Source: Clostridia bacterium
Lineage (GTDB): Bacteria; Bacillota; Clostridia; UBA1212; UBA1255
DNA length: 52,433 nt
NCBI GenBank assembly: GCA_017517275.1
Contig: JAFWZX010000012.1
Coordinates: forward strand, 1-52,433
Reading direction: 5' to 3'
The notes under the pieces were generated by a model. That model made no database searches. It had not been told where the DNA came from and saw only the letters and a list, made by a program, of their open reading frames with translations. The position numbers and the translations under genes are program-made. Positions 1 to 52,433 of the stretch are shown one piece after another (position 1 is the stretch's first letter; each line of letters opens with the position of its first letter).

Positions 1-76
1 CACAATTACAGAAATTGCGACGAGTTTCAGAAAAATAGTTACACTTTTTACAGCGAATAAAGTGTGTAGGCTTCAA
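1..76 (-). CDS. Possible small Cys-rich protein, cut by the window edge
   Basis: A minus-strand frame is open from a TTG at 76 to the left edge of the window. The 25 visible residues contain a CKKC pair and then an RRNFCNC segment, a spacing that looks like a zinc ribbon or knuckle. No good Shine-Dalgarno sequence precedes the TTG, and a strong terminator lies just upstream (92-136). It could therefore be a real gene start, a decayed gene or chance. I cannot name a family. The cysteine pattern is the only reason to list it. Confidence 0.25.
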   Translation of the reverse strand, partial: MKPTHFIRCKKCNYFSETRRNFCNC

Positions 77-91
77 ATGTTCTTTGAAAAC

Positions 92-136
92 AAAAAAAGC
101 AGACCCGGATCACCTTAAAGGCAGTCCAAGTCTGCT
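92..136 (-). terminator. Rho-independent terminator (minus strand)
   Basis: Bases 98-104 pair with 130-136, and the stem extends to about 12 bp when G-U pairs are allowed. On the minus strand it is followed by a run of seven T (plus-strand A at 92-98). It would end transcripts of the small ORFs at 144-364. Confidence 0.75.
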
Positions 137-143
137 TCGCCTA

Positions 144-296
144 TTATTCTTCCATTACCCTCAACATCATTCTCGCACCCAGCTTAAAGCCGTTCTGGAA
201 GATCAGTTCCAACAGTTTCCTGTATTCTTTGCAGGAGGATGTGTCATACTCGGTTGGTTCGATATTTCCGTACCAAAATTCTTCAAGGATTCTCAT
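144..296 (-). pseudogene. Truncated DUF6809-like small protein
   Basis: This frame encodes 50 residues starting MRILEEFWYGNIEP and ending in a segment with GFKLGARMML. From memory, both ends resemble the small DUF6809 family of Clostridia: a YGNI.P motif near the start and an F..GF.LGA.MM segment at the C-terminus. Family members are usually near 90-120 residues, so the middle helical part appears to be missing, as after an internal deletion. The start overlaps the stop of a 23-codon ORF (293-364) by four bases. A good terminator follows (92-136), so the unit may once have been a transcribed gene. Function is unknown. Confidence 0.4.
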
Positions 297-364
297 ACCG
301 CATCCTTCCCATAGATCATCTCACGTAGAACAATTTCCTCGGATCGGTTGCGGATGCTATTCAT
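293..364 (-). other. 23-codon ORF upstream of the DUF6809-like remnant
   Basis: ATG at 364 opens a 23-residue frame (begins MNSIRNRSEE, ends GKDAV) whose TGA overlaps the next ATG as ATGA. A GGAG lies only two bases before the ATG, and a TATAAT hexamer sits about 20 bases upstream on the minus strand with a poor -35. The translational coupling suggests it was once the end of a larger coding sequence or a leader peptide. I do not recognise it. Confidence 0.25.
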
Positions 365-465
365 AGCTCCAACCCACGCTATTATACAAGGCACTTTTTT
401 ATTTATCTGTTTAGTGATATACTTAGCTTCGCTATACAAATCCCCTATGAAAAGAGGAATTCACG

Positions 466-2811
466 ATGACGGATAGAATTATTTTCTTAGATGGTGCAAT
501 GGGAACGATGCTGCAAGCCGCAGGTTTGAAGGCCGGTGCCAGGCCTGAGCTTCTTTGTCTTGAAAAGCCTGACCTGATACAAGAAATCCATACAAAATAT
601 ATAAACGCCGGCAGTAATATTATCTATACCAACACATTCGGTGCTAATCGCCATAAATTGTCAGAAGTTGGCACCTCCCCCCTTGAAATCATCCCGGCCG
701 CCGTCAATATCGCGAAGAAAGCTGCCGGCAACAAGGCTAAGGTTGCTCTTGATGTTGGCCCCATAGGAGAATTATTAGAACCTTTGGGTTCATTGTCTTT
801 TGATAATGCTTACGATATTTTCAAAGAAATGGTCATAATCGGTGAAAAGTCCGGTGCAGACCTTGTCGTTTTTGAAACAATGACAGATCTGTCAGAAGTG
901 CGCGCCGCAGTCCTGGCCGCAAAAGAAAATACAAAGCTTCCTATTTTTGTCACAATGTCTTTTGAAAAAAACGGCAGAACCTTTGCCGGCACAACGGCAG
1001 CCGCTATGGCGATTACCTTAACCGGTCTTGGTGTAGATGCATTAGGAATCAATTGCTCTTTAGGGCCGGATGAGATATTTCCCATTGCAGAGGAGTTAGT
1101 AAAATGGACGTCTTTGCCTATCATAATCAAAGCAAATGCCGGCCTACCCGACCCTGCAACCAATAAATACAGTATAAATGCTGAAGCCTTTGCTTCTATA
1201 ACAGAAAAATATTTAGCTCTCGGGGTGACAATTTTTGGCGGATGTTGCGGTACGACACCGGATTATATTAAGGCTCTTAAAGCTAAATTACATAATAAAA
1301 CTCCTTTGAAAACGTGTAAAAACCCGATTTTTCACGGTATTTGTTCAGCCGGACGTGTAGAAAATCTCAGCAAAGGCATACACGTTATCGGAGAACGTAT
1401 TAACCCTACCGGAAAGAAGCGTTTTCAACAGGCAATTAAAGAAAATGATATGAATTACGTTATGCAAAGGGCAATAGAGCAAGCCGAAGCCGGTGCAGAT
1501 ATTCTTGACGTGAACGTAGGTGTTCCGGGCATTGACGAGCCTGCTATGATGAAAACCGTTATCAAGGCTCTTCAAAGCGTTGTCAACCTGCCTCTTCAAA
1601 TTGACTCAACAAACCCAATAGCTATTGAAGCAGGTTTGCGTGCTTATACAGGCAAAGCTATTGTTAATTCTATTAACGCCAAGAAAGAGACTATGGAGCA
1701 AATACTTCCGTTAGTAAAAAAATACGGAGCTTCCGTAGTAGGCCTGACAATGGACGAGACAGGGCTTCCCACCTCATATGAGAAACGAATTGAGATGGCT
1801 CAGTTGATTCTTGATACAGCTTTATCTTACGGAATACCAAAAGAAGACGTATATATCGATTGCCTGACTCTTACCGTTTCAGCCCAGCAAGACCAAGCTC
1901 CGCAGACTCTTAAAGCGATGGAGTTCGTTCGAAATCAAATGGGCCTTCACTGTGTGTTAGGTGTGTCAAACATTTCCTTTGGTCTGCCTCAAAGAGAGCG
2001 CGTTACAGAGAGTTTCCTCACTCAAGCCCTGTATGCCGGATTGGATTTACCTATTATTAATCCTAATTCCCAGAGAATAATGGACTGTATATCATGTTTT
2101 AAGGTGCTGTCGGGTGAAGATAACAATTGCAGTAAATATATAGAACGCTTTTCACAGGAAGTGCCGACGGATACACAGCCGTCTCCGGAACAAATGACAA
2201 TAGAGCGCGCTGTCATCAAAGGTCTTAAAGATGAGACGGCTCGACTGGCAGAAGAATTATTATTACAACACAGCGAGCTTACGATCATCAATGAGCTTTT
2301 GATACCTGCACTTGACAAGGTGGGCGAGCAGTATGAAAAGGGTATTATTTTCCTTCCGCAGCTTATTAATTCAGCCAATGCGGCCAGTGCAGCTTTCGAC
2401 GTTATCAAAGCAAAACTCGCACAAGACAGCACAAATAAGGTCAGCAAAGGTAAGATCGTAATCGCAACGGTACACGGAGATATACACGACATCGGTAAAA
2501 ATATTGTTAAAGTCGTTTTGGAAAACTATGGATATCAAGTTATTGACTTGGGCAAAGACGTGCCCCCCGAAACAATTGTAGAAACGGTACTTAAAGAAGA
2601 TATAGAGTTAGTAGGGCTCTCTGCTTTGATGACAACTACTGTTCCTGCTATGTCAAAAACTATAAGTATGCTTCGCAATGCAAAATGTAACTGCAAGATT
2701 ATGGTAGGAGGTGCAGTCCTTACACCTGAATTTGCGAAAGAGATCGGAGCAGACTTCTATGCAAAAGACGCAAAGCAATCAGCAGATATTGCAAAATCAG
2801 TATTAGGATAA
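466..2811 (+). CDS. metH: Cobalamin-dependent methionine synthase, short form without reactivation domain
   Basis: The 781-residue protein transfers the methyl group of methyltetrahydrofolate to homocysteine through cobalamin, in the cytoplasm. Domains in order are a homocysteine S-methyltransferase barrel (about 1-290; zinc ligands Cys197 in NCSLGP and Cys260/Cys261 in GGCCGT), a pterin-binding barrel (about 300-570; VIGERINPTGKK, DVNVG), the four-helix cobalamin cap (about 600-675) and the Rossmann B12 domain. The axial histidine motif D672-x-H674-xx-G677 is intact. Full-length MetH has about 1,200 residues. Here the AdoMet-binding reactivation domain is absent, as in other Clostridia and Thermotoga, so a separate reactivase is expected; none is visible here. 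AGAGGA precedes the ATG. I found no cobalamin or SAM riboswitch upstream. Confidence 0.93.
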   Translation: MTDRIIFLDGAMGTMLQAAGLKAGARPELLCLEKPDLIQEIHTKYINAGSNIIYTNTFGANRHKLSEVGTSPLEIIPAAVNIAKKAAGNKAKVALDVGPIGELLEPLGSLSFDNAYDIFKEMVIIGEKSGADLVVFETMTDLSEVRAAVLAAKENTKLPIFVTMSFEKNGRTFAGTTAAAMAITLTGLGVDALGINCSLGPDEIFPIAEELVKWTSLPIIIKANAGLPDPATNKYSINAEAFASITEKYLALGVTIFGGCCGTTPDYIKALKAKLHNKTPLKTCKNPIFHGICSAGRVENLSKGIHVIGERINPTGKKRFQQAIKENDMNYVMQRAIEQAEAGADILDVNVGVPGIDEPAMMKTVIKALQSVVNLPLQIDSTNPIAIEAGLRAYTGKAIVNSINAKKETMEQILPLVKKYGASVVGLTMDETGLPTSYEKRIEMAQLILDTALSYGIPKEDVYIDCLTLTVSAQQDQAPQTLKAMEFVRNQMGLHCVLGVSNISFGLPQRERVTESFLTQALYAGLDLPIINPNSQRIMDCISCFKVLSGEDNNCSKYIERFSQEVPTDTQPSPEQMTIERAVIKGLKDETARLAEELLLQHSELTIINELLIPALDKVGEQYEKGIIFLPQLINSANAASAAFDVIKAKLAQDSTNKVSKGKIVIATVHGDIHDIGKNIVKVVLENYGYQVIDLGKDVPPETIVETVLKEDIELVGLSALMTTTVPAMSKTISMLRNAKCNCKIMVGGAVLTPEFAKEIGADFYAKDAKQSADIAKSVLG

Positions 2812-2828
2812 TACGGAGGATTAAGAAA

Positions 2829-3134
2829 ATGATAAAGCATGTTATTTTATGGACGTTAAAAGAAGAATACTCCATAGAGGAGAAAGAAAAGATCAAATCA
2901 GCTATTAAGGATAATCTTGAGGGATTAGCCGGCAAGATTCCGGGTCTTATTGACATTAAGGTCAATATCAATAATTTACCGTCATCTAATGCAGATTTCA
3001 TGTTAGATTCTTCCTTTACAGATGAAGCATCACTCAAAGCTTACGCAACACATCCTGAGCATGTTTTTATCGCAGATACGTATGTGCGCCCATATACAGA
3101 GACAAGAAGCTGCCTTGATTACTCAGTAGATTAA
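2829..3134 (+). CDS. Dabb-family (stress-responsive A/B barrel) protein
   Basis: The protein has 101 residues with the hallmarks of the Dabb ferredoxin-like barrel: MIKHVILWTLK at the N-terminus, an FxLDSSFTDEASLKAYATHPEHV core and a final short strand. Family members form dimeric alpha/beta barrels; in most bacteria the substrate is unknown. It starts 17 bases after metH behind GGAGGA, so the two are probably one transcript, but no link to methionine synthesis follows from the sequence. Its stop codon directly abuts the stop of the convergent DUF2156 gene, with no terminator between them. Confidence 0.8.
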   Translation: MIKHVILWTLKEEYSIEEKEKIKSAIKDNLEGLAGKIPGLIDIKVNINNLPSSNADFMLDSSFTDEASLKAYATHPEHVFIADTYVRPYTETRSCLDYSVD

Positions 3135-4061
3135 TCAATCTGCACAATTTATAGTTACTACGTGCTTTTCTATCATATAAACAGGATGATAGCTGAGTTT
3201 TGATTTACGTAAATTTAAATCCCCTGCATCGTCTTCTCTGTTAATATGGGGAATTCCTTTATCTAAAGCAAAATTCTTAGCCATTTCGCTTACCAAGACT
3301 TGGTGCGCTCCGGCAAAAGAGCTGTCACATTTTTCAAAATGTTCATATAACGTATCTCCGATGGTTTCGCCAAGACATACGCCGATTATTTTACCCTCTA
3401 CCATAAGTGCTCCGCCATCGAAATCATACAGCGTATAATTATCAAAAAACTCCGGTATTTTCTTATACTCTGCCACAGCGGTATCGGCAGTCTTAGGATT
3501 CTTTGCCACGTATTCAAGGCAAAAATCATACGCTTGTTTTATCCTTTCGTCTGTAATTTTCACGAATGTGTAGTCGGGATATATGGATTTGAATTTATTA
3601 ACGTGATTTCTTTCACCATGGTATTTTTTTCCTTTAAAAAATGCAAGATCCTCGGAGTTATATACGTAATCATAAGCATCCTCGTCTGCATAATATGATA
3701 CACGGCTTCCGTATTTTTCACATATATAAGGAATCTCCGGCGAGGTAACCGTAACAAGCATAAGCTTGTTTTCTCCGGAAGATACTGTCATATCCATAAG
3801 CATGTCTATTCCCTTGAGAAAATCCTCGGGTCTGCCGGAAAGCGGCATGGGTGATGCGTATATTACACCTATTTCTTCATTGTTGGAATATCGGATAAAT
3901 AAAATGTCCTCTGAAATACAATAGTAAACGCCGTAAAATTCTCGCCAACCGAATAAACAGCCTACCGTATTATCGCAACATCCGTTTACGTAGCTGTTTA
4001 CATATTTACGAACTGTGTCAATACTGTCCAAAGTCAAAACCTGAAAATCTTCTGCCCTCAT
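3135..4061 (-). CDS. DUF2156 protein (phosphatidylglycerol lysyltransferase C-terminal-like)
   Basis: The 308-residue soluble protein has two GNAT-like halves. The C-terminal signature INREDDAGDLNLRKSKLSYHP closely matches DUF2156 (PF09924), the fold that in MprF/LysX proteins transfers an amino acid from aminoacyl-tRNA to a lipid. It has no membrane helices, so it resembles the free-standing Clostridial members, whose acceptor is unknown. Its ATG overlaps the stop of the TtcA-like gene as ATGA, and it is the last gene of the long operon that starts at pepF. Transfer of an amino acid to a lipid or peptide is a family-based guess. Confidence 0.8.
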   Translation of the reverse strand: MRAEDFQVLTLDSIDTVRKYVNSYVNGCCDNTVGCLFGWREFYGVYYCISEDILFIRYSNNEEIGVIYASPMPLSGRPEDFLKGIDMLMDMTVSSGENKLMLVTVTSPEIPYICEKYGSRVSYYADEDAYDYVYNSEDLAFFKGKKYHGERNHVNKFKSIYPDYTFVKITDERIKQAYDFCLEYVAKNPKTADTAVAEYKKIPEFFDNYTLYDFDGGALMVEGKIIGVCLGETIGDTLYEHFEKCDSSFAGAHQVLVSEMAKNFALDKGIPHINREDDAGDLNLRKSKLSYHPVYMIEKHVVTINCAD

Positions 4062-4816
4062 TTATTTCTCACTCCGTCTGTAGAACGTGACCACACGTCT
4101 CTCTTAATCGCCCCGAAAATATTTCGTCGAATATCTCTGTTATCTGCCTCGAGCATTTTTATTATATCCTTGATATGTGAGCGTTTGCTGGTTTTATCCA
4201 TAGGACAAAGGTTTGTAACTACCGGTATGACTTGCTCTTGTTCTTTAACAAAAGCCTTAATCTCCCCTTCCGTAACAAAGATAAAAGGTCTTATAACGGC
4301 TACCCCGCTACGGCTAAGCCACGTATTCGGTGAAAAGCAGTAAAATCTGCCTTCATATGACAAGCTGAGCATGGCTGTCTCGATAACGTCATCCTTGTGG
4401 TGAGCCAGAGCCACCACGTTGCAACCAAGTCTCGCAGCATGATCATTAAGCGCTCCTCTTCGTAGATTTGCGCATAAGGCACAAGGATTTGACTCTTTTC
4501 TTATATCAAAGACAAGCTCTGCAATAGAAGATTCCACAAACGTGAAATGTACACCCAGCATGTCGCAATAAGCCTGAAGACTGCTGCGCGTTTCTTCCTT
4601 ATTTGCAAAACCAAGATTGATATGAACTGCCTCTAAATCAAATTTTTTAGGATAAAAACGACGCAAATAACTAAGAACAGCCAGCAACGCCGCACTATCT
4701 TTACCGCCGGAAAGTCCTACACACACTTTATCGCCTTCCTGAATCATATCATAATCCTGAACGGCTTTACGTGTAAGACTAAGAAGTTTTTTTAATTTTT
4801 CTGTATGAATTATCAT
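4058..4816 (-). CDS. TtcA-family tRNA thiolase (PP-loop ATPase)
   Basis: The 252-residue cytoplasmic enzyme is expected to activate a tRNA cytidine with ATP and insert sulfur (2-thiocytidine at position 32 in characterised TtcA). The PP-loop SGGKDS is at residues 36-41. Cys112 and Cys115 (CALC) plus Cys204 (LCPMD) match the three ligands of the TtcA [4Fe-4S] cluster, and AHHKDDVIET is the conserved helper motif. It lies 5 bases after the glycosyltransferase gene and overlaps the DUF2156 gene by four bases. Firmicutes carry several TtcA-like paralogs, so the exact tRNA position is not certain. Confidence 0.85.
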   Translation of the reverse strand: MIIHTEKLKKLLSLTRKAVQDYDMIQEGDKVCVGLSGGKDSAALLAVLSYLRRFYPKKFDLEAVHINLGFANKEETRSSLQAYCDMLGVHFTFVESSIAELVFDIRKESNPCALCANLRRGALNDHAARLGCNVVALAHHKDDVIETAMLSLSYEGRFYCFSPNTWLSRSGVAVIRPFIFVTEGEIKAFVKEQEQVIPVVTNLCPMDKTSKRSHIKDIIKMLEADNRDIRRNIFGAIKRDVWSRSTDGVRNK

Positions 4817-4821
4817 ATATT

Positions 4822-5760
4822 TTACTCTTCAAAATTTATTTTATTTTGAATAACATACAAAGGCCTTCCCTTTACCTCTTCATATATTCTTCCGATATAG
4901 CTGCCTATAATTCCCAGTATCATCAATATTATTCCGTTGAAAAACAGCGATATTGCAACAATAGACGTCCAGCCAAGAACCGTACTTAACACACCGCAAA
5001 GCTTGAGAATTATCAGTACAACCATATAAATAAAGCTAACGATAGATATCCCTACACCTAAATACGTAGCGAGCTTTAGCGGTTTTAGCGAGAAGGACAT
5101 GATAGCGTCACCTGCAAATTTAAGCATCTTTTTCAATGGATATTTCGTTGTTCCGGCAAAGCGCTTTTCACGAATAAATTCAACCGGAGCACTCTTAAAG
5201 CCAAGCCAACTGATAATGCCGCGCACGTATCTGTTCTTTTCAGAAATGTTATTCTTAAGTGCGTCGCAAACCTTACGGTCAATAAGTCTGAAATCTCCTG
5301 TATCTACCGGAATCTCCGTGTCCGTCAACTTGTTGAGCGTACGATAGAAAACTTTAGCGGTAAATTTCTTAAAAAACGAATCGCCTTCTCTCTTAAGACG
5401 CTTGCCGTATACAACGTCAAAACCCTCCTGCCACTTTGCAATCATCTGAGGAATGACCTCCGGCGGATCCTGCAGGTCCGCATCTATTACAACGACAGCA
5501 TCGCCCCCGGCGTTATCCATACCTGCGGTAATCGCTACCTGATGGCCAAAATTTCTGGCGAAATCAATAAGTTTGACGTTTTTGTCCTTATAACAAATAG
5601 CAGCAGCCATGTCACGCGTCTTGTCACGACTACCGTCATTTACGAAAATAAGTTCATACTTATGACCGGTCTCATCCATAACACCTTTAAGGCGTTTGTA
5701 TGTTTCCATAATAACTTCTTCCTCATTGTACATCGGAACAACGATTGATATAAAACTCAT
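4822..5760 (-). CDS. GT2 polyprenyl-phosphate glycosyltransferase (GtrB/DPM1-like)
   Basis: The 312-residue protein has an N-terminal GT-A domain (about 1-230; VPMYNEEEVI, then the metal-binding DADLQDPPE) and two C-terminal transmembrane segments (about 232-255 and 265-295). GTTKYPLKKM is typical of undecaprenyl-phosphate glucosyl or mannosyl transferases of the GtrB/ArnC/DPM1 group. The enzyme moves a sugar from a nucleotide donor to the lipid carrier on the cytoplasmic face. It sits 15 bases after the PMT-like gene, which needs exactly such a lipid-linked donor, so it probably supplies it. Which sugar is used cannot be read from the sequence. Confidence 0.88.
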   Translation of the reverse strand: MSFISIVVPMYNEEEVIMETYKRLKGVMDETGHKYELIFVNDGSRDKTRDMAAAICYKDKNVKLIDFARNFGHQVAITAGMDNAGGDAVVVIDADLQDPPEVIPQMIAKWQEGFDVVYGKRLKREGDSFFKKFTAKVFYRTLNKLTDTEIPVDTGDFRLIDRKVCDALKNNISEKNRYVRGIISWLGFKSAPVEFIREKRFAGTTKYPLKKMLKFAGDAIMSFSLKPLKLATYLGVGISIVSFIYMVVLIILKLCGVLSTVLGWTSIVAISLFFNGIILMILGIIGSYIGRIYEEVKGRPLYVIQNKINFEE

Positions 5761-5775
5761 AATAAATCTCCTTTT

Positions 5776-8310
5776 TTAGAAGTCCCATGAACCGAACCAG
5801 CGAAGTTTTCCGTCTATAAACGATTCTTTAACAGTCATACCTGTAAGCGCCGGATAAAACAATACAAACAGAAGTAACACTATCGCAAGATATCCAATAA
5901 CCACGTATTTTGATATTACCTTATCCTCCAAAAGAACCTTAATCACGTAAACAATCATGAAAATAAGAAAAGGTATCGCTGTGAAATAATGGTAGATAAA
6001 GCATACTCTCGTTACGAGAATCCACGGGAAAAGCTGCATTGCATACCCGATGAATACAAGTATCATGGCTTTCTCACGACGCTTATACGCAAAGTATAAA
6101 CAAGGAATTATGCAAATAAGTCCTACCCACCAGATTGCAGGGTTGCCCATTGACATAATCGTAGAGTCCATCCCCGGTTCAAGGCCGGCGCCGGAACCTG
6201 AGTAATACCAAATCGGTCTGTAGTCTACAAGCCACGTATACCACGGTGAGCCGAAGCTGTGTGTTGCATCAAGACCTGAATGGTAATTATACATCGCCTT
6301 CTGGTTATCAATCATAATTTCCATCAATGACATATCACCTTTAGAAGGCATATACGGAATATATGACAGTAAATAAATAAGTCCGGGTATTAAGATGAAA
6401 AATATAACGCAGACACCGCACGTAGGCAGGAAATTTTTCAGTAAATATGATTTAAGCGTTCCCTTGCCCCCAACCTTACCTGTAATATATTCTCGAATTT
6501 CCAAAGCTTTTGTCATAAAGAATAAGATTGCAAGTCCTCCGCCGGCATACAGACAAGTCCATTTAGAAGCAGCGCCCAGACCGAACATAATTCCGCTTAA
6601 GAACAGAGGAATAAATGATTTCCACAGAGGATATCCCAGAGACTTTTTACTGAAGTAATCGTACATAAAGTAATACATAGCGATTACGAAGAAGCATGAA
6701 TATGAATCTATCGTTGCAAGTCTTGTCTGGGACAGTCTCATAAAATCAAACATAATAAGGAATGCCGCAATGAAAGCAAATCGGCGATCTTTAAAAAGTT
6801 TTAATCCAAATAAATAAATCAAAGGAACCATCATTACGCCAAAGAGCGTTCCCATAAATCTCCAGCCAAACGGATTCATGCCAAATATTCTTATACCGAT
6901 GGATATGAACGTCTTACCAAGAGGAGGGTGTGTCCACTCATAGATCGTTTCGCCGTGAATATGTTCATATGCAGTACGAGGAAAATATATCTCGTCAAAA
7001 TAAGTGCCGTTCTCAAAAGTTCTGAACATTTGAAGTTCTTCCTGCTCGTCAAACAGCTTTGCAGGATTTTTCTTAGCATTGGTATCCTTATTGTAGCTTT
7101 CTTCTACTATTTTTACCGAGACCTTCTCATATTCACCTTTATCATTTTTAGTGAAAAAGCCCATTTCATTAAGAGCAGTCCCCGTTCCGGAGGCTTCAAT
7201 CACAACCCTTTTTGTAGTAAAAGTCTTGTCTATAAACTTCCACTCATAGAAAGTTACTTCGCTGATTCTTCCGGCAGAAGCCAGGCTGGTCTTTTTCTGT
7301 CCGTCTGCTTCCGTAGTAACCTTATCGTATTTAATTGTAAAGGTACCTGAGGACGGAATGCCTCCGTAATACGCAATTCGTGAGATTGTCGTTTCCTCGG
7401 GAAATTCAACTACAACGTATTCTCCCGATTCAGCCGGACGCCAATCAGAATTTGCAGCTGACATATCTCCCAGATTAGCAAAAGACATTACCGCTGTAAT
7501 AAATGTCATAACAAGCAAAATAATTGCATCTCGCTTGCCTAATCCGGGCTTAGTTTCCCCCAGGCGATTTTTCTTTTTCTTATAATCCTCGTCATCAGAT
7601 TTCATTGCCAAAAGAACAATATATACAACAAGGCCAATAAGAAGAACTGTGAAAATGATCTGCATCAGCAGCTTTTCATTACTCTTTGCTTCATCCTCTG
7701 AAGCTTCTGCATCAAAGCAATCTGCACCTGACGGAGCTTTTGACACTTTTGAAATATTGATGTTGTCAATTCTTACCAAGCCGGGAGATTCTGCGCTAAA
7801 GCCACCTAAACAGATGCAGAATTCAACTTCTTTTGCTGACCCTGTGTGCATATACGCAGTTACTGTCTGCCAACCTTCGGTAGTGCCATACATAGAGGCA
7901 GAGTGTGCGGAATGGCCTTTTGTAGATATATTAACACCGGCTCCTTTTATATCATCATTCAAGCCCTCTGATACCTTCTCAAGCCACACGTCAACAGTAA
8001 TCTTATAGTAAGAATTCTTCTTTACCTTTATAGTCTGCACCAGGCGGGCATCATTTTTAGAACTACTGTTAATCACGGCATACTTACTGCCATTTTCAGA
8101 GACAATCTCAATGGTAGTAACAGGATTATCAACTGTTTTCTGATAGTCATAAATCTCCCATCCTTCTATGTTACTACCTTCTCCGGACTCAAAATCACCG
8201 TTTTTAAGTGACACAGCACCGTTTCCGCAACCGGATAAAGAAAGCAACATTGCAAGGCAGAGACTGGCAAGTATTGTAAAAATCAGTATTTTTTTCGGTT
8301 TTTTACTCAT
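5776..8310 (-). CDS. PMT-family lipid-linked-sugar glycosyltransferase with extra sugar-binding-like modules
   Basis: I place the start at the ATG at 8310, after AAGGTG and overlapping the upstream stop, giving 844 residues; the frame is open for 22 more codons. The N-terminus is a lipoprotein signal (L25-S-G-Cys28). A jelly-roll, CBM-like domain follows (about 35-205), then a membrane helix (about 218-240), a basic cytoplasmic loop, a second helix, a galactose-binding-like beta domain (about 290-415) and the PMT core. The catalytic Asp439-Glu440 is in FDEIYFP, followed by THPPLGK and many helices. PMT enzymes move mannose from polyprenyl-phosphate to protein Ser/Thr outside the membrane. The positive-inside loop fits an outward N-terminus. 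Acceptor and sugar are unknown. Confidence 0.87.
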   Translation of the reverse strand: MSKKPKKILIFTILASLCLAMLLSLSGCGNGAVSLKNGDFESGEGSNIEGWEIYDYQKTVDNPVTTIEIVSENGSKYAVINSSSKNDARLVQTIKVKKNSYYKITVDVWLEKVSEGLNDDIKGAGVNISTKGHSAHSASMYGTTEGWQTVTAYMHTGSAKEVEFCICLGGFSAESPGLVRIDNINISKVSKAPSGADCFDAEASEDEAKSNEKLLMQIIFTVLLIGLVVYIVLLAMKSDDEDYKKKKNRLGETKPGLGKRDAIILLVMTFITAVMSFANLGDMSAANSDWRPAESGEYVVVEFPEETTISRIAYYGGIPSSGTFTIKYDKVTTEADGQKKTSLASAGRISEVTFYEWKFIDKTFTTKRVVIEASGTGTALNEMGFFTKNDKGEYEKVSVKIVEESYNKDTNAKKNPAKLFDEQEELQMFRTFENGTYFDEIYFPRTAYEHIHGETIYEWTHPPLGKTFISIGIRIFGMNPFGWRFMGTLFGVMMVPLIYLFGLKLFKDRRFAFIAAFLIMFDFMRLSQTRLATIDSYSCFFVIAMYYFMYDYFSKKSLGYPLWKSFIPLFLSGIMFGLGAASKWTCLYAGGGLAILFFMTKALEIREYITGKVGGKGTLKSYLLKNFLPTCGVCVIFFILIPGLIYLLSYIPYMPSKGDMSLMEIMIDNQKAMYNYHSGLDATHSFGSPWYTWLVDYRPIWYYSGSGAGLEPGMDSTIMSMGNPAIWWVGLICIIPCLYFAYKRREKAMILVFIGYAMQLFPWILVTRVCFIYHYFTAIPFLIFMIVYVIKVLLEDKVISKYVVIGYLAIVLLLFVLFYPALTGMTVKESFIDGKLRWFGSWDF

Positions 8311-10480
8311 TTTCCGCACCTTCTTCGTATTCAGGAAGTTCCTTCCAAATCTTGAATTTTTTGTTTTCAATATCAATAACGTTAAACACTGTTAATACAG
8401 TAATAATTGTAAGTGTTAAACAAGTCAGAACGTTAAACAACGCCATAATAAATCTCTCCGTATTCATATGGTTCCAATAAAAATATGCCATAGCATCATA
8501 ATTCGACGAGCCAATCTCCGCACCTACAGATAGCCCTGTCATAACCTCAAGGACCGTAAAGAAATTCGATATTGTTGTCACCGCAAATAACCCTAACATA
8601 ATCTTATTGTTAGAGAGAATAACAGCAAACAGCATGAAAATTATAACTGGGAAGAAGTATCTTTCGTGCATTCTTGGGCCGAAAGTAACGACACCGTATA
8701 TCAATGTTGCCGCAATCATAAAGGGAATATACGGTTTTCTCGTGTTCGCTTTCTGGTATAAAACCCACGCAAGTACAGCAAATGCCACAATCGCAAGCAT
8801 GCCAAGGTGATTTAAAGTCACACCTATTTTGCCTATATTGAACACAACTTCATTATCAGGTGCCCAATTTTTATTAATCAGGAAGAAAAAGTTAAAGGCA
8901 TTTACAGTAGCATATTCATATCCGTCAACCGTTCCTCCATATAACTTAAATATCCAAACAAAAATATTAGGCTCCATCTTGATACCGAAAGGCAACATGA
9001 TGACGAAGAAAATACCGGTGAAAATAACGACACATCTTGCAATAACAAGGATTCTTTTGATTATCGGCAGTTCATTGTTTTTACTGATGAGCAATTTAAA
9101 GAGTGCATACCCTAAAACAGGCACAAGCATAATGCCCTGCGGCTTGAGTGCCACGGCAAAGGCAAGCGCTCCGGAAGCCAGCGCATATTTGTTTTGTGAA
9201 ATCCAATATACACTTGCCACCATAAACATGCTCTGAAAGGCGTCCACCTGGCCCCACGCAGTAGAATCCAACAAAACGAGAGGATTAAACAACCACAATG
9301 CGATTGCTAACAAAATCCAGTTCTTATTTGCCTTTCTAAGATTTCTGCACCACTTGTATATAAAGAAAGCTATAACACAATCAGCGATTATAGAAGGAAG
9401 CTTTATCAGCACTGTTCCAAAAGCAGTTCCGGTTCCGATACCGGTAAGCTTACAGAATTTACCAACAAAACCAAGCCAGTACATAAGCAGAGGCGGATAG
9501 TCCAGATTAATTTCCTCTGCATGACTATAAACTTCTGTTATACCGTATTCCTCCGTCATCCTTGCCCAGTATTTAAACAGATTAACGTCAATATCACACT
9601 GCGGCAACGTAACAGACCCTAATAAGCGAACAATAAAACCACATAAGATCAATATCAGAACTGTAAGCTCAACGTTTGTATGAGATTCCCTTTGTCCTGT
9701 GCTAAGAATGATATTGTCCTTGTTTTTAGCATATTTAATACAAACGGCAAAAACAGCAATGCTGACGAGCAGAACAATCAAGCCCACAGCCAACGTGTCA
9801 TCATGTCTTTCATTTTTAATTCTGCCGCTGCTGTCTTTCTCATTGGCAGAGGTCATAGTATTAACCATTGAATTTGCGATGACACCTGCCGGCAATTTAG
9901 AAAGTTGCTCTACGCACAGGTCGTCAAACCACACCTTACCTACGTTTATACCGCTGTAGAAGCCCAGTCGCAGGCATAATTCAAAGCTTGTCTGTCCTTC
10001 GCCTGTCATTCCAAAAAATTCAAGCAAGGTCCATTCCTGATCTCCTACGTACGCATAGCTGTGATAGCCTGTATTAAGAGCTGAGATATTAGCACCTACC
10101 TGGTTTTCCCCATCTCCTACATTTTCCGTCTTAATCCACACGGACGCTCTGTAAAACGTATTTTCAAGTGCATCTTCAATCTTAAGAACGTACCTTGCAT
10201 CATTTGCAGATTTATTCTCTATCGACAAACACCTGCTGTCATCCATACCGCCTGCTTCTTCGTATGTGAAAACAGTTACTCCGGAATTCAGATCATAAGC
10301 ATCCGTTATAAGACCGCCCTGTGAAAAGTTAAAATCACTTTCAAACATGACTTTCTCTTCAGCGACAGGCTTCTTTTTATTCAATAAATGTCCTGCGAGT
10401 ATGCCTGCAAGAAGCGCCACAACACAGATGCCGCAAACAAACATAATCCGATTCCTTTTATTTTGCAAAAACTTTCTCAT
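8303..10480 (-). CDS. GT-C membrane glycosyltransferase with N-terminal beta-sandwich module
   Basis: The 725-residue protein begins with a signal-anchor helix (about 13-34). An extracytoplasmic jelly-roll domain follows (about 42-195) that is clearly homologous to the one in the downstream PMT-like protein: both have a KxxND/ANDAR segment, a GA(N)NIS..G.HS turn and V.DDL/IDNIN before KLP/KAP. After a further helix (about 228-250) comes a GT-C core with ten or more helices. Asp-rich CDIDVNLFKYWARM and DYPPLLMYWLG are typical of GT39/GT87-like mannosyl- or arabinosyl-transferases using polyprenyl-phosphate sugars. It overlaps the bactofilin-like stop (ATGA) and the next gene by 8 bases, so the genes are translationally coupled. 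Donor and acceptor are unknown. Confidence 0.82.
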   Translation of the reverse strand: MRKFLQNKRNRIMFVCGICVVALLAGILAGHLLNKKKPVAEEKVMFESDFNFSQGGLITDAYDLNSGVTVFTYEEAGGMDDSRCLSIENKSANDARYVLKIEDALENTFYRASVWIKTENVGDGENQVGANISALNTGYHSYAYVGDQEWTLLEFFGMTGEGQTSFELCLRLGFYSGINVGKVWFDDLCVEQLSKLPAGVIANSMVNTMTSANEKDSSGRIKNERHDDTLAVGLIVLLVSIAVFAVCIKYAKNKDNIILSTGQRESHTNVELTVLILILCGFIVRLLGSVTLPQCDIDVNLFKYWARMTEEYGITEVYSHAEEINLDYPPLLMYWLGFVGKFCKLTGIGTGTAFGTVLIKLPSIIADCVIAFFIYKWCRNLRKANKNWILLAIALWLFNPLVLLDSTAWGQVDAFQSMFMVASVYWISQNKYALASGALAFAVALKPQGIMLVPVLGYALFKLLISKNNELPIIKRILVIARCVVIFTGIFFVIMLPFGIKMEPNIFVWIFKLYGGTVDGYEYATVNAFNFFFLINKNWAPDNEVVFNIGKIGVTLNHLGMLAIVAFAVLAWVLYQKANTRKPYIPFMIAATLIYGVVTFGPRMHERYFFPVIIFMLFAVILSNNKIMLGLFAVTTISNFFTVLEVMTGLSVGAEIGSSNYDAMAYFYWNHMNTERFIMALFNVLTCLTLTIITVLTVFNVIDIENKKFKIWKELPEYEEGAENE

Positions 10481-11193
10481 GCCTTTACTAACCTCTCCAC
10501 AACCGCACCGGGTTCAATCTCTACTTCTTTCATATATACAAGTTCATCTATAACGCAACCGCTTCTTATTATAGCACTGTCACAATATAACTGTCCTATC
10601 TGGCAACAAGACAAATCTGCTTCTATACAGTCAACAAAATCAGACGTGAGTACGTATGACTTCCTTCTTTCGTTACTGTCTTCCGCTTTCTTGGTAAGGA
10701 GAATATCTGTTATAATGCTCCTTATTTCAGACATCTGATTAGAAACAATCCGCAATTCTGTACTTTTTAAATACGTGGTAGACACAATTTTTCCAAAAAC
10801 TTTCACAGTATCAGCTTTTACGGTTCCCGAAGCAACCATCTTCGCCTCTTTAGTAAGGTTTATTCTGTTGGAACGAATCACGTCGTACGAGATAATCTCT
10901 CCACTTGACAGCAAGCTGTCTGTATACACTTTTCCGTAAAATGCAAATCTCCCGTGTTTGACTTTTATTTGTTGTGTAATAACGTCAATCTTTGCACTAC
11001 ATTCTCCGGTAACAGTCAACTTATCACAGGTGATTACCGAACCAAACTGTGCTTTTCCGGAAATTTCAACTTCTTGTGCATCCACTTTCCTGTTAAAAAC
11101 AATATTTCCGACAACACCTAAACTTCCGATATCCACAGCTTCGTTTATCGTTTCTCTACCATCCATGATAATTGTGTCGAGAGTCCCATTCAA
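10477..11193 (-). CDS. Bactofilin-like polymer-forming protein
   Basis: The 238-residue protein is made of short repeating beta segments (VVGNIVF, VEISGKAQFGS, LTVTGECSAKIDV and so on), as expected for a right-handed beta-helix of the bactofilin (DUF583) type. It has no signal peptide and would be cytoplasmic, perhaps membrane-associated. I use the TTG start at 11191-11193: a GGAGG lies 10 bases upstream inside the end of pepF, and TTG overlaps its stop as TTGA. The first in-frame ATG (11166) has no ribosome site. Position before two GT-C enzymes suggests a scaffold for surface-polymer assembly; this is inference. Confidence 0.68.
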   Translation of the reverse strand: MNGTLDTIIMDGRETINEAVDIGSLGVVGNIVFNRKVDAQEVEISGKAQFGSVITCDKLTVTGECSAKIDVITQQIKVKHGRFAFYGKVYTDSLLSSGEIISYDVIRSNRINLTKEAKMVASGTVKADTVKVFGKIVSTTYLKSTELRIVSNQMSEIRSIITDILLTKKAEDSNERRKSYVLTSDFVDCIEADLSCCQIGQLYCDSAIIRSGCVIDELVYMKEVEIEPGAVVERLVKA

Positions 11194-13010
11194 TTAAAAA
11201 CAGCCTCCATTTGAGTTACCTTTTCGGCAAATACATCAAGCGCGCTTTGAATCACGGCAGAATCTGTCAGATCAACACCTGCTTTTTTCAAAATGTTAAG
11301 CGGGTAATCGCTGCCGCCGCTCTTTAAAAAGTCAAGATATTTCTCTGTTGCGCCGGCTTCTTCTTTATTTACGTCTTTGAGTATGCCTGCCGCCAAGGCA
11401 GTAGCAGCACTAAAGCCTGTCGCATACTGATATACGTAGAATGAGTTATAAAAATGAGGAATACGAGCCCATTCCAATTCGATATCTTTATCTACGCTAC
11501 AACCTTTACCGTAGTATTTTTTGTTAAGTTTATAATAAATATCACACATAACGTCGCAAGTAAGCGGCTGTCCTGCCTGGTCCTTGGCATGAGCTTTCTT
11601 CTCAAATTCCGCAAACATGGTCTGTCTGTGAACTGTCGTCCTGAATTCTTCAAGGTAGTGATTAAGCAAATACGCTTGTTTTACTGTGTCGCCTTCCTTT
11701 TTTGCCTCGTCGAGCATATATGACATAAGCAAATTCTCATTAACTGTTGATGCCACCTCTGCAACAAAGATTTTATACGATGCATAATGATAAGGCTGAT
11801 TCGCATTGCTGTAAAAAGTATGCATTGCATGGCCAAGCTCGTGAGCTAACGTGAAAATATCGTTTATCTCTCCCTGCCAGTTAAGAAGTACGTAAGGATG
11901 TGAATCGTAGCATCCCCATGAATATGCTCCGCTTGTTTTTCCTCTGTTCTCATAAACGTCGATCCAGCCTTCTGTAAAAGCCTTTTTCATGTCTTCTACA
12001 TACTGTTTTCCCATAGGAGCCATAGCCTTTATAACAATATCCTTTGCTTCTTCAAACGTGTATTTTACCTTAGGCATCTCAACAATCGGTACGTATAAGT
12101 CATACATGTGCAATCTCTTTACGTCCAAAACCTTCTTACGAAGCTTAAGATATCTGCCAAGATCATCCAAATTCGCGTGTATTGTCGATATCAAGTTGTT
12201 ATATACTTTAACGGAGATATTGTCAGCGCTGAGTTCAGCTTCCAATGCGCTGTGATATTTACGTACCTTTGCTCCAAAGTTGTCTGCTTTGACGTTTCCG
12301 CAATAAAGCTGTGAAATAGTATTTTTAAATGAGGCGTACGTCTTATACAAAGCAGTAAAAGCAGCTTTTCTTACTTTTCTGTCTTTGGATTCAAGCATAC
12401 TTGAATATCTTCCGTGAGTCAGTTCAATTTTCTTGCCTGATTCATCTTTAATCGCAGGGAATCTTAAATCTGCATTGTTAAGCATTGTAAAAGCATTCTT
12501 AGCCGTCTGCAACGATTCTCCTGCCAGAGCAAGAATCTTCTCCTCTCCGGCTGAAAGAATATGAGCTTTGAGTCTAAGAAGCTGGCTGATAATAAATTGA
12601 TACTGCTGCAACTCCGGAACATTCTTTACATATCCGTTGATTTTCTCTTCTTCAATAGACATCAACTCCGGTTCAAAAAAAGATACGGCACCTACTAATT
12701 TGTAATATAAATTGGCCGCTTGTGCAAATAAGCCCTGATAAAGAGCATTTGAATTATCTTCGTCCAAACGCATCTTTGTATAAACGTATAACTTTTCTGT
12801 AAGGCGGGCTGCTTCAGATTGCTTCTCAAGATACTCGTATAACGTACGACCGGCTTTAGCATGAAGTTTGCCTTCATATTTCTTAAGTTCTGAAATAAGT
12901 GCATCAGCTGCATCCATCGCTTCCTTGCATGCATCATCATTTACAAAAATATCTTCCAATACCCATTTATATTTAGCGTCAACAGCGCTTCTTAACTGTA
13001 ATTCTTCCAT
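11190..13010 (-). CDS. pepF: Oligoendopeptidase F (M3 family)
   Basis: The protein has 606 residues from the ATG at 13010, which follows a perfect AGGAGG; an upstream in-frame ATG at 13049 lies close to the promoter and is not used. The zinc motif H390-E-L-G-H394 and the downstream conserved E (YASYKIFVAEVASTVNE) mark the M3B oligoendopeptidase F family, which cleaves short peptides in the cytoplasm. Length equals the family norm (about 600). It is the first gene of the seven-gene minus-strand operon and has its own promoter at 13040-13068. Its place before the surface glycosylation genes may be simple co-transcription. Confidence 0.93.
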   Translation of the reverse strand: MEELQLRSAVDAKYKWVLEDIFVNDDACKEAMDAADALISELKKYEGKLHAKAGRTLYEYLEKQSEAARLTEKLYVYTKMRLDEDNSNALYQGLFAQAANLYYKLVGAVSFFEPELMSIEEEKINGYVKNVPELQQYQFIISQLLRLKAHILSAGEEKILALAGESLQTAKNAFTMLNNADLRFPAIKDESGKKIELTHGRYSSMLESKDRKVRKAAFTALYKTYASFKNTISQLYCGNVKADNFGAKVRKYHSALEAELSADNISVKVYNNLISTIHANLDDLGRYLKLRKKVLDVKRLHMYDLYVPIVEMPKVKYTFEEAKDIVIKAMAPMGKQYVEDMKKAFTEGWIDVYENRGKTSGAYSWGCYDSHPYVLLNWQGEINDIFTLAHELGHAMHTFYSNANQPYHYASYKIFVAEVASTVNENLLMSYMLDEAKKEGDTVKQAYLLNHYLEEFRTTVHRQTMFAEFEKKAHAKDQAGQPLTCDVMCDIYYKLNKKYYGKGCSVDKDIELEWARIPHFYNSFYVYQYATGFSAATALAAGILKDVNKEEAGATEKYLDFLKSGGSDYPLNILKKAGVDLTDSAVIQSALDVFAEKVTQMEAVFN

Positions 13011-13039
13011 TTCAAACCTCCTATGTGCATAACATTGGG

Positions 13040-13068
13040 ATATTAGCACAAAAAGCGGCTTTTTTCAA
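13040..13068 (-). promoter_or_regulatory. Sigma-A promoter of the pepF operon
   Basis: On the minus strand TTGAAA (13063-13068) and TAATAT (13040-13045) are separated by 17 bp, about 35 bases before the pepF ribosome site. Confidence 0.7.
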
Positions 13069-13136
13069 TATAAATATGGTTTTTTACTCCGGAGCCACCA
13101 CAGCCCGTAAAATACCTTCAGAGTTAGATATAGTAT

Positions 13137-13175
13137 AAAAAACCGACGCCCTCGCAATTATCGAGGGCATCGGTT
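13137..13175 (-). terminator. Terminator after the Spo0A-like gene
   Basis: A 14-bp stem (13141-13154 with 13162-13175, one G-U/A-C mismatch position) is followed on the minus strand by TTTTTT. It ends the transcript of the gene at 13200-13880. Confidence 0.85.
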
Positions 13176-13199
13176 AAATATTTTGAAAAAGAGAAATTT

Positions 13200-13880
13200 T
13201 TACGCAAAAGGAAATTCGCCGGAGTAATGCAGACGAATCTGATCTGCAACCAATGCAACAAACTCTTTAGCATTCATATAAGAGCTATCTGACGATAACT
13301 CCTTCCCGATAACGACTTTTAATATGTACTTACGCGTGTTAACGTTGTTTATCTCATCCATAACTTTATTCAGGCTTCTTTCCACAGTTCTTGCACTGCT
13401 GTTAAATGCCCGTCCTATCTTGGTCATAACGGTCCTGGTAAGTTCAGGAATAAAATCCTGTGAATTAATTATCTCTACAATAACCTCTCTGAGATAATAA
13501 AAGCCCTGGTCTTTAGAGCTAAGATTAAGATTATATAATACGGCTGAAACCAGCTGCCTTTGTTCATTCTTACTTATTTTCATACGAAAACAAGATTTTC
13601 CTACTGAATCCGGAGGTAACGGTCCGCTAAAAATATTGTAAGCAGATAGCTCCGCTTCAAAATCCTTAACGGACCGAGGGTATGCAGAATCGTGCCATCG
13701 CATTGTTGTTGTGACACTATTATCAGACTTGATATACTGACACAAAGCAAGCAATTCCTCGGTACACTTTGCTGCCGCAACTAACGAGGCATTCGAATCG
13801 GCCACTAAACTTTGCACGTGGCAAAAATCAACAGACCCACCAAAGGTCTCTTCCGAACCGATTGAATGTCCTGCATACAT
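13200..13880 (-). CDS. Protein with Spo0A-type C-terminal DNA-binding domain, no receiver
   Basis: Residues about 105-222 (of 226) align by eye with the effector domain of Spo0A: GFYYLREVIVEII, LTRTVMTKIGRAFNSSARTVERS (the recognition-helix region; Spo0A has IAKKFNTTASRVERA) and the end EFVALVADQIRLHYS. The N-terminal 100 residues are not a phosphoreceiver and match nothing I know. I chose the ATG at 13880, after AGAGGA. An in-frame ATG at 13970 lies upstream of the -35 box, so it cannot be on the main transcript. The gene has its own strong promoter and terminator. It is probably a DNA-binding regulator binding a 0A-box-like site, but not controlled by phosphorylation as Spo0A is. Confidence 0.75.
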   Translation of the reverse strand: MYAGHSIGSEETFGGSVDFCHVQSLVADSNASLVAAAKCTEELLALCQYIKSDNSVTTTMRWHDSAYPRSVKDFEAELSAYNIFSGPLPPDSVGKSCFRMKISKNEQRQLVSAVLYNLNLSSKDQGFYYLREVIVEIINSQDFIPELTRTVMTKIGRAFNSSARTVERSLNKVMDEINNVNTRKYILKVVIGKELSSDSSYMNAKEFVALVADQIRLHYSGEFPFA

Positions 13881-13926
13881 TTTCCTCTTTTTCGTCCCTT
13901 CCGGACTACAAAACAACCATATACTT

Positions 13927-13955
13927 ATGATATCACAACAAATCGTTATTGTCAA
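13927..13955 (-). promoter_or_regulatory. Sigma-A promoter of the Spo0A-like gene
   Basis: The minus strand carries a perfect TTGACA (13950-13955), a 17-bp spacer and TATCAT (13927-13932). The predicted start near 13920 leaves a 40-base leader and excludes the longer N-terminus of the frame. Confidence 0.82.
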
Positions 13956-13960
13956 GGAAT

Positions 13961-14647
13961 TTATTTCCAAAACATCTGTGGATCAAGATATTCTCCCTCT
14001 TTAATTACCTCAAAATGCAAATGTGCACCTTGACTTTTTTCACAGAACACTTCCGCGCCAAGGGTTCCTATAACGCTGCCTTGTGTAACCTCATCACCCA
14101 AAGCAACTTTAAGTGTATCCAGACCGCAATAAACCGTGGTGAAGCTACCGTCTGCCGTATGATCGACAATGACCGTAAGACCGTATCGGGGATCGATCTT
14201 CACCGATGCAATCCGTCCGTTATAAGCAGCCTTGACGCTATCTCCGCTTTTGCCGGCAATATCTACCGCGCTGTGAGTACGCCATTCTTTAAGAGTAGAA
14301 TTATACACAAGCTTTTTTGCTGCAAAAGGCACCTGTACCTCTCCCTCCATAGGCTTTGTCATCTGCGTAATTGTATTTTCCGGTTTCTTTGTAGGAGCCG
14401 GAGTAATCGGCCTAGATACGTCCTGACTGTTATCTGTGGGCCTTGGAGTTTGTGTCGGTCTGCCACTGGAGATTCCGGACTGAGACGTAGCATACGGTTT
14501 TGCAGAAGGAGAGCTTTTTAACACTACGTCATTTTCGTCAGGGCTTAGCTTTATAAGCGATACTCCTGCTGCCACCAATGCAACTACACAAATTAAAATA
14601 ACGATAAGATACCCCTTATCCTGTAAAAATTTCTTTACTTTATCCAA
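13961..14647 (-). CDS. Membrane-anchored M23 endopeptidase (SpoIIQ-like architecture)
   Basis: The product has 228 residues from a TTG at 14645-14647, which follows AAAGGGTG by six bases; the upstream ATG (14707) has no ribosome site. A single membrane helix (about 13-34) is followed by a Thr/Pro-rich linker (about 40-95) and a LytM/M23 domain (about 100-225). The zinc ligands H125, D129 (HSAVD) and H211 with H209 (AHLHF) are all present, so it should be an active peptidoglycan hydrolase outside the membrane. This layout fits SpoIIQ and several general cell-wall M23 proteins. The next-door Spo0A-like regulator is suggestive but not proof of a sporulation role. Confidence 0.8.
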   Translation of the reverse strand: MDKVKKFLQDKGYLIVILICVVALVAAGVSLIKLSPDENDVVLKSSPSAKPYATSQSGISSGRPTQTPRPTDNSQDVSRPITPAPTKKPENTITQMTKPMEGEVQVPFAAKKLVYNSTLKEWRTHSAVDIAGKSGDSVKAAYNGRIASVKIDPRYGLTVIVDHTADGSFTTVYCGLDTLKVALGDEVTQGSVIGTLGAEVFCEKSQGAHLHFEVIKEGEYLDPQMFWK

Positions 14648-14725
14648 ATGTAACACCCTTTCTGTAAAGTAGAATATCTTATTCGTAGTTTTGCCCCAAA
14701 AAACCATTTATATACACTATGTGAA

Positions 14726-14754
14726 TTGACTTTGTTCCTTCTATCTTATAAAAT
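14726..14754 (+). promoter_or_regulatory. Promoter of the ANL-PlsC-ACP-LRAT operon
   Basis: TTGACT (14726-14731) and TAAAAT (14749-14754) lie 17 bp apart, about 30 bases before the ATG at 14785. Confidence 0.7.
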
Positions 14755-14784
14755 TACACAGAATATGCTAAAGAAGGATTCTAC

Positions 14785-16746
14785 ATGACTGGAAAATTCC
14801 GCAAATATCTAAACACCAATATTGCCGCACTCAAGAAAAGCACTAAAACCTTTGAAGATATTTACAATATTATGTTCAATGAGGATTCTGCCTTCATTGA
14901 TGACGTTTTCTGTGAAACGTTAGACGGCTACCGTATCAAATCAGTTACGTTCAGAGAGGTTGCTCATCATATAAAAGCCATTGCCTATGGCATTGTGTCA
15001 AAGTACTCAATCTCACACCAATACATCGGCATAGATCTTGATAACGGAGAGAATTGGGTTGCCGCTTTTTGGGCAATATTGATGAGCGGAAACAAGCCTT
15101 TTCTTATAAACAGCCGTCACCCCGTTTCCCTTGAGGAAGGAATGTTCAAAACTTTGAGCATAGAATTCAACGTAGGCAGCAAAAACACAAAGTACTCTCC
15201 CGTACTTCTTAACGTAGAATACCTTGGTTCAGAGCCGTGTCCGTGTGATTTTAAATTTAATTTTGAAAACACCTTTGCTCTTCCTACTTCGGCAACTTCT
15301 CTTAACGAAACCATATGTGTATATTCAGGTCAGGAAATCGCAACGCAGATTCTTAACACTCCGGAGATTATAAAAGAGAGCAAGCAAATTACATCGTTTT
15401 ATAAATCGACTATAAAGCAACTTTGTTTCCTGCCTTTTTACCATATTTTTGGTTTAGGAGCTGTATATTTTTGGTTCTCCTTTTTCGGTGTGACGTTAGT
15501 ATTCCTTAAAGACTATTCACCGGATACCATTTTAAAAACCTGCCGCAGACATCAGGCAACCCACGTCTTTGCAGTACCGCTTCTTTGGCATACTATCGAA
15601 AAGCAGTTGCTTCGCGAAGTAAAAAAAATGGGTGAAAAGCAGCAACGAAAATTCTCAAAAGGAATAAAACTTTCTACGAAGATTCAAAATATATTCCCGC
15701 ACCTTGGTATTAAGATAGCAAAACGTCTGTTCAAAGACGTTCACAAGAAGGTCTTCGGACCAAGTGTACAATTTTGCATAAGCGGAGGAAGCTATATTAA
15801 CGATTCCACATTGGAGATTTTAAACGGCATCGGTCTTCCCTTGCACAACGGTTTTGGAATGAGCGAGATTGGCATAACGTCAGTTGAATTACGAAGCAAG
15901 CCAAAATATCGTAACCAAAACTCCATAGGCCGGCCCTTTTCACAGGTTGAGTATGAGATCAGTTCTGAAGGAACTCTGCTTGTACGCAGCCGTTCCATCT
16001 GCACACAGATTATTGTAAACGGGAAGGTTCAAAACAGCGTAGACGAAAACGGGTGGTTTGACACGGGAGATTTCGCCCGCAAAGACAGCAACGGTTACTA
16101 CTATATCCTCGGGCGCAAAAACGACGTTATTATCGGTGAAAACGGTGAAAATCTTAATCCTGATATTATGGAAAAGCAATTTGCTTCAAGTATTAATTTG
16201 CCATATTGTATTATCAGATACAAAGATAACGACGGTTTTGTTCCTGCCATGATCGTGCAAATCAATAGATATTCAGACAGCGGATATTTGAAGGCTGTCA
16301 TCAATGCCCTGCACAATGCAAACGAATTGCTTCCCATAACAGGAAGAGTTCGCCGATTCTTTTTCACAGAAGATGAGATAGCATCCAAATCAGCGGTCAA
16401 AGTAAGTCGTCAATACGTTCAAAGAGGTATGGAAAACGGCTCAATAAAGCTTATTTCGTCAAACGATATTTTATCTCGCAAGCCTGAGGTTTTTGATGAA
16501 ACACAAGAGCTTGCCGTTAAAATAAAAGAAATTATTAGTAAGGTTTTAAATAAATCTCCGGAAGATATTACAGCAGATTTACACGTTGTTTTTGATTTAG
16601 GCGCTACAAGTCTTGATTATTTTGCAATTATTGGGGAGATTAATTCAGCCTTCGACGTTAATATAAAACTCGATGATGAGAACGGGTGTTATACAGTGCG
16701 TAGCTTCTATGAAAAAATAAAAAAAGAGCTTAATCAAGGGGTTTGA
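14785..16746 (+). CDS. AMP-binding (ANL) acyl-activating enzyme fused to a carrier domain
   Basis: The 653-residue protein is expected to activate a carboxylate as acyl-AMP and load it on a phosphopantetheine arm. The ANL N-domain spans about 30-440: N355-GFGMSE-E361 is motif A5 and GWFDTG-D429 is motif A7; GRKNDVI is the hinge. Lys539 (SKSAVKVSR) fits the A10 lysine. The P-loop A3 motif is strongly degenerate: TSATS (168-172) is followed by LNET where TSGTTGxPK is normal, so the lysine and glycines are missing. A C-terminal carrier domain (about 575-650) has the attachment Ser609 in LGATSLDY. It heads an operon with PlsC, ACP and LRAT genes, so a fatty acid is the likely substrate. Confidence 0.83.
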   Translation: MTGKFRKYLNTNIAALKKSTKTFEDIYNIMFNEDSAFIDDVFCETLDGYRIKSVTFREVAHHIKAIAYGIVSKYSISHQYIGIDLDNGENWVAAFWAILMSGNKPFLINSRHPVSLEEGMFKTLSIEFNVGSKNTKYSPVLLNVEYLGSEPCPCDFKFNFENTFALPTSATSLNETICVYSGQEIATQILNTPEIIKESKQITSFYKSTIKQLCFLPFYHIFGLGAVYFWFSFFGVTLVFLKDYSPDTILKTCRRHQATHVFAVPLLWHTIEKQLLREVKKMGEKQQRKFSKGIKLSTKIQNIFPHLGIKIAKRLFKDVHKKVFGPSVQFCISGGSYINDSTLEILNGIGLPLHNGFGMSEIGITSVELRSKPKYRNQNSIGRPFSQVEYEISSEGTLLVRSRSICTQIIVNGKVQNSVDENGWFDTGDFARKDSNGYYYILGRKNDVIIGENGENLNPDIMEKQFASSINLPYCIIRYKDNDGFVPAMIVQINRYSDSGYLKAVINALHNANELLPITGRVRRFFFTEDEIASKSAVKVSRQYVQRGMENGSIKLISSNDILSRKPEVFDETQELAVKIKEIISKVLNKSPEDITADLHVVFDLGATSLDYFAIIGEINSAFDVNIKLDDENGCYTVRSFYEKIKKELNQGV

Positions 16747-16751
16747 TTCAC

Positions 16752-17420
16752 ATGAAAGAAGAAGAGAGCTTCAGTCGTTTATTTTTAGGATTTGTAAAGT
16801 TCACCGGCTTTTTACCCGGACTTTTGTTGTTTAAGCCTAAAATATACTATGTAAATAAAAAGGCTCAAAGCCGTAAGTTGCCGAGACCTTGTATATTTAT
16901 GTCAAACCACAAATCTCTTATGGATTTTGCATTGTATCTGATTGCCTTTCCGTTTGCATCAATCCGCTTTCTTATGGCTGAGGTTTTATATAATAAGGGG
17001 AAATTTTTTTCCAAATTCCTGTATTGGTTAGGCGGCATACGAGTAGACCGTGATGCATATAATTTTGATTTTGTGGATAAGTCAGTAGATTGTCTGAGCA
17101 GCGGACAAGTTGTTGGTATTTTCCCGGAAGGCAGACTTCCTATTCAAGGGAAAATGTCTCCTTTCAGACCCAGTACCGTAGTCATCGCGCTCAAGGCTAA
17201 TGTTCCTATTATTCCCGTGTATACAGACGGCAACTACGGAATAACAAAGAGAGCTCATATCACCATCGGAGAACCTATTAATCTTACGGATTACCTGGCA
17301 GAAAAAGATGTTCCTGTGGATAAAATAAGCAGAGAAGAAATCAGTCGTCTTAATGATATTCTCAAAGACAAAATTCTAGAATTGAAGGCTTTTTCAGAGG
17401 AAAAAAATGGTAAAAAATAA
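16752..17420 (+). CDS. PlsC-family lysophospholipid/1-acylglycerol-3-phosphate acyltransferase
   Basis: The 222-residue protein carries the two LPLAT motifs that define PlsC: H53-x4-D58 in NHKSLMD (general base) and F124-P-E-G-R128 (phosphate binding). A hydrophobic N-terminal stretch (about 8-30) should sit at the membrane. It would transfer an acyl chain from acyl-ACP or acyl-CoA to a lysolipid or similar alcohol. I use the ATG at 16752, 10 bases after AAGGGG, over the TTG at 16743, which is too close to the ribosome site. It starts 5 bases after the ANL stop; the next PlsC overlaps its end. Confidence 0.86.
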   Translation: MKEEESFSRLFLGFVKFTGFLPGLLLFKPKIYYVNKKAQSRKLPRPCIFMSNHKSLMDFALYLIAFPFASIRFLMAEVLYNKGKFFSKFLYWLGGIRVDRDAYNFDFVDKSVDCLSSGQVVGIFPEGRLPIQGKMSPFRPSTVVIALKANVPIIPVYTDGNYGITKRAHITIGEPINLTDYLAEKDVPVDKISREEISRLNDILKDKILELKAFSEEKNGKK

Positions 17421-18066
17421 ATTTCGGCGCATTTTTAATATAAAAAAAATTCCCATGGATTTAGGGAGGCTTTGCATCTCCGTTCTGCCGCTTTACTATC
17501 GCGTGCGCAAGCATTACGTAAGTGAAGAAGCCCGTAGCAGCCTTAAGCTTGACGACGGTGCGATATTAGTTGCAAATCACACAGGTTTTGCCGATCCGTT
17601 TAAAGTAGGATGCTGCATTTGGCACAGACGAATGCATTTTATTGCGGCAGAAGAAGTTATGAAAAAAGGTCTTATCCATTTGTTACTGAAGGGTATGGGC
17701 TGTATAAAAATACGTCGTAACATTTTCGACATTGAGTGTATCAAAAAGAGCGTAGATTTACTAAAAGACGGCTATCTCCTTGCTATGTTTCCCCAAGGAT
17801 CTATATCGCGCGACGGGTCGTTAGACAGCATAAAATCAGGTGCCGTTCTCATTAGCGCTCAAGCCAAAGTACCTATAATTCCGATTTATTTCAAAAAAAG
17901 GAAAAGTATTTTTCACAGAACGGAAGTTGCCATCGGAGAGAAATTCTATTACAGCGATTATTGCGATAAGAAAATGCCCGGTATGAAAGATATTGAAATC
18001 ATCACCAATGCACTTTTTGAAAAAACGCTGGAATGTAAAAATTTAATAGATAAAAGTGAGGAGTAA
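17407..18066 (+). CDS. Second PlsC-like acyltransferase, altered FPEG motif
   Basis: The 219-residue LPLAT protein has the catalytic H58-x4-D63 (NHTGFAD). Its second motif reads F128-P-Q130-G-S132, with glutamine replacing the nearly invariant glutamate of FPEG; this glutamate binds the acceptor phosphate in PlsC enzymes. The change may mark a non-phosphate acceptor or reduced activity. It starts 14 bases before the first PlsC ends, so the two are probably made in equal amounts and may work in sequence (two acyl chains on one acceptor). The downstream ACP gene starts 3 bases after its stop. Confidence 0.83.
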   Translation: MVKNKFRRIFNIKKIPMDLGRLCISVLPLYYRVRKHYVSEEARSSLKLDDGAILVANHTGFADPFKVGCCIWHRRMHFIAAEEVMKKGLIHLLLKGMGCIKIRRNIFDIECIKKSVDLLKDGYLLAMFPQGSISRDGSLDSIKSGAVLISAQAKVPIIPIYFKKRKSIFHRTEVAIGEKFYYSDYCDKKMPGMKDIEIITNALFEKTLECKNLIDKSEE

Positions 18067-18069
18067 GAA

Positions 18070-18303
18070 ATGACTACGTACGAAAGACTCGTTAATGTTT
18101 TCACAAAGGTTATGGAGGATGACGCAGAGTTATCAAAGCTCAGTCCCGAAGCTGATTTATTTAAAGACTTGCAACTTAATTCCATCGGTCTTTTATATAT
18201 GGCTATTGCTATAGAGGAAGAATTTGGTATTTCATTTAAAAATGAGGATATTAATTCTTTGCGCACCGTAAACGACGTAATTAACTATCTTGAATCCAAA
18301 TAA
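18070..18303 (+). CDS. Dedicated acyl carrier protein
   Basis: The 77-residue acidic protein has the four-helix carrier layout. The attachment site is Ser38 in QLNSIGLLY, where ordinary AcpP has DSLD, so it is a specialised carrier rather than the housekeeping one. A ribosome site (GTGAGGAG) overlaps the end of the PlsC2 gene. Placed between two acyltransferases and an LRAT-like enzyme, it probably carries the acyl group made by the ANL enzyme or delivered by PlsX. Confidence 0.88.
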   Translation: MTTYERLVNVFTKVMEDDAELSKLSPEADLFKDLQLNSIGLLYMAIAIEEEFGISFKNEDINSLRTVNDVINYLESK

Positions 18304-18317
18304 AGTCAGAGGTTTCT

Positions 18318-18740
18318 ATGGAATGGGTTGTTAAAGAGCCGAACCCCGGCGACATTGTAAGAGTAAATATGGGAATTTACCATCATTATGGTATTTTTGA
18401 ATCAGATGACTGCATTATACAGTTTGGGCTTCCAAATAACGTAAGTTGTGATCCGGCAACAATAGAAGTCCTTACTTCAGACGTAAACGTTTTCCTTGGC
18501 ACTGATTCCGAAACCCTACGATTCCTTGAAGTTGCGGAATATTCTCACGAAGAACTGAAAACCAAACGCAAACCAAACGATATTATCGCGTATGCCAAAG
18601 CCAAACTGGGCATGCGCGGCTACGATATCTTACATAACAATTGCGAGCACTTTGTAAACGATTGCGCTTTTGGTGTCTCACACTCATCTTTCATTTCTTC
18701 TGTCAGAGAAAAGATAAAAAACAAATTAAAAGGAAAATAA
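18318..18740 (+). CDS. LRAT/NC-domain thiol acyltransferase-like protein
   Basis: The 140-residue protein has the circularly permuted NlpC/P60 fold of the LRAT/HRASLS (PLAAT) family. It has PGDIVRV near the start, the catalytic His23 in HHYGIF and Cys109 in NNCEHFVNDC. Characterised animal members move an acyl chain from a phospholipid to retinol or an amine (giving N-acyl-ethanolamine lipids); bacterial members are little studied. There is no signal peptide, so it acts at the inner face of the membrane or in the cytoplasm. It ends the ANL-PlsC-PlsC-ACP operon, and an acyl-transfer step fits that setting well. The substrate is not known. Confidence 0.82.
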   Translation: MEWVVKEPNPGDIVRVNMGIYHHYGIFESDDCIIQFGLPNNVSCDPATIEVLTSDVNVFLGTDSETLRFLEVAEYSHEELKTKRKPNDIIAYAKAKLGMRGYDILHNNCEHFVNDCAFGVSHSSFISSVREKIKNKLKGK

Positions 18741-18819
18741 GAAGTTGCTTTTGTCAAGAGGCTAATTTGCATCTTACCATAAATGGCTTACAACTATTGC
18801 GCTTGCGAAAACAAATTTA

Positions 18820-18848
18820 TTGTGGATTTCTTGCAAGTGTAGTATAAT
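18820..18848 (+). promoter_or_regulatory. Promoter of the fakB-fakB-fakA-plsX operon
   Basis: TTGTGG (18820-18825), a 17-bp spacer and a perfect TATAAT (18843-18848). It lies 30 bases before the fakB start and 80 bases after the LRAT stop; I see no terminator in that gap, so read-through from the upstream operon is likely. Confidence 0.78.
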
Positions 18849-18877
18849 GTTTCAGATTATTTTTTATGGAGGCTATT

Positions 18878-19825
18878 ATGAACAGTTATGTAATTATCCC
18901 GGATACTTCTTGCGACTTAACAGCAGATTTAAGGGCACGTTTTGATATTCCCGATTATTTAAGAGGGGTTATAACGTATCCCGACGGACATTCCGAACGA
19001 ATCAATCTGGATTGGGAAAACATTACTCCAACAGAATTCTATGAATCTATGAAGGATAAAAAATCACTGTACAAAACCGGCGCTGTAAATCCTGACGAAG
19101 CACGTGAAATTTTTGAAAAATACCTTTCACAGGGACAAGATATTTTATCTATTTCTCTTTCTTCAGCGCTCAGCAGCACGTATAACGTATGTCTTCAGGC
19201 AGCAAAGCAAGCTTTAGAAAAATATCCCGAGCGTAAGATTATTTGTATTGATTCACTCAGATATTCAACGGCGCTGGCTCTTTTGGTCATTCTTGCCGGC
19301 GAAAAGAAAAAAGAAGGTCTGTCTTTAGAAGAAAATGCAAAATGGGTAGAAGAACATAAGCATTGCATCCACCAGATGGGACCTATGGACGATTTGTTTT
19401 TCCTTTGCAGAACAGGCAGAATCTCAAACTTTAAAGCTTTCTTTGGTTCACTTATAGGTGTTAATCCTATGGCAGATTTTAACAGAAATGGTATGTCAGA
19501 AGTTCTTATTAAGTGTAAAGGAAAGCAAATTGCATTTGATACTACTATCAAATATATGAAAGAAGTCGGCGTTGACCTGAGTAATCAGCTGATGTTTATT
19601 GCTCATTCAAACAGAGCTCAACAAGCCCTCAGACTCGCCGAGCTCGTTAAAGAAAACTTCAATCCTAAAGAAATAATAATAACTGACGTAGGTATGGCCT
19701 GCGGCGCATCAATCGGTCCCGGTCTTTGTGCTGTATATTTCGTCGGAGAACCCATCAGTGAGAACTGCGAAAAAGAAAAAGCCATTATGAAAGCTTTAGA
19801 CGAACAAATAAAAGGGAAAAAATAA
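18878..19825 (+). CDS. fakB: DegV-family fatty-acid-binding protein (FakB), copy 1
   Basis: The 315-residue protein is a DegV-fold lipid binder: IPDTSCDLTADL at the start, SSALSSTYN (ligand head-group site), GRISNFKAFFGSLIGVNP and the GPGL close to the end. FakB presents a bound fatty acid to FakA for phosphorylation. The ATG at 18878 is used because the upstream ATG (18866) overlaps the GGAGG ribosome site. It is followed after 16 bases by a second divergent FakB and then by FakA, so the assignment is firm from context. Two FakBs usually differ in preference for saturated or unsaturated chains; which is which cannot be told here. Confidence 0.92.
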   Translation: MNSYVIIPDTSCDLTADLRARFDIPDYLRGVITYPDGHSERINLDWENITPTEFYESMKDKKSLYKTGAVNPDEAREIFEKYLSQGQDILSISLSSALSSTYNVCLQAAKQALEKYPERKIICIDSLRYSTALALLVILAGEKKKEGLSLEENAKWVEEHKHCIHQMGPMDDLFFLCRTGRISNFKAFFGSLIGVNPMADFNRNGMSEVLIKCKGKQIAFDTTIKYMKEVGVDLSNQLMFIAHSNRAQQALRLAELVKENFNPKEIIITDVGMACGASIGPGLCAVYFVGEPISENCEKEKAIMKALDEQIKGKK

Positions 19826-19841
19826 TAAAGGAGTGTAAACA

Positions 19842-20732
19842 ATGAAAAAATACGTAATTATTGCTGATTCTACTTGTGATCTTGATGCTGATATTCTTAA
19901 ACAATACGACATCGACTATGCAAAGATGGGATACGTTGTAGATGAAAAAGAATACCCGGCAGCTTTGGAGTGGGACGTCATTAGTGCAAATGAGTACTAT
20001 AACATGATGCGCAGTGGCAAAAAAATCAGAACTCTTCAGGTATCCGGAGAGACTTTCAAGGAAAAATTCAATTACTATATAGAACAAAATGTAGATATAC
20101 TCTATATTGGTTGCTCTTCTGCCCTTTCCGGTTCAGTTAATCTGGGAGCTATCATTGCAAGAGATTTAATGGCTGAACACCCCGAAGTAACAATCCGTGT
20201 TATCGACACAAAGATAAGCTCTCTGGGACAAGGACACCTTGTGCTTACTGCAGCAAGGATGAGAGACGAAGGAAAAACATTAGAAGAAGTTGCAGAATAC
20301 ATTGAATCAATTAAACTCACTGTAAACCAGTTTGGTACGGTGGATTCAATGGAGTATCTCAAAAGAGCCGGCAGAATCAAAGCTTCTAAAGCTTTCTTTG
20401 GAAACCTCTTTGGTATAAAGCCTATCATTATTTCCGACGTTATCGGACAGAATTATGCTGTAAAGAAAGTAAAAGGCTCTTATAACAGCAAGTTGGAGAT
20501 AGCAAAATCTGTTGCAGAATGTGTTATCGATTCAGAAAATCAGACGTTATACATTTCCCATGCTGATTGCATCGAAGAAGCAAACGTGCTTCGCCAAGAA
20601 ATACTTAAATTAGCAAAATTCAAAGATGTATACGTAAATTACATTGGACCAATCGTCGGCGCATCTGTTGGTCCCGGTACTCTCATTGCATACTGTGTAG
20701 GTAAGGAAGTTACTATTGAAGGAAAAGAGTGA
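19842..20732 (+). CDS. fakB: DegV-family fatty-acid-binding protein (FakB), copy 2
   Basis: The 296-residue protein is a paralog of the preceding gene: IADSTCDLDADIL, GCSSALSGSVNLG, KRAGRIKASKAFFGNLFGIKP and VGPGTLIAYCVG. Sequence identity between the copies looks modest, so they probably bind different fatty acids. The gene is preceded by AAAGGAG and ends 9 bases before fakA. Confidence 0.92.
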   Translation: MKKYVIIADSTCDLDADILKQYDIDYAKMGYVVDEKEYPAALEWDVISANEYYNMMRSGKKIRTLQVSGETFKEKFNYYIEQNVDILYIGCSSALSGSVNLGAIIARDLMAEHPEVTIRVIDTKISSLGQGHLVLTAARMRDEGKTLEEVAEYIESIKLTVNQFGTVDSMEYLKRAGRIKASKAFFGNLFGIKPIIISDVIGQNYAVKKVKGSYNSKLEIAKSVAECVIDSENQTLYISHADCIEEANVLRQEILKLAKFKDVYVNYIGPIVGASVGPGTLIAYCVGKEVTIEGKE

Positions 20733-20741
20733 TTTTATTAT

Positions 20742-22391
20742 ATGCATTTTACTGAAATCGATGGTGTTTTATTAAAATCCATGCTTTCATCCGGTTATAA
20801 CAACCTGATGAAAAATGTCAAGCTCATAGACTCCCTTAACGTTTTCCCTGTCCCCGACGGAGACACGGGAACTAATATGTCCCTTACTTGGGAAGGCGGT
20901 CTTAGAGCCATCGCTTCAGCGGATGCAAACTTAACAGACGACGTGGATAACTGCCTGCAGTTATTCTCCCGAGGCGCGCTTCTTAATGCGCGGGGGAACT
21001 CAGGCGTTATCCTTTCTCAATTTGTAAAAGGCCTTGCGGATTTTGCTAAGGGTCTGTCAGTTTTTTCCATTGATGACTTTACAGCAGCGCTCGCCTCCGG
21101 CAGCGCAAAAGCTTACGGCTCAGTTATCAAGCCCACAGAAGGCACTATGCTCACTGTCTTGCGTCAGACAGCCGAATACGCAAAGAAAATCCACAACGAC
21201 CACCACCATTTCACACAATTTTTCACAGAAATCGTAGCTGCAATGAAGTCTTCTTTAGAACGCACGCCTGAACTCCTGCCGGTTTTAAAGGAAGCCGGCG
21301 TTGTAGACAGCGGCGGAGCCGGACTGCTTTGCATTTTCGAAGGAATGCTGTGCGCGCTTAACGGAGAAAAAATTGAAGAGGCCAATTTCACCGTCAAACC
21401 GTCTTCAAGCAGCATCGATCCGGCAGCAACCTTCACAAGAAACAGTGTTCTGGAATACGGATATTGTACAGAATTCATTCTGCGCCTGATGGATGCAAAA
21501 GTTGATGTAGATAATTTTGAGATTAAAACAATTATAGGCTTTCTTGAAATACACGGAGACTCCATCGTAGCGATAAAGGACGATGATATTGTAAAGGTTC
21601 ACGTTCACACGTTTACTCCCGGTGAGATTTTAAATTACTGCCAACGCTTCGGCGAATTCATAACGTTAAAAATAGAAAACATGTCTGTACAACACAGCGA
21701 AGCCTCCGTACAATCTTCTCCTAAAAAGAAATACGGTGTTATCGCAGTGTGTAGCGGAGACGGAATAAAAGATTATTTTAGCAGCATCGGTGTTGATTAC
21801 GTGATAAACGGCGGCCAGACACAGAATCCCTCTATGGAGGAATTCATCAAAGCTTATGAAAGCATTAATGCTGACGACATTTTCGTTTTTCCAAATAATT
21901 CCAACATTATTTTAGTCGCAAGACAATCTGCAGAGCATTACAAAGGAGCTGTTATTCATATTATTCCCACGAAGTCCATTGCCGAGGGTTATTCCGCTTT
22001 GTCAATGATGGATTTAAGTCGAGATAATGCAGCAGAAGTCATCGAAGATATGATGTACGCATTAGACAACGTCTCTACAGCACTTGTCTCAATGGCTGTC
22101 AGAGATACAACCTACAACGGAATAGAAATAAAAAAAGATTATTATATCGGATTGGATAAGGATACAATTTATTCCTGCGATGCAGACAGAGTCAATGCCG
22201 CATGCCAGCTTATTGATAAAATAGATAACATTGAAAACAAACAGGTTATTACTCTTTTTTACGGTGAGGACGTTACCGAAGATGAAGTATCTGTTCTTTT
22301 TGACCGAATAAACGAAAAATATCCTTTATTAGAAACAGGTGCCATTTACGGAGGTCAGAAAGTGTATGACTTTATTATGGCAATAGAATAA
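20742..22391 (+). CDS. fakA: Fatty acid kinase catalytic subunit FakA (DAK2/YloV family)
   Basis: The 549-residue length matches FakA. The N-terminal DAK2-like nucleotide domain has NVFPVPDGDTGTNMS (metal/ATP site) and ALLNARGNSGVILSQ; SGGAGL lies at about residues 189-194, and the C-terminal half is the FakB-interacting domain (YGVIAVCSGDGIKDYF and on). FakA phosphorylates FakB-bound fatty acids to acyl-phosphate, the substrate of PlsX and PlsY. Gene order fakB-fakB-fakA-plsX puts the whole route from free fatty acid to acyl-ACP on one transcript. No consensus ribosome site lies at ideal distance; GGAAAAGAG is 13 bases away. Confidence 0.93.
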   Translation: MHFTEIDGVLLKSMLSSGYNNLMKNVKLIDSLNVFPVPDGDTGTNMSLTWEGGLRAIASADANLTDDVDNCLQLFSRGALLNARGNSGVILSQFVKGLADFAKGLSVFSIDDFTAALASGSAKAYGSVIKPTEGTMLTVLRQTAEYAKKIHNDHHHFTQFFTEIVAAMKSSLERTPELLPVLKEAGVVDSGGAGLLCIFEGMLCALNGEKIEEANFTVKPSSSSIDPAATFTRNSVLEYGYCTEFILRLMDAKVDVDNFEIKTIIGFLEIHGDSIVAIKDDDIVKVHVHTFTPGEILNYCQRFGEFITLKIENMSVQHSEASVQSSPKKKYGVIAVCSGDGIKDYFSSIGVDYVINGGQTQNPSMEEFIKAYESINADDIFVFPNNSNIILVARQSAEHYKGAVIHIIPTKSIAEGYSALSMMDLSRDNAAEVIEDMMYALDNVSTALVSMAVRDTTYNGIEIKKDYYIGLDKDTIYSCDADRVNAACQLIDKIDNIENKQVITLFYGEDVTEDEVSVLFDRINEKYPLLETGAIYGGQKVYDFIMAIE

Positions 22392-22411
22392 TTTCCATTA
22401 AGGAGCTAAGT

Positions 22412-23404
22412 ATGAAAAAATATATTATTGATATTTATGGTGCAGATAAAGGCTACAGCACAGTAATCGACGGCGCTTTAGAAGCGCTTGCACAGTTTAG
22501 TGATATACATATCGTTTTATGCGGTGACGAAGAAACAATCCGCACATATCTGTCGGCAAAGAATTATGACACAAGTCGAATCGACGTTATACACGCTCCT
22601 GAGGAAATAACAAATCACGAGCCGCCGACTGTTATTTTTGATAAAAAACAAAATTCTTCTTTAGCTGTCGGAATTAAAATTCTCAAAGAAGATCCCGAGG
22701 CAGTTGCAATGATTTCCCCCGGAAATACCGGCGCCGTTTTAGTAGGCTCTATTTTCAAATTAGGCATGTCCGTGCCTCTTAAGCAACCGGCTTTAGCAAG
22801 TATGCTTCCCTGCCACAACGGCAAATTAGTATGTTTAATCGATTGCGGAGCAAATATGGATTGCAAGCCTGCTCATTTGGCAAAATACGCTATCATGGGA
22901 TCTGTTCTTATGAAATGCCGCAGCGATATTGACAATCCAAAGGTCGGTCTTCTTTCAGTCGGCAAGGAAGAGGGCAAAGGTAACGTACAGACAAAAGAGG
23001 CCTTTGGCTTGATAAAAGAAACCGGAGTGAATTTCGTAGGAAACATAGAAGGAAACGATGTTCTCGCCGGAGACGTCGACGTTGTTGTATGTGACGGTTT
23101 TTCAGGAAACGTCCTTATGAAGAATGCTGAAGCAAACGGCAAAATTGCAATGGGAATGGTAGATGTTCTTCTCGAAAAAGAAGAAAAAGGAAGTCATACG
23201 TATAATACTCTGATTGCTTTACGAGAAAGACTCTTTATGACGTTTGACTTTAACTCCCAAGGCGGAGCAACATTCCTCGGTGTCAATAAAATTCTTATAA
23301 AAGCACACGGAAGCGCTAACAGCAAGACTATCGCCTCCTGCATAAGTCAGGCTCAGATTCTTGAATCAAAAGGCTTTATCGACGCCATGAACCGGGCTTT
23401 ATGA
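22412..23404 (+). CDS. plsX: Phosphate acyltransferase PlsX
   Basis: The 330-residue peripheral enzyme interconverts acyl-ACP and acyl-phosphate. It has SPGNTGAVLVGS, LIDCGANMDCKPAHLAKYA and DVVVCDGFSGNVLMKN, all classic PlsX. The N-terminus is unusual: the normal VDAMGGDxAP reads IDIYGADKGYS here, though flanking residues (VIDGALEAL, VLCGDEETI) align. The ribosome site AAGGAG is 8 bases from the ATG. The last 29 bases overlap the end of the convergent glycosyltransferase gene. plsX is usually followed by acpP and fab genes; here it is linked instead to fakA/fakB, which suggests that it mainly handles imported or recycled fatty acids. Confidence 0.92.
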   Translation: MKKYIIDIYGADKGYSTVIDGALEALAQFSDIHIVLCGDEETIRTYLSAKNYDTSRIDVIHAPEEITNHEPPTVIFDKKQNSSLAVGIKILKEDPEAVAMISPGNTGAVLVGSIFKLGMSVPLKQPALASMLPCHNGKLVCLIDCGANMDCKPAHLAKYAIMGSVLMKCRSDIDNPKVGLLSVGKEEGKGNVQTKEAFGLIKETGVNFVGNIEGNDVLAGDVDVVVCDGFSGNVLMKNAEANGKIAMGMVDVLLEKEEKGSHTYNTLIALRERLFMTFDFNSQGGATFLGVNKILIKAHGSANSKTIASCISQAQILESKGFIDAMNRAL

Positions 23405-24392
23405 GCTTTAACAGGAAATACTCAATAGGAGCCGCTATAATAACCGCAAGACTATGTGCCAAAAAAAGCGGCCAACCTAACAGCTTAAACGGATAACAAA
23501 TACTCATAACTATAGAAAATCTAATTGCGGCAAACAAGAAGAATCTTCCTGTTATCTGGTAGTGTACCTTTCTGAAAATAAAAAATTTATTCAAGAACCA
23601 ACATACCATTGCACTTACCATATATACCATAGGTACTGTTCTTAGCCAACTATTCCAGCCAAGGAAAATCGTAATTAAAATAAGACACAGTTGAATGTTG
23701 GCAAAAGAAATCAAAGTAGCGCTGGCTGTTTTAAACATTTTCTTATAAATCCGTATAGTATCTTTTACGGGATTGAAATGAGAAGAACTGTTGCCGTCAA
23801 GATATACCGTTTCAATCGGCACTTCTGTAATTCTTATCTTCTGCCTGTCTATAAACATTAGTACGTTCATTTCATAATCATACTTGTCTCCTTCAACGTT
23901 AACAAGCCATGGGATATATTCTACCTTAAAGCCGCGAAGCCCGGACTGGTTATCATGAAGGTAATGACCGGTAAGCATAGAAAAAACAATTCTCGATAAG
24001 CTATTGCCGAACCTTGATCTAAAAGGCACGTTCCCCTTAAGACCTCTAACCGTAAGTACAAACTCACGGCCTGCTTGTAATTGCTCACGCACACGACAAA
24101 TATCCTTTACAAGATGCTGTCCGTCACTATCTGCAGTAACAAAATACTCCGCATTCGGGAAATGTTCGCAAAGAGCGCGCATAGCATTTTTGAGAGTAGC
24201 GCCTTTACCCATATTATGAGGATTGTGAAGTACAACAGCATATGGCTCTACTTGTTCAAAGAAAGTAGAATAAGCCTCTCCGCTGCCATCGTCCACAACC
24301 AATATATCAAAATTTTCTTCTTTAAGCTCCTTAACCAAGCTCACCATTTTATCATCCGGCTTGTAAGCAGGAATGACAGCTACTGTTTGCAT
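23376..24392 (-). CDS. GT2 glycosyltransferase with C-terminal GtrA-like membrane domain
   Basis: The 338-residue protein has a DPM1-like GT-A domain (about 1-215; VIPAYKPDD, VDDGSG, HNMGKGATLKNAM, TADSDGQH) followed by a GtrA-type domain of four helices (about 220-335). It would make a polyprenyl-phosphate sugar and may help flip it. GT2-GtrA fusions of this kind are common in Clostridia. The ribosome site TGGAGAAG precedes the ATG. It runs convergently to plsX and overlaps it by 29 bp. It is the second lipid-linked sugar synthase in the window and may feed the GT-C enzymes of the pepF operon or a glycolipid made by the neighbouring acyl genes. Confidence 0.87.
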   Translation of the reverse strand: MQTVAVIPAYKPDDKMVSLVKELKEENFDILVVDDGSGEAYSTFFEQVEPYAVVLHNPHNMGKGATLKNAMRALCEHFPNAEYFVTADSDGQHLVKDICRVREQLQAGREFVLTVRGLKGNVPFRSRFGNSLSRIVFSMLTGHYLHDNQSGLRGFKVEYIPWLVNVEGDKYDYEMNVLMFIDRQKIRITEVPIETVYLDGNSSSHFNPVKDTIRIYKKMFKTASATLISFANIQLCLILITIFLGWNSWLRTVPMVYMVSAMVCWFLNKFFIFRKVHYQITGRFFLFAAIRFSIVMSICYPFKLLGWPLFLAHSLAVIIAAPIEYFLLKLIKPGSWRR

Positions 24393-24449
24393 TACACTTC
24401 TCCACTAATATAAAACTCACGGTTATTTTACCTTGAAAATGGCAAAACT

Positions 24450-24469
24450 AAATCAAAATATATTGATTT
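24450..24469. promoter_or_regulatory. Perfect palindrome at the divergent promoter region
   Basis: AAATCAA (24450-24456), 6 bp, TTGATTT (24463-24469). It covers the -35 of the promoter at 24463-24491 and lies between two divergent genes, a typical operator position. It does not match the FapR or FabT sites I know. Confidence 0.4.
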
Positions 24470-24491
24470 TCAATCTGGGTGATTATACAAT
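24463..24491 (+). promoter_or_regulatory. Promoter of the alpha/beta hydrolase genes
   Basis: TTGATT (24463-24468), a 17-bp spacer and TACAAT (24486-24491), about 58 bases upstream of the ATG at 24550. Confidence 0.5.
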
Positions 24492-24549
24492 GTACAAGTT
24501 AACATTGTCAATTCATAAAAAAGCAGATTATGTGAAAAGCAGGTAAAAA

Positions 24550-25533
24550 ATGGCAAAACTCTTTGAAAATACTAATAAAACATGCTCTATTATTAAAGAC
24601 TGTGACTTTTGCACAGAAATGACTAAAATAGAAAAAAAACTATCCGAATACGTCACCCGCGGTTATTTTGAAACCTTCGACGGCAATAAAATGGAATATG
24701 AATTTTATAAAGTTGCTCGCCCCATGGCTAACTTAGTTATTTCTCACGGCTTTACAGAATTTATGGAAAAGTACCAAGAAATGGTTTGGTATTTTGTTAA
24801 TATGGGTTATAACGTTTTCCTTCTTTCCCACAGAGGACATGGCGACTCATACAGGATCTTTGACGATTATCAACTGACTCATATAGACTCCTTTTACGAT
24901 TACGTAGAAGATTTTACTTGCTTTATAGACAAGATTTTCCTGCCCAACATGGACCCCGACATACCGAATTATATGTTTTCACATTCAATGGGCGGCAGTA
25001 TTATTGCATTATACCTGTCTAAACATCACGATATTTTCAGCAAAGCTATCTTCTCCGCGCCCATGGTATGCCCTATAACCGCAGGACTTCCCAGGATACT
25101 TACAAAATTCTTCGCAATGAAGGAAATCCGCAAATCCGGACCACAGAGCCCGTTTAAATACTCAACACCTTTTACAGCAACTCCTCCTATTGACCCAGAT
25201 CCGTGCCTTAGCCGCGAGCGCTTCGTATATCATCTGGATAAACGTATAAACAATTGTAAATATCAAAACAGCGTTCCTACCAACACCTGGCTATACGAAT
25301 CAGTAAATCTGCAGCCGAAGGTTTACAAATGTGCAGGTAAAATCACTGCAAATTGTCTGCTTTTATTAGCAGAAACCGATACAGTTGTACGGACAAAACC
25401 ACAGCATGCTTTTTTCAAAAGGCTTCCCAACGCAAAGATGGTAACGCTAAAGAACACTCGTCATTCCGTACTTACCCTGCGGTCGGATATTTTCGAATCA
25501 TACATGAATGAGGTCTTTGCTTTTCTTTCATAA
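24550..25533 (+). CDS. Alpha/beta hydrolase, lysophospholipase (PldB/monoglyceride lipase) type
   Basis: The 327-residue protein has the serine-hydrolase plan: ISHGFTEFMEKY (oxyanion region), LSHRGHGDSYR, nucleophile Ser146 in FSHSMGGS, acid Asp277 (ETDTVV) and His305 (TRHSVL). This fits PldB and monoacylglycerol lipases, which hydrolyse lysolipids or monoglycerides. It has no signal peptide. Its place just beyond the fak/plsX operon suggests that it releases fatty acids for FakB or trims lysolipids; that link is inference. A partial ribosome site (GCAGG) precedes the ATG. Confidence 0.85.
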   Translation: MAKLFENTNKTCSIIKDCDFCTEMTKIEKKLSEYVTRGYFETFDGNKMEYEFYKVARPMANLVISHGFTEFMEKYQEMVWYFVNMGYNVFLLSHRGHGDSYRIFDDYQLTHIDSFYDYVEDFTCFIDKIFLPNMDPDIPNYMFSHSMGGSIIALYLSKHHDIFSKAIFSAPMVCPITAGLPRILTKFFAMKEIRKSGPQSPFKYSTPFTATPPIDPDPCLSRERFVYHLDKRINNCKYQNSVPTNTWLYESVNLQPKVYKCAGKITANCLLLLAETDTVVRTKPQHAFFKRLPNAKMVTLKNTRHSVLTLRSDIFESYMNEVFAFLS

Positions 25534-25584
25534 TATGATATACTTGCGAGGATTATCTAAATAACTATTTTTGGGATGTGACAA

Positions 25585-26541
25585 ATGAAGCCACTGATTC
25601 TTTTAATTATAATTGTCCTATCTTTACTTGTTGTTGTAGGGGTTCCTATAGTTATAATGTTTAAGATTACTATTCCCATCGCAAAGAAGGTTTGCAGAGA
25701 CACGTTAGTTAAGACTTCACCTGACAAGTGGGGTCGTGTATGTTCTGCACCTGATAACGAGGAGCAGGTTGCCATGTGGAGAAGCGGCATAAAGTGGGCT
25801 GAACTTCACCGTGAAAAGATGCGGGAAGTGTCCATTGTTAACGACGGTTTAAAGCTTGTTGGCGAATATTACGATTTCGGCAGTGACCGCTGCGTACTTA
25901 TTGTTCCCGGCAGATGCGAATGTCTTATGTATTCATATTTCTACGCACAAACGTATACAGGCCGCACAAACGTACTTGTTTTTGATTCTCGTTCACACGG
26001 TTTAAGTCAGGGAGACCGCTCATATTTAGGCTTCAAAGAAAATGAAGATTTGTTAAAATGTGCAGAATTTGCTCATGATGAATTGGGAAATAAAGAGATT
26101 TATCTTCACGGAATATGTATCGGCGCCGCAACGGCTGTACAAGCTTTGACCTTGGATTCAACGCAACCTTATATTACAAAACTCATATTAGACGGTTGTT
26201 ATACTACTTTCTATGAGACGTTTAAAAATCATATGATTTACGATAACAGACCTGTTCACCCTGTTATCGACGAGATCAGATGTATTCTTAAGAAAGAAAT
26301 CGGCGTTGATATGAAGAAACAGGGACCGATTTATCTTATTCATAAGGTAAAAGTGTCTACGCTCTTCCTATCAACATCATTAGACAAGTTTTCACTTCCG
26401 GAGAAGACGATAGAACTCTTTAACAAATGCGCAAGCAGTGACAAGCATTTAGTTTGGTTTGACAAAGGTGCTCATTCACACGTTAGAATAAATAATGAAG
26501 AAAAGTACGACGAAGCAGTATTAAATTTCATCGGATTATAA
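25585..26541 (+). CDS. Membrane-anchored alpha/beta hydrolase with Cys in the nucleophile position
   Basis: The protein has 318 residues with an N-terminal membrane helix (about 3-25) and then an S33/DUF-type alpha/beta hydrolase domain: VIVPG-like LIVPGRCEC, FDSRSHGLSQG, the nucleophile elbow HGICIGA, acid Asp267 (STSLDKFSLP) and His297 (GAHSHV). The elbow residue is Cys178 (TGT codon) where Ser is the rule (GxSxGA). A cysteine nucleophile is known in dienelactone hydrolase, so the protein may be active with a different substrate, or may be a binding protein. It follows the first hydrolase after 51 bases and precedes the deacetylase by 13; these probably form one operon. Confidence 0.8.
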   Translation: MKPLILLIIIVLSLLVVVGVPIVIMFKITIPIAKKVCRDTLVKTSPDKWGRVCSAPDNEEQVAMWRSGIKWAELHREKMREVSIVNDGLKLVGEYYDFGSDRCVLIVPGRCECLMYSYFYAQTYTGRTNVLVFDSRSHGLSQGDRSYLGFKENEDLLKCAEFAHDELGNKEIYLHGICIGAATAVQALTLDSTQPYITKLILDGCYTTFYETFKNHMIYDNRPVHPVIDEIRCILKKEIGVDMKKQGPIYLIHKVKVSTLFLSTSLDKFSLPEKTIELFNKCASSDKHLVWFDKGAHSHVRINNEEKYDEAVLNFIGL

Positions 26542-26554
26542 CAGGAGAGAGCAG

Positions 26555-27403
26555 ATGAGACCCAAATACGCAGTTTTTACAATTGACGTCGAAACGCTAT
26601 GTGATGCAGAATGTCTTATGAGATATAATCTTGATTCAGACGTTACTGCCTTGGATGGTCTTGACCGTTATATTGATCTTATGGATAAATATAATATTAA
26701 AGCTACGTTATTTGTCCTTAGTCCCGTTGTTCCGATTATCAAGGACAAGCTTAAAAGATACATACAAAACGGTCACCGGATTGAGCTTCACGGTTCTTCT
26801 CACAAGTCTCCGATGCTGCTTACAGACGAGGAATTCCGCAAGGAAATGATTGAATCCAAGGAAATGATTGAGCGCGAATTAGGTGTTACTATTAAAGGGT
26901 ATCGCGCACCTTTGTTTAGTTTAGACGATAAAAAATTAAAAATTTTAGAAGAACTTGGTTTTAAATATGATGCCAGCAAGCTTGATTATACACATGCCCG
27001 TAACGTAGGCACAATTACGGTTGAATATTTTAAGCAATTTCTTCGCGGCGCGTACAAGTCGGCGCAAAATAACTTCTATGAATTCAGTGCTATTACTTCT
27101 TCGTTTTTCGGCAAAATCTTTCCGATTTCCGGCGGTGGCTATCTACGGCTCGCACCGTGGCAATATATGAAGCCGATTATTGAAAATTATATAAAAGCTA
27201 ACGATTATTACGTTTTTTATCTCCATCCGCTTGATATTACAGAGGAAAAAATTCCTCATTTTAATAAACTCAAGATGTATGACAGATATTACCTTACGGC
27301 TGGAATCAAGTCGTATCTGCAGAAGGTCGAACAAATTATTATTTGTTTAATACAGAATCACTATAATTTTGTTACCTTTAACGACCTTACACACATTTAT
27401 TAA
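26555..27403 (+). CDS. Polysaccharide deacetylase (NodB-like, CE4)
   Basis: The 282-residue protein has the CE4 motifs: F-T-I-D11-V-E13 (motif 1), H79-x3-H83 in ELHGSSHKSP (motif 2, metal ligands) and R117-A-P (motif 3). The DVE form of motif 1 with a late YLHPLDI fits the branch found with exopolysaccharide genes (DUF3473-type neighbours). There is no signal peptide, so it would act in the cytoplasm on a nucleotide- or lipid-linked sugar. GGAGAG precedes the ATG. Its neighbours are the two hydrolases; a role in trimming an N-acetyl sugar of a glycolipid is possible but unproven. Confidence 0.85.
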   Translation: MRPKYAVFTIDVETLCDAECLMRYNLDSDVTALDGLDRYIDLMDKYNIKATLFVLSPVVPIIKDKLKRYIQNGHRIELHGSSHKSPMLLTDEEFRKEMIESKEMIERELGVTIKGYRAPLFSLDDKKLKILEELGFKYDASKLDYTHARNVGTITVEYFKQFLRGAYKSAQNNFYEFSAITSSFFGKIFPISGGGYLRLAPWQYMKPIIENYIKANDYYVFYLHPLDITEEKIPHFNKLKMYDRYYLTAGIKSYLQKVEQIIICLIQNHYNFVTFNDLTHIY

Positions 27404-27405
27404 GC

Positions 27406-27434
27406 TTGTTTTTTACGCGTTTTCGCGGTATACT
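27406..27434 (+). promoter_or_regulatory. Promoter of yebC-lgt
   Basis: TTGTTT (27406-27411), a 17-bp spacer and TATACT (27429-27434), directly after the deacetylase stop and about 40 bases before yebC. Confidence 0.7.
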
Positions 27435-27476
27435 TTTATAGTTATTGATTAAAGTAGACTTCTGGAGGGTTTTATA

Positions 27477-28202
27477 ATGTCAGGTCATTCAAAATGGGCA
27501 AATATTAAACACAAAAAAGGAAAATCTGATGCTCAGAAAGCAAAGGTCTTCACAAAGATAGGCCGTGAGCTACAAATCGCCGTTAAATCCGGTGGTCCCG
27601 ACCCTGAATCAAATAGTAAATTAAAGGATATCATTGCGAAAGCTAAGGCTGCCAATATGCCTAACGATAATATACAGAGAAGTATTAAGAAGGCTTCCGG
27701 CGACGGTGCTTCTGAAAACATCGAAGAGATCGTATACGAAGGCTACGGCCCCGGCGGAGTAGCTATTATTGTTGAGACAGTTACTGATAACAGAAACAGA
27801 ACAGCTGCAGACGTTCGTCACGTTTTTGATAAATTCGGAGGTAATCTGGGTGCTTCTGGTTGCGTTTCTTTCATGTTTGAACAAAAAGGTCTAATTGTTA
27901 TTGAACGCGACGACGACCTTGACGAAGACGTTGTTATGATGGACGCGCTTGATGCCGGTGCTTTAGACTTCGATCCGGGTGAAGATTCCTTTGAGATTCT
28001 TACTGCTCCTAATGATTTTTCACAGGTACGTGATGCATTAGAAGCGAAGGGATATACTTTTGTCGAAGCTGCTGTCAGCATGATTCCTCAGAATTATACA
28101 ACACTTGATAATGAAAAACAGCTTGAACAGATAGAAAAACTTCTTGACGGCCTTGAAGATAACGATGACGTCATGGAAGTATGGCATAATTGGGAGAATT
28201 AA
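27477..28202 (+). CDS. yebC: YebC/PmpR-family protein (TACO1-like)
   Basis: The 241-residue protein starts with the diagnostic MSGHSKWANIKHKKG and has ANMPNDNIQRSIKKASG and YEGYGPGGVAI. It is the classic YebC family: DNA-binding transcriptional regulators in some bacteria, and a ribosome factor relieving stalls in others (TACO1-like). GGAGG precedes the ATG. Its stop overlaps the lgt start by one base (TAATG). Confidence 0.95.
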   Translation: MSGHSKWANIKHKKGKSDAQKAKVFTKIGRELQIAVKSGGPDPESNSKLKDIIAKAKAANMPNDNIQRSIKKASGDGASENIEEIVYEGYGPGGVAIIVETVTDNRNRTAADVRHVFDKFGGNLGASGCVSFMFEQKGLIVIERDDDLDEDVVMMDALDAGALDFDPGEDSFEILTAPNDFSQVRDALEAKGYTFVEAAVSMIPQNYTTLDNEKQLEQIEKLLDGLEDNDDVMEVWHNWEN

Positions 28203-29035
28203 TGTTTCCACACCCTGAGTTCAATATTTTTGGTATAGACATTTCAGCATATTCACTTCTTTCCGTAGTGGGTATGCTGTTTTGTGTTGCTGTATTCTAT
28301 GGACTTGCCCGCTACCGCAAGATGCTTAAAGATGACCTCTTTTATATGTCGCTGTCTGCTATAATCGGTCTGTTGGTAGGTGCGCACATTCTGTTTGGCA
28401 TTACAAGGATTCCGGCTACGATTGACGAAATCAAGCTACTGTCGGAAACTTCCTCAGAATGTAGCTTTAATACAGTTTTACAGATAATCTTCGAAAATTG
28501 GAACGGCATGGTTTTCTACGGGGGTCTGTTAGGTGCAATCTTTGCAATTACCGCATACTGTCGCAAAAACCATTTGGATACCTTCCGCTATATGGATTTA
28601 TACGTGCCGATTTTCCCTCTTTTTCACGCCTTTGGCAGAGTCGGTTGCTTCTTTGCAGGCTGCTGCTATGGTATTGAATGTAGTATAGGATATACGCATA
28701 CGCACACAAACGGATACACGGTAACTCGTTTCCCCGTCCAGCTTCTGGAAGCAGGTCTTAATTTGATGCTGCTTGCTGCTATTCTCTTCTTGTTTTTCAA
28801 GGGTAAAGCAAAAGGTCGCCTTCTTCCTGTATACCTGCTGGTATATTCTGTAATTCGTTTTTGCGACGAATTCCTAAGAGGCGACGAGATTCGCGGTAAA
28901 TTTCTTGTTTTTTCCACATCACAATGGATAAGTATTTTACTATTTGCCGTTGCTATTATTCTTTTTCTCAGACCACAATGGCTCCGCCCAGTATTTTATC
29001 GCCGGAGTAAAAAACCAAAGACTGCCCGGGAGTAA
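28202..29035 (+). CDS. lgt: Prolipoprotein diacylglyceryl transferase Lgt (short variant)
   Basis: The 277-residue protein with about seven membrane helices transfers diacylglycerol from phosphatidylglycerol to the lipobox cysteine of prolipoproteins. The signature region is GRVGCFFAGCCYGIE, the form seen in many Clostridial homologs (classical Lgt has GRxGNFxNGE), with FPVQLLEA and IRFCDEFLRGD following. I use the ATG at 28202, after GGGAGA and overlapping the yebC stop; an upstream TTG at 28190 is inside that ribosome site. Several lipobox proteins in the window are its clients. Its last 68 bases overlap the convergent mnmA gene. Confidence 0.88.
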   Translation: MFPHPEFNIFGIDISAYSLLSVVGMLFCVAVFYGLARYRKMLKDDLFYMSLSAIIGLLVGAHILFGITRIPATIDEIKLLSETSSECSFNTVLQIIFENWNGMVFYGGLLGAIFAITAYCRKNHLDTFRYMDLYVPIFPLFHAFGRVGCFFAGCCYGIECSIGYTHTHTNGYTVTRFPVQLLEAGLNLMLLAAILFLFFKGKAKGRLLPVYLLVYSVIRFCDEFLRGDEIRGKFLVFSTSQWISILLFAVAIILFLRPQWLRPVFYRRSKKPKTARE

Positions 29036-30017
29036 CTGCTCTTTGAGGCATTACAAAGCTCGCTGTAACTGTTAAGACTCCGTCTCGATGCACTATAATC
29101 GTTGCTTCCGAAGGTTTTTGATTGTATCTATGCTTTGCCATAACCTTTACAGGCTCGTTCGGAAATTTGCCGTCTATAAAACATATATCATTTCCATTGA
29201 TTGTATTTGTAAACAGCAGGCTGTCAGCCCCCATAACCACCGTATTTGTAAGAGCATCTTTTGAAATTACGTAGGCCGGACTGCCCATGCCCAAGGAAAC
29301 GCCCACACCCTTCCTTTGCCCAATCGTGTAACAAGCAATCCCTTTATGTTTTGCCAATATTTTTCCGTCTGTATCCACAAAATACCCGGGATTAAGAGTT
29401 TTTCCTGTATATGCCTCGATGTAATCTACGTATTTTCCGTTTTCAACAAAACAAATATCCTGGCTATCTTTGGTCTTTGCATTATTAAAATCACATTTTT
29501 CCGCAATCATTCTTACTTCTTCTTTAGAAATCTCTTCTAACGGAAAAAGACTGTAAGATAACTGCTCTTGATTCAATCTATACAGAAAGTACGATTGATC
29601 TTTTGCTTCATCGCTGCTTTTTCTCAATTCATATAGCCCGGTATTTTCATTATATGCAACCCTCGCATAGTGGCCGGTTGCAATTTTGTCGCATCCGACA
29701 GATTTAGCATATTTAATAAAATAACCGAATTTAATAGTTTCATTACAACGAACGCACGGATTTGGAGTATTCCCCTCTAGATATGCATTTACAAAATAGT
29801 CCAAAACACACGAACGGAAAGCCTCTTTAGCATCTATAATGTGAAAAGGAATATCCATTTTCCGAGCCGCGGTTCGAGCATTTTCGCAAGCGCAGACAGA
29901 TGCAGGCGTATCTAACATCTGCATATACGCTCCTTCTACTTCGTATCCCTTTTCTTTTAAAATATATGCTGCGACGGTGCTGTCCACACCGCCGCTCATC
30001 GCAACTAATATTTTCAC
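28968..30017 (-). CDS. mnmA: tRNA-specific 2-thiouridylase MnmA
   Basis: The 349-residue enzyme makes 2-thiouridine at wobble position 34 of tRNA-Lys/Glu/Gln. The PP-loop S8-GGVDS13 is intact; the two catalytic cysteines are Cys91 (CNETIKF) and Cys189 (DSQDICF); CYTIGQRKGVG is also conserved. A cysteine desulfurase, often next door in Firmicutes, is not in this window. The ATG overlaps the icd stop (ATGA). The 3' end overlaps lgt by 68 bp. Confidence 0.95.
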   Translation of the reverse strand: MKILVAMSGGVDSTVAAYILKEKGYEVEGAYMQMLDTPASVCACENARTAARKMDIPFHIIDAKEAFRSCVLDYFVNAYLEGNTPNPCVRCNETIKFGYFIKYAKSVGCDKIATGHYARVAYNENTGLYELRKSSDEAKDQSYFLYRLNQEQLSYSLFPLEEISKEEVRMIAEKCDFNNAKTKDSQDICFVENGKYVDYIEAYTGKTLNPGYFVDTDGKILAKHKGIACYTIGQRKGVGVSLGMGSPAYVISKDALTNTVVMGADSLLFTNTINGNDICFIDGKFPNEPVKVMAKHRYNQKPSEATIIVHRDGVLTVTASFVMPQRAVTPGQSLVFYSGDKILGGAIVV

Positions 30018-31213
30018 AGTTTTGACGCTACTTTCTCAAGAAATTCATCTAAATTCAGCACTGTTTTATTTTCTAACGTTGAGATAATAGCCAAATCTCC
30101 CGTCATATATCCGCTCTCGACCAGATCAATAGTTGCTTTTTCCATTCTATCAGCAAAATCAACAAGGTCATCAAGGCTGTCCATTTCACCGCGTTTTCTA
30201 AGAGCTCCGGTCCAAGCAAATAAGGTGGCAATAGGATTAGTAGAAGTTGCCTCGCCCTTAAGATATTTGTGATAGTGACGCGGAATCGTTCCGTGAGCAG
30301 CCTCGTATTCGTAATACCCAGATGGTGATACGAGGACAGACGTCATCATAGCAAGGCTTCCGAAAGCTGTTGCCAACATGTCAGAAAAAACGTCGCCGTC
30401 ATAATTCTTGCAGGCCCAGATAAAACCTCCCGAGGACTTCATAACGCGTGCAATTGCATCATCAACCAGCGTATAGAAATAGCTTATGCCGGCATCGATA
30501 AATCGCTCTTTATATTCATTTTCATATATTTCACGGAAGATATCTTTAAAACGGTGATCATATTTCTTTGAAATAGTATCTTTTGCAGAAAACCACAAAT
30601 CCATTTTCTCTGATAAGGCATACTCAAAGCACGTACGTGCAAAGCTATTAATAGAAATGTCAATATTATGCATCCCCATAACAATTCCATCGCTTGCACC
30701 AAAATCCTTAATTAGATTTACAGTCTGTGTTCCATCAGGGTTTGTAATAACAATCTCCGCCTTTGAGCCTTTTGCCACAACGCAATCAACAGCAGAATAA
30801 ATATCTCCGTAAGCATGTCTCGCAATAACAATCGGCTTTTTCCAGGACGGAACCAGCGGTGTGATTCCGTTTACAATGATAGGCGAGCGGAAAACGGTTC
30901 CGTCAAGAATAGATCTGATCGTACCGTTAGGGCTCTTCCACATTTTCTTAAGACCGAATTCTTCCACACGCGCAGCGTTAGGCGTAATAGTTGCACATTT
31001 CACGGCAACACCGTATTTCTTTGTAGCATTTGCACTGTCTACCGTTACCTGATCTTCTGTAAGATCTCTGTTTTGTATGCTAAGATCGTAATATTCCGAC
31101 TTCAAATCAACAAAGGGAAGGATACAAATATCCTTAATCTTTTGCCAAATGACTCTCGTCATCTCATCTCCGTCCATTTCCACAATGGGAGTTGTCATTT
31201 TTATTTTAGCCAT
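30014..31213 (-). CDS. icd: NADP-dependent isocitrate dehydrogenase, eukaryotic-type subfamily
   Basis: The 399-residue cytoplasmic enzyme converts isocitrate to 2-oxoglutarate, producing NADPH. MTTPIVEMDGDEMTRVIW, SPNGTIRSILDGTVFR, ARHAYGDIY and AAHGTIPRHY are features of the dimeric subfamily II enzyme shared by eukaryotes and some bacteria, rather than the E. coli type. Its ATG overlaps the stop of the upstream pyrophosphorylase gene (TAATG). Confidence 0.94.
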   Translation of the reverse strand: MAKIKMTTPIVEMDGDEMTRVIWQKIKDICILPFVDLKSEYYDLSIQNRDLTEDQVTVDSANATKKYGVAVKCATITPNAARVEEFGLKKMWKSPNGTIRSILDGTVFRSPIIVNGITPLVPSWKKPIVIARHAYGDIYSAVDCVVAKGSKAEIVITNPDGTQTVNLIKDFGASDGIVMGMHNIDISINSFARTCFEYALSEKMDLWFSAKDTISKKYDHRFKDIFREIYENEYKERFIDAGISYFYTLVDDAIARVMKSSGGFIWACKNYDGDVFSDMLATAFGSLAMMTSVLVSPSGYYEYEAAHGTIPRHYHKYLKGEATSTNPIATLFAWTGALRKRGEMDSLDDLVDFADRMEKATIDLVESGYMTGDLAIISTLENKTVLNLDEFLEKVASKL

Positions 31214-32439
31214 TATGCCTGTTCCTCCTTATGAACCTTCATATACATTTCTCTTGCTGTTTCCACACTGTCGATTCCGGTTTGGTTTTTAACCGGTGCA
31301 AATTCCTGATCTCTGTCTATTCTGAGCAATCTCAAATCCTCAATATGTGAAAAGTAATCAAACAAAAACAGTTCGAATTTGAGCCCGTCAGGTATTGTAA
31401 CACAACTCCCGCTATTTGTGTCTAAATACGTAACTTTTTTTATAGCAGGATGATACGGCATATAATATTGACACAGCTCCTCGATAATATTAACGTTAAA
31501 GATGTAGTTCAATACGTTTGTATCTCCATAGATAAAAGCACCGTTCTCATCACGGGCATTTGCAAGTTCCTCAGGAATCTCCGTATACTCTATAACAAAC
31601 GGTTTGCCCTCTGAATAGCAGAAGATTGCTGCTTTTTCTTCTGCTGTACGCTTCATAAAGGATTTTGCACAAGCCGGAGCCCCCTCAGAAATGTGATATC
31701 CCACAAAAACAGGATCTGCCATTTTCACCAGACAATTGTCGATTCCACATATAAATAAATACTCAATACCTCTTTTATTCATATCGTCAAGACCGCCGGA
31801 TTCTTTTAATGACAAGAAGAGCCCCCCGTTGCCGTTTGGACTTTTAAGAACCTTGTCCTTGCTTTCTAATAAAATTTTTCCGTCTTTGTTAAGTACGGAT
31901 ATCATTGCCTGCCTAAAAAAGAAAATATTTTCAGACGGATAGCCAAAGAAATCGTGATCTTTAAAGAACTGAACCGTAGCATCGTTATTAATATTACTTG
32001 TCATAATGTACCATGGAATATTGCCCTCTCCCACGTCTTTCAAACCGCAAGCCTGAATTTCAAAGAGAGATTTATGACTGGGAAGACCGATATCATACGT
32101 TCCTTTAGGTCCGTTATGGCCCAAGCGTGTACCCATGCCTCCGCACATAGTAAGAGCCGCAACTTTACCGTCAGCAATTGCTTGATTGCCAATTGCAATG
32201 TATTTATCTCTTTCTCCTTGTGAAAATAACGTAGAATCCGTGGCTTTCATCGGCGTAACGTCTCTTGCAGGACAACTTTGTACGTTTATTTCTTTGTATA
32301 CTCTGGTAATTAAAGAAAAATCAATCTTATTTATGTCGTCTATCAATTCTTCTTGTTTAGCAGGATTTAATTCATTATAAAAAGCAAGCAAATGCTCCTG
32401 ACCATATTCATTGACCTTTTTTTTTACTTTATTTAACAT
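31213..32439 (-). CDS. UDP-sugar pyrophosphorylase, UAP1-like (UDPGP type 1 family)
   Basis: The 408-residue protein has the nucleotide-binding loop MCGGMGTRLG (98-107), GPKGTYDIGLPS, SPNGNGGLF and GDTNVLNYIFNV, characteristic of the eukaryotic-type UDP-N-acetylglucosamine pyrophosphorylase family. It would make UDP-GlcNAc, UDP-GalNAc or UDP-glucose from UTP and sugar-1-phosphate; members vary in substrate, so I give no symbol. AAAGGAG precedes the ATG. It lies 24 bases after the GDPD lipoprotein and one base into icd, so the four genes GDPD-UAP-icd-mnmA look like one transcript. Confidence 0.85.
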   Translation of the reverse strand: MLNKVKKKVNEYGQEHLLAFYNELNPAKQEELIDDINKIDFSLITRVYKEINVQSCPARDVTPMKATDSTLFSQGERDKYIAIGNQAIADGKVAALTMCGGMGTRLGHNGPKGTYDIGLPSHKSLFEIQACGLKDVGEGNIPWYIMTSNINNDATVQFFKDHDFFGYPSENIFFFRQAMISVLNKDGKILLESKDKVLKSPNGNGGLFLSLKESGGLDDMNKRGIEYLFICGIDNCLVKMADPVFVGYHISEGAPACAKSFMKRTAEEKAAIFCYSEGKPFVIEYTEIPEELANARDENGAFIYGDTNVLNYIFNVNIIEELCQYYMPYHPAIKKVTYLDTNSGSCVTIPDGLKFELFLFDYFSHIEDLRLLRIDRDQEFAPVKNQTGIDSVETAREMYMKVHKEEQA

Positions 32440-32463
32440 AATACTCCTTTAATTAATTGCCTA

Positions 32464-35085
32464 TTATTTTACAGTAATTGTTACCGGCTCCGTAAACGCG
32501 TATGCAGTCTTTGAAGAGGCAAGCTTATACGAGTACCTAAATACAACGGTATACGTTCCGGCCTTGGAACCGGTAATCTTATTGCCGTCAAATGAAACGC
32601 CGTTTGCTCCGTCTACAATAAACATTTCACAGTTTTTAGCAGCTTTCTCCTGTCCTGCATACGTCATATACGTAATAGCCACGTTAGCAGAACCGCCCTT
32701 CTTCACCTCATATTTTTCGTTGTCAGCAAGGAGATGTTTGACATAGTTTGAGGTAAAATTAGAATAGTCTGTTGTAACGCCCCATGTTCCCATAAGATAG
32801 AAATTATCGAAAGACGATTGTGAATTTACAGTCCAAGGCCATATTGATATTCCTCTGTAGGCGGCCTGTGTGAGCAATCGCTGTGTAACCCCCGCTGAGG
32901 AAGGGTTAAACGTAGAGTCATGATTCGAAGTGGCCTTTATGATATTTTCTAAAGTAGTCATTGAAGTAAGGAATCCTGAAGAAATTTCCGGTATATCCTT
33001 ACGGGATAAAGCCAGCTGGCTTGCATTGAAAGTAATAATACAGCATTGATCAGCTATATCATATTGATCAATTAATTTCTTAATTTCTTTAACAATTTGC
33101 GATTTACTTGATTTAATTTCAATGAAAAGGTTTGCACCTGTGCCTTTTATCGCCTTAAAGTAATCTTCAAGTGTAGGAATAGGTTCCGGTGCAGCTCCAC
33201 TGTAGCTATCAATTTTAAATTTAGATAATTCCTCGTATGTAAAGCTTTCTATATTACCCGTTCCGTTTGTTGTACGGTCAATGTTGCCGTCATGCATAAT
33301 AACAACAACGTTGTCTTTTGTAAGATAAACGTCATTTTCAACAATCTTAGCGCCGTTTTGAATTGCCTTCAATGAACCTGCAACAGAATTTTCTTGCGCC
33401 GCAGAAGGCATGCCTCTGTGACCTATTGTGTAAACAGGACGGATTATAGAATTTTCTGCAAACAGCTTGTCGTTTGTAAGACAATCTTCCGTCATCTTAC
33501 GGTTTGCAGTAAGAATTCCGTTGGCGCCGCAGGTTATCAACTTATAATTTTCTGCAACGGTATTATCGGAACATGCGTACCATACCGTGGTGCACAATGC
33601 CGTCAGGAATTCAGTGTTGCTTTTACTTGCAAAAGATGCCGGAAGGAGACAAATTCTGGAAGTGCTCTTGTTCGTCTCACTTCTGATCTCACCAAGCTTT
33701 TGAGTCGTCAGATCAGTTCGTTTTGTAAAATCAAGCACTCCCTTTACAATACCTGCCTTCTCACGAACACGCTGTATCAACGATCCGTTTTCTGAAACAA
33801 CCATAACGTCCAAAGCGTCCGTATCCTCAACAAATTTAATTAAGGCATCTGCTGCAGCCTGATCCTTTACACGGAAAGCGGGAATTATTCTTCCGCTTAA
33901 GCACTCGCATGCTTCAAGCATCGTCGCAATCTTAGTTCCGTTACTGTCAATAACATCTCCATTGCCATTTATTGTCATTATAGCAACTGTGGGAGAATCG
34001 AAAATTATTCTTGATAAATCCTCAGACGTTTTTACCTCTGATATGATCGACGGAGCAAGTGCGATATTCGTATTAATATCTCTGACCTGTACAAGTTCTT
34101 TGATGTACTTCTCTACGTCAGCCATCTTCGCAACAATCTTTATATCGTCGAAGACTGCGTCACATCCGGACACCTGAAGACCTACACGTCCAAGTAGTTG
34201 CTTAGTATTAGCGTCCGTTTCATTTACCTTCTTCCCATTTATATAGCACTCCGTATAATACCCGTGCACGTCCATTTTGAATTCATACATCTTATCCGCT
34301 AAAATGTCTTCAGAATAAGGTACTTTATTGAAATACTCCCAGGTCTTGTTTTCAGTTCTACCTGATAATTCAAGACCGCTGTCAATTGTTGCTTTTGCTC
34401 TTACGCAAAAATGATAATACGGTTCGCTGTTGTTTTGTATACGATACATAACAGACATCCAACGCGTAGTGTTTACCTTCTGCGTAATCGTTGCATTTGT
34501 AGTTATTACATAGTCTCCAAAATCCGACAAAAACTCAGGGAAAAGAATCTTAACACAATCAGCTGCACGAGCTGCTGCAGACATCTTCAGCTTACCGTCT
34601 TCAATAACAACAGTCGCACGGTCAGTTTGCTCGGTAACTTCTATGGAGTCCATGGAATCCTGTGAAAAATCATTGTAATATAATACGTATTCTTCTTCCT
34701 GTGCATCTTTTACAAGAAGGTAGATACTCTTTGTTTCAGAGCCGCTTTGAGCAGTAAGTTTGTATATACCTACTGCATCAGAACTAACTTTATTATCTAT
34801 AATTGTCAATTCATCGGAAGACCATTTAATCTCATAGTTAGGAATAATCTCATCTTGAGAAAACTGAACATTATACTCTCCAAGGTTAATAACCTCTCCC
34901 ACGTCTGCTCCGATGGCAGGTGTTGCAAACCAGACAGTATTCCTTGCCGGAATAGGGGCCGGCGTTGCCTGCGGCGGCTGGTTTGTGTTCTGCTCGTCTG
35001 ATGAGCCTCCTCCACAAGCTATTAATGTGATTATTAAAATCCAACAAACAAACAATGCAATAATACGGGTAGCATTTCTCTTCAT
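32464..35085 (-). CDS. Multidomain glycerophosphodiester phosphodiesterase lipoprotein
   Basis: The 873-residue protein has a lipoprotein signal (LIAC, Cys24) and a Gln/Pro-rich linker. An Ig-like strand region (about 50-125) and a concanavalin-like jelly-roll (about 130-315, ending FDDIKIVAKM) follow. A region at about 330-550 then looks like a GDPD barrel without the catalytic motifs. The true GDPD domain (about 550-780) has HR at 556-557 (GHRGMP), the E-N-D acid pair (VENDVYLTKD) and MHDGNIDRTTNG. The end is a Big-like strand domain. It would cleave glycerophosphodiesters or teichoic-acid-like polymers outside the cell. The promoter is at 35120-35148. Confidence 0.86.
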   Translation of the reverse strand: MKRNATRIIALFVCWILIITLIACGGGSSDEQNTNQPPQATPAPIPARNTVWFATPAIGADVGEVINLGEYNVQFSQDEIIPNYEIKWSSDELTIIDNKVSSDAVGIYKLTAQSGSETKSIYLLVKDAQEEEYVLYYNDFSQDSMDSIEVTEQTDRATVVIEDGKLKMSAAARAADCVKILFPEFLSDFGDYVITTNATITQKVNTTRWMSVMYRIQNNSEPYYHFCVRAKATIDSGLELSGRTENKTWEYFNKVPYSEDILADKMYEFKMDVHGYYTECYINGKKVNETDANTKQLLGRVGLQVSGCDAVFDDIKIVAKMADVEKYIKELVQVRDINTNIALAPSIISEVKTSEDLSRIIFDSPTVAIMTINGNGDVIDSNGTKIATMLEACECLSGRIIPAFRVKDQAAADALIKFVEDTDALDVMVVSENGSLIQRVREKAGIVKGVLDFTKRTDLTTQKLGEIRSETNKSTSRICLLPASFASKSNTEFLTALCTTVWYACSDNTVAENYKLITCGANGILTANRKMTEDCLTNDKLFAENSIIRPVYTIGHRGMPSAAQENSVAGSLKAIQNGAKIVENDVYLTKDNVVVIMHDGNIDRTTNGTGNIESFTYEELSKFKIDSYSGAAPEPIPTLEDYFKAIKGTGANLFIEIKSSKSQIVKEIKKLIDQYDIADQCCIITFNASQLALSRKDIPEISSGFLTSMTTLENIIKATSNHDSTFNPSSAGVTQRLLTQAAYRGISIWPWTVNSQSSFDNFYLMGTWGVTTDYSNFTSNYVKHLLADNEKYEVKKGGSANVAITYMTYAGQEKAAKNCEMFIVDGANGVSFDGNKITGSKAGTYTVVFRYSYKLASSKTAYAFTEPVTITVK

Positions 35086-35119
35086 TTTAACTCTCCAATA
35101 CTCATTAATCTATTTTCGT

Positions 35120-35148
35120 ATTATACATCAATCAGTGGATTATTGGAA
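35120..35148 (-). promoter_or_regulatory. Promoter of the GDPD-UAP-icd-mnmA operon
   Basis: The minus strand has TTCCAA (35143-35148), a 17-bp spacer and a perfect TATAAT (35120-35125). The -35 is weak. Confidence 0.55.
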
Positions 35149-35182
35149 TACAATTACCTTCTTTTTATACACCAAGTAAAAC

Positions 35183-35213
35183 AAAAAATCCCGAAACTAT
35201 CTACATTCCGGGA
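35183..35213 (-). terminator. Terminator after the AbrB-like gene
   Basis: On the minus strand TCCCG and CGGGA flank a loop (with AA/TT extension past a bulged G) and are followed by TTTTTTG. Confidence 0.7.
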
Positions 35214-35239
35214 CTTTTGTTTGCTTATAAAATCATATT

Positions 35240-35593
35240 TCACTGGGCTATTGCTTGTTCCTCTGCAAATGATTCTTCGATTATGTCAGTATAGTTATCT
35301 AACATATTATCCACCATCTCATCCGGGAACGGAATTGTTTTCTGTTCCCCATTGAGCATACCAATAGCCTTAAGGCAGTTACGGCAAAGATATTTATCGC
35401 CAACTTCCGTAAGTTTAGTAGTCTTGCCGCATATAACGCAAGACGGATTGAGTTTTGTAATGTAAATACTGTTATTTTGAGCAAATATCTCCAAAGAATC
35501 ATTGTTTTTTATATTCAAAGTTCTGCGAAATTCGACAGGAAGCACGATTCTTCCCAGCTCATCAACTTTTCTGATAACACCGATTGATTTCAT
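35240..35593 (-). CDS. AbrB/SpoVT-type regulator with zinc ribbon
   Basis: The 117-residue protein starts with a SpoVT-AbrB swapped-hairpin domain (about 1-48: SIGVIRKVDELGRIVLPVEF, the DNA-binding strand-loop). A four-cysteine zinc ribbon follows (C52-x2-C55 and C70-x2-C73), then an acidic tail. AbrB-like proteins with this ribbon are common in Clostridia and probably control stationary-phase or growth genes as tetramers. I use the ATG at 35593 after AAAGGTG, not the in-frame GTG at 35602 inside the ribosome site. It is monocistronic, with its own promoter and terminator. Confidence 0.88.
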   Translation of the reverse strand: MKSIGVIRKVDELGRIVLPVEFRRTLNIKNNDSLEIFAQNNSIYITKLNPSCVICGKTTKLTEVGDKYLCRNCLKAIGMLNGEQKTIPFPDEMVDNMLDNYTDIIEESFAEEQAIAQ

Positions 35594-35641
35594 ATAATAC
35601 ACCTTTCTTTTTCATTTATATACTTTGCAATTGCAGGTATG

Positions 35642-35670
35642 ATATTACCTGCCACAGAAAGGCAAGTCAA
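35642..35670 (-). promoter_or_regulatory. Promoter of the AbrB-like gene
   Basis: TTGACT (35665-35670), 17 bp, TAATAT (35642-35647) on the minus strand, leaving a leader of about 45 bases. Confidence 0.78.
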
Positions 35671-35697
35671 ACGCAGGGAAATATTTCCCAACAAAAG

Positions 35698-36354
35698 TTA
35701 ATCCATCAAGATATTTTGCTTTGAAAAAAGGCAAATAATAATAGAACAAATACACATGCTGGCAGGAGCCATTGTGTTCAGCATCTCGTAGCTGTACATG
35801 CCTGCTCCAAATAACAACTTTATAAGTGAAATAAATGCAAAAACCAGCAAAATAAAAGATATAATCAAACGAATAACATGACCCGCCTGAAAAATAATAC
35901 CGTTTTCAGAAAAAACAGATAATATTTTAAGTAGTACGTAAACCACAAATCCGCCTACAAAAAAGGATAAAATATACGTAGTTAGTATACGCATATTCAT
36001 AAATGTAAATTTTTCAAAGTGTATAGAATCAAAACGAAGAAGCAACAGGAGTTTATCTGCTATTGTATACATAAGATTCGAACAGAGTCTGGAAAGAGCA
36101 ACTAAATTTGCAACAAACAATAAAACAGCAACAGCAGTCATAAAGAATTTTCCTTGCTGATCTTTTTCGATTTTCGGTAAAGAAAAAGTAAAACCCAGTT
36201 GACGATCCGAATCCTTAATGCCGTTTCTTTTGTTTTCGCGGCGCTTGAATCCTGACCCCTCAGCTTTTATACGCTGATACGTGTATAGCGGCTTTTTTTC
36301 CGGGAGTTGTTCAGAAGTATTCTGTTCATTTTGTAAATTCGGATCTCTATCCAT
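35698..36354 (-). CDS. Unknown membrane protein, four helices
   Basis: The 218-residue protein has a charged, hydrophilic cytoplasmic N-terminus (about 1-70, rich in Lys, Glu, Asn) followed by four hydrophobic segments (about 72-92, 122-145, 158-180, 190-210). I recognise no family or motif. It lies 14 bases past the rplL terminator with only a weak ribosome site and no clear promoter, so it may depend on read-through from the ribosomal operon. Confidence 0.7.
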   Translation of the reverse strand: MDRDPNLQNEQNTSEQLPEKKPLYTYQRIKAEGSGFKRRENKRNGIKDSDRQLGFTFSLPKIEKDQQGKFFMTAVAVLLFVANLVALSRLCSNLMYTIADKLLLLLRFDSIHFEKFTFMNMRILTTYILSFFVGGFVVYVLLKILSVFSENGIIFQAGHVIRLIISFILLVFAFISLIKLLFGAGMYSYEMLNTMAPASMCICSIIICLFSKQNILMD

Positions 36355-36367
36355 TTTTCCATTTTGT

Positions 36368-36403
36368 GAAAAAAGGACACCACAAATAAAATAGTGATGT
36401 CCT
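36368..36403 (-). terminator. Terminator after rplL
   Basis: Arms 36374-36383 and 36394-36403 form a 10-bp stem on the minus strand, followed by TTTTTT. Confidence 0.85.
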
Positions 36404-36418
36404 CTCTGATAGTTAAAA

Positions 36419-36805
36419 TTATTTAACTTCTACGTCAGCGCCAGCTTCCTTAAGTTTAGCTTCAATAGCGTCAGCGTCATCCTTAGAAATTTTCTCTTTG
36501 ATAGCCTTAGGAGCTTCGTCAACCATCTTCTTAGCATCCATTAATGAAGCGCCTGTGATCTCTTTAACGAGCTTAATAACAGCCATCTTATTCTGACCTG
36601 CAGACTTAAGAATTACGTCGAATTCTGTCTGTTCAGCAGGAGCAGCAGCCTCTGCATCGCCAGCTGCAGGAGCAGCAACAGCGCCTACAGCTACAGTTGC
36701 TGATACGCCAAATTCTTCCTCGATTGCTTTAACGAGTTCATTTAATTCAAGAATTGATAATGCTTTGATATCATCAATAAATTTCTGAGTTTTTTCACTA
36801 GCCAT
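36419..36805 (-). CDS. rplL: Ribosomal protein L7/L12
   Basis: The 128-residue acidic protein has the N-terminal dimer domain ([19 protein letters not shown]), an Ala-rich hinge (about 40-58) and the factor-binding domain (EKTEFDVIL-like [26 protein letters not shown], then [12 protein letters not shown]). It forms the ribosomal stalk with L10. It follows rplJ in the usual order; a terminator comes next instead of rpoB. Confidence 0.97.
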
Positions 36806-36867
36806 TTTAATTTTCCTCCTAATATAATTATAAATCTTAATTTTATGTCGTGCATTTGCTATTTAAA

Positions 36868-37386
36868 TTATGCACTCTCTGTAGCGTCATTACCTTCTGC
36901 GTCCTTATCAGCAATAGCTTTGATAGCAATAGCAAGCTTTGTAACAGGTGAATTCAAAGCACCCATCAATCTAGCAAGCAACATCTCTCTTGACGGTAAA
37001 TCAGCAAGTTGCTTTACTACTTTAGCATCAACGGCCTGACCTTCTAAGATACCGCCTTTGATTGTTAAGTTAGCAAACTTCTTTTCATATTTTGATAATA
37101 CTTTTGCCGCATCAGTATAAGTACCGGCACAAGCAATAGTCGTTGGTCCTTTGAGGTATTCCTCAAGACCTGTGTAACCTAAAGATTCAGCTGCTCTAAG
37201 AGCAAGTGTGTTCTTTCTTACTTTGTACTTAACGTCATTCTTACGTAAAGCAACACGAAGCTCTGTATCTTCTTCAACGGTAAGACCTCTTGCGTCTACA
37301 AATACAACAGTTGTTGCATTCTTCATGTCATCAGCAATCTCAGTTACTGTTTGTTGTTTGTTTTTCAAAATTTTCTCACTGGGCAT
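36868..37386 (-). CDS. rplJ: Ribosomal protein L10
   Basis: The 172-residue protein is typical L10 (NKQQTVTEIADDMKNATTVVFVDARGLTVEE; RKNTLALRAAESLGY). A strong AAGGAGGTG precedes the ATG. Expression is probably set by the L10 leader RNA upstream, where the L10-L12 complex can bind to repress its own operon. Confidence 0.97.
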   Translation of the reverse strand: MPSEKILKNKQQTVTEIADDMKNATTVVFVDARGLTVEEDTELRVALRKNDVKYKVRKNTLALRAAESLGYTGLEEYLKGPTTIACAGTYTDAAKVLSKYEKKFANLTIKGGILEGQAVDAKVVKQLADLPSREMLLARLMGALNSPVTKLAIAIKAIADKDAEGNDATESA

Positions 37387-37409
37387 CAGCGAGCACCTCC
37401 TTCCTTAAA

Positions 37410-37446
37410 CAAAAACCCTTTTGTATGCAAGGACATACAAAAGGGT
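37410..37446 (-). terminator. Attenuator hairpin at the end of the L10 leader
   Basis: A perfect 13-bp stem (37415-37427 with 37434-37446) with a 6-base loop, followed on the minus strand by a T-run, lies just before the rplJ ribosome site. It can end the leader transcript early. Confidence 0.85.
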
Positions 37447-37539
37447 AATGATCAGGATCATTCTCAACTTGTACTCCTCGGCGGGACTTACCTTTGCGCC
37501 TGCTGTCTTTGGCATACATTGATATATCAGGTTTTATAG
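37447..37539 (-). ncRNA. Ribosomal L10 leader RNA
   Basis: The minus-strand transcript between a TATAAT at 37546-37551 and the attenuator contains the conserved pieces of the L10 leader: GACAGCAGGCGCAAAGG and the CCCGCCGAGGAG segment. In Bacillus and relatives the L10(L12)4 complex binds this kink-turn structure and favours the terminator, giving feedback control of rplJ-rplL. Confidence 0.85.
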
Positions 37540-37556
37540 TTTTTAATTATATAACA

Positions 37557-37581
37557 GTTGCTTTCCGTAATGAAAAGCAAC
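37557..37581 (-). repeat. Inverted repeat between rplA and the L10 leader
   Basis: Ten-base arms (37557-37566 and 37572-37581) with a 5-base loop follow rplA on the minus strand. The downstream U-tract is poor, so it is either a weak terminator of rplK-rplA or a processing hairpin. Confidence 0.5.
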
Positions 37582-37591
37582 TATTAAGCAT

Positions 37592-38281
37592 TTAGTTCTT
37601 TGCTGCATTCATTTTAACAGCAGGGCCCATTGTTGTATTAACAACTGCACTCTTTACGTACTGACCCTTTGCCGCAGCAGGCTTAGCCTTAAGAATAGCA
37701 TCGAACAAAGCGGAAAAGTTCTCATAGAGTTTCTCAGCACCGAAGGATACTTTACCGATAGGACAGTGAATAATGTTCGTCTTATCCAATCTGTATTCAA
37801 TCTTACCTGCCTTAAGCTCTGTAACAGCTTTCTTAACGTCCATTGTAACAGTACCGGCTTTCGGGTTAGGCATGAGGCCTTTAGGACCGAGCACTTTACC
37901 GAGACGACCTACAACGCCCATCATGTCAGGTGTTGCAACTACTACGTCAAAACCAAACCAGTTCTCACCTTGGATTTTTGCTACCATATCTTCAGCGCCC
38001 ACGAAATCTGCGCCTGCTTCCTCAGCTTCTTTTGCTTTGTCGCCTTTAGCTAAAACGAGGATTCTCTTTGTCTTACCTGTACCATGAGGAAGTACTACTA
38101 CGCCTCTTACTTGTTGATCTGCATGTCTTGAGTCAACGCCGAGTCTTACGTGAAGCTCTACTGTCTCATCAAACTTTGCCTTTGGCATCTGTGTAATAAG
38201 AGCGATGGCATCCTGAGGATCATAAATCTTGCCGGATTCGATAAGCTTTACACTATCTTTATATTTCTTACCTCTAAACAT
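37592..38281 (-). CDS. rplA: Ribosomal protein L1
   Basis: The 229-residue protein has the L1 hallmarks [49 protein letters not shown] and [14 protein letters not shown]. It binds 23S rRNA at the L1 stalk and, in many bacteria, the mRNA of its own rplK-rplA operon. It starts 21 bases after rplK. Confidence 0.97.
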
Positions 38282-38302
38282 ATCTCATTTTCCTCCTTAG
38301 AA

Positions 38303-38737
38303 TCAGTCAACTACAACAACGCCCATACTGCGTGCCGTACCTGCCACCATGCTTGCAGCTGCTTCTACTGATGCAGCATTAAGGTCAGGCATTTTCTGCT
38401 CTGCAATCTTCATAAGATCTTCTCTCTTAAGTTTCGCAACCTTATCACGGTTAGGTTTACCTGAACCGCTCTCAATACCACAAGCTTTCTTAATAAGAAC
38501 CGCTGCCGGAGGAGTCTTTGTAATGAATGAAAATGTTCTGTCAGCGTATACTGTAATAACTACAGGGATAATAAGTCCCATGTCCGCTTTTGTCTTATCA
38601 TTGAATTCCTTACAAAAGCCCATAATATTCACGCCATGCTGGCCGAGGGCTGGTCCTACCGGTGGTGTCGGAGCTGCTTTACCTGCTGGAATCTGCAACT
38701 TTACGATTGCCTGTACTTTTTTGTTTTCGTTAGCCAT
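38303..38737 (-). CDS. rplK: Ribosomal protein L11
   Basis: The 144-residue protein starts [20 protein letters not shown] and has [22 protein letters not shown] and the TARSMGVVV end. I place the start at 38737 after GGAGGTG; an in-frame upstream ATG overlaps that site. It forms the GTPase-associated centre with L10/L12. Confidence 0.97.
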
Positions 38738-38761
38738 AAATCCACCTCCCAAATTATTAGC

Positions 38762-38836
38762 GTCGCAATATACCCTGCGACCGGGTTTACATATAACTAA
38801 CAGATCTTACTGCATGGCTTGGCAATATGATCTGTT
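38762..38836 (-). promoter_or_regulatory. Two hairpins between nusG and rplK, possible L1 autoregulation site
   Basis: In the nusG-rplK gap the minus-strand transcript can form AACAGATC/GATCTGTT (38799-38806 with 38829-38836) and GTCGCA/TGCGAC (38762-38767 with 38776-38781), the latter just before the rplK ribosome site. No T-run follows either, so they are not terminators. An L1-binding leader at this place is known in other bacteria; assignment here is by position only. Confidence 0.45.
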
Positions 38837-38849
38837 AAAAACAAAATTA

Positions 38850-39386
38850 TTAAAAAATTCTCTGAATCTGTGAATACTCAAGCTCTGCGGAAATATCTCT
38901 GCCGAACATGGAAACACGAACTTTAACCTGCGCCTTCTCAACGTTGATGCTCTCAACTGTACCTGTGAAGTTCTCGAGAGGCCCTGCCATAATACGAACC
39001 GAGTCGCCGATTTCGTAATCAACAACTGCCTGTGTACGATCTACGCCTAACATAGCCACTTCCTGCTCTGTAAGCGGTGTAGGCTGGTTACCTTGACCGA
39101 TAAAGGCCGTAACACCTCTAATATTACGTACGGCAAACCATGTGTCATCCGTAAGGATCATTTTAACTAAAACATAGCCGGGGAAAATCTTCTTAATAAC
39201 TGACTTCTCACGGCCATCTTTAATCTCCACTTCTTCCAGCATCGGTATGATGATCTCGAAGAAATAATCCTGCATGCCACGATTCTCTATTACTTTTTCC
39301 AAACTCGCCTTAACCTTATTCTCGTATCCGGAATAAGTGTGAATTACATACCAAAGCGGTTCATTTGAAACATTGTCCAAAGCCAT
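38850..39386 (-). CDS. nusG: Transcription elongation/antitermination factor NusG
   Basis: The 178-residue protein has the NGN domain (LWYVIHTYSGYENKVKASLEK, IFPGYVLVKM, VRNIRGVTAFIG) and a C-terminal KOW domain (IGDSVRIMAGPLENFTGTVESIN). It binds RNA polymerase. It sits 11 bases after secE. Confidence 0.97.
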   Translation of the reverse strand: MALDNVSNEPLWYVIHTYSGYENKVKASLEKVIENRGMQDYFFEIIIPMLEEVEIKDGREKSVIKKIFPGYVLVKMILTDDTWFAVRNIRGVTAFIGQGNQPTPLTEQEVAMLGVDRTQAVVDYEIGDSVRIMAGPLENFTGTVESINVEKAQVKVRVSMFGRDISAELEYSQIQRIF

Positions 39387-39397
39387 TTTTATGCTCC

Positions 39398-39643
39398 TTA
39401 TTTGAATCTTGTAATCAAACGCATCAAGCTGTCAAGACCAAAATCTGCTAACCAAATAATGCCGCCTACAACGAGACAGAAAGCTAACACAGAAAGTGTG
39501 CCGACGATAACGTCTCTTTTTGTGGGCCATGTAACTTTTTTAAGCTCTGCAAAAATACCCTTAAAAAAACTTACAATCTTCTTGCCGGTTCTTTTAAAGA
39601 AATTTTCTTTCTTCTCTTTCTTAGTAGTAGGTACCTGTGCCAT
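39398..39643 (-). CDS. secE: Protein translocase subunit SecE
   Basis: The 81-residue protein has a basic cytoplasmic N-terminus, the SecE signature FKGIFAELKKVTWPTKRDV and one membrane helix (about 47-72). It stabilises SecY in the translocon. The order rpmG-secE-nusG is the standard one. Confidence 0.95.
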   Translation of the reverse strand: MAQVPTTKKEKKENFFKRTGKKIVSFFKGIFAELKKVTWPTKRDVIVGTLSVLAFCLVVGGIIWLADFGLDSLMRLITRFK

Positions 39644-39654
39644 ATTACCCGTCC

Positions 39655-39804
39655 TTACTTTGTCTCACGATGAGCAGTATGCTTCTTACAGAATTTGCAA
39701 TATTTGCTGAATTCAATTCTGTCAGGATTGTTTTTCTTATTCTTTTTTGTAGTATAATTTCTCTGTTTGCACTCTGTGCATGCCAGTGTTACATTAACTC
39801 GCAT
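39655..39804 (-). CDS. rpmG: Ribosomal protein L33 (zinc form)
   Basis: From the ATG at 39804, after TGGAGGTG, it encodes 49 residues starting [21 protein letters not shown] and CKFC are the paired zinc ligands of the C+ form of L33. The protein ends HTAHRETK, as expected. Confidence 0.95.
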
Positions 39805-39842
39805 TCTGATACACCTCCATAGTCTTAAAAAGCGCATTGCTT

Positions 39843-39871
39843 AATTTACCATATACAAACTGGCTTGTCAA
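39843..39871 (-). promoter_or_regulatory. Promoter of rpmG-secE-nusG(-rplK-rplA)
   Basis: The minus strand has a perfect TTGACA (39866-39871), a 17-bp spacer ending TATGG and TAAATT (39843-39848), about 38 bases before rpmG. Confidence 0.78.
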
Positions 39872-39956
39872 CAGTAAATTCGCAGTATTTAAATAATTTT
39901 TTTGATGTTTTTTGCCGTTTTTTAAATAATTCTATCCACGTCGCATTATTATATGG

Positions 39957-39962
39957 TATAAT
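39957..39962 (+). promoter_or_regulatory. -10 box of the pbp-cyclodeaminase-folD operon
   Basis: A perfect TATAAT lies 34 bases before the PBP start; the -35 at 17 bp (ATCCAC) is poor. It is back to back with the rpmG promoter. Confidence 0.5.
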
Positions 39963-39996
39963 AGAGTGTATTATTATCAACAGGAGCTTATCTGAT

Positions 39997-42534
39997 ATGT
40001 CACAAAAGAAAAATAAACAAAAAAATAAAAGCGAAGTTTCTGCAGTAGGCATCGGTCTTAAGGCGATCTGGATATCTATTTCAACCGTTCTTAAGCTTGT
40101 CTTTGCCGTTGTTCTCATCATTTGTTGCATCGGCGGAGGTCTTCTCCTCGGCGTTTTCGCAGGGTGCATTATCACTACAGAACCTGTTACAGAAGAACAG
40201 CTTGACCTTTCTTATAAAGGAGCTCCTACACAGATTCTCGATAAAGACGGTAATGTTCTTGCTACCATTCAGGGTTCTGACACGATTAATCGTGAATTAG
40301 TTGAATTCGATCAAGTTCCAACCGATTTATTTAATGCTTTTATTGCTGTAGAAGACGAGCGTTTTTATTCTCACCCCGGTGTTGACATTAAAAGATCTGT
40401 TAGCGCAGCATTAGGATTTGTCATTCCCTCTCTTGATAGCCACGGAGGCAGTACTATTACTCAGCAGGTAATCAAGAATATCACAGGAGATGACTCTATG
40501 AGTGTACCGCGCAAGATCCGCGAGCAATGGCGCGCACTCCAGCTTGAGAAGGACTTATCGAAAGAAGACATTCTTGAACTCTACGTCAACGTTATATTTA
40601 TGGGTTCTAATCTGTACGGTGTTCAGACTGCTTCGCAGGCTTATTTCAACAAGGATGTTTCTGATCTATCTTTGGCAGAATGTGCTTTCTTGGCAGGTAT
40701 TACAAATAACCCGTCAAAATACAATCCACTCACAACTATCGGACGAGCAAATTGTTATAAGAGACAAATTCATATTTTGGATAAGATGCTCGAATGCGGT
40801 TTCATTACAGACGAACAATATATACAGGCAATTCAAGATGATCTTATAATCAACGATGACTACCGTCAAGAAGCCAAGAAAGCTGCTATTTATTCATATT
40901 TCGTAGATGCTGTTCTTACTGATGCCAAAGAAGCCTTAATAGAGGCCGGCTACTCCAAAACAGAAGCTTCCGATATTATATATAATCAGGGGGTTACGAT
41001 TTACTCCACTCAAGACAGTAGAATTCAGCAAATATTTGACGAAGAATTCTGCAATCTTGATAATTTCCCCGTAAACCATTTGTATACCTCTACCGCCGAT
41101 ATGGCTCAGGCTGCCTCTGTTCTTATCGACCCCACCAACGGCCACATACTTGCTATGTACGGCGGCTACGGTGAAAAGACAACAAGCTTGAGCTTTAATT
41201 TTGCAACCAGAGCCAAGAGACAACCCGGATCTGCAATTAAGCCTATTCTGATCTATGCCCCACTTATCGATGCCGGCATTATCTCTCCGTCAACTATAAC
41301 AGATGATATTCCCGTGTATTACAACTACCAGACACCGGAACTTGTATGGCCGAAGAACTCATACTCTCAACACAGGGGCTTAGTTACAACACAGTGGGCA
41401 ATACAGCAGTCATCCAACGTAGTTGCAGTCTCCCTTTTCAAAGATAATATGTCTCGTTGCCTTAATCACTTAAAAACATTGGGTATAGACAGAACTGATG
41501 AAATGTATCTTTCCACAGCATTAGGAGGATTAAACCAAGGAGTTACGCCACTTGAGATGACAGCCGCCTACGTTCCTTTTGCAAATGGCGGTACGTATTA
41601 CACGCCCATTACTTTCACTAAAATTTGTGACACTAATGGAGGTTTGATACTCAGCAACGAACCAAAAGCTTCTACTGTATACGAAAAGGCCGGCACGACG
41701 ACTCTTATGACCGAGATGTTGCAGTCAGTTGTAACCAACGGTACAGGTACTGCGGCTGCAATAAAGAACGGTGCCGGGCAGAAAATTGCAGTTGCAGGCA
41801 AAACAGGAACCACCACAAGTAGTGTAGACTATTGGTTCGCCGGCTACACACCATATTACACATGTTCAGTCTGGTACGGATATGAATTTAATAAACCTAT
41901 CTCAACAGCAGAGAAAGGAGCGGCCGCAAAACTGTGGGCAGCAATAATGTCCAGAGTTCATGAGAATTTGTCTCCCAGACCGTTTACTACCTCCTCCGAA
42001 GGTTTAGTTTCCTGTACCATATGTAAATATTCCGGCATGTTGCCTTCTGCTATATGCAACAGTGACCCCAGAGGAGACGCTATAATTACGGCAACGTTTA
42101 TATCCGGAACAGAGCCTACACAAACATGCCAAGTCCACCAGACCGTTACTATCTGTACACGGGCAAGGGATGATGCCGGCAAATATTACAGAGCAAGCGA
42201 ATATTGTAAAGATTACACAAAGAAGGAGATCACAGGAACATACCGTGAAATATCCGATCTTTCCTATCAATATATGATTCTCGAAGACGCTTTCCCCAGA
42301 GATTGGGATTATGAGCTTACCCATTCTCTGGAAGTTTGCCCATTCTGTACAGCCGTATTCGGAGGTATCACACCTCCGGCAGGCGGAGAAGGAACCGGCG
42401 GCGAGGGAGTCGGCGGAGATGAGAACCCGGGAGAAACTTCCGGTAATACAGCAGAGATAATCATAAATACGTTCAACCCTCAATACAGTTACAACTGGTA
42501 CAAATCATCTAAAAACGGAGTGATAATTAAATGA
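39997..42534 (+). CDS. Class A penicillin-binding protein (PBP1a-like)
   Basis: I use the ATG at 39997 after AGGAG, giving 845 residues; the frame is open for 44 codons more but passes over the promoter. A basic N-terminus and one membrane helix (about 27-60) precede the GT51 glycosyltransferase domain (catalytic Glu119 in VEDERF; GGSTITQQVIKN). The transpeptidase follows, with S412-AI-K415, S472-S-N474 and K602-T-G604 intact. It polymerises and cross-links peptidoglycan. After the transpeptidase a roughly 180-residue tail has eight or more cysteines (CTICKYSG, AICNSD, CQVHQ, CPFC) and a Gly/Glu-rich linker. The next gene overlaps its stop (ATGA). Confidence 0.93.
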   Translation: MSQKKNKQKNKSEVSAVGIGLKAIWISISTVLKLVFAVVLIICCIGGGLLLGVFAGCIITTEPVTEEQLDLSYKGAPTQILDKDGNVLATIQGSDTINRELVEFDQVPTDLFNAFIAVEDERFYSHPGVDIKRSVSAALGFVIPSLDSHGGSTITQQVIKNITGDDSMSVPRKIREQWRALQLEKDLSKEDILELYVNVIFMGSNLYGVQTASQAYFNKDVSDLSLAECAFLAGITNNPSKYNPLTTIGRANCYKRQIHILDKMLECGFITDEQYIQAIQDDLIINDDYRQEAKKAAIYSYFVDAVLTDAKEALIEAGYSKTEASDIIYNQGVTIYSTQDSRIQQIFDEEFCNLDNFPVNHLYTSTADMAQAASVLIDPTNGHILAMYGGYGEKTTSLSFNFATRAKRQPGSAIKPILIYAPLIDAGIISPSTITDDIPVYYNYQTPELVWPKNSYSQHRGLVTTQWAIQQSSNVVAVSLFKDNMSRCLNHLKTLGIDRTDEMYLSTALGGLNQGVTPLEMTAAYVPFANGGTYYTPITFTKICDTNGGLILSNEPKASTVYEKAGTTTLMTEMLQSVVTNGTGTAAAIKNGAGQKIAVAGKTGTTTSSVDYWFAGYTPYYTCSVWYGYEFNKPISTAEKGAAAKLWAAIMSRVHENLSPRPFTTSSEGLVSCTICKYSGMLPSAICNSDPRGDAIITATFISGTEPTQTCQVHQTVTICTRARDDAGKYYRASEYCKDYTKKEITGTYREISDLSYQYMILEDAFPRDWDYELTHSLEVCPFCTAVFGGITPPAGGEGTGGEGVGGDENPGETSGNTAEIIINTFNPQYSYNWYKSSKNGVIIK

Positions 42535-43151
42535 ATTGCAATATAAAAATAACCGACTTCTTGCATGAGTTATCTTCCGATGCCCCAACCCCGGGAGGAG
42601 GCGGAGTCGCAGCTTTAACAGGAGCGTTGAGTGCTGCTTTATGCTCCATGGTGGCAAACCTTACAACAGGTAAAAAGAAATACGCTGAATATCAGGAAGA
42701 TATCCAACGCATAATCGAAGACAGCACCAAGGCCCAAGAACGACTGTTTGCGCTAATAGAAAAAGATGCCCTATGCTTTGAGCCGTTGAGCAAAGCATAC
42801 TCCATTCCCAAAGAAGACCCGTCCCGCTGTGAGATTCTTGAAAACGCACTGCGAACTGCTGCATCTTCTCCCTGTGAAATATTAGATGAATCCCTTAAAA
42901 TAATTGCACTTTTTGAAGAACTGTGTTATAAAGGCTCTCGCTTGGCATTAAGTGACGTAGGTGTAGCGGCAACGTTGTGTGAAAGTACTATAAAAAGCAG
43001 TTTGCTTAATATTTATATTAACACGAAGCTTATGACTGACAAAGATTACGCACAGAAGCTAAATACACAGTACAGCGAAAAAGCCCGCATAGGAATTCAA
43101 CATTGTCAAGAAGTTTATAACAAAGTACAGGAGGGTACTATAATAAAATGA
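42531..43151 (+). CDS. Cyclodeaminase/cyclohydrolase family protein (FchA-like)
   Basis: The 206-residue protein has the FTCD_C signature DFLHELSSDAPTPGGGGVAALTGALSAAL followed by an all-helical bundle. Members are formiminotetrahydrofolate cyclodeaminases or methenyl-tetrahydrofolate cyclohydrolases (FchA). Translational coupling to folD (ATGA) supports a role in tetrahydrofolate one-carbon chemistry. It overlaps the PBP stop in the same way, which is odd company for a folate enzyme. Confidence 0.88.
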   Translation: MNCNIKITDFLHELSSDAPTPGGGGVAALTGALSAALCSMVANLTTGKKKYAEYQEDIQRIIEDSTKAQERLFALIEKDALCFEPLSKAYSIPKEDPSRCEILENALRTAASSPCEILDESLKIIALFEELCYKGSRLALSDVGVAATLCESTIKSSLLNIYINTKLMTDKDYAQKLNTQYSEKARIGIQHCQEVYNKVQEGTIIK

Positions 43152-43993
43152 TACCGCACGAATTAAAAGGAAGCGAAGCTGCCAAAGCAATATGCTCTTC
43201 CCTGCAAGAAACAGTTGCTAACCTTAGAAATAAGAATGTAATTCCTACGCTTGCCATTGTACGAGTAGGAAGCAGAGAAGATGACATGGCATACGAACAA
43301 GCTGCGATCAAACGTTTTAACAACAATTCAGGCCGTGTATTACAGGTTACTCTCAAAGAAAACTGTACACAAGAAGAGTTAGAAAAGGTTATTATGAATA
43401 TAAACCGCACACGAGAGGTTCACGGCGTGTTAGTTATGAGACCCCTTCCGAAGCATTTAAACGAAAGCAGAATAAAAGGTATGCTCAACCTTCGCAAAGA
43501 CGTAGATTGCATGACATATCTTGGGCAAGCAGGTCTTTTTATGGGAGAAAAAGGAGTTTTCACGCCATGCACCCCACAAGCAGTTATAGAACTTATTGAT
43601 TATTTCGGGATAGACGTCAGCGGTAAAAAAGTTACAATTGTTGGCAGAAGCCAGGTAGTAGGCAAGCCACTTGCCATTATGTTAATGAACAAAAATGCAA
43701 CTGTCACAGTTTGCCATACGAAGACTGCTGATCTTCGTGCAGAATGTAAAAATGCCGATATTATTGTTGCCTGCGCAGGTAAAGCTCGTATGATAGACGA
43801 TACATACGTATCAAAGGATCAGATTATCATTGACGTTGGCATAAATATGGCAGACGGAGTGTTATGCGGCGACGTAGATTACGACAAGGTTGCGCCCATA
43901 GTCTCAGCAATTACTCCAGTACCGGGCGGAGTAGGTGCACTGACAACGTCCGTACTCTTCAAACATACTGTCCTGAGTGCCGACAGATCCTGA
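43148..43993 (+). CDS. folD: Methylene-THF dehydrogenase / methenyl-THF cyclohydrolase FolD
   Basis: The 281-residue protein oxidises methylene-THF with NAD(P) and hydrolyses the product. Tyr49 and Lys55 (AYEQAAIKRF) fit the catalytic Y-x(n)-K pair, and GRSQVVGKPLAIML with PVPGGVGALTTS are the two conserved FolD blocks. The N-terminal catalytic domain is divergent from model FolD. With metH at the other end of the window this gives two steps of one-carbon metabolism, but they are not linked physically. Confidence 0.92.
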   Translation: MIPHELKGSEAAKAICSSLQETVANLRNKNVIPTLAIVRVGSREDDMAYEQAAIKRFNNNSGRVLQVTLKENCTQEELEKVIMNINRTREVHGVLVMRPLPKHLNESRIKGMLNLRKDVDCMTYLGQAGLFMGEKGVFTPCTPQAVIELIDYFGIDVSGKKVTIVGRSQVVGKPLAIMLMNKNATVTVCHTKTADLRAECKNADIIVACAGKARMIDDTYVSKDQIIIDVGINMADGVLCGDVDYDKVAPIVSAITPVPGGVGALTTSVLFKHTVLSADRS

Positions 43994-44014
43994 ATATAAA
44001 ATTACAAAACAAAA

Positions 44015-44086
44015 AGCCACTGGTGAGAATCGAACTCACGGCCTATTCATTACGAGTGAATTGCTCTACCCCTGAGCCACAGTGGC
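44015..44086 (-). tRNA. tRNA-Thr (anticodon CGT)
   Basis: The minus strand folds as a cloverleaf: acceptor GCCACTG/CAGTGGC, D arm GCTC/GAGC, anticodon stem ATTCA/TGAAT around loop CTCGTAA (anticodon CGT, reads ACG) and T arm GTGAG/CTCAC with TTCGATT. The CCA end is not encoded; a T-run follows directly. It lies antisense in the gap between folD and the DUF3810 gene. Confidence 0.95.
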
Positions 44087-44102
44087 AACTTTACAAGCAA
44101 GG

Positions 44103-44131
44103 ATTATAACACAGCAAGATGAAAATGTCTA
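44103..44131 (-). promoter_or_regulatory. Promoter of tRNA-Thr, overlapping the start of the DUF3810 gene
   Basis: The minus strand has TAGACA (44126-44131), 17 bp, TATAAT (44103-44108). The -35 lies inside the first codons of the gene starting at 44119. Confidence 0.8.
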
Positions 44132-45243
44132 CATCAAAAAAAAACAAGAATTCACACATCAGCAAATTTTTGAACATTGCCTTGTTTGTTGTACCTACAA
44201 TTCTTATTGTAATTTTATACATTATCTCCCGTTATTTCCCTAATGCCGTCTATAAGATATACACAACCGGCCTTTTTAAAGTAATAACGTATTTACCAAA
44301 AATCCTTACAAAAGGCTGGCGTTATTCTTTTGCTGAAGTTTGCCTCGTAATTTTCATACTCTTTTTTCTCATATATACTGTATCCACAATTACCAAAACA
44401 ATCATCGCTCTTGTGAAAAAAGGCGATAAACCTTTTCACCGATTGATAAGATACGGTTCTTTCATTGTGAAAACGATTTGTGTAATCTTGTCGACCTTTA
44501 TTTTATTCGGTGCCTTTAATTATAATAGCTTGCCTCTTTCTGACATTGCAGGCTATGAGCTGCGCAAAAGAGATACGCAAACACTTGCCGAGCTTTGTCT
44601 GTTATTGGAAGAGAAAGCCTCCGCCTCATACGTTGAAGTTCGGGAAACAGATATTTTTGTTTACACAGGTGAAGCAAACAAGGCCTATGAAAAAGCTCGA
44701 GAACAATATGATTTTTTTGACGGTTATACAGAGGTTTTGACGTCTGCAAAGCCTGCATTCTCGTCAATTATAATGTGCTATCTTCAGATATCAGGTATTT
44801 ATCCATATTTACTGCCTGAATCTGTAATAAATACCAAAACGCCTACTTGCGCTCTTCCTCATACAGTGTGTCACGAGCTTGCACATCAAATGGGTTTTGC
44901 AAGAGAAGATGAGGCTAATTACGTTGCCTTTATTGCCTGCATCAGCAGCGATAAGCAGGAATTCGTGTACTCCGGCTACTACGAAGCTTTTTTGTATTCT
45001 ATGAATGCACTGTATGTATATGATTATGAAAAATGGGAAAAAATCCACAAGGAAACAGATCCCCGGATATTAGAGGATATGAAAAAAAGCAGCGAATTTT
45101 GGGACAGCTTCAGTACACCAAATGATTTTCTGGGCAATTTATCAGAAAATGTAAACGATGCATATTTAAATATTAATAATGTCTCAGACGGAACGCACAG
45201 TTACGGACGCGTAGTCGATTTACTATTAGCCCACTATTTCTGA
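44119..45243 (+). CDS. DUF3810 membrane zinc-metallopeptidase-like protein
   Basis: The 374-residue protein has three N-terminal membrane helices (about 15-38, 66-92, 115-138) and an extracytoplasmic domain with TVCHELAHQMGFAREDEANYVA, an HExxH zinc site with a downstream glutamate. This is the DUF3810 family; its substrate is unknown. The start is uncertain: ATG at 44119 or 44125, neither with a good ribosome site. Its last 18 bases overlap the end of ybbR on the other strand. Confidence 0.82.
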   Translation: MKMSTSKKNKNSHISKFLNIALFVVPTILIVILYIISRYFPNAVYKIYTTGLFKVITYLPKILTKGWRYSFAEVCLVIFILFFLIYTVSTITKTIIALVKKGDKPFHRLIRYGSFIVKTICVILSTFILFGAFNYNSLPLSDIAGYELRKRDTQTLAELCLLLEEKASASYVEVRETDIFVYTGEANKAYEKAREQYDFFDGYTEVLTSAKPAFSSIIMCYLQISGIYPYLLPESVINTKTPTCALPHTVCHELAHQMGFAREDEANYVAFIACISSDKQEFVYSGYYEAFLYSMNALYVYDYEKWEKIHKETDPRILEDMKKSSEFWDSFSTPNDFLGNLSENVNDAYLNINNVSDGTHSYGRVVDLLLAHYF

Positions 45244-46533
45244 TTCCTCAGTCTGAGGCGGCACAACCACCGGCGGTTCCGGCTCTTGCACAGGAATGTT
45301 CTCAATAACAATGTGGAAATACGGAGCCTCTCCTACGATCGTAACTTTATTTTTATCAAGATTCCTGAACTCAAGAATAATGTTATATTCTCCAACCGTT
45401 CTGTTTGTAAGATCCACTGTAGGTGAGATTGACGTAGCTGTAAGATAATTAATATCTTCTGCCTTACCTTTTACGGTTACATTTATTGAATTAGGTGTTA
45501 TTTTATAATTGTATGTGGAATTATCCTTTCCGAAATAGCTTACGTTCCCGGATTTGATCGTAATAACCTTTGTACTGTATTTAACAAGTCTGACATTAAC
45601 TTTCGTTTCTGATTCTCCATAAACACTTGTGCCTTCCGGAATATAGTCCTGAAGATTAAAAGTACTTGAGAAAGACGTATTTTTATCTGTCATATCGATA
45701 GTACCTAAATTAATTTCTTTAATTTTGCTAAGAACGGAGGCGTCTCCCCGCAAGAGGACAGAATCATTTGTAATAGAATCTGTGTCGTAGTAATAATTAC
45801 CGTCAGGTTTTCCTTTCACACTATATTTAACAGGAACGCGCTTTGCGACAGTGATGTGAACTGTAATCTTCTCCGTACCAAAGGAGGATGTAATATCTTC
45901 TCCCATGGTTGAGATGTATTTGCCGATAAAAGAAGCTGTCCTATCGCCGGCAACCGATCCTTGCGTAATTGCATCATTAAGATCTACCTGGATATAATCA
46001 ACAGTATCAATTATATTTGTAAGACCTACCACTGGAATCTTATCAGGCTCTGCTATAACCGATATGAACTCAAAGTTCTCTGCAAGTAGACTATCATCAT
46101 AATCCACAACTATATCAAGATATCTTTGAGATTCTGTATCAAAAACAAATTCTATCTCTTTAGGATAATAATTCTGCACAGAGATACCCAAGCGTGAGCA
46201 TTCAGGTTTACTGACCTTAAGCGTTGTATTTCCTTTACTTTTAATTTCTTTTAAATCTACAGCGGCAGACAACTCTTTGACTGTAAGGTTGTTTATCGTA
46301 TCGCGTCTTCCGGAAACAGTTACAGTAACAGTATCCGGACAGGCAACAGTCTGGTCACTAAGATCAAGAGTGGCGGGGTGATTCTTGTTCAATATCGTGA
46401 GTGGAATCTCCAATGTTCTTTCTACGATAGGATTACTTGTATTCAAGACCAGCAACCATGATATTACGGCAAGGAACACAGAGATAATAATAAAAAAGCC
46501 TTTGCTTTGGACTGTTTTTTTAAATTTATTCAT
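45226..46533 (-). CDS. cdaR: YbbR-domain protein CdaR, regulator of diadenylate cyclase
   Basis: The 435-residue protein has one N-terminal membrane helix (about 12-30) and about four tandem YbbR domains outside (VERTLEIPL; DLSDQTVACPDTVTVTVSGRRD; VPVKYSVKG; INVTVKGKAEDINYL), then a Pro/Glu-rich tail. In Bacillus and Listeria CdaR binds CdaA and adjusts c-di-AMP synthesis. It overlaps cdaA by 8 bases. The usual third gene, glmM, is missing here. Confidence 0.9.
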   Translation of the reverse strand: MNKFKKTVQSKGFFIIISVFLAVISWLLVLNTSNPIVERTLEIPLTILNKNHPATLDLSDQTVACPDTVTVTVSGRRDTINNLTVKELSAAVDLKEIKSKGNTTLKVSKPECSRLGISVQNYYPKEIEFVFDTESQRYLDIVVDYDDSLLAENFEFISVIAEPDKIPVVGLTNIIDTVDYIQVDLNDAITQGSVAGDRTASFIGKYISTMGEDITSSFGTEKITVHITVAKRVPVKYSVKGKPDGNYYYDTDSITNDSVLLRGDASVLSKIKEINLGTIDMTDKNTSFSSTFNLQDYIPEGTSVYGESETKVNVRLVKYSTKVITIKSGNVSYFGKDNSTYNYKITPNSINVTVKGKAEDINYLTATSISPTVDLTNRTVGEYNIILEFRNLDKNKVTIVGEAPYFHIVIENIPVQEPEPPVVVPPQTEESEIVG

Positions 46534-47410
46534 CGTCGCGTCCTTTCCTCTTCAAAATTTTATTTATTTTTTTGCTGGGTTCATCTTCTTTTACCAATAA
46601 TTTAAGCAAATCTCGCTTAAGCGATTCAGGTTTGTATTTTCTTTTAAGCGTTCCGTTAACAGCAATGGAAATGCTTCCCGTCTCTTCTGAAACGATAACG
46701 GATACGCAATCTATCGTCTCTGTAACACCTATACCAGCTCTGTGTCTTGTTCCCAAGTCTTTACTGATTGACAGCGACTCTGACAGTGGAAGATAACAGG
46801 CTGCCGCGTGTACTCTGTTGTTTTTAATTATCATTGCTCCGTCATGAAGAGGAGTATTGGGCTCAAACATCAGCCTGATCATCTGCGTAGAAACACTTGC
46901 ATCAACGATTGTACCTGTCCTGATGATCTCTCCAAGACTGATTTCCCTTTCAAAAACAATCAACGCACCGATTCTCTCTTCAGACATCAATGAGCATGCT
47001 GCCACAACCTCATCGAGCATGCTACTGACTTCATTGTATTCTGTTTTCTTATGGGTTGAAAAAAGTTCTCGAAGTGTCTGTGTACCAAGATTTTCAATAA
47101 ATCGGCGGATTTCCGGCTGAAACATTACAATTAATAAAACCGGCGATACTTTCAAGAAAGCTGTCACAACATATGATATTGTAGTAAGGTTAAATACGTT
47201 TGCCAAGAATGCAACAATCAGAATAACTACTACACCTTTGAGCAACTGAAAAGCACGGGAATCTTTGATAAAGCGCAGCAACAAAAATATACAGTATGCT
47301 ACAACCATAATGTCTATTACTATCCTGAAAACATCCCATACGGAATTAATTCCCAGATATTCTCTCAGATATGCCATTATTCTACTAATCTCTGTTGTGG
47401 CTCCGATCAT
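46526..47410 (-). CDS. cdaA: Diadenylate cyclase CdaA
   Basis: The 294-residue protein has three N-terminal membrane helices (about 20-95) and a DisA_N cyclase domain with both motifs: D190-G-A192 (LHDGAM) and R222-H-R224 (GTRHRAGIG). It joins two ATP into c-di-AMP, which controls potassium uptake, osmolyte balance and wall stress. It is translationally coupled to cdaR and preceded by a small membrane protein and a coiled-coil protein in the same operon. Confidence 0.94.
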   Translation of the reverse strand: MIGATTEISRIMAYLREYLGINSVWDVFRIVIDIMVVAYCIFLLLRFIKDSRAFQLLKGVVVILIVAFLANVFNLTTISYVVTAFLKVSPVLLIVMFQPEIRRFIENLGTQTLRELFSTHKKTEYNEVSSMLDEVVAACSLMSEERIGALIVFEREISLGEIIRTGTIVDASVSTQMIRLMFEPNTPLHDGAMIIKNNRVHAAACYLPLSESLSISKDLGTRHRAGIGVTETIDCVSVIVSEETGSISIAVNGTLKRKYKPESLKRDLLKLLVKEDEPSKKINKILKRKGRDDE

Positions 47411-47434
47411 AGCGTCTCCCTATAAACTCCTTAC

Positions 47435-47569
47435 TTACGAATACATTCCTGTCAGATAAGCAAATATAACAAAAACCGTCGTTGCTATCATAGATAATGC
47501 CAAAATAAAGCACATTACTCTTATAAATAATCGTTTACCGTCTGTTTTCTTCTTTCCTGTTTTGGACAT
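47435..47569 (-). CDS. Small single-helix membrane protein (44 residues)
   Basis: ATG at 47569, ten bases after AGAGG, encodes a basic N-terminus (MSKTGKKKTDGKRLF) and one membrane helix (about 16-38), ending MYS. It fills the gap between the coiled-coil gene and cdaA with about 20 bases on each side, which argues that it is a real gene. It could be an accessory subunit of the CdaA complex or an unrelated small protein; I know no family for it. Confidence 0.65.
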   Translation of the reverse strand: MSKTGKKKTDGKRLFIRVMCFILALSMIATTVFVIFAYLTGMYS

Positions 47570-47589
47570 TGTCTCTTACCTCTTTTGTA

Positions 47590-48177
47590 TTATTCCTTGC
47601 TGTCTTCATATTTTTCTGCAATCATAGCCCCCGATGCAGAGAAGAATTCCATATCTTTTTCAATTTTATCGTTAAGAGCTTTCATAGCGTCTTCCATTTG
47701 CTTGCGCATGTCGCTGTACATCTGCTGAACCTCAATGCGCATATCGCGGAGTTTTTTATTTCTGTCAACAATACTCTCACGAATTACTTCTGCCTGAGCA
47801 TCAAGCTCTGTTATCTCTCTTGCAGCAGTTTCACGAGCTTCTTCTACGATGCCTTTTGCTGTATTTTGCGCATCAATGAGAGCCTGGGCTACGCTGGCCT
47901 TCTCTCCTTGCAACTCTATGTAGGAAGATGATAATTTGTTATGTTCCGCCAAAAGCTCATTATACATATCAACCAGCTCATTATATTTCTCACCAAGAGC
48001 CGCAAAATCACGGTTATTTGCATCAATAATCTGGCAATAATGATTGTTGAGCTTCTCAAGATATGCAATAACGTGCTTCTTGCGATATTTCTTTAATTGC
48101 TCATCAAAGGCTTTAATCTCTGAATTTGCCCCGGTAACAATTACCTCTTTCTTTGCCGGCATTATATCATTACTCAT
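47590..48177 (-). CDS. Coiled-coil protein, DivIVA-like in appearance
   Basis: The 195-residue soluble protein is almost wholly helical with heptad patterns over about 35-180 (YNELVDMYNELLAEHNKL; AQALIDAQNTAKGIVEEA; EVQQMYSDMRKQMEDAM). AKGIVEEARETAAREI recalls the second coil of DivIVA/GpsB-type proteins, but the N-terminal DivIVA membrane motif is not obvious. Overlap with the thioredoxin gene (8 bases) places it in the trx-cdaA-cdaR operon. A role in cell-pole or division organisation is a guess. Confidence 0.7.
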   Translation of the reverse strand: MSNDIMPAKKEVIVTGANSEIKAFDEQLKKYRKKHVIAYLEKLNNHYCQIIDANNRDFAALGEKYNELVDMYNELLAEHNKLSSSYIELQGEKASVAQALIDAQNTAKGIVEEARETAAREITELDAQAEVIRESIVDRNKKLRDMRIEVQQMYSDMRKQMEDAMKALNDKIEKDMEFFSASGAMIAEKYEDSKE

Positions 48178-48529
48178 TATCTTTCTTCTCCTTTTTTTCA
48201 GTGAAAAATTTATCTATCATATCACAAACTGCGTCAGCCGGTCTAAGACCGATAAACTTCGATTGTGTAATACCCTCTTCCAACAAAAGTACAGTCGGGA
48301 CACTGGTTATTCTGAATTCGGCACAAAGCTTCGGGCAATCATATGCATTTACTTTACCAAAAAGAACCCTATCCTTGTATTTGCCTGCAAGCTCGTCGAA
48401 AATAGGTGCCATGGAACGGCAAGGGCCACAATCCGGAGTCCAAAATTCAACTAAAACAGGAATCTTACTTTTAAGAACTATATTCTGAAAATTGCCGTCA
48501 CTAAACACGAAAATATCTTCTGTTGCCAT
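48170..48529 (-). CDS. Thioredoxin-family protein
   Basis: The 119-residue protein has the active site W30-TPD-C34-GPC37 and the cis-proline loop SVPTVLLLEEG. It has no signal peptide and would reduce disulfides in the cytoplasm. It begins the operon that leads to cdaA-cdaR. The TPD before CGPC is unlike the WAxW-CGPC of canonical TrxA, so it may be a specialised paralog. Confidence 0.9.
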   Translation of the reverse strand: MATEDIFVFSDGNFQNIVLKSKIPVLVEFWTPDCGPCRSMAPIFDELAGKYKDRVLFGKVNAYDCPKLCAEFRITSVPTVLLLEEGITQSKFIGLRPADAVCDMIDKFFTEKKEKKDNE

Positions 48530-48567
48530 TCAAATATCACCTTTTAATGTTATCTTTTCATCGTATT

Positions 48568-48596
48568 AGTATAAAACACCCCGGCTGTTTAGTCAA
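48568..48596 (-). promoter_or_regulatory. Promoter of the trx-cdaA-cdaR operon
   Basis: TTGACT (48591-48596), 17 bp, TATACT (48568-48573) on the minus strand, 39 bases before the thioredoxin ATG. Confidence 0.8.
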
Positions 48597-48631
48597 CTCT
48601 AATCACCGTCTATAACAACTTATATTCATAT

Positions 48632-48667
48632 AAAAAAAGCCACACAGAAGGGGGCTTCTGCATGGCT
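48632..48667 (-). terminator. Terminator after the ABC ATPase gene
   Basis: A 13-bp stem with one wobble/mismatch (48638-48650 and 48655-48667) is followed on the minus strand by TTTTTTT. Confidence 0.88.
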
Positions 48668-48687
48668 GTAAGTAACTGTAATTAAAA

Positions 48688-49800
48688 TCAGTTTGTAATA
48701 ATGTTCTCTGTCTCTTTATCGAATACGTGTACTTTGTTAGGATTGATTGCAAATCTCATAACATCACCTACGTAAACGTTCTGTCTCGGCTTAACCTTTG
48801 AAACCATCATTGTTCCGTCAACCATCATGTAAAGGTTAGATTCAGAGCCGAGAAGCTCGATAACTTCAATTGGAGCTTCAAACTGAGAATCCTTATAAGC
48901 ATCAAGATATGCCTGCTCATCATGGAGGTGCTCAGGTCTAACGCCCATAACAACTTCTCTCTCCAAATAGCCGCCATCTTCAAGCTTCTTAGCTTTGTTC
49001 TCCGGAAGCTTAACTGTCCATCTGCCAAATCTAAGTCTAACGTCAGCGCCTTCTTTCTCAACACGTACGTTCATGAAGTTCATTTGAGGTGTTCCGAGGA
49101 AGCCTGCAACGAACATATTAACCGGTTTCTCGTAAAGAACTTGAGGACTGTCTACCTGTTGAATATATCCATCTTTCATAACTACGATTCTTGAACCCAT
49201 GGTCATAGCCTCTGTCTGGTCGTGAGTAACGTAGATGAATGTTGTCTGTAACTTCTGGTGGAGCTTGATAATCTCTGTACGCATCTGAGCACGGAGTTTC
49301 GCATCCAAGTTAGAAAGAGGTTCGTCAAGTAAGAAAACCTTAGGTTCACGAACGATAGCACGTCCCAAAGCAACTCTCTGTCTCTGACCACCGGACAAAG
49401 CCTTGATTGAACGATCAAGTAAGTGGTCGATTTCCAGGATGCGGGCAGCTTCCTGAACTTTTTTCTTAATTTCTCCCTTAGGAGTCTTTCTTAATTTAAG
49501 ACCGAATGCCATGTTCTCAAATACTGTCATATGAGGATACAACGCGTAGTTCTGGAACACCATGGCAATATCTCTATCCTTAGGAGCGATATCGTTAACG
49601 AGTTTACCGTCAATAAGAAGCTCGCCTGATGTGATTTCTTCAAGACCGGCAACCATTCTCAAAGTTGTAGACTTACCACAACCAGAAGGGCCTACCAATA
49701 CAACGAACTCTTTGTCTGCAATATCCAGGTTAAAGTCGTTAACAGCTGTAACGCCGCCAGGATACTTCTTGTAAATGTTCTTAAGTTTTACACTTGCCAT
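48688..49800 (-). CDS. Sugar ABC transporter ATP-binding protein (MsmX/UgpC type)
   Basis: The 370-residue ATPase has Walker A GPSGCGKST (37-45), Q-loop VFQNYALYPHMTV, signature LSGGQ (135-139), Walker B VFLLDEPLSNLD and a C-terminal OB-fold/TOBE domain (VMGVRPEHL). MsmX-type ATPases are shared by several oligosaccharide importers and often stand alone, as here, with no permease or binding protein nearby. GGAGG precedes the ATG. It is monocistronic with a strong terminator; I could not find a convincing promoter in the 200-base divergent gap. Confidence 0.92.
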   Translation of the reverse strand: MASVKLKNIYKKYPGGVTAVNDFNLDIADKEFVVLVGPSGCGKSTTLRMVAGLEEITSGELLIDGKLVNDIAPKDRDIAMVFQNYALYPHMTVFENMAFGLKLRKTPKGEIKKKVQEAARILEIDHLLDRSIKALSGGQRQRVALGRAIVREPKVFLLDEPLSNLDAKLRAQMRTEIIKLHQKLQTTFIYVTHDQTEAMTMGSRIVVMKDGYIQQVDSPQVLYEKPVNMFVAGFLGTPQMNFMNVRVEKEGADVRLRFGRWTVKLPENKAKKLEDGGYLEREVVMGVRPEHLHDEQAYLDAYKDSQFEAPIEVIELLGSESNLYMMVDGTMMVSKVKPRQNVYVGDVMRFAINPNKVHVFDKETENIITN

Positions 49801-49934
49801 TTATAATTAACCTCCATTGAAATGTTATTACACTAACTGCATAACTGTTGCCCTTATATTACCACGATATGTCAAATATTGAAAGTGTAACTTTTCAACA
49901 ATTTTTCTTGTCGGCGGTTATGCATTCTGCCCAA

Positions 49935-49963
49935 TTGCAAAAAAATACCTGTGATGATAGAAT
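49935..49963 (+). promoter_or_regulatory. Promoter of the beta-propeller lipoprotein gene
   Basis: TTGCAA (49935-49940), 17 bp, TAGAAT (49958-49963), 38 bases before the ATG. Confidence 0.72.
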
Positions 49964-50000
49964 TTCAACTATCTTTTATGTACAGAAGAAAGGAATTACT

Positions 50001-51836
50001 ATGGTTAAGATGAGACGTTTTGTAAAATACTCCGCAGTGGCTTTATGCTTAATTCTTTTAACAGCGCTGGCTCTTGCTCTGTCCGGATGCGGTGGTCTTG
50101 TTGACTCTGAGCCGGCCCCAACACCGCAAAGAGAGTTTACAGATCAGCTTCCTATCGTTCAAGGAGACCCAAACGTACACGTAACTATGACGGTTGAAAA
50201 CGAAGGCTATGATATTTTCGCGCCATTCTTTGGCGGAGGTGGCTATCGTTACGGACCGAGCATTATTTATTATCCGAACGGTAGCGTAGACGCATGGTTT
50301 GCAACCCCCGGTACTTCCGGTGAATGGGATTGGTTTACGTATAAGCACTCCGATGACGGCGGCAAAACGTGGACTCACGAGAAGGTAGTTTTACAGCCTA
50401 CCGGCAACTCCTATGACCATTATTCTGTATGTGACCCGGGCGTTGTATTCTTTGGCGGTTACTATTATATGGGTTATACCTCCACAATCGTATCAACAAA
50501 CGGCGGTATAAACAATAACGTTTTTGTTGCAAGATCCAAGAATCCCGACGGACCTTATGAGAAGTGGAACGGAAACGGTTGGGGCGGAGATCCCATGCCT
50601 ATTATATATTATAATGAATCCGATTCAGGATGGGGTGCGGGAGAACCAAGCTTCGTCGTGTTGGAAGATACTCTGTACATGTATTACACGTGGACCTGTC
50701 CGGACGGAAATTACACTCGCGTATGTCTGGCAGATGCGACAAACGAGAATTGGCCGGGTGCTTTAGAAGACAAAGGACTTGCATACGTAAAGGCAGGCGC
50801 CCAAGATTCCTGTGACGTGGTGTATATAGAAGATATTGGAAAATTCGTAGCCTTTTCAACGTATAATCGTTTTTCACAAGCCAGCGGCATTTGCATTATG
50901 GAGTCGGATGACGGCATTACTTTCACAAAGAGTGATATTATCCGTACCGGTACGATGCAATATCTCCACAATATGGGTATTTCCAAGCGTTGCGACGGTC
51001 ACATTCAGTTAGATGACCAGCTATGTTTCATCGGATACGCATATTCAGACGGTTCTGACGGTAACTGGGGAAAATGGGCTACAAGATTCCAGGACGTTAA
51101 CATTTCTTATTATGAAGGCAAAGTAGAATCTAAGGATAAAAATGGAAAAGGAACGCTTTTCAAAGATTATTTTTGGAATGAACCGGAGGAGTGGACTCCT
51201 ATAAGCGTTGGTCTGGATGGCGGCAGATACGTTCAGCTTAACAAAGGTGATAAAAACGAATATTTCTGTTACTGGTTTGACAGCAGTCTGAGAAAACATT
51301 TTGTAGAAGATCCCGAAAACATACGTTTTTCTGAATACGATAAATCAATAATTAAAATAAAAGGTACAACTATTACAGCGCTCAAAGAAGGCAAAACTCA
51401 TGTAAAAATGACATACGGAGACGACCTTTATACGTATATTACCGTACAAGTGTACGACGAGATATTTGATTATACTGCCAGCAAAAAAGCAGTTGTAGAA
51501 TTTAAACCGATTCAGGATGAATATGTTGTTTATAAAAAACGTACAAACGGAGCTATGCATAAACTACAAATCCGCGGATACGTTGTATTCAACAACGGTG
51601 AATGGGGAGAGGCATATAACGACAAAACCGCAGAGCACCCTAATTACCCTGCTATGGTTGATGCCGCTAAGTTCAAAATGACTTTTGAATCTGCAGATGA
51701 AAGTATTGTAAAGATTTCAAACGAGGGAATTATTAGTCCGCGAGCAGAAGGTACAACGACGGTAAAGGTTACTATTACCGGAGGTCTTAGCTTCACAGTA
51801 AAGGTAACAGTTTACGATTCACCGACAGAAGAATAA
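50001..51836 (+). CDS. Secreted beta-propeller lipoprotein with Big2-like domains
   Basis: From the ATG at 50001 (after AAAGGA) it has 611 residues; the open frame starts earlier but runs through the promoter. A lipoprotein signal (ALSGC) and a Pro-rich linker precede a propeller-like region (about 55-370) with repeated short blades such as YGPSIIYYPNGSVDAWF, HSDDGGKTWTHEKVV (an Asp-box SxDxGxTW), CDPGVVFFGGYYYMGYTS and SGICIMESDDGITF. This is the fold of GH43/GH32-type glycosidases and sialidases. Two Ig/Big2-like domains follow (about 430-610; IIKIKGTTITALKEGKTHVKMTYG). Catalytic acids cannot be fixed by eye. It probably binds or cleaves surface or dietary glycans. Confidence 0.78.
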   Translation: MVKMRRFVKYSAVALCLILLTALALALSGCGGLVDSEPAPTPQREFTDQLPIVQGDPNVHVTMTVENEGYDIFAPFFGGGGYRYGPSIIYYPNGSVDAWFATPGTSGEWDWFTYKHSDDGGKTWTHEKVVLQPTGNSYDHYSVCDPGVVFFGGYYYMGYTSTIVSTNGGINNNVFVARSKNPDGPYEKWNGNGWGGDPMPIIYYNESDSGWGAGEPSFVVLEDTLYMYYTWTCPDGNYTRVCLADATNENWPGALEDKGLAYVKAGAQDSCDVVYIEDIGKFVAFSTYNRFSQASGICIMESDDGITFTKSDIIRTGTMQYLHNMGISKRCDGHIQLDDQLCFIGYAYSDGSDGNWGKWATRFQDVNISYYEGKVESKDKNGKGTLFKDYFWNEPEEWTPISVGLDGGRYVQLNKGDKNEYFCYWFDSSLRKHFVEDPENIRFSEYDKSIIKIKGTTITALKEGKTHVKMTYGDDLYTYITVQVYDEIFDYTASKKAVVEFKPIQDEYVVYKKRTNGAMHKLQIRGYVVFNNGEWGEAYNDKTAEHPNYPAMVDAAKFKMTFESADESIVKISNEGIISPRAEGTTTVKVTITGGLSFTVKVTVYDSPTEE

Positions 51837-51854
51837 CCGCATAACAGAAAATAC

Positions 51855-51893
51855 AAAAAACGGGATTTCCACTATAGGAATCCCGTTTTTTTT
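51855..51893. terminator. Bidirectional terminator
   Basis: Arms at about 51860-51870 and 51876-51886 pair with one mismatch and are flanked by AAAAAA on the left and eight T on the right, so it can stop transcripts from both convergent genes. Confidence 0.88.
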
Positions 51894-51942
51894 GTACGGA
51901 TTATCAAACGGAGTAAGTCATTTTTCCTGCTACAGTGCTTTG

Positions 51943-52433
51943 TTATTCTTCAACAACAGGAACGCAAATAATACCTAATTTACGTAAAACATAATCATAC
52001 GACCACTGATCACCCTCTGATCTCCATGCATTCGGACCTATCCATTCAAGAGATCTGTCTGCATAATGAACATGCCCAAAGGAATTTTGCCTGTTTCCAA
52101 ATAAAGTAATATCTAAGATACTATCTCCTACAGGAACGTCTGCCCACGCGTTGTACGGCGGATAAATTATCTCCTGACCGTTATTTAACGTAATAAGAGC
52201 GCCTACATAATCAGACACGGTCAGCCTTATCTTCCCCGTCTTAGAGCAAATAGGCAGATGATACGTAATATTTCCTCCATAGAATGGAAAACCTTGTTCA
52301 GTAAGATCGCTAAAGCTTACCTTCTCAGGTTTTTTGATAAGCTTCGAAGCTCTGCCGCTCACCTCTACTCCGAAATCTCCTAACAAGTAACACCATTCCG
52401 TATTAAATTCAACACCAAAAGGAAGTGTTAACT
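51943..52433 (-). CDS. C-terminal end of a probable glycoside hydrolase (cut by window edge)
   Basis: The frame is open to the right edge; 163 residues are visible and the true start lies outside. The segment is a beta-sandwich: GFPFYGGNITYHLPI, then GALITLNNGQEIIYPPYNAWADVPVG, LDITLFGNRQNSFGHVHY and WIGPNAWRSEGDQWSYDYVL. GFPFY.G...Y, the P-x-x-D/V turn and N.FG..H are the usual end of large GH enzymes of the alpha-rhamnosidase/GH2-like type with a galactose-binding C-domain. The family cannot be fixed without the catalytic part. An internal TTG at 52386 is not a likely start, because conserved sequence runs through it. Confidence 0.72.
   Translation of the reverse strand, partial: LTLPFGVEFNTEWCYLLGDFGVEVSGRASKLIKKPEKVSFSDLTEQGFPFYGGNITYHLPICSKTGKIRLTVSDYVGALITLNNGQEIIYPPYNAWADVPVGDSILDITLFGNRQNSFGHVHYADRSLEWIGPNAWRSEGDQWSYDYVLRKLGIICVPVVEE

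Follow-up and report, generated by a model that had tools for sequence, protein, structure and literature searches.

Several bacterial systems have been described that partly resemble the locus analysed here. For instance, the AcpB system of Enterococcus faecalis combines a fatty acid kinase and PlsX with an atypical second acyl carrier protein (ACP) and probably serves the use of exogenous fatty acids (PMC6509188). The acyl-phosphate that is made by FakAB has two fates: PlsY uses it to attach the first acyl chain to glycerol-3-phosphate, and PlsX converts it to acyl-ACP (PMC6509188). In E. coli, the LplT-Aas system is active in lysophospholipid remodelling and relies on an MFS transporter, an ANL acyl-ACP synthetase and a PlsC-type acyltransferase (PMC11416262). 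Moreover, the LRAT/PLAAT (HRASLS) enzymes (PF04970) adopt a permuted NlpC/P60 fold, and LRATs have been described as Cys-His-His enzymes (PMC10318531). The lipoprotein N-acyltransferase LnsA from Staphylococcus belongs to the same superfamily and also catalyses acyl transfer; its export is predicted, and it requires LnsB as a membrane partner (PMC7387801).

The locus compared with these systems is located in a window of 52,433 nucleotides, which is a whole contig (bases 1-52433) of a Clostridia genome of 1.59 Mb and 80% completeness (Table 1). Like the AcpB system, it encodes a fatty acid kinase, PlsX and an additional ACP and is probably involved in the use of exogenous fatty acids. However, PlsX itself is duplicated here, and the ACP is accompanied by two PlsC proteins, a carrier-fused ANL enzyme and an LRAT, none of which belongs to the AcpB system. 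The cluster shares the pairing of ANL and PlsC functions with LplT-Aas; an MFS transporter is encoded in many relatives. In contrast to LplT-Aas, these functions are encoded by separate genes, there are two PlsC proteins, the ANL enzyme has its own carrier, and an extra ACP, an LRAT and, in relatives, a phosphopantetheinyl transferase are present; the transporter belongs to the MFS_2/GPH group and is absent from the window locus. A single Aas protein uniting PlsC and the synthetase was not found in the cluster, where the Aas models scored at most 59-73 bits against cut-offs of more than 880. The window LRAT has the permuted fold, His23, Cys109 and the NCEHF motif of the LRAT/PLAAT enzymes, whereas the third triad residue of the cluster proteins is Gln, Ala or Glu instead of His, the window protein has no transmembrane tail, and the cluster LRATs are linked to an ACP and, in relatives, fused to a phosphopantetheinyl transferase. 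Unlike LnsA, the window LRAT is encoded beside cytosolic acyl-ACP enzymes and contains neither a hydrophobic signal nor a transmembrane stretch, the maximum 19-residue hydropathy being 0.92. Lipoprotein N-acylation in the manner of LnsA was rejected because an export or membrane segment is missing.

Table 1 Genes of the window locus and its downstream neighbours
Feature	Position	Strand	Profile match or remark
ANL1, acyl-adenylate-forming enzyme with C-terminal carrier domain, 653 aa	14785..16746	+	AMP-binding 89.9 bits, PP-binding 32 bits
PlsC1, 1-acylglycerol-phosphate/lysolipid acyltransferase family	16752..17420	+	Acyltransferase PF01553 64.9 bits
PlsC2, second PlsC-family acyltransferase	17407..18066	+	PF01553 73.1 bits
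Dedicated small acyl carrier protein, 77 aa	18070..18303	+	PP-binding 38.4 bits
LRAT-fold Cys-His enzyme, 140 aa	18318..18740	+	PF04970 63.6 bits vs cut-off 24.3
FakB-type (DegV) fatty-acid-binding protein 1	18878..19825	+	DegV 167.5 bits
FakB-type (DegV) fatty-acid-binding protein 2	19842..20732	+	DegV 195.3 bits
FakA/YloV fatty acid kinase	20742..22391	+	Dak2, FakA-like_M, FakA-like_C; YloV model 555 bits vs cut-off 396
Second, cluster-specific PlsX (acyl-phosphate:ACP acyltransferase)	22412..23404	+	plsX equivalog 283.6 bits vs cut-off 243.4
GT2-family glycosyltransferase, convergent	23376..24392	-	Often adjoins PlsX in relatives
Alpha/beta hydrolase AB1, lysophospholipase L2-like	24550..25533	+	Hydrolase_4 132.6 bits
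Alpha/beta hydrolase AB2	25585..26541	+	Relatives adjoin FakA, FakB or ANL1 in many loci

An earlier note on this DNA had described nine genes in a row on the plus strand, forming two operons with two promoters and no terminator between them. Nine intact genes (14785-23404) are indeed present on this strand, at the positions given previously or a few codons away; for PlsC1, ATG 16752 is the more suitable start codon, and for the first FakB it is ATG 18878, which follows GGAGG. The gene identities proposed in the note agree with the Pfam and NCBIfam profiles in each case. Pfam matches above the curated cut-offs are AMP-binding with PP-binding, two Acyltransferase domains, PP-binding and LRAT for genes 1-5, and two DegV domains, Dak2/FakA and FA_synthesis (PlsX) for genes 6-9. 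The FakA, FakB and PlsX components also exceed the cut-offs of the YloV, DegV domain and plsX models, respectively. The named FakA (VfrB) equivalog (458 bits, cut-off 975) and the FakB1 equivalog (72.6 for FakB 1 and 114.3 bits, cut-off 350) were not matched, and the proteins are homologues outside the curated equivalogs. Genes 1-5 overlap or are spaced by at most 14 bases, and a gap of 137 bases separates the LRAT gene from the first FakB gene. A terminator-like site was not found between the two groups. In relatives they are separate units, the FakB-FakB-FakA-PlsX group being often inverted or moved with respect to the five-gene group. The promoter evidence was rejected because the 26 promoter-like sites correspond to the chance level observed in shuffled sequences (26.8 +/- 4.8). 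A role in anti-phage defence was discarded, as there was no PADLOC match.

The genes for the ANL-carrier enzyme, PlsC1, PlsC2, ACP and LRAT form a conserved five-gene unit. When GTDB genomes were scanned with an alignment of LRAT sequences, 476 relatives were found, of which the best 80 loci were fetched; profiles built from the window and the first relatives were then run over all open reading frames of these loci. The best 80 loci are derived mostly from MAGs from herbivore gut and rumen and belong to Clostridia, Oscillospiraceae, some Lachnospiraceae, three Acholeplasmatales and one Erysipelotrichaceae. Together with the window, they provided 66 assessable loci, which contain an LRAT and at least 4.5 kb of upstream sequence. 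The gene directly preceding LRAT encodes the ACP in 60 of the 66 loci, and in 52 of them the four partners all lie upstream of LRAT and share its strand. Thus, the proposed neighbourhood survey bears out the idea that the five genes are kept together, as far as this LRAT branch is concerned. The Clostridia LRATs from outside the cluster belong to a different branch, in which the third His is the ordinary one. When the class was sampled evenly, a full-length LRAT was found in 15 of 391 genomes, 7 of which have it in the cluster and 8 without such neighbours. The loci from Acholeplasmatales and Erysipelotrichaceae are exceptions with other neighbours. In the three Acholeplasmatales (L133, L159, L160), a close relative of LRAT occurs in another conserved setting that includes no ACP or acyltransferases; a zinc-ribbon-like protein is encoded downstream in all three, and two small proteins precede and a ROK-like kinase follows the gene in L133 and L160. 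There is also a version of the core without LRAT, which consists of FakB, FakA, MFS_2, ANL1, PlsC1 and the AB2 hydrolase (L052-L054). Moreover, three loci of family f47 (L055, L058, L059) possess a fused PlsC1-PlsC2 together with ANL1, FakB, FakA and a hydrolase and contain no LRAT; the respective genomes possess FabF.

The LRAT enzymes of the cluster differ from the described family members in their active site. The His23/Cys109 pair is present in all 82 cluster LRATs, and the third position of the triad, which is Gln in the window protein, is occupied by Gln in 65, Ala in 13 and Glu in 4 of them. His was never found at this position, so none of the 82 proteins has a Cys-His-His triad, while the third His is kept in 8/8 LRATs from elsewhere in Clostridia. 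An AlphaFold model of the window LRAT (pLDDT 86) matches PLAAT3 (E 7.5e-7) and HRASLS2; a further match (E 4.9e-4) is 8iuf_E7, a subunit of the respiratory supercomplex of Euglena. A separate and probably exported kind of Clostridia LRAT is represented by L174, L175 and L177; these proteins comprise about 270 amino acids and have an N-terminal hydrophobic segment and the canonical third His.

LRAT is linked to the carrier in a further way. In 34 of the 66 assessable loci, a phosphopantetheinyl transferase of the Sfp/AcpS type (PF01648, 42.6 bits in L014) is fused to the C-terminus of LRAT, and a separate transferase is encoded nearby in 14 more. The Sfp-type Asp/Glu/Trp/Lys motif residues are kept in the fused domains, and the fusion is the sole PF01648 protein found in one genome that is 92% complete (G020). 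The window locus does not encode such a transferase; its genome has a single Sfp-type enzyme of 197 amino acids elsewhere. The phosphopantetheine attachment residue Ser38 of the ACP is invariant (74/74 relatives). That a carrier-activating enzyme is joined to LRAT, right next to the gene for the carrier, provides the best indication that LRAT works together with this carrier.

Two architectures can be distinguished by the way in which the ACP would be loaded. In the branch to which the window belongs, FakB-FakB-FakA-PlsX is part of the locus and a second ligase is missing. In the other branch, a stand-alone canonical ANL ligase (ANL2) is encoded between PlsC2 and ACP, there is no PlsX in the locus, and an MFS_2 transporter is usually present. 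Among 90 loci, a few of which are duplicates of one genome, 46 contain only ANL2, 29 contain only PlsX and none contains both. As the LRAT tree separates the PlsX-type from the ANL2-type branch in a nearly single split, this exclusion is taken as one substitution of the ACP-loading step and not many. FakA is encoded near the five-gene unit in 34 of the 66 assessable loci, and FakAB recurs beside units of both types. In a tree, the cluster PlsX stands apart, with 100/99 support, from nine PlsX proteins of the housekeeping or reference type, and it is the second PlsX in most of these genomes, including that of the window, in which the housekeeping gene is located on another contig in the order fapR-like, plsX, acpP, rnc. 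In the ANL2-type genome G020, the order is fapR-like, acpP, rnc (L223:8849-9750), and a PlsX was not found in this genome; the comparison with the window genome (L221:10526-13043) indicates a clean apparent loss of the housekeeping plsX. The view that FakAB feeds a dedicated carrier, which had been put forward in the earlier note, thus gains support from the separate PlsX clade and from the fusions between LRAT and the phosphopantetheinyl transferase.

The remaining enzymes of the unit appear catalytically intact. In ANL1, the A10-type Lys538 and Arg541 are conserved in 70/70, Asp428 and Arg443 each in 69/69 and the carrier residue Ser608 in 71/71 relatives. Its glycine-rich P-loop (TSATSLNET) has diverged from that of ordinary ligases, and ANL1 may use a substrate other than a fatty acid. 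A paralogue with about 34% identity is encoded alone and away from the cluster in both genomes of the genus (L061:7013-8884 in the window's genome and L060:9078-10823). The HX4D motifs are conserved in PlsC1 (His53 and Asp58, 72/72) and in PlsC2 (His58 and Asp63, 74/74), and both proteins are fused in some relatives, as in the 465-aa double-PlsC protein of L055. Among the accessory genes, AB1 recurs in the neighbourhoods and scores 122.9 bits, which is below the cut-off, with the lysophospholipase L2 model. The GT2 glycosyltransferase recurs beside the cluster PlsX across families. An MFS_2 protein is encoded in 33 of 90 neighbourhoods; its model is nearest to the lysolipid transporter MFSD2A, with MelB being almost equal, and a distant sequence search of the PDB with the protein and its profile gave no match. 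Import of lysolipids by MFS_2 is therefore only a hint.

Many of the hosts seem to depend on external fatty acids. The FabF-type ketosynthase (PF02801) was the single FASII gene searched in these incomplete MAGs; 53 of the 60 cluster genomes lack it, compared with 108 of 391 across the class, and many of the cluster hosts are therefore probably fatty-acid auxotrophs. FabF is present in seven cluster genomes and several LRAT-less relatives also lack it; the loss of FabF is thus a lineage trait that fits the cluster without defining it, and its use as a mark of the cluster alone was rejected. PlsY occurs in 65 of 70 genomes examined, which led us to reject the idea that the hosts have no acyl-phosphate route. 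The window organism retains a FapR-like gene besides its housekeeping plsX-acpP.

On balance, the best explanation, and a somewhat probable one, is in our view a conserved system by which acyl chains from outside the cell are put to use. From the gene set and its conservation, the intact catalytic residues, the fold, the PlsX clade, the fusions and the scarcity of FabF, we infer every reaction, the direction of transfer by LRAT and the product. FakB would bind exogenous fatty acids that are available in free form or are liberated by the lysophospholipase-like hydrolases encoded nearby, FakA would phosphorylate them, and the cluster-specific PlsX would transfer the acyl group from acyl-phosphate to the dedicated ACP, a step for which the sister branch would employ the stand-alone ANL ligase. 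ANL1 would load a second acyl group onto its own fused carrier, and the Sfp-type transferase, which is fused to LRAT in many relatives, would activate the carrier. Acyl-ACP is used by PlsC, and PlsC1 and PlsC2 are predicted to acylate glycerolipid or lysolipid acceptors. LRAT may act with the same ACP, forming an acyl-Cys intermediate and passing acyl groups between the ACP and a lipid acceptor, either from the ACP to the lipid or from the lipid to the ACP. The result would be a private acyl-ACP pool that is filled from outside acyl chains and spent through the two PlsC proteins and LRAT. As PlsY is nearly universal and FabF mostly missing, most of the genes can be accounted for if scavenged acyl chains are built into ordinary phospholipids.

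A narrower proposal, which we make tentatively and at less than even confidence, is that the new LRAT branch, with its changed triad and its fusion or linkage to the phosphopantetheinyl transferase, represents an acyl-ACP-dependent transacylase. Such an enzyme could move acyl chains of membrane lipids straight to the ACP without ATP, or it could add an extra acyl chain to a lipid that is itself made from scavenged fatty acids, in both cases in Clostridia without their own fatty acid elongation. Alternatively, LRAT might simply be a hydrolase, that is, a PLAAT-like phospholipase A/lysophospholipase or an acyl-ACP thioesterase, which frees chains for FakAB so that the operon re-uses them. The nearest solved folds are PLAAT phospholipases, a bacterial effector with the permuted NlpC/P60 fold has phospholipase activity (PMC12994826), and lysophospholipase-like genes are found nearby. 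We nevertheless regard a hydrolase as unlikely, because the transferase fusion and the adjacency of the ACP suggest the carrier as partner, the cluster already has alpha/beta hydrolases, and the third His is replaced in every cluster LRAT.

The earlier note had also proposed that PlsC1, PlsC2 and LRAT, the latter as an N- or O-acyltransferase, make a specialised lipid outside the phosphatidic-acid route, for example an N-acylated or triacylated one. The movement of free fatty acids onto a dedicated carrier is supported by our analysis, but such a product, although possible, receives no direct support. The presence of three acyltransferase-type enzymes, a dedicated ACP and an Sfp-type activator is typical of specialised acyl pathways, housekeeping PlsX and PlsY are kept in many cluster genomes, and permuted NlpC/P60 enzymes include N-acyltransferases such as HRASLS/PLAAT and LnsA (PMC7387801). 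However, the gene set contains no conserved enzyme for a head group, a backbone or export, scavenging is indicated by FakAB, by the genes resembling lysophospholipases and by the rare occurrence of FabF, and core versions without LRAT occur, which makes a specialised lipid a rather unlikely product. It is still less probable that the two operons are neighbours merely by history, the five-gene unit being independent and FakB-FakB-FakA-PlsX being an ordinary operon for fatty acid use. Although relatives differ in the orientation or place of the second unit with respect to the first, which often occurs with no FakAB nearby, the cluster PlsX is a distinct clade that was found only beside this system in the set examined, FakAB accompanies both types of the unit and PlsX is missing from every ANL2 locus.

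To our knowledge, membrane formation in those gut and rumen Clostridia that do not synthesise fatty acids is largely unstudied, and we know of no previous assignment of acyl movement between lipids and ACP to the LRAT family. The literature searched contains no description of the gene combination, the LRAT-transferase fusion or the altered triad, and no relevant paper on LRAT with an ACP or a phosphopantetheinyl transferase. The cluster offers a defined and testable gene set and, with acyl-ACP, a probable partner for a bacterial LRAT. If LRAT indeed shuttles acyl groups between a lipid and the ACP, this would, as far as we know, be a chemistry that is new to the LRAT family.
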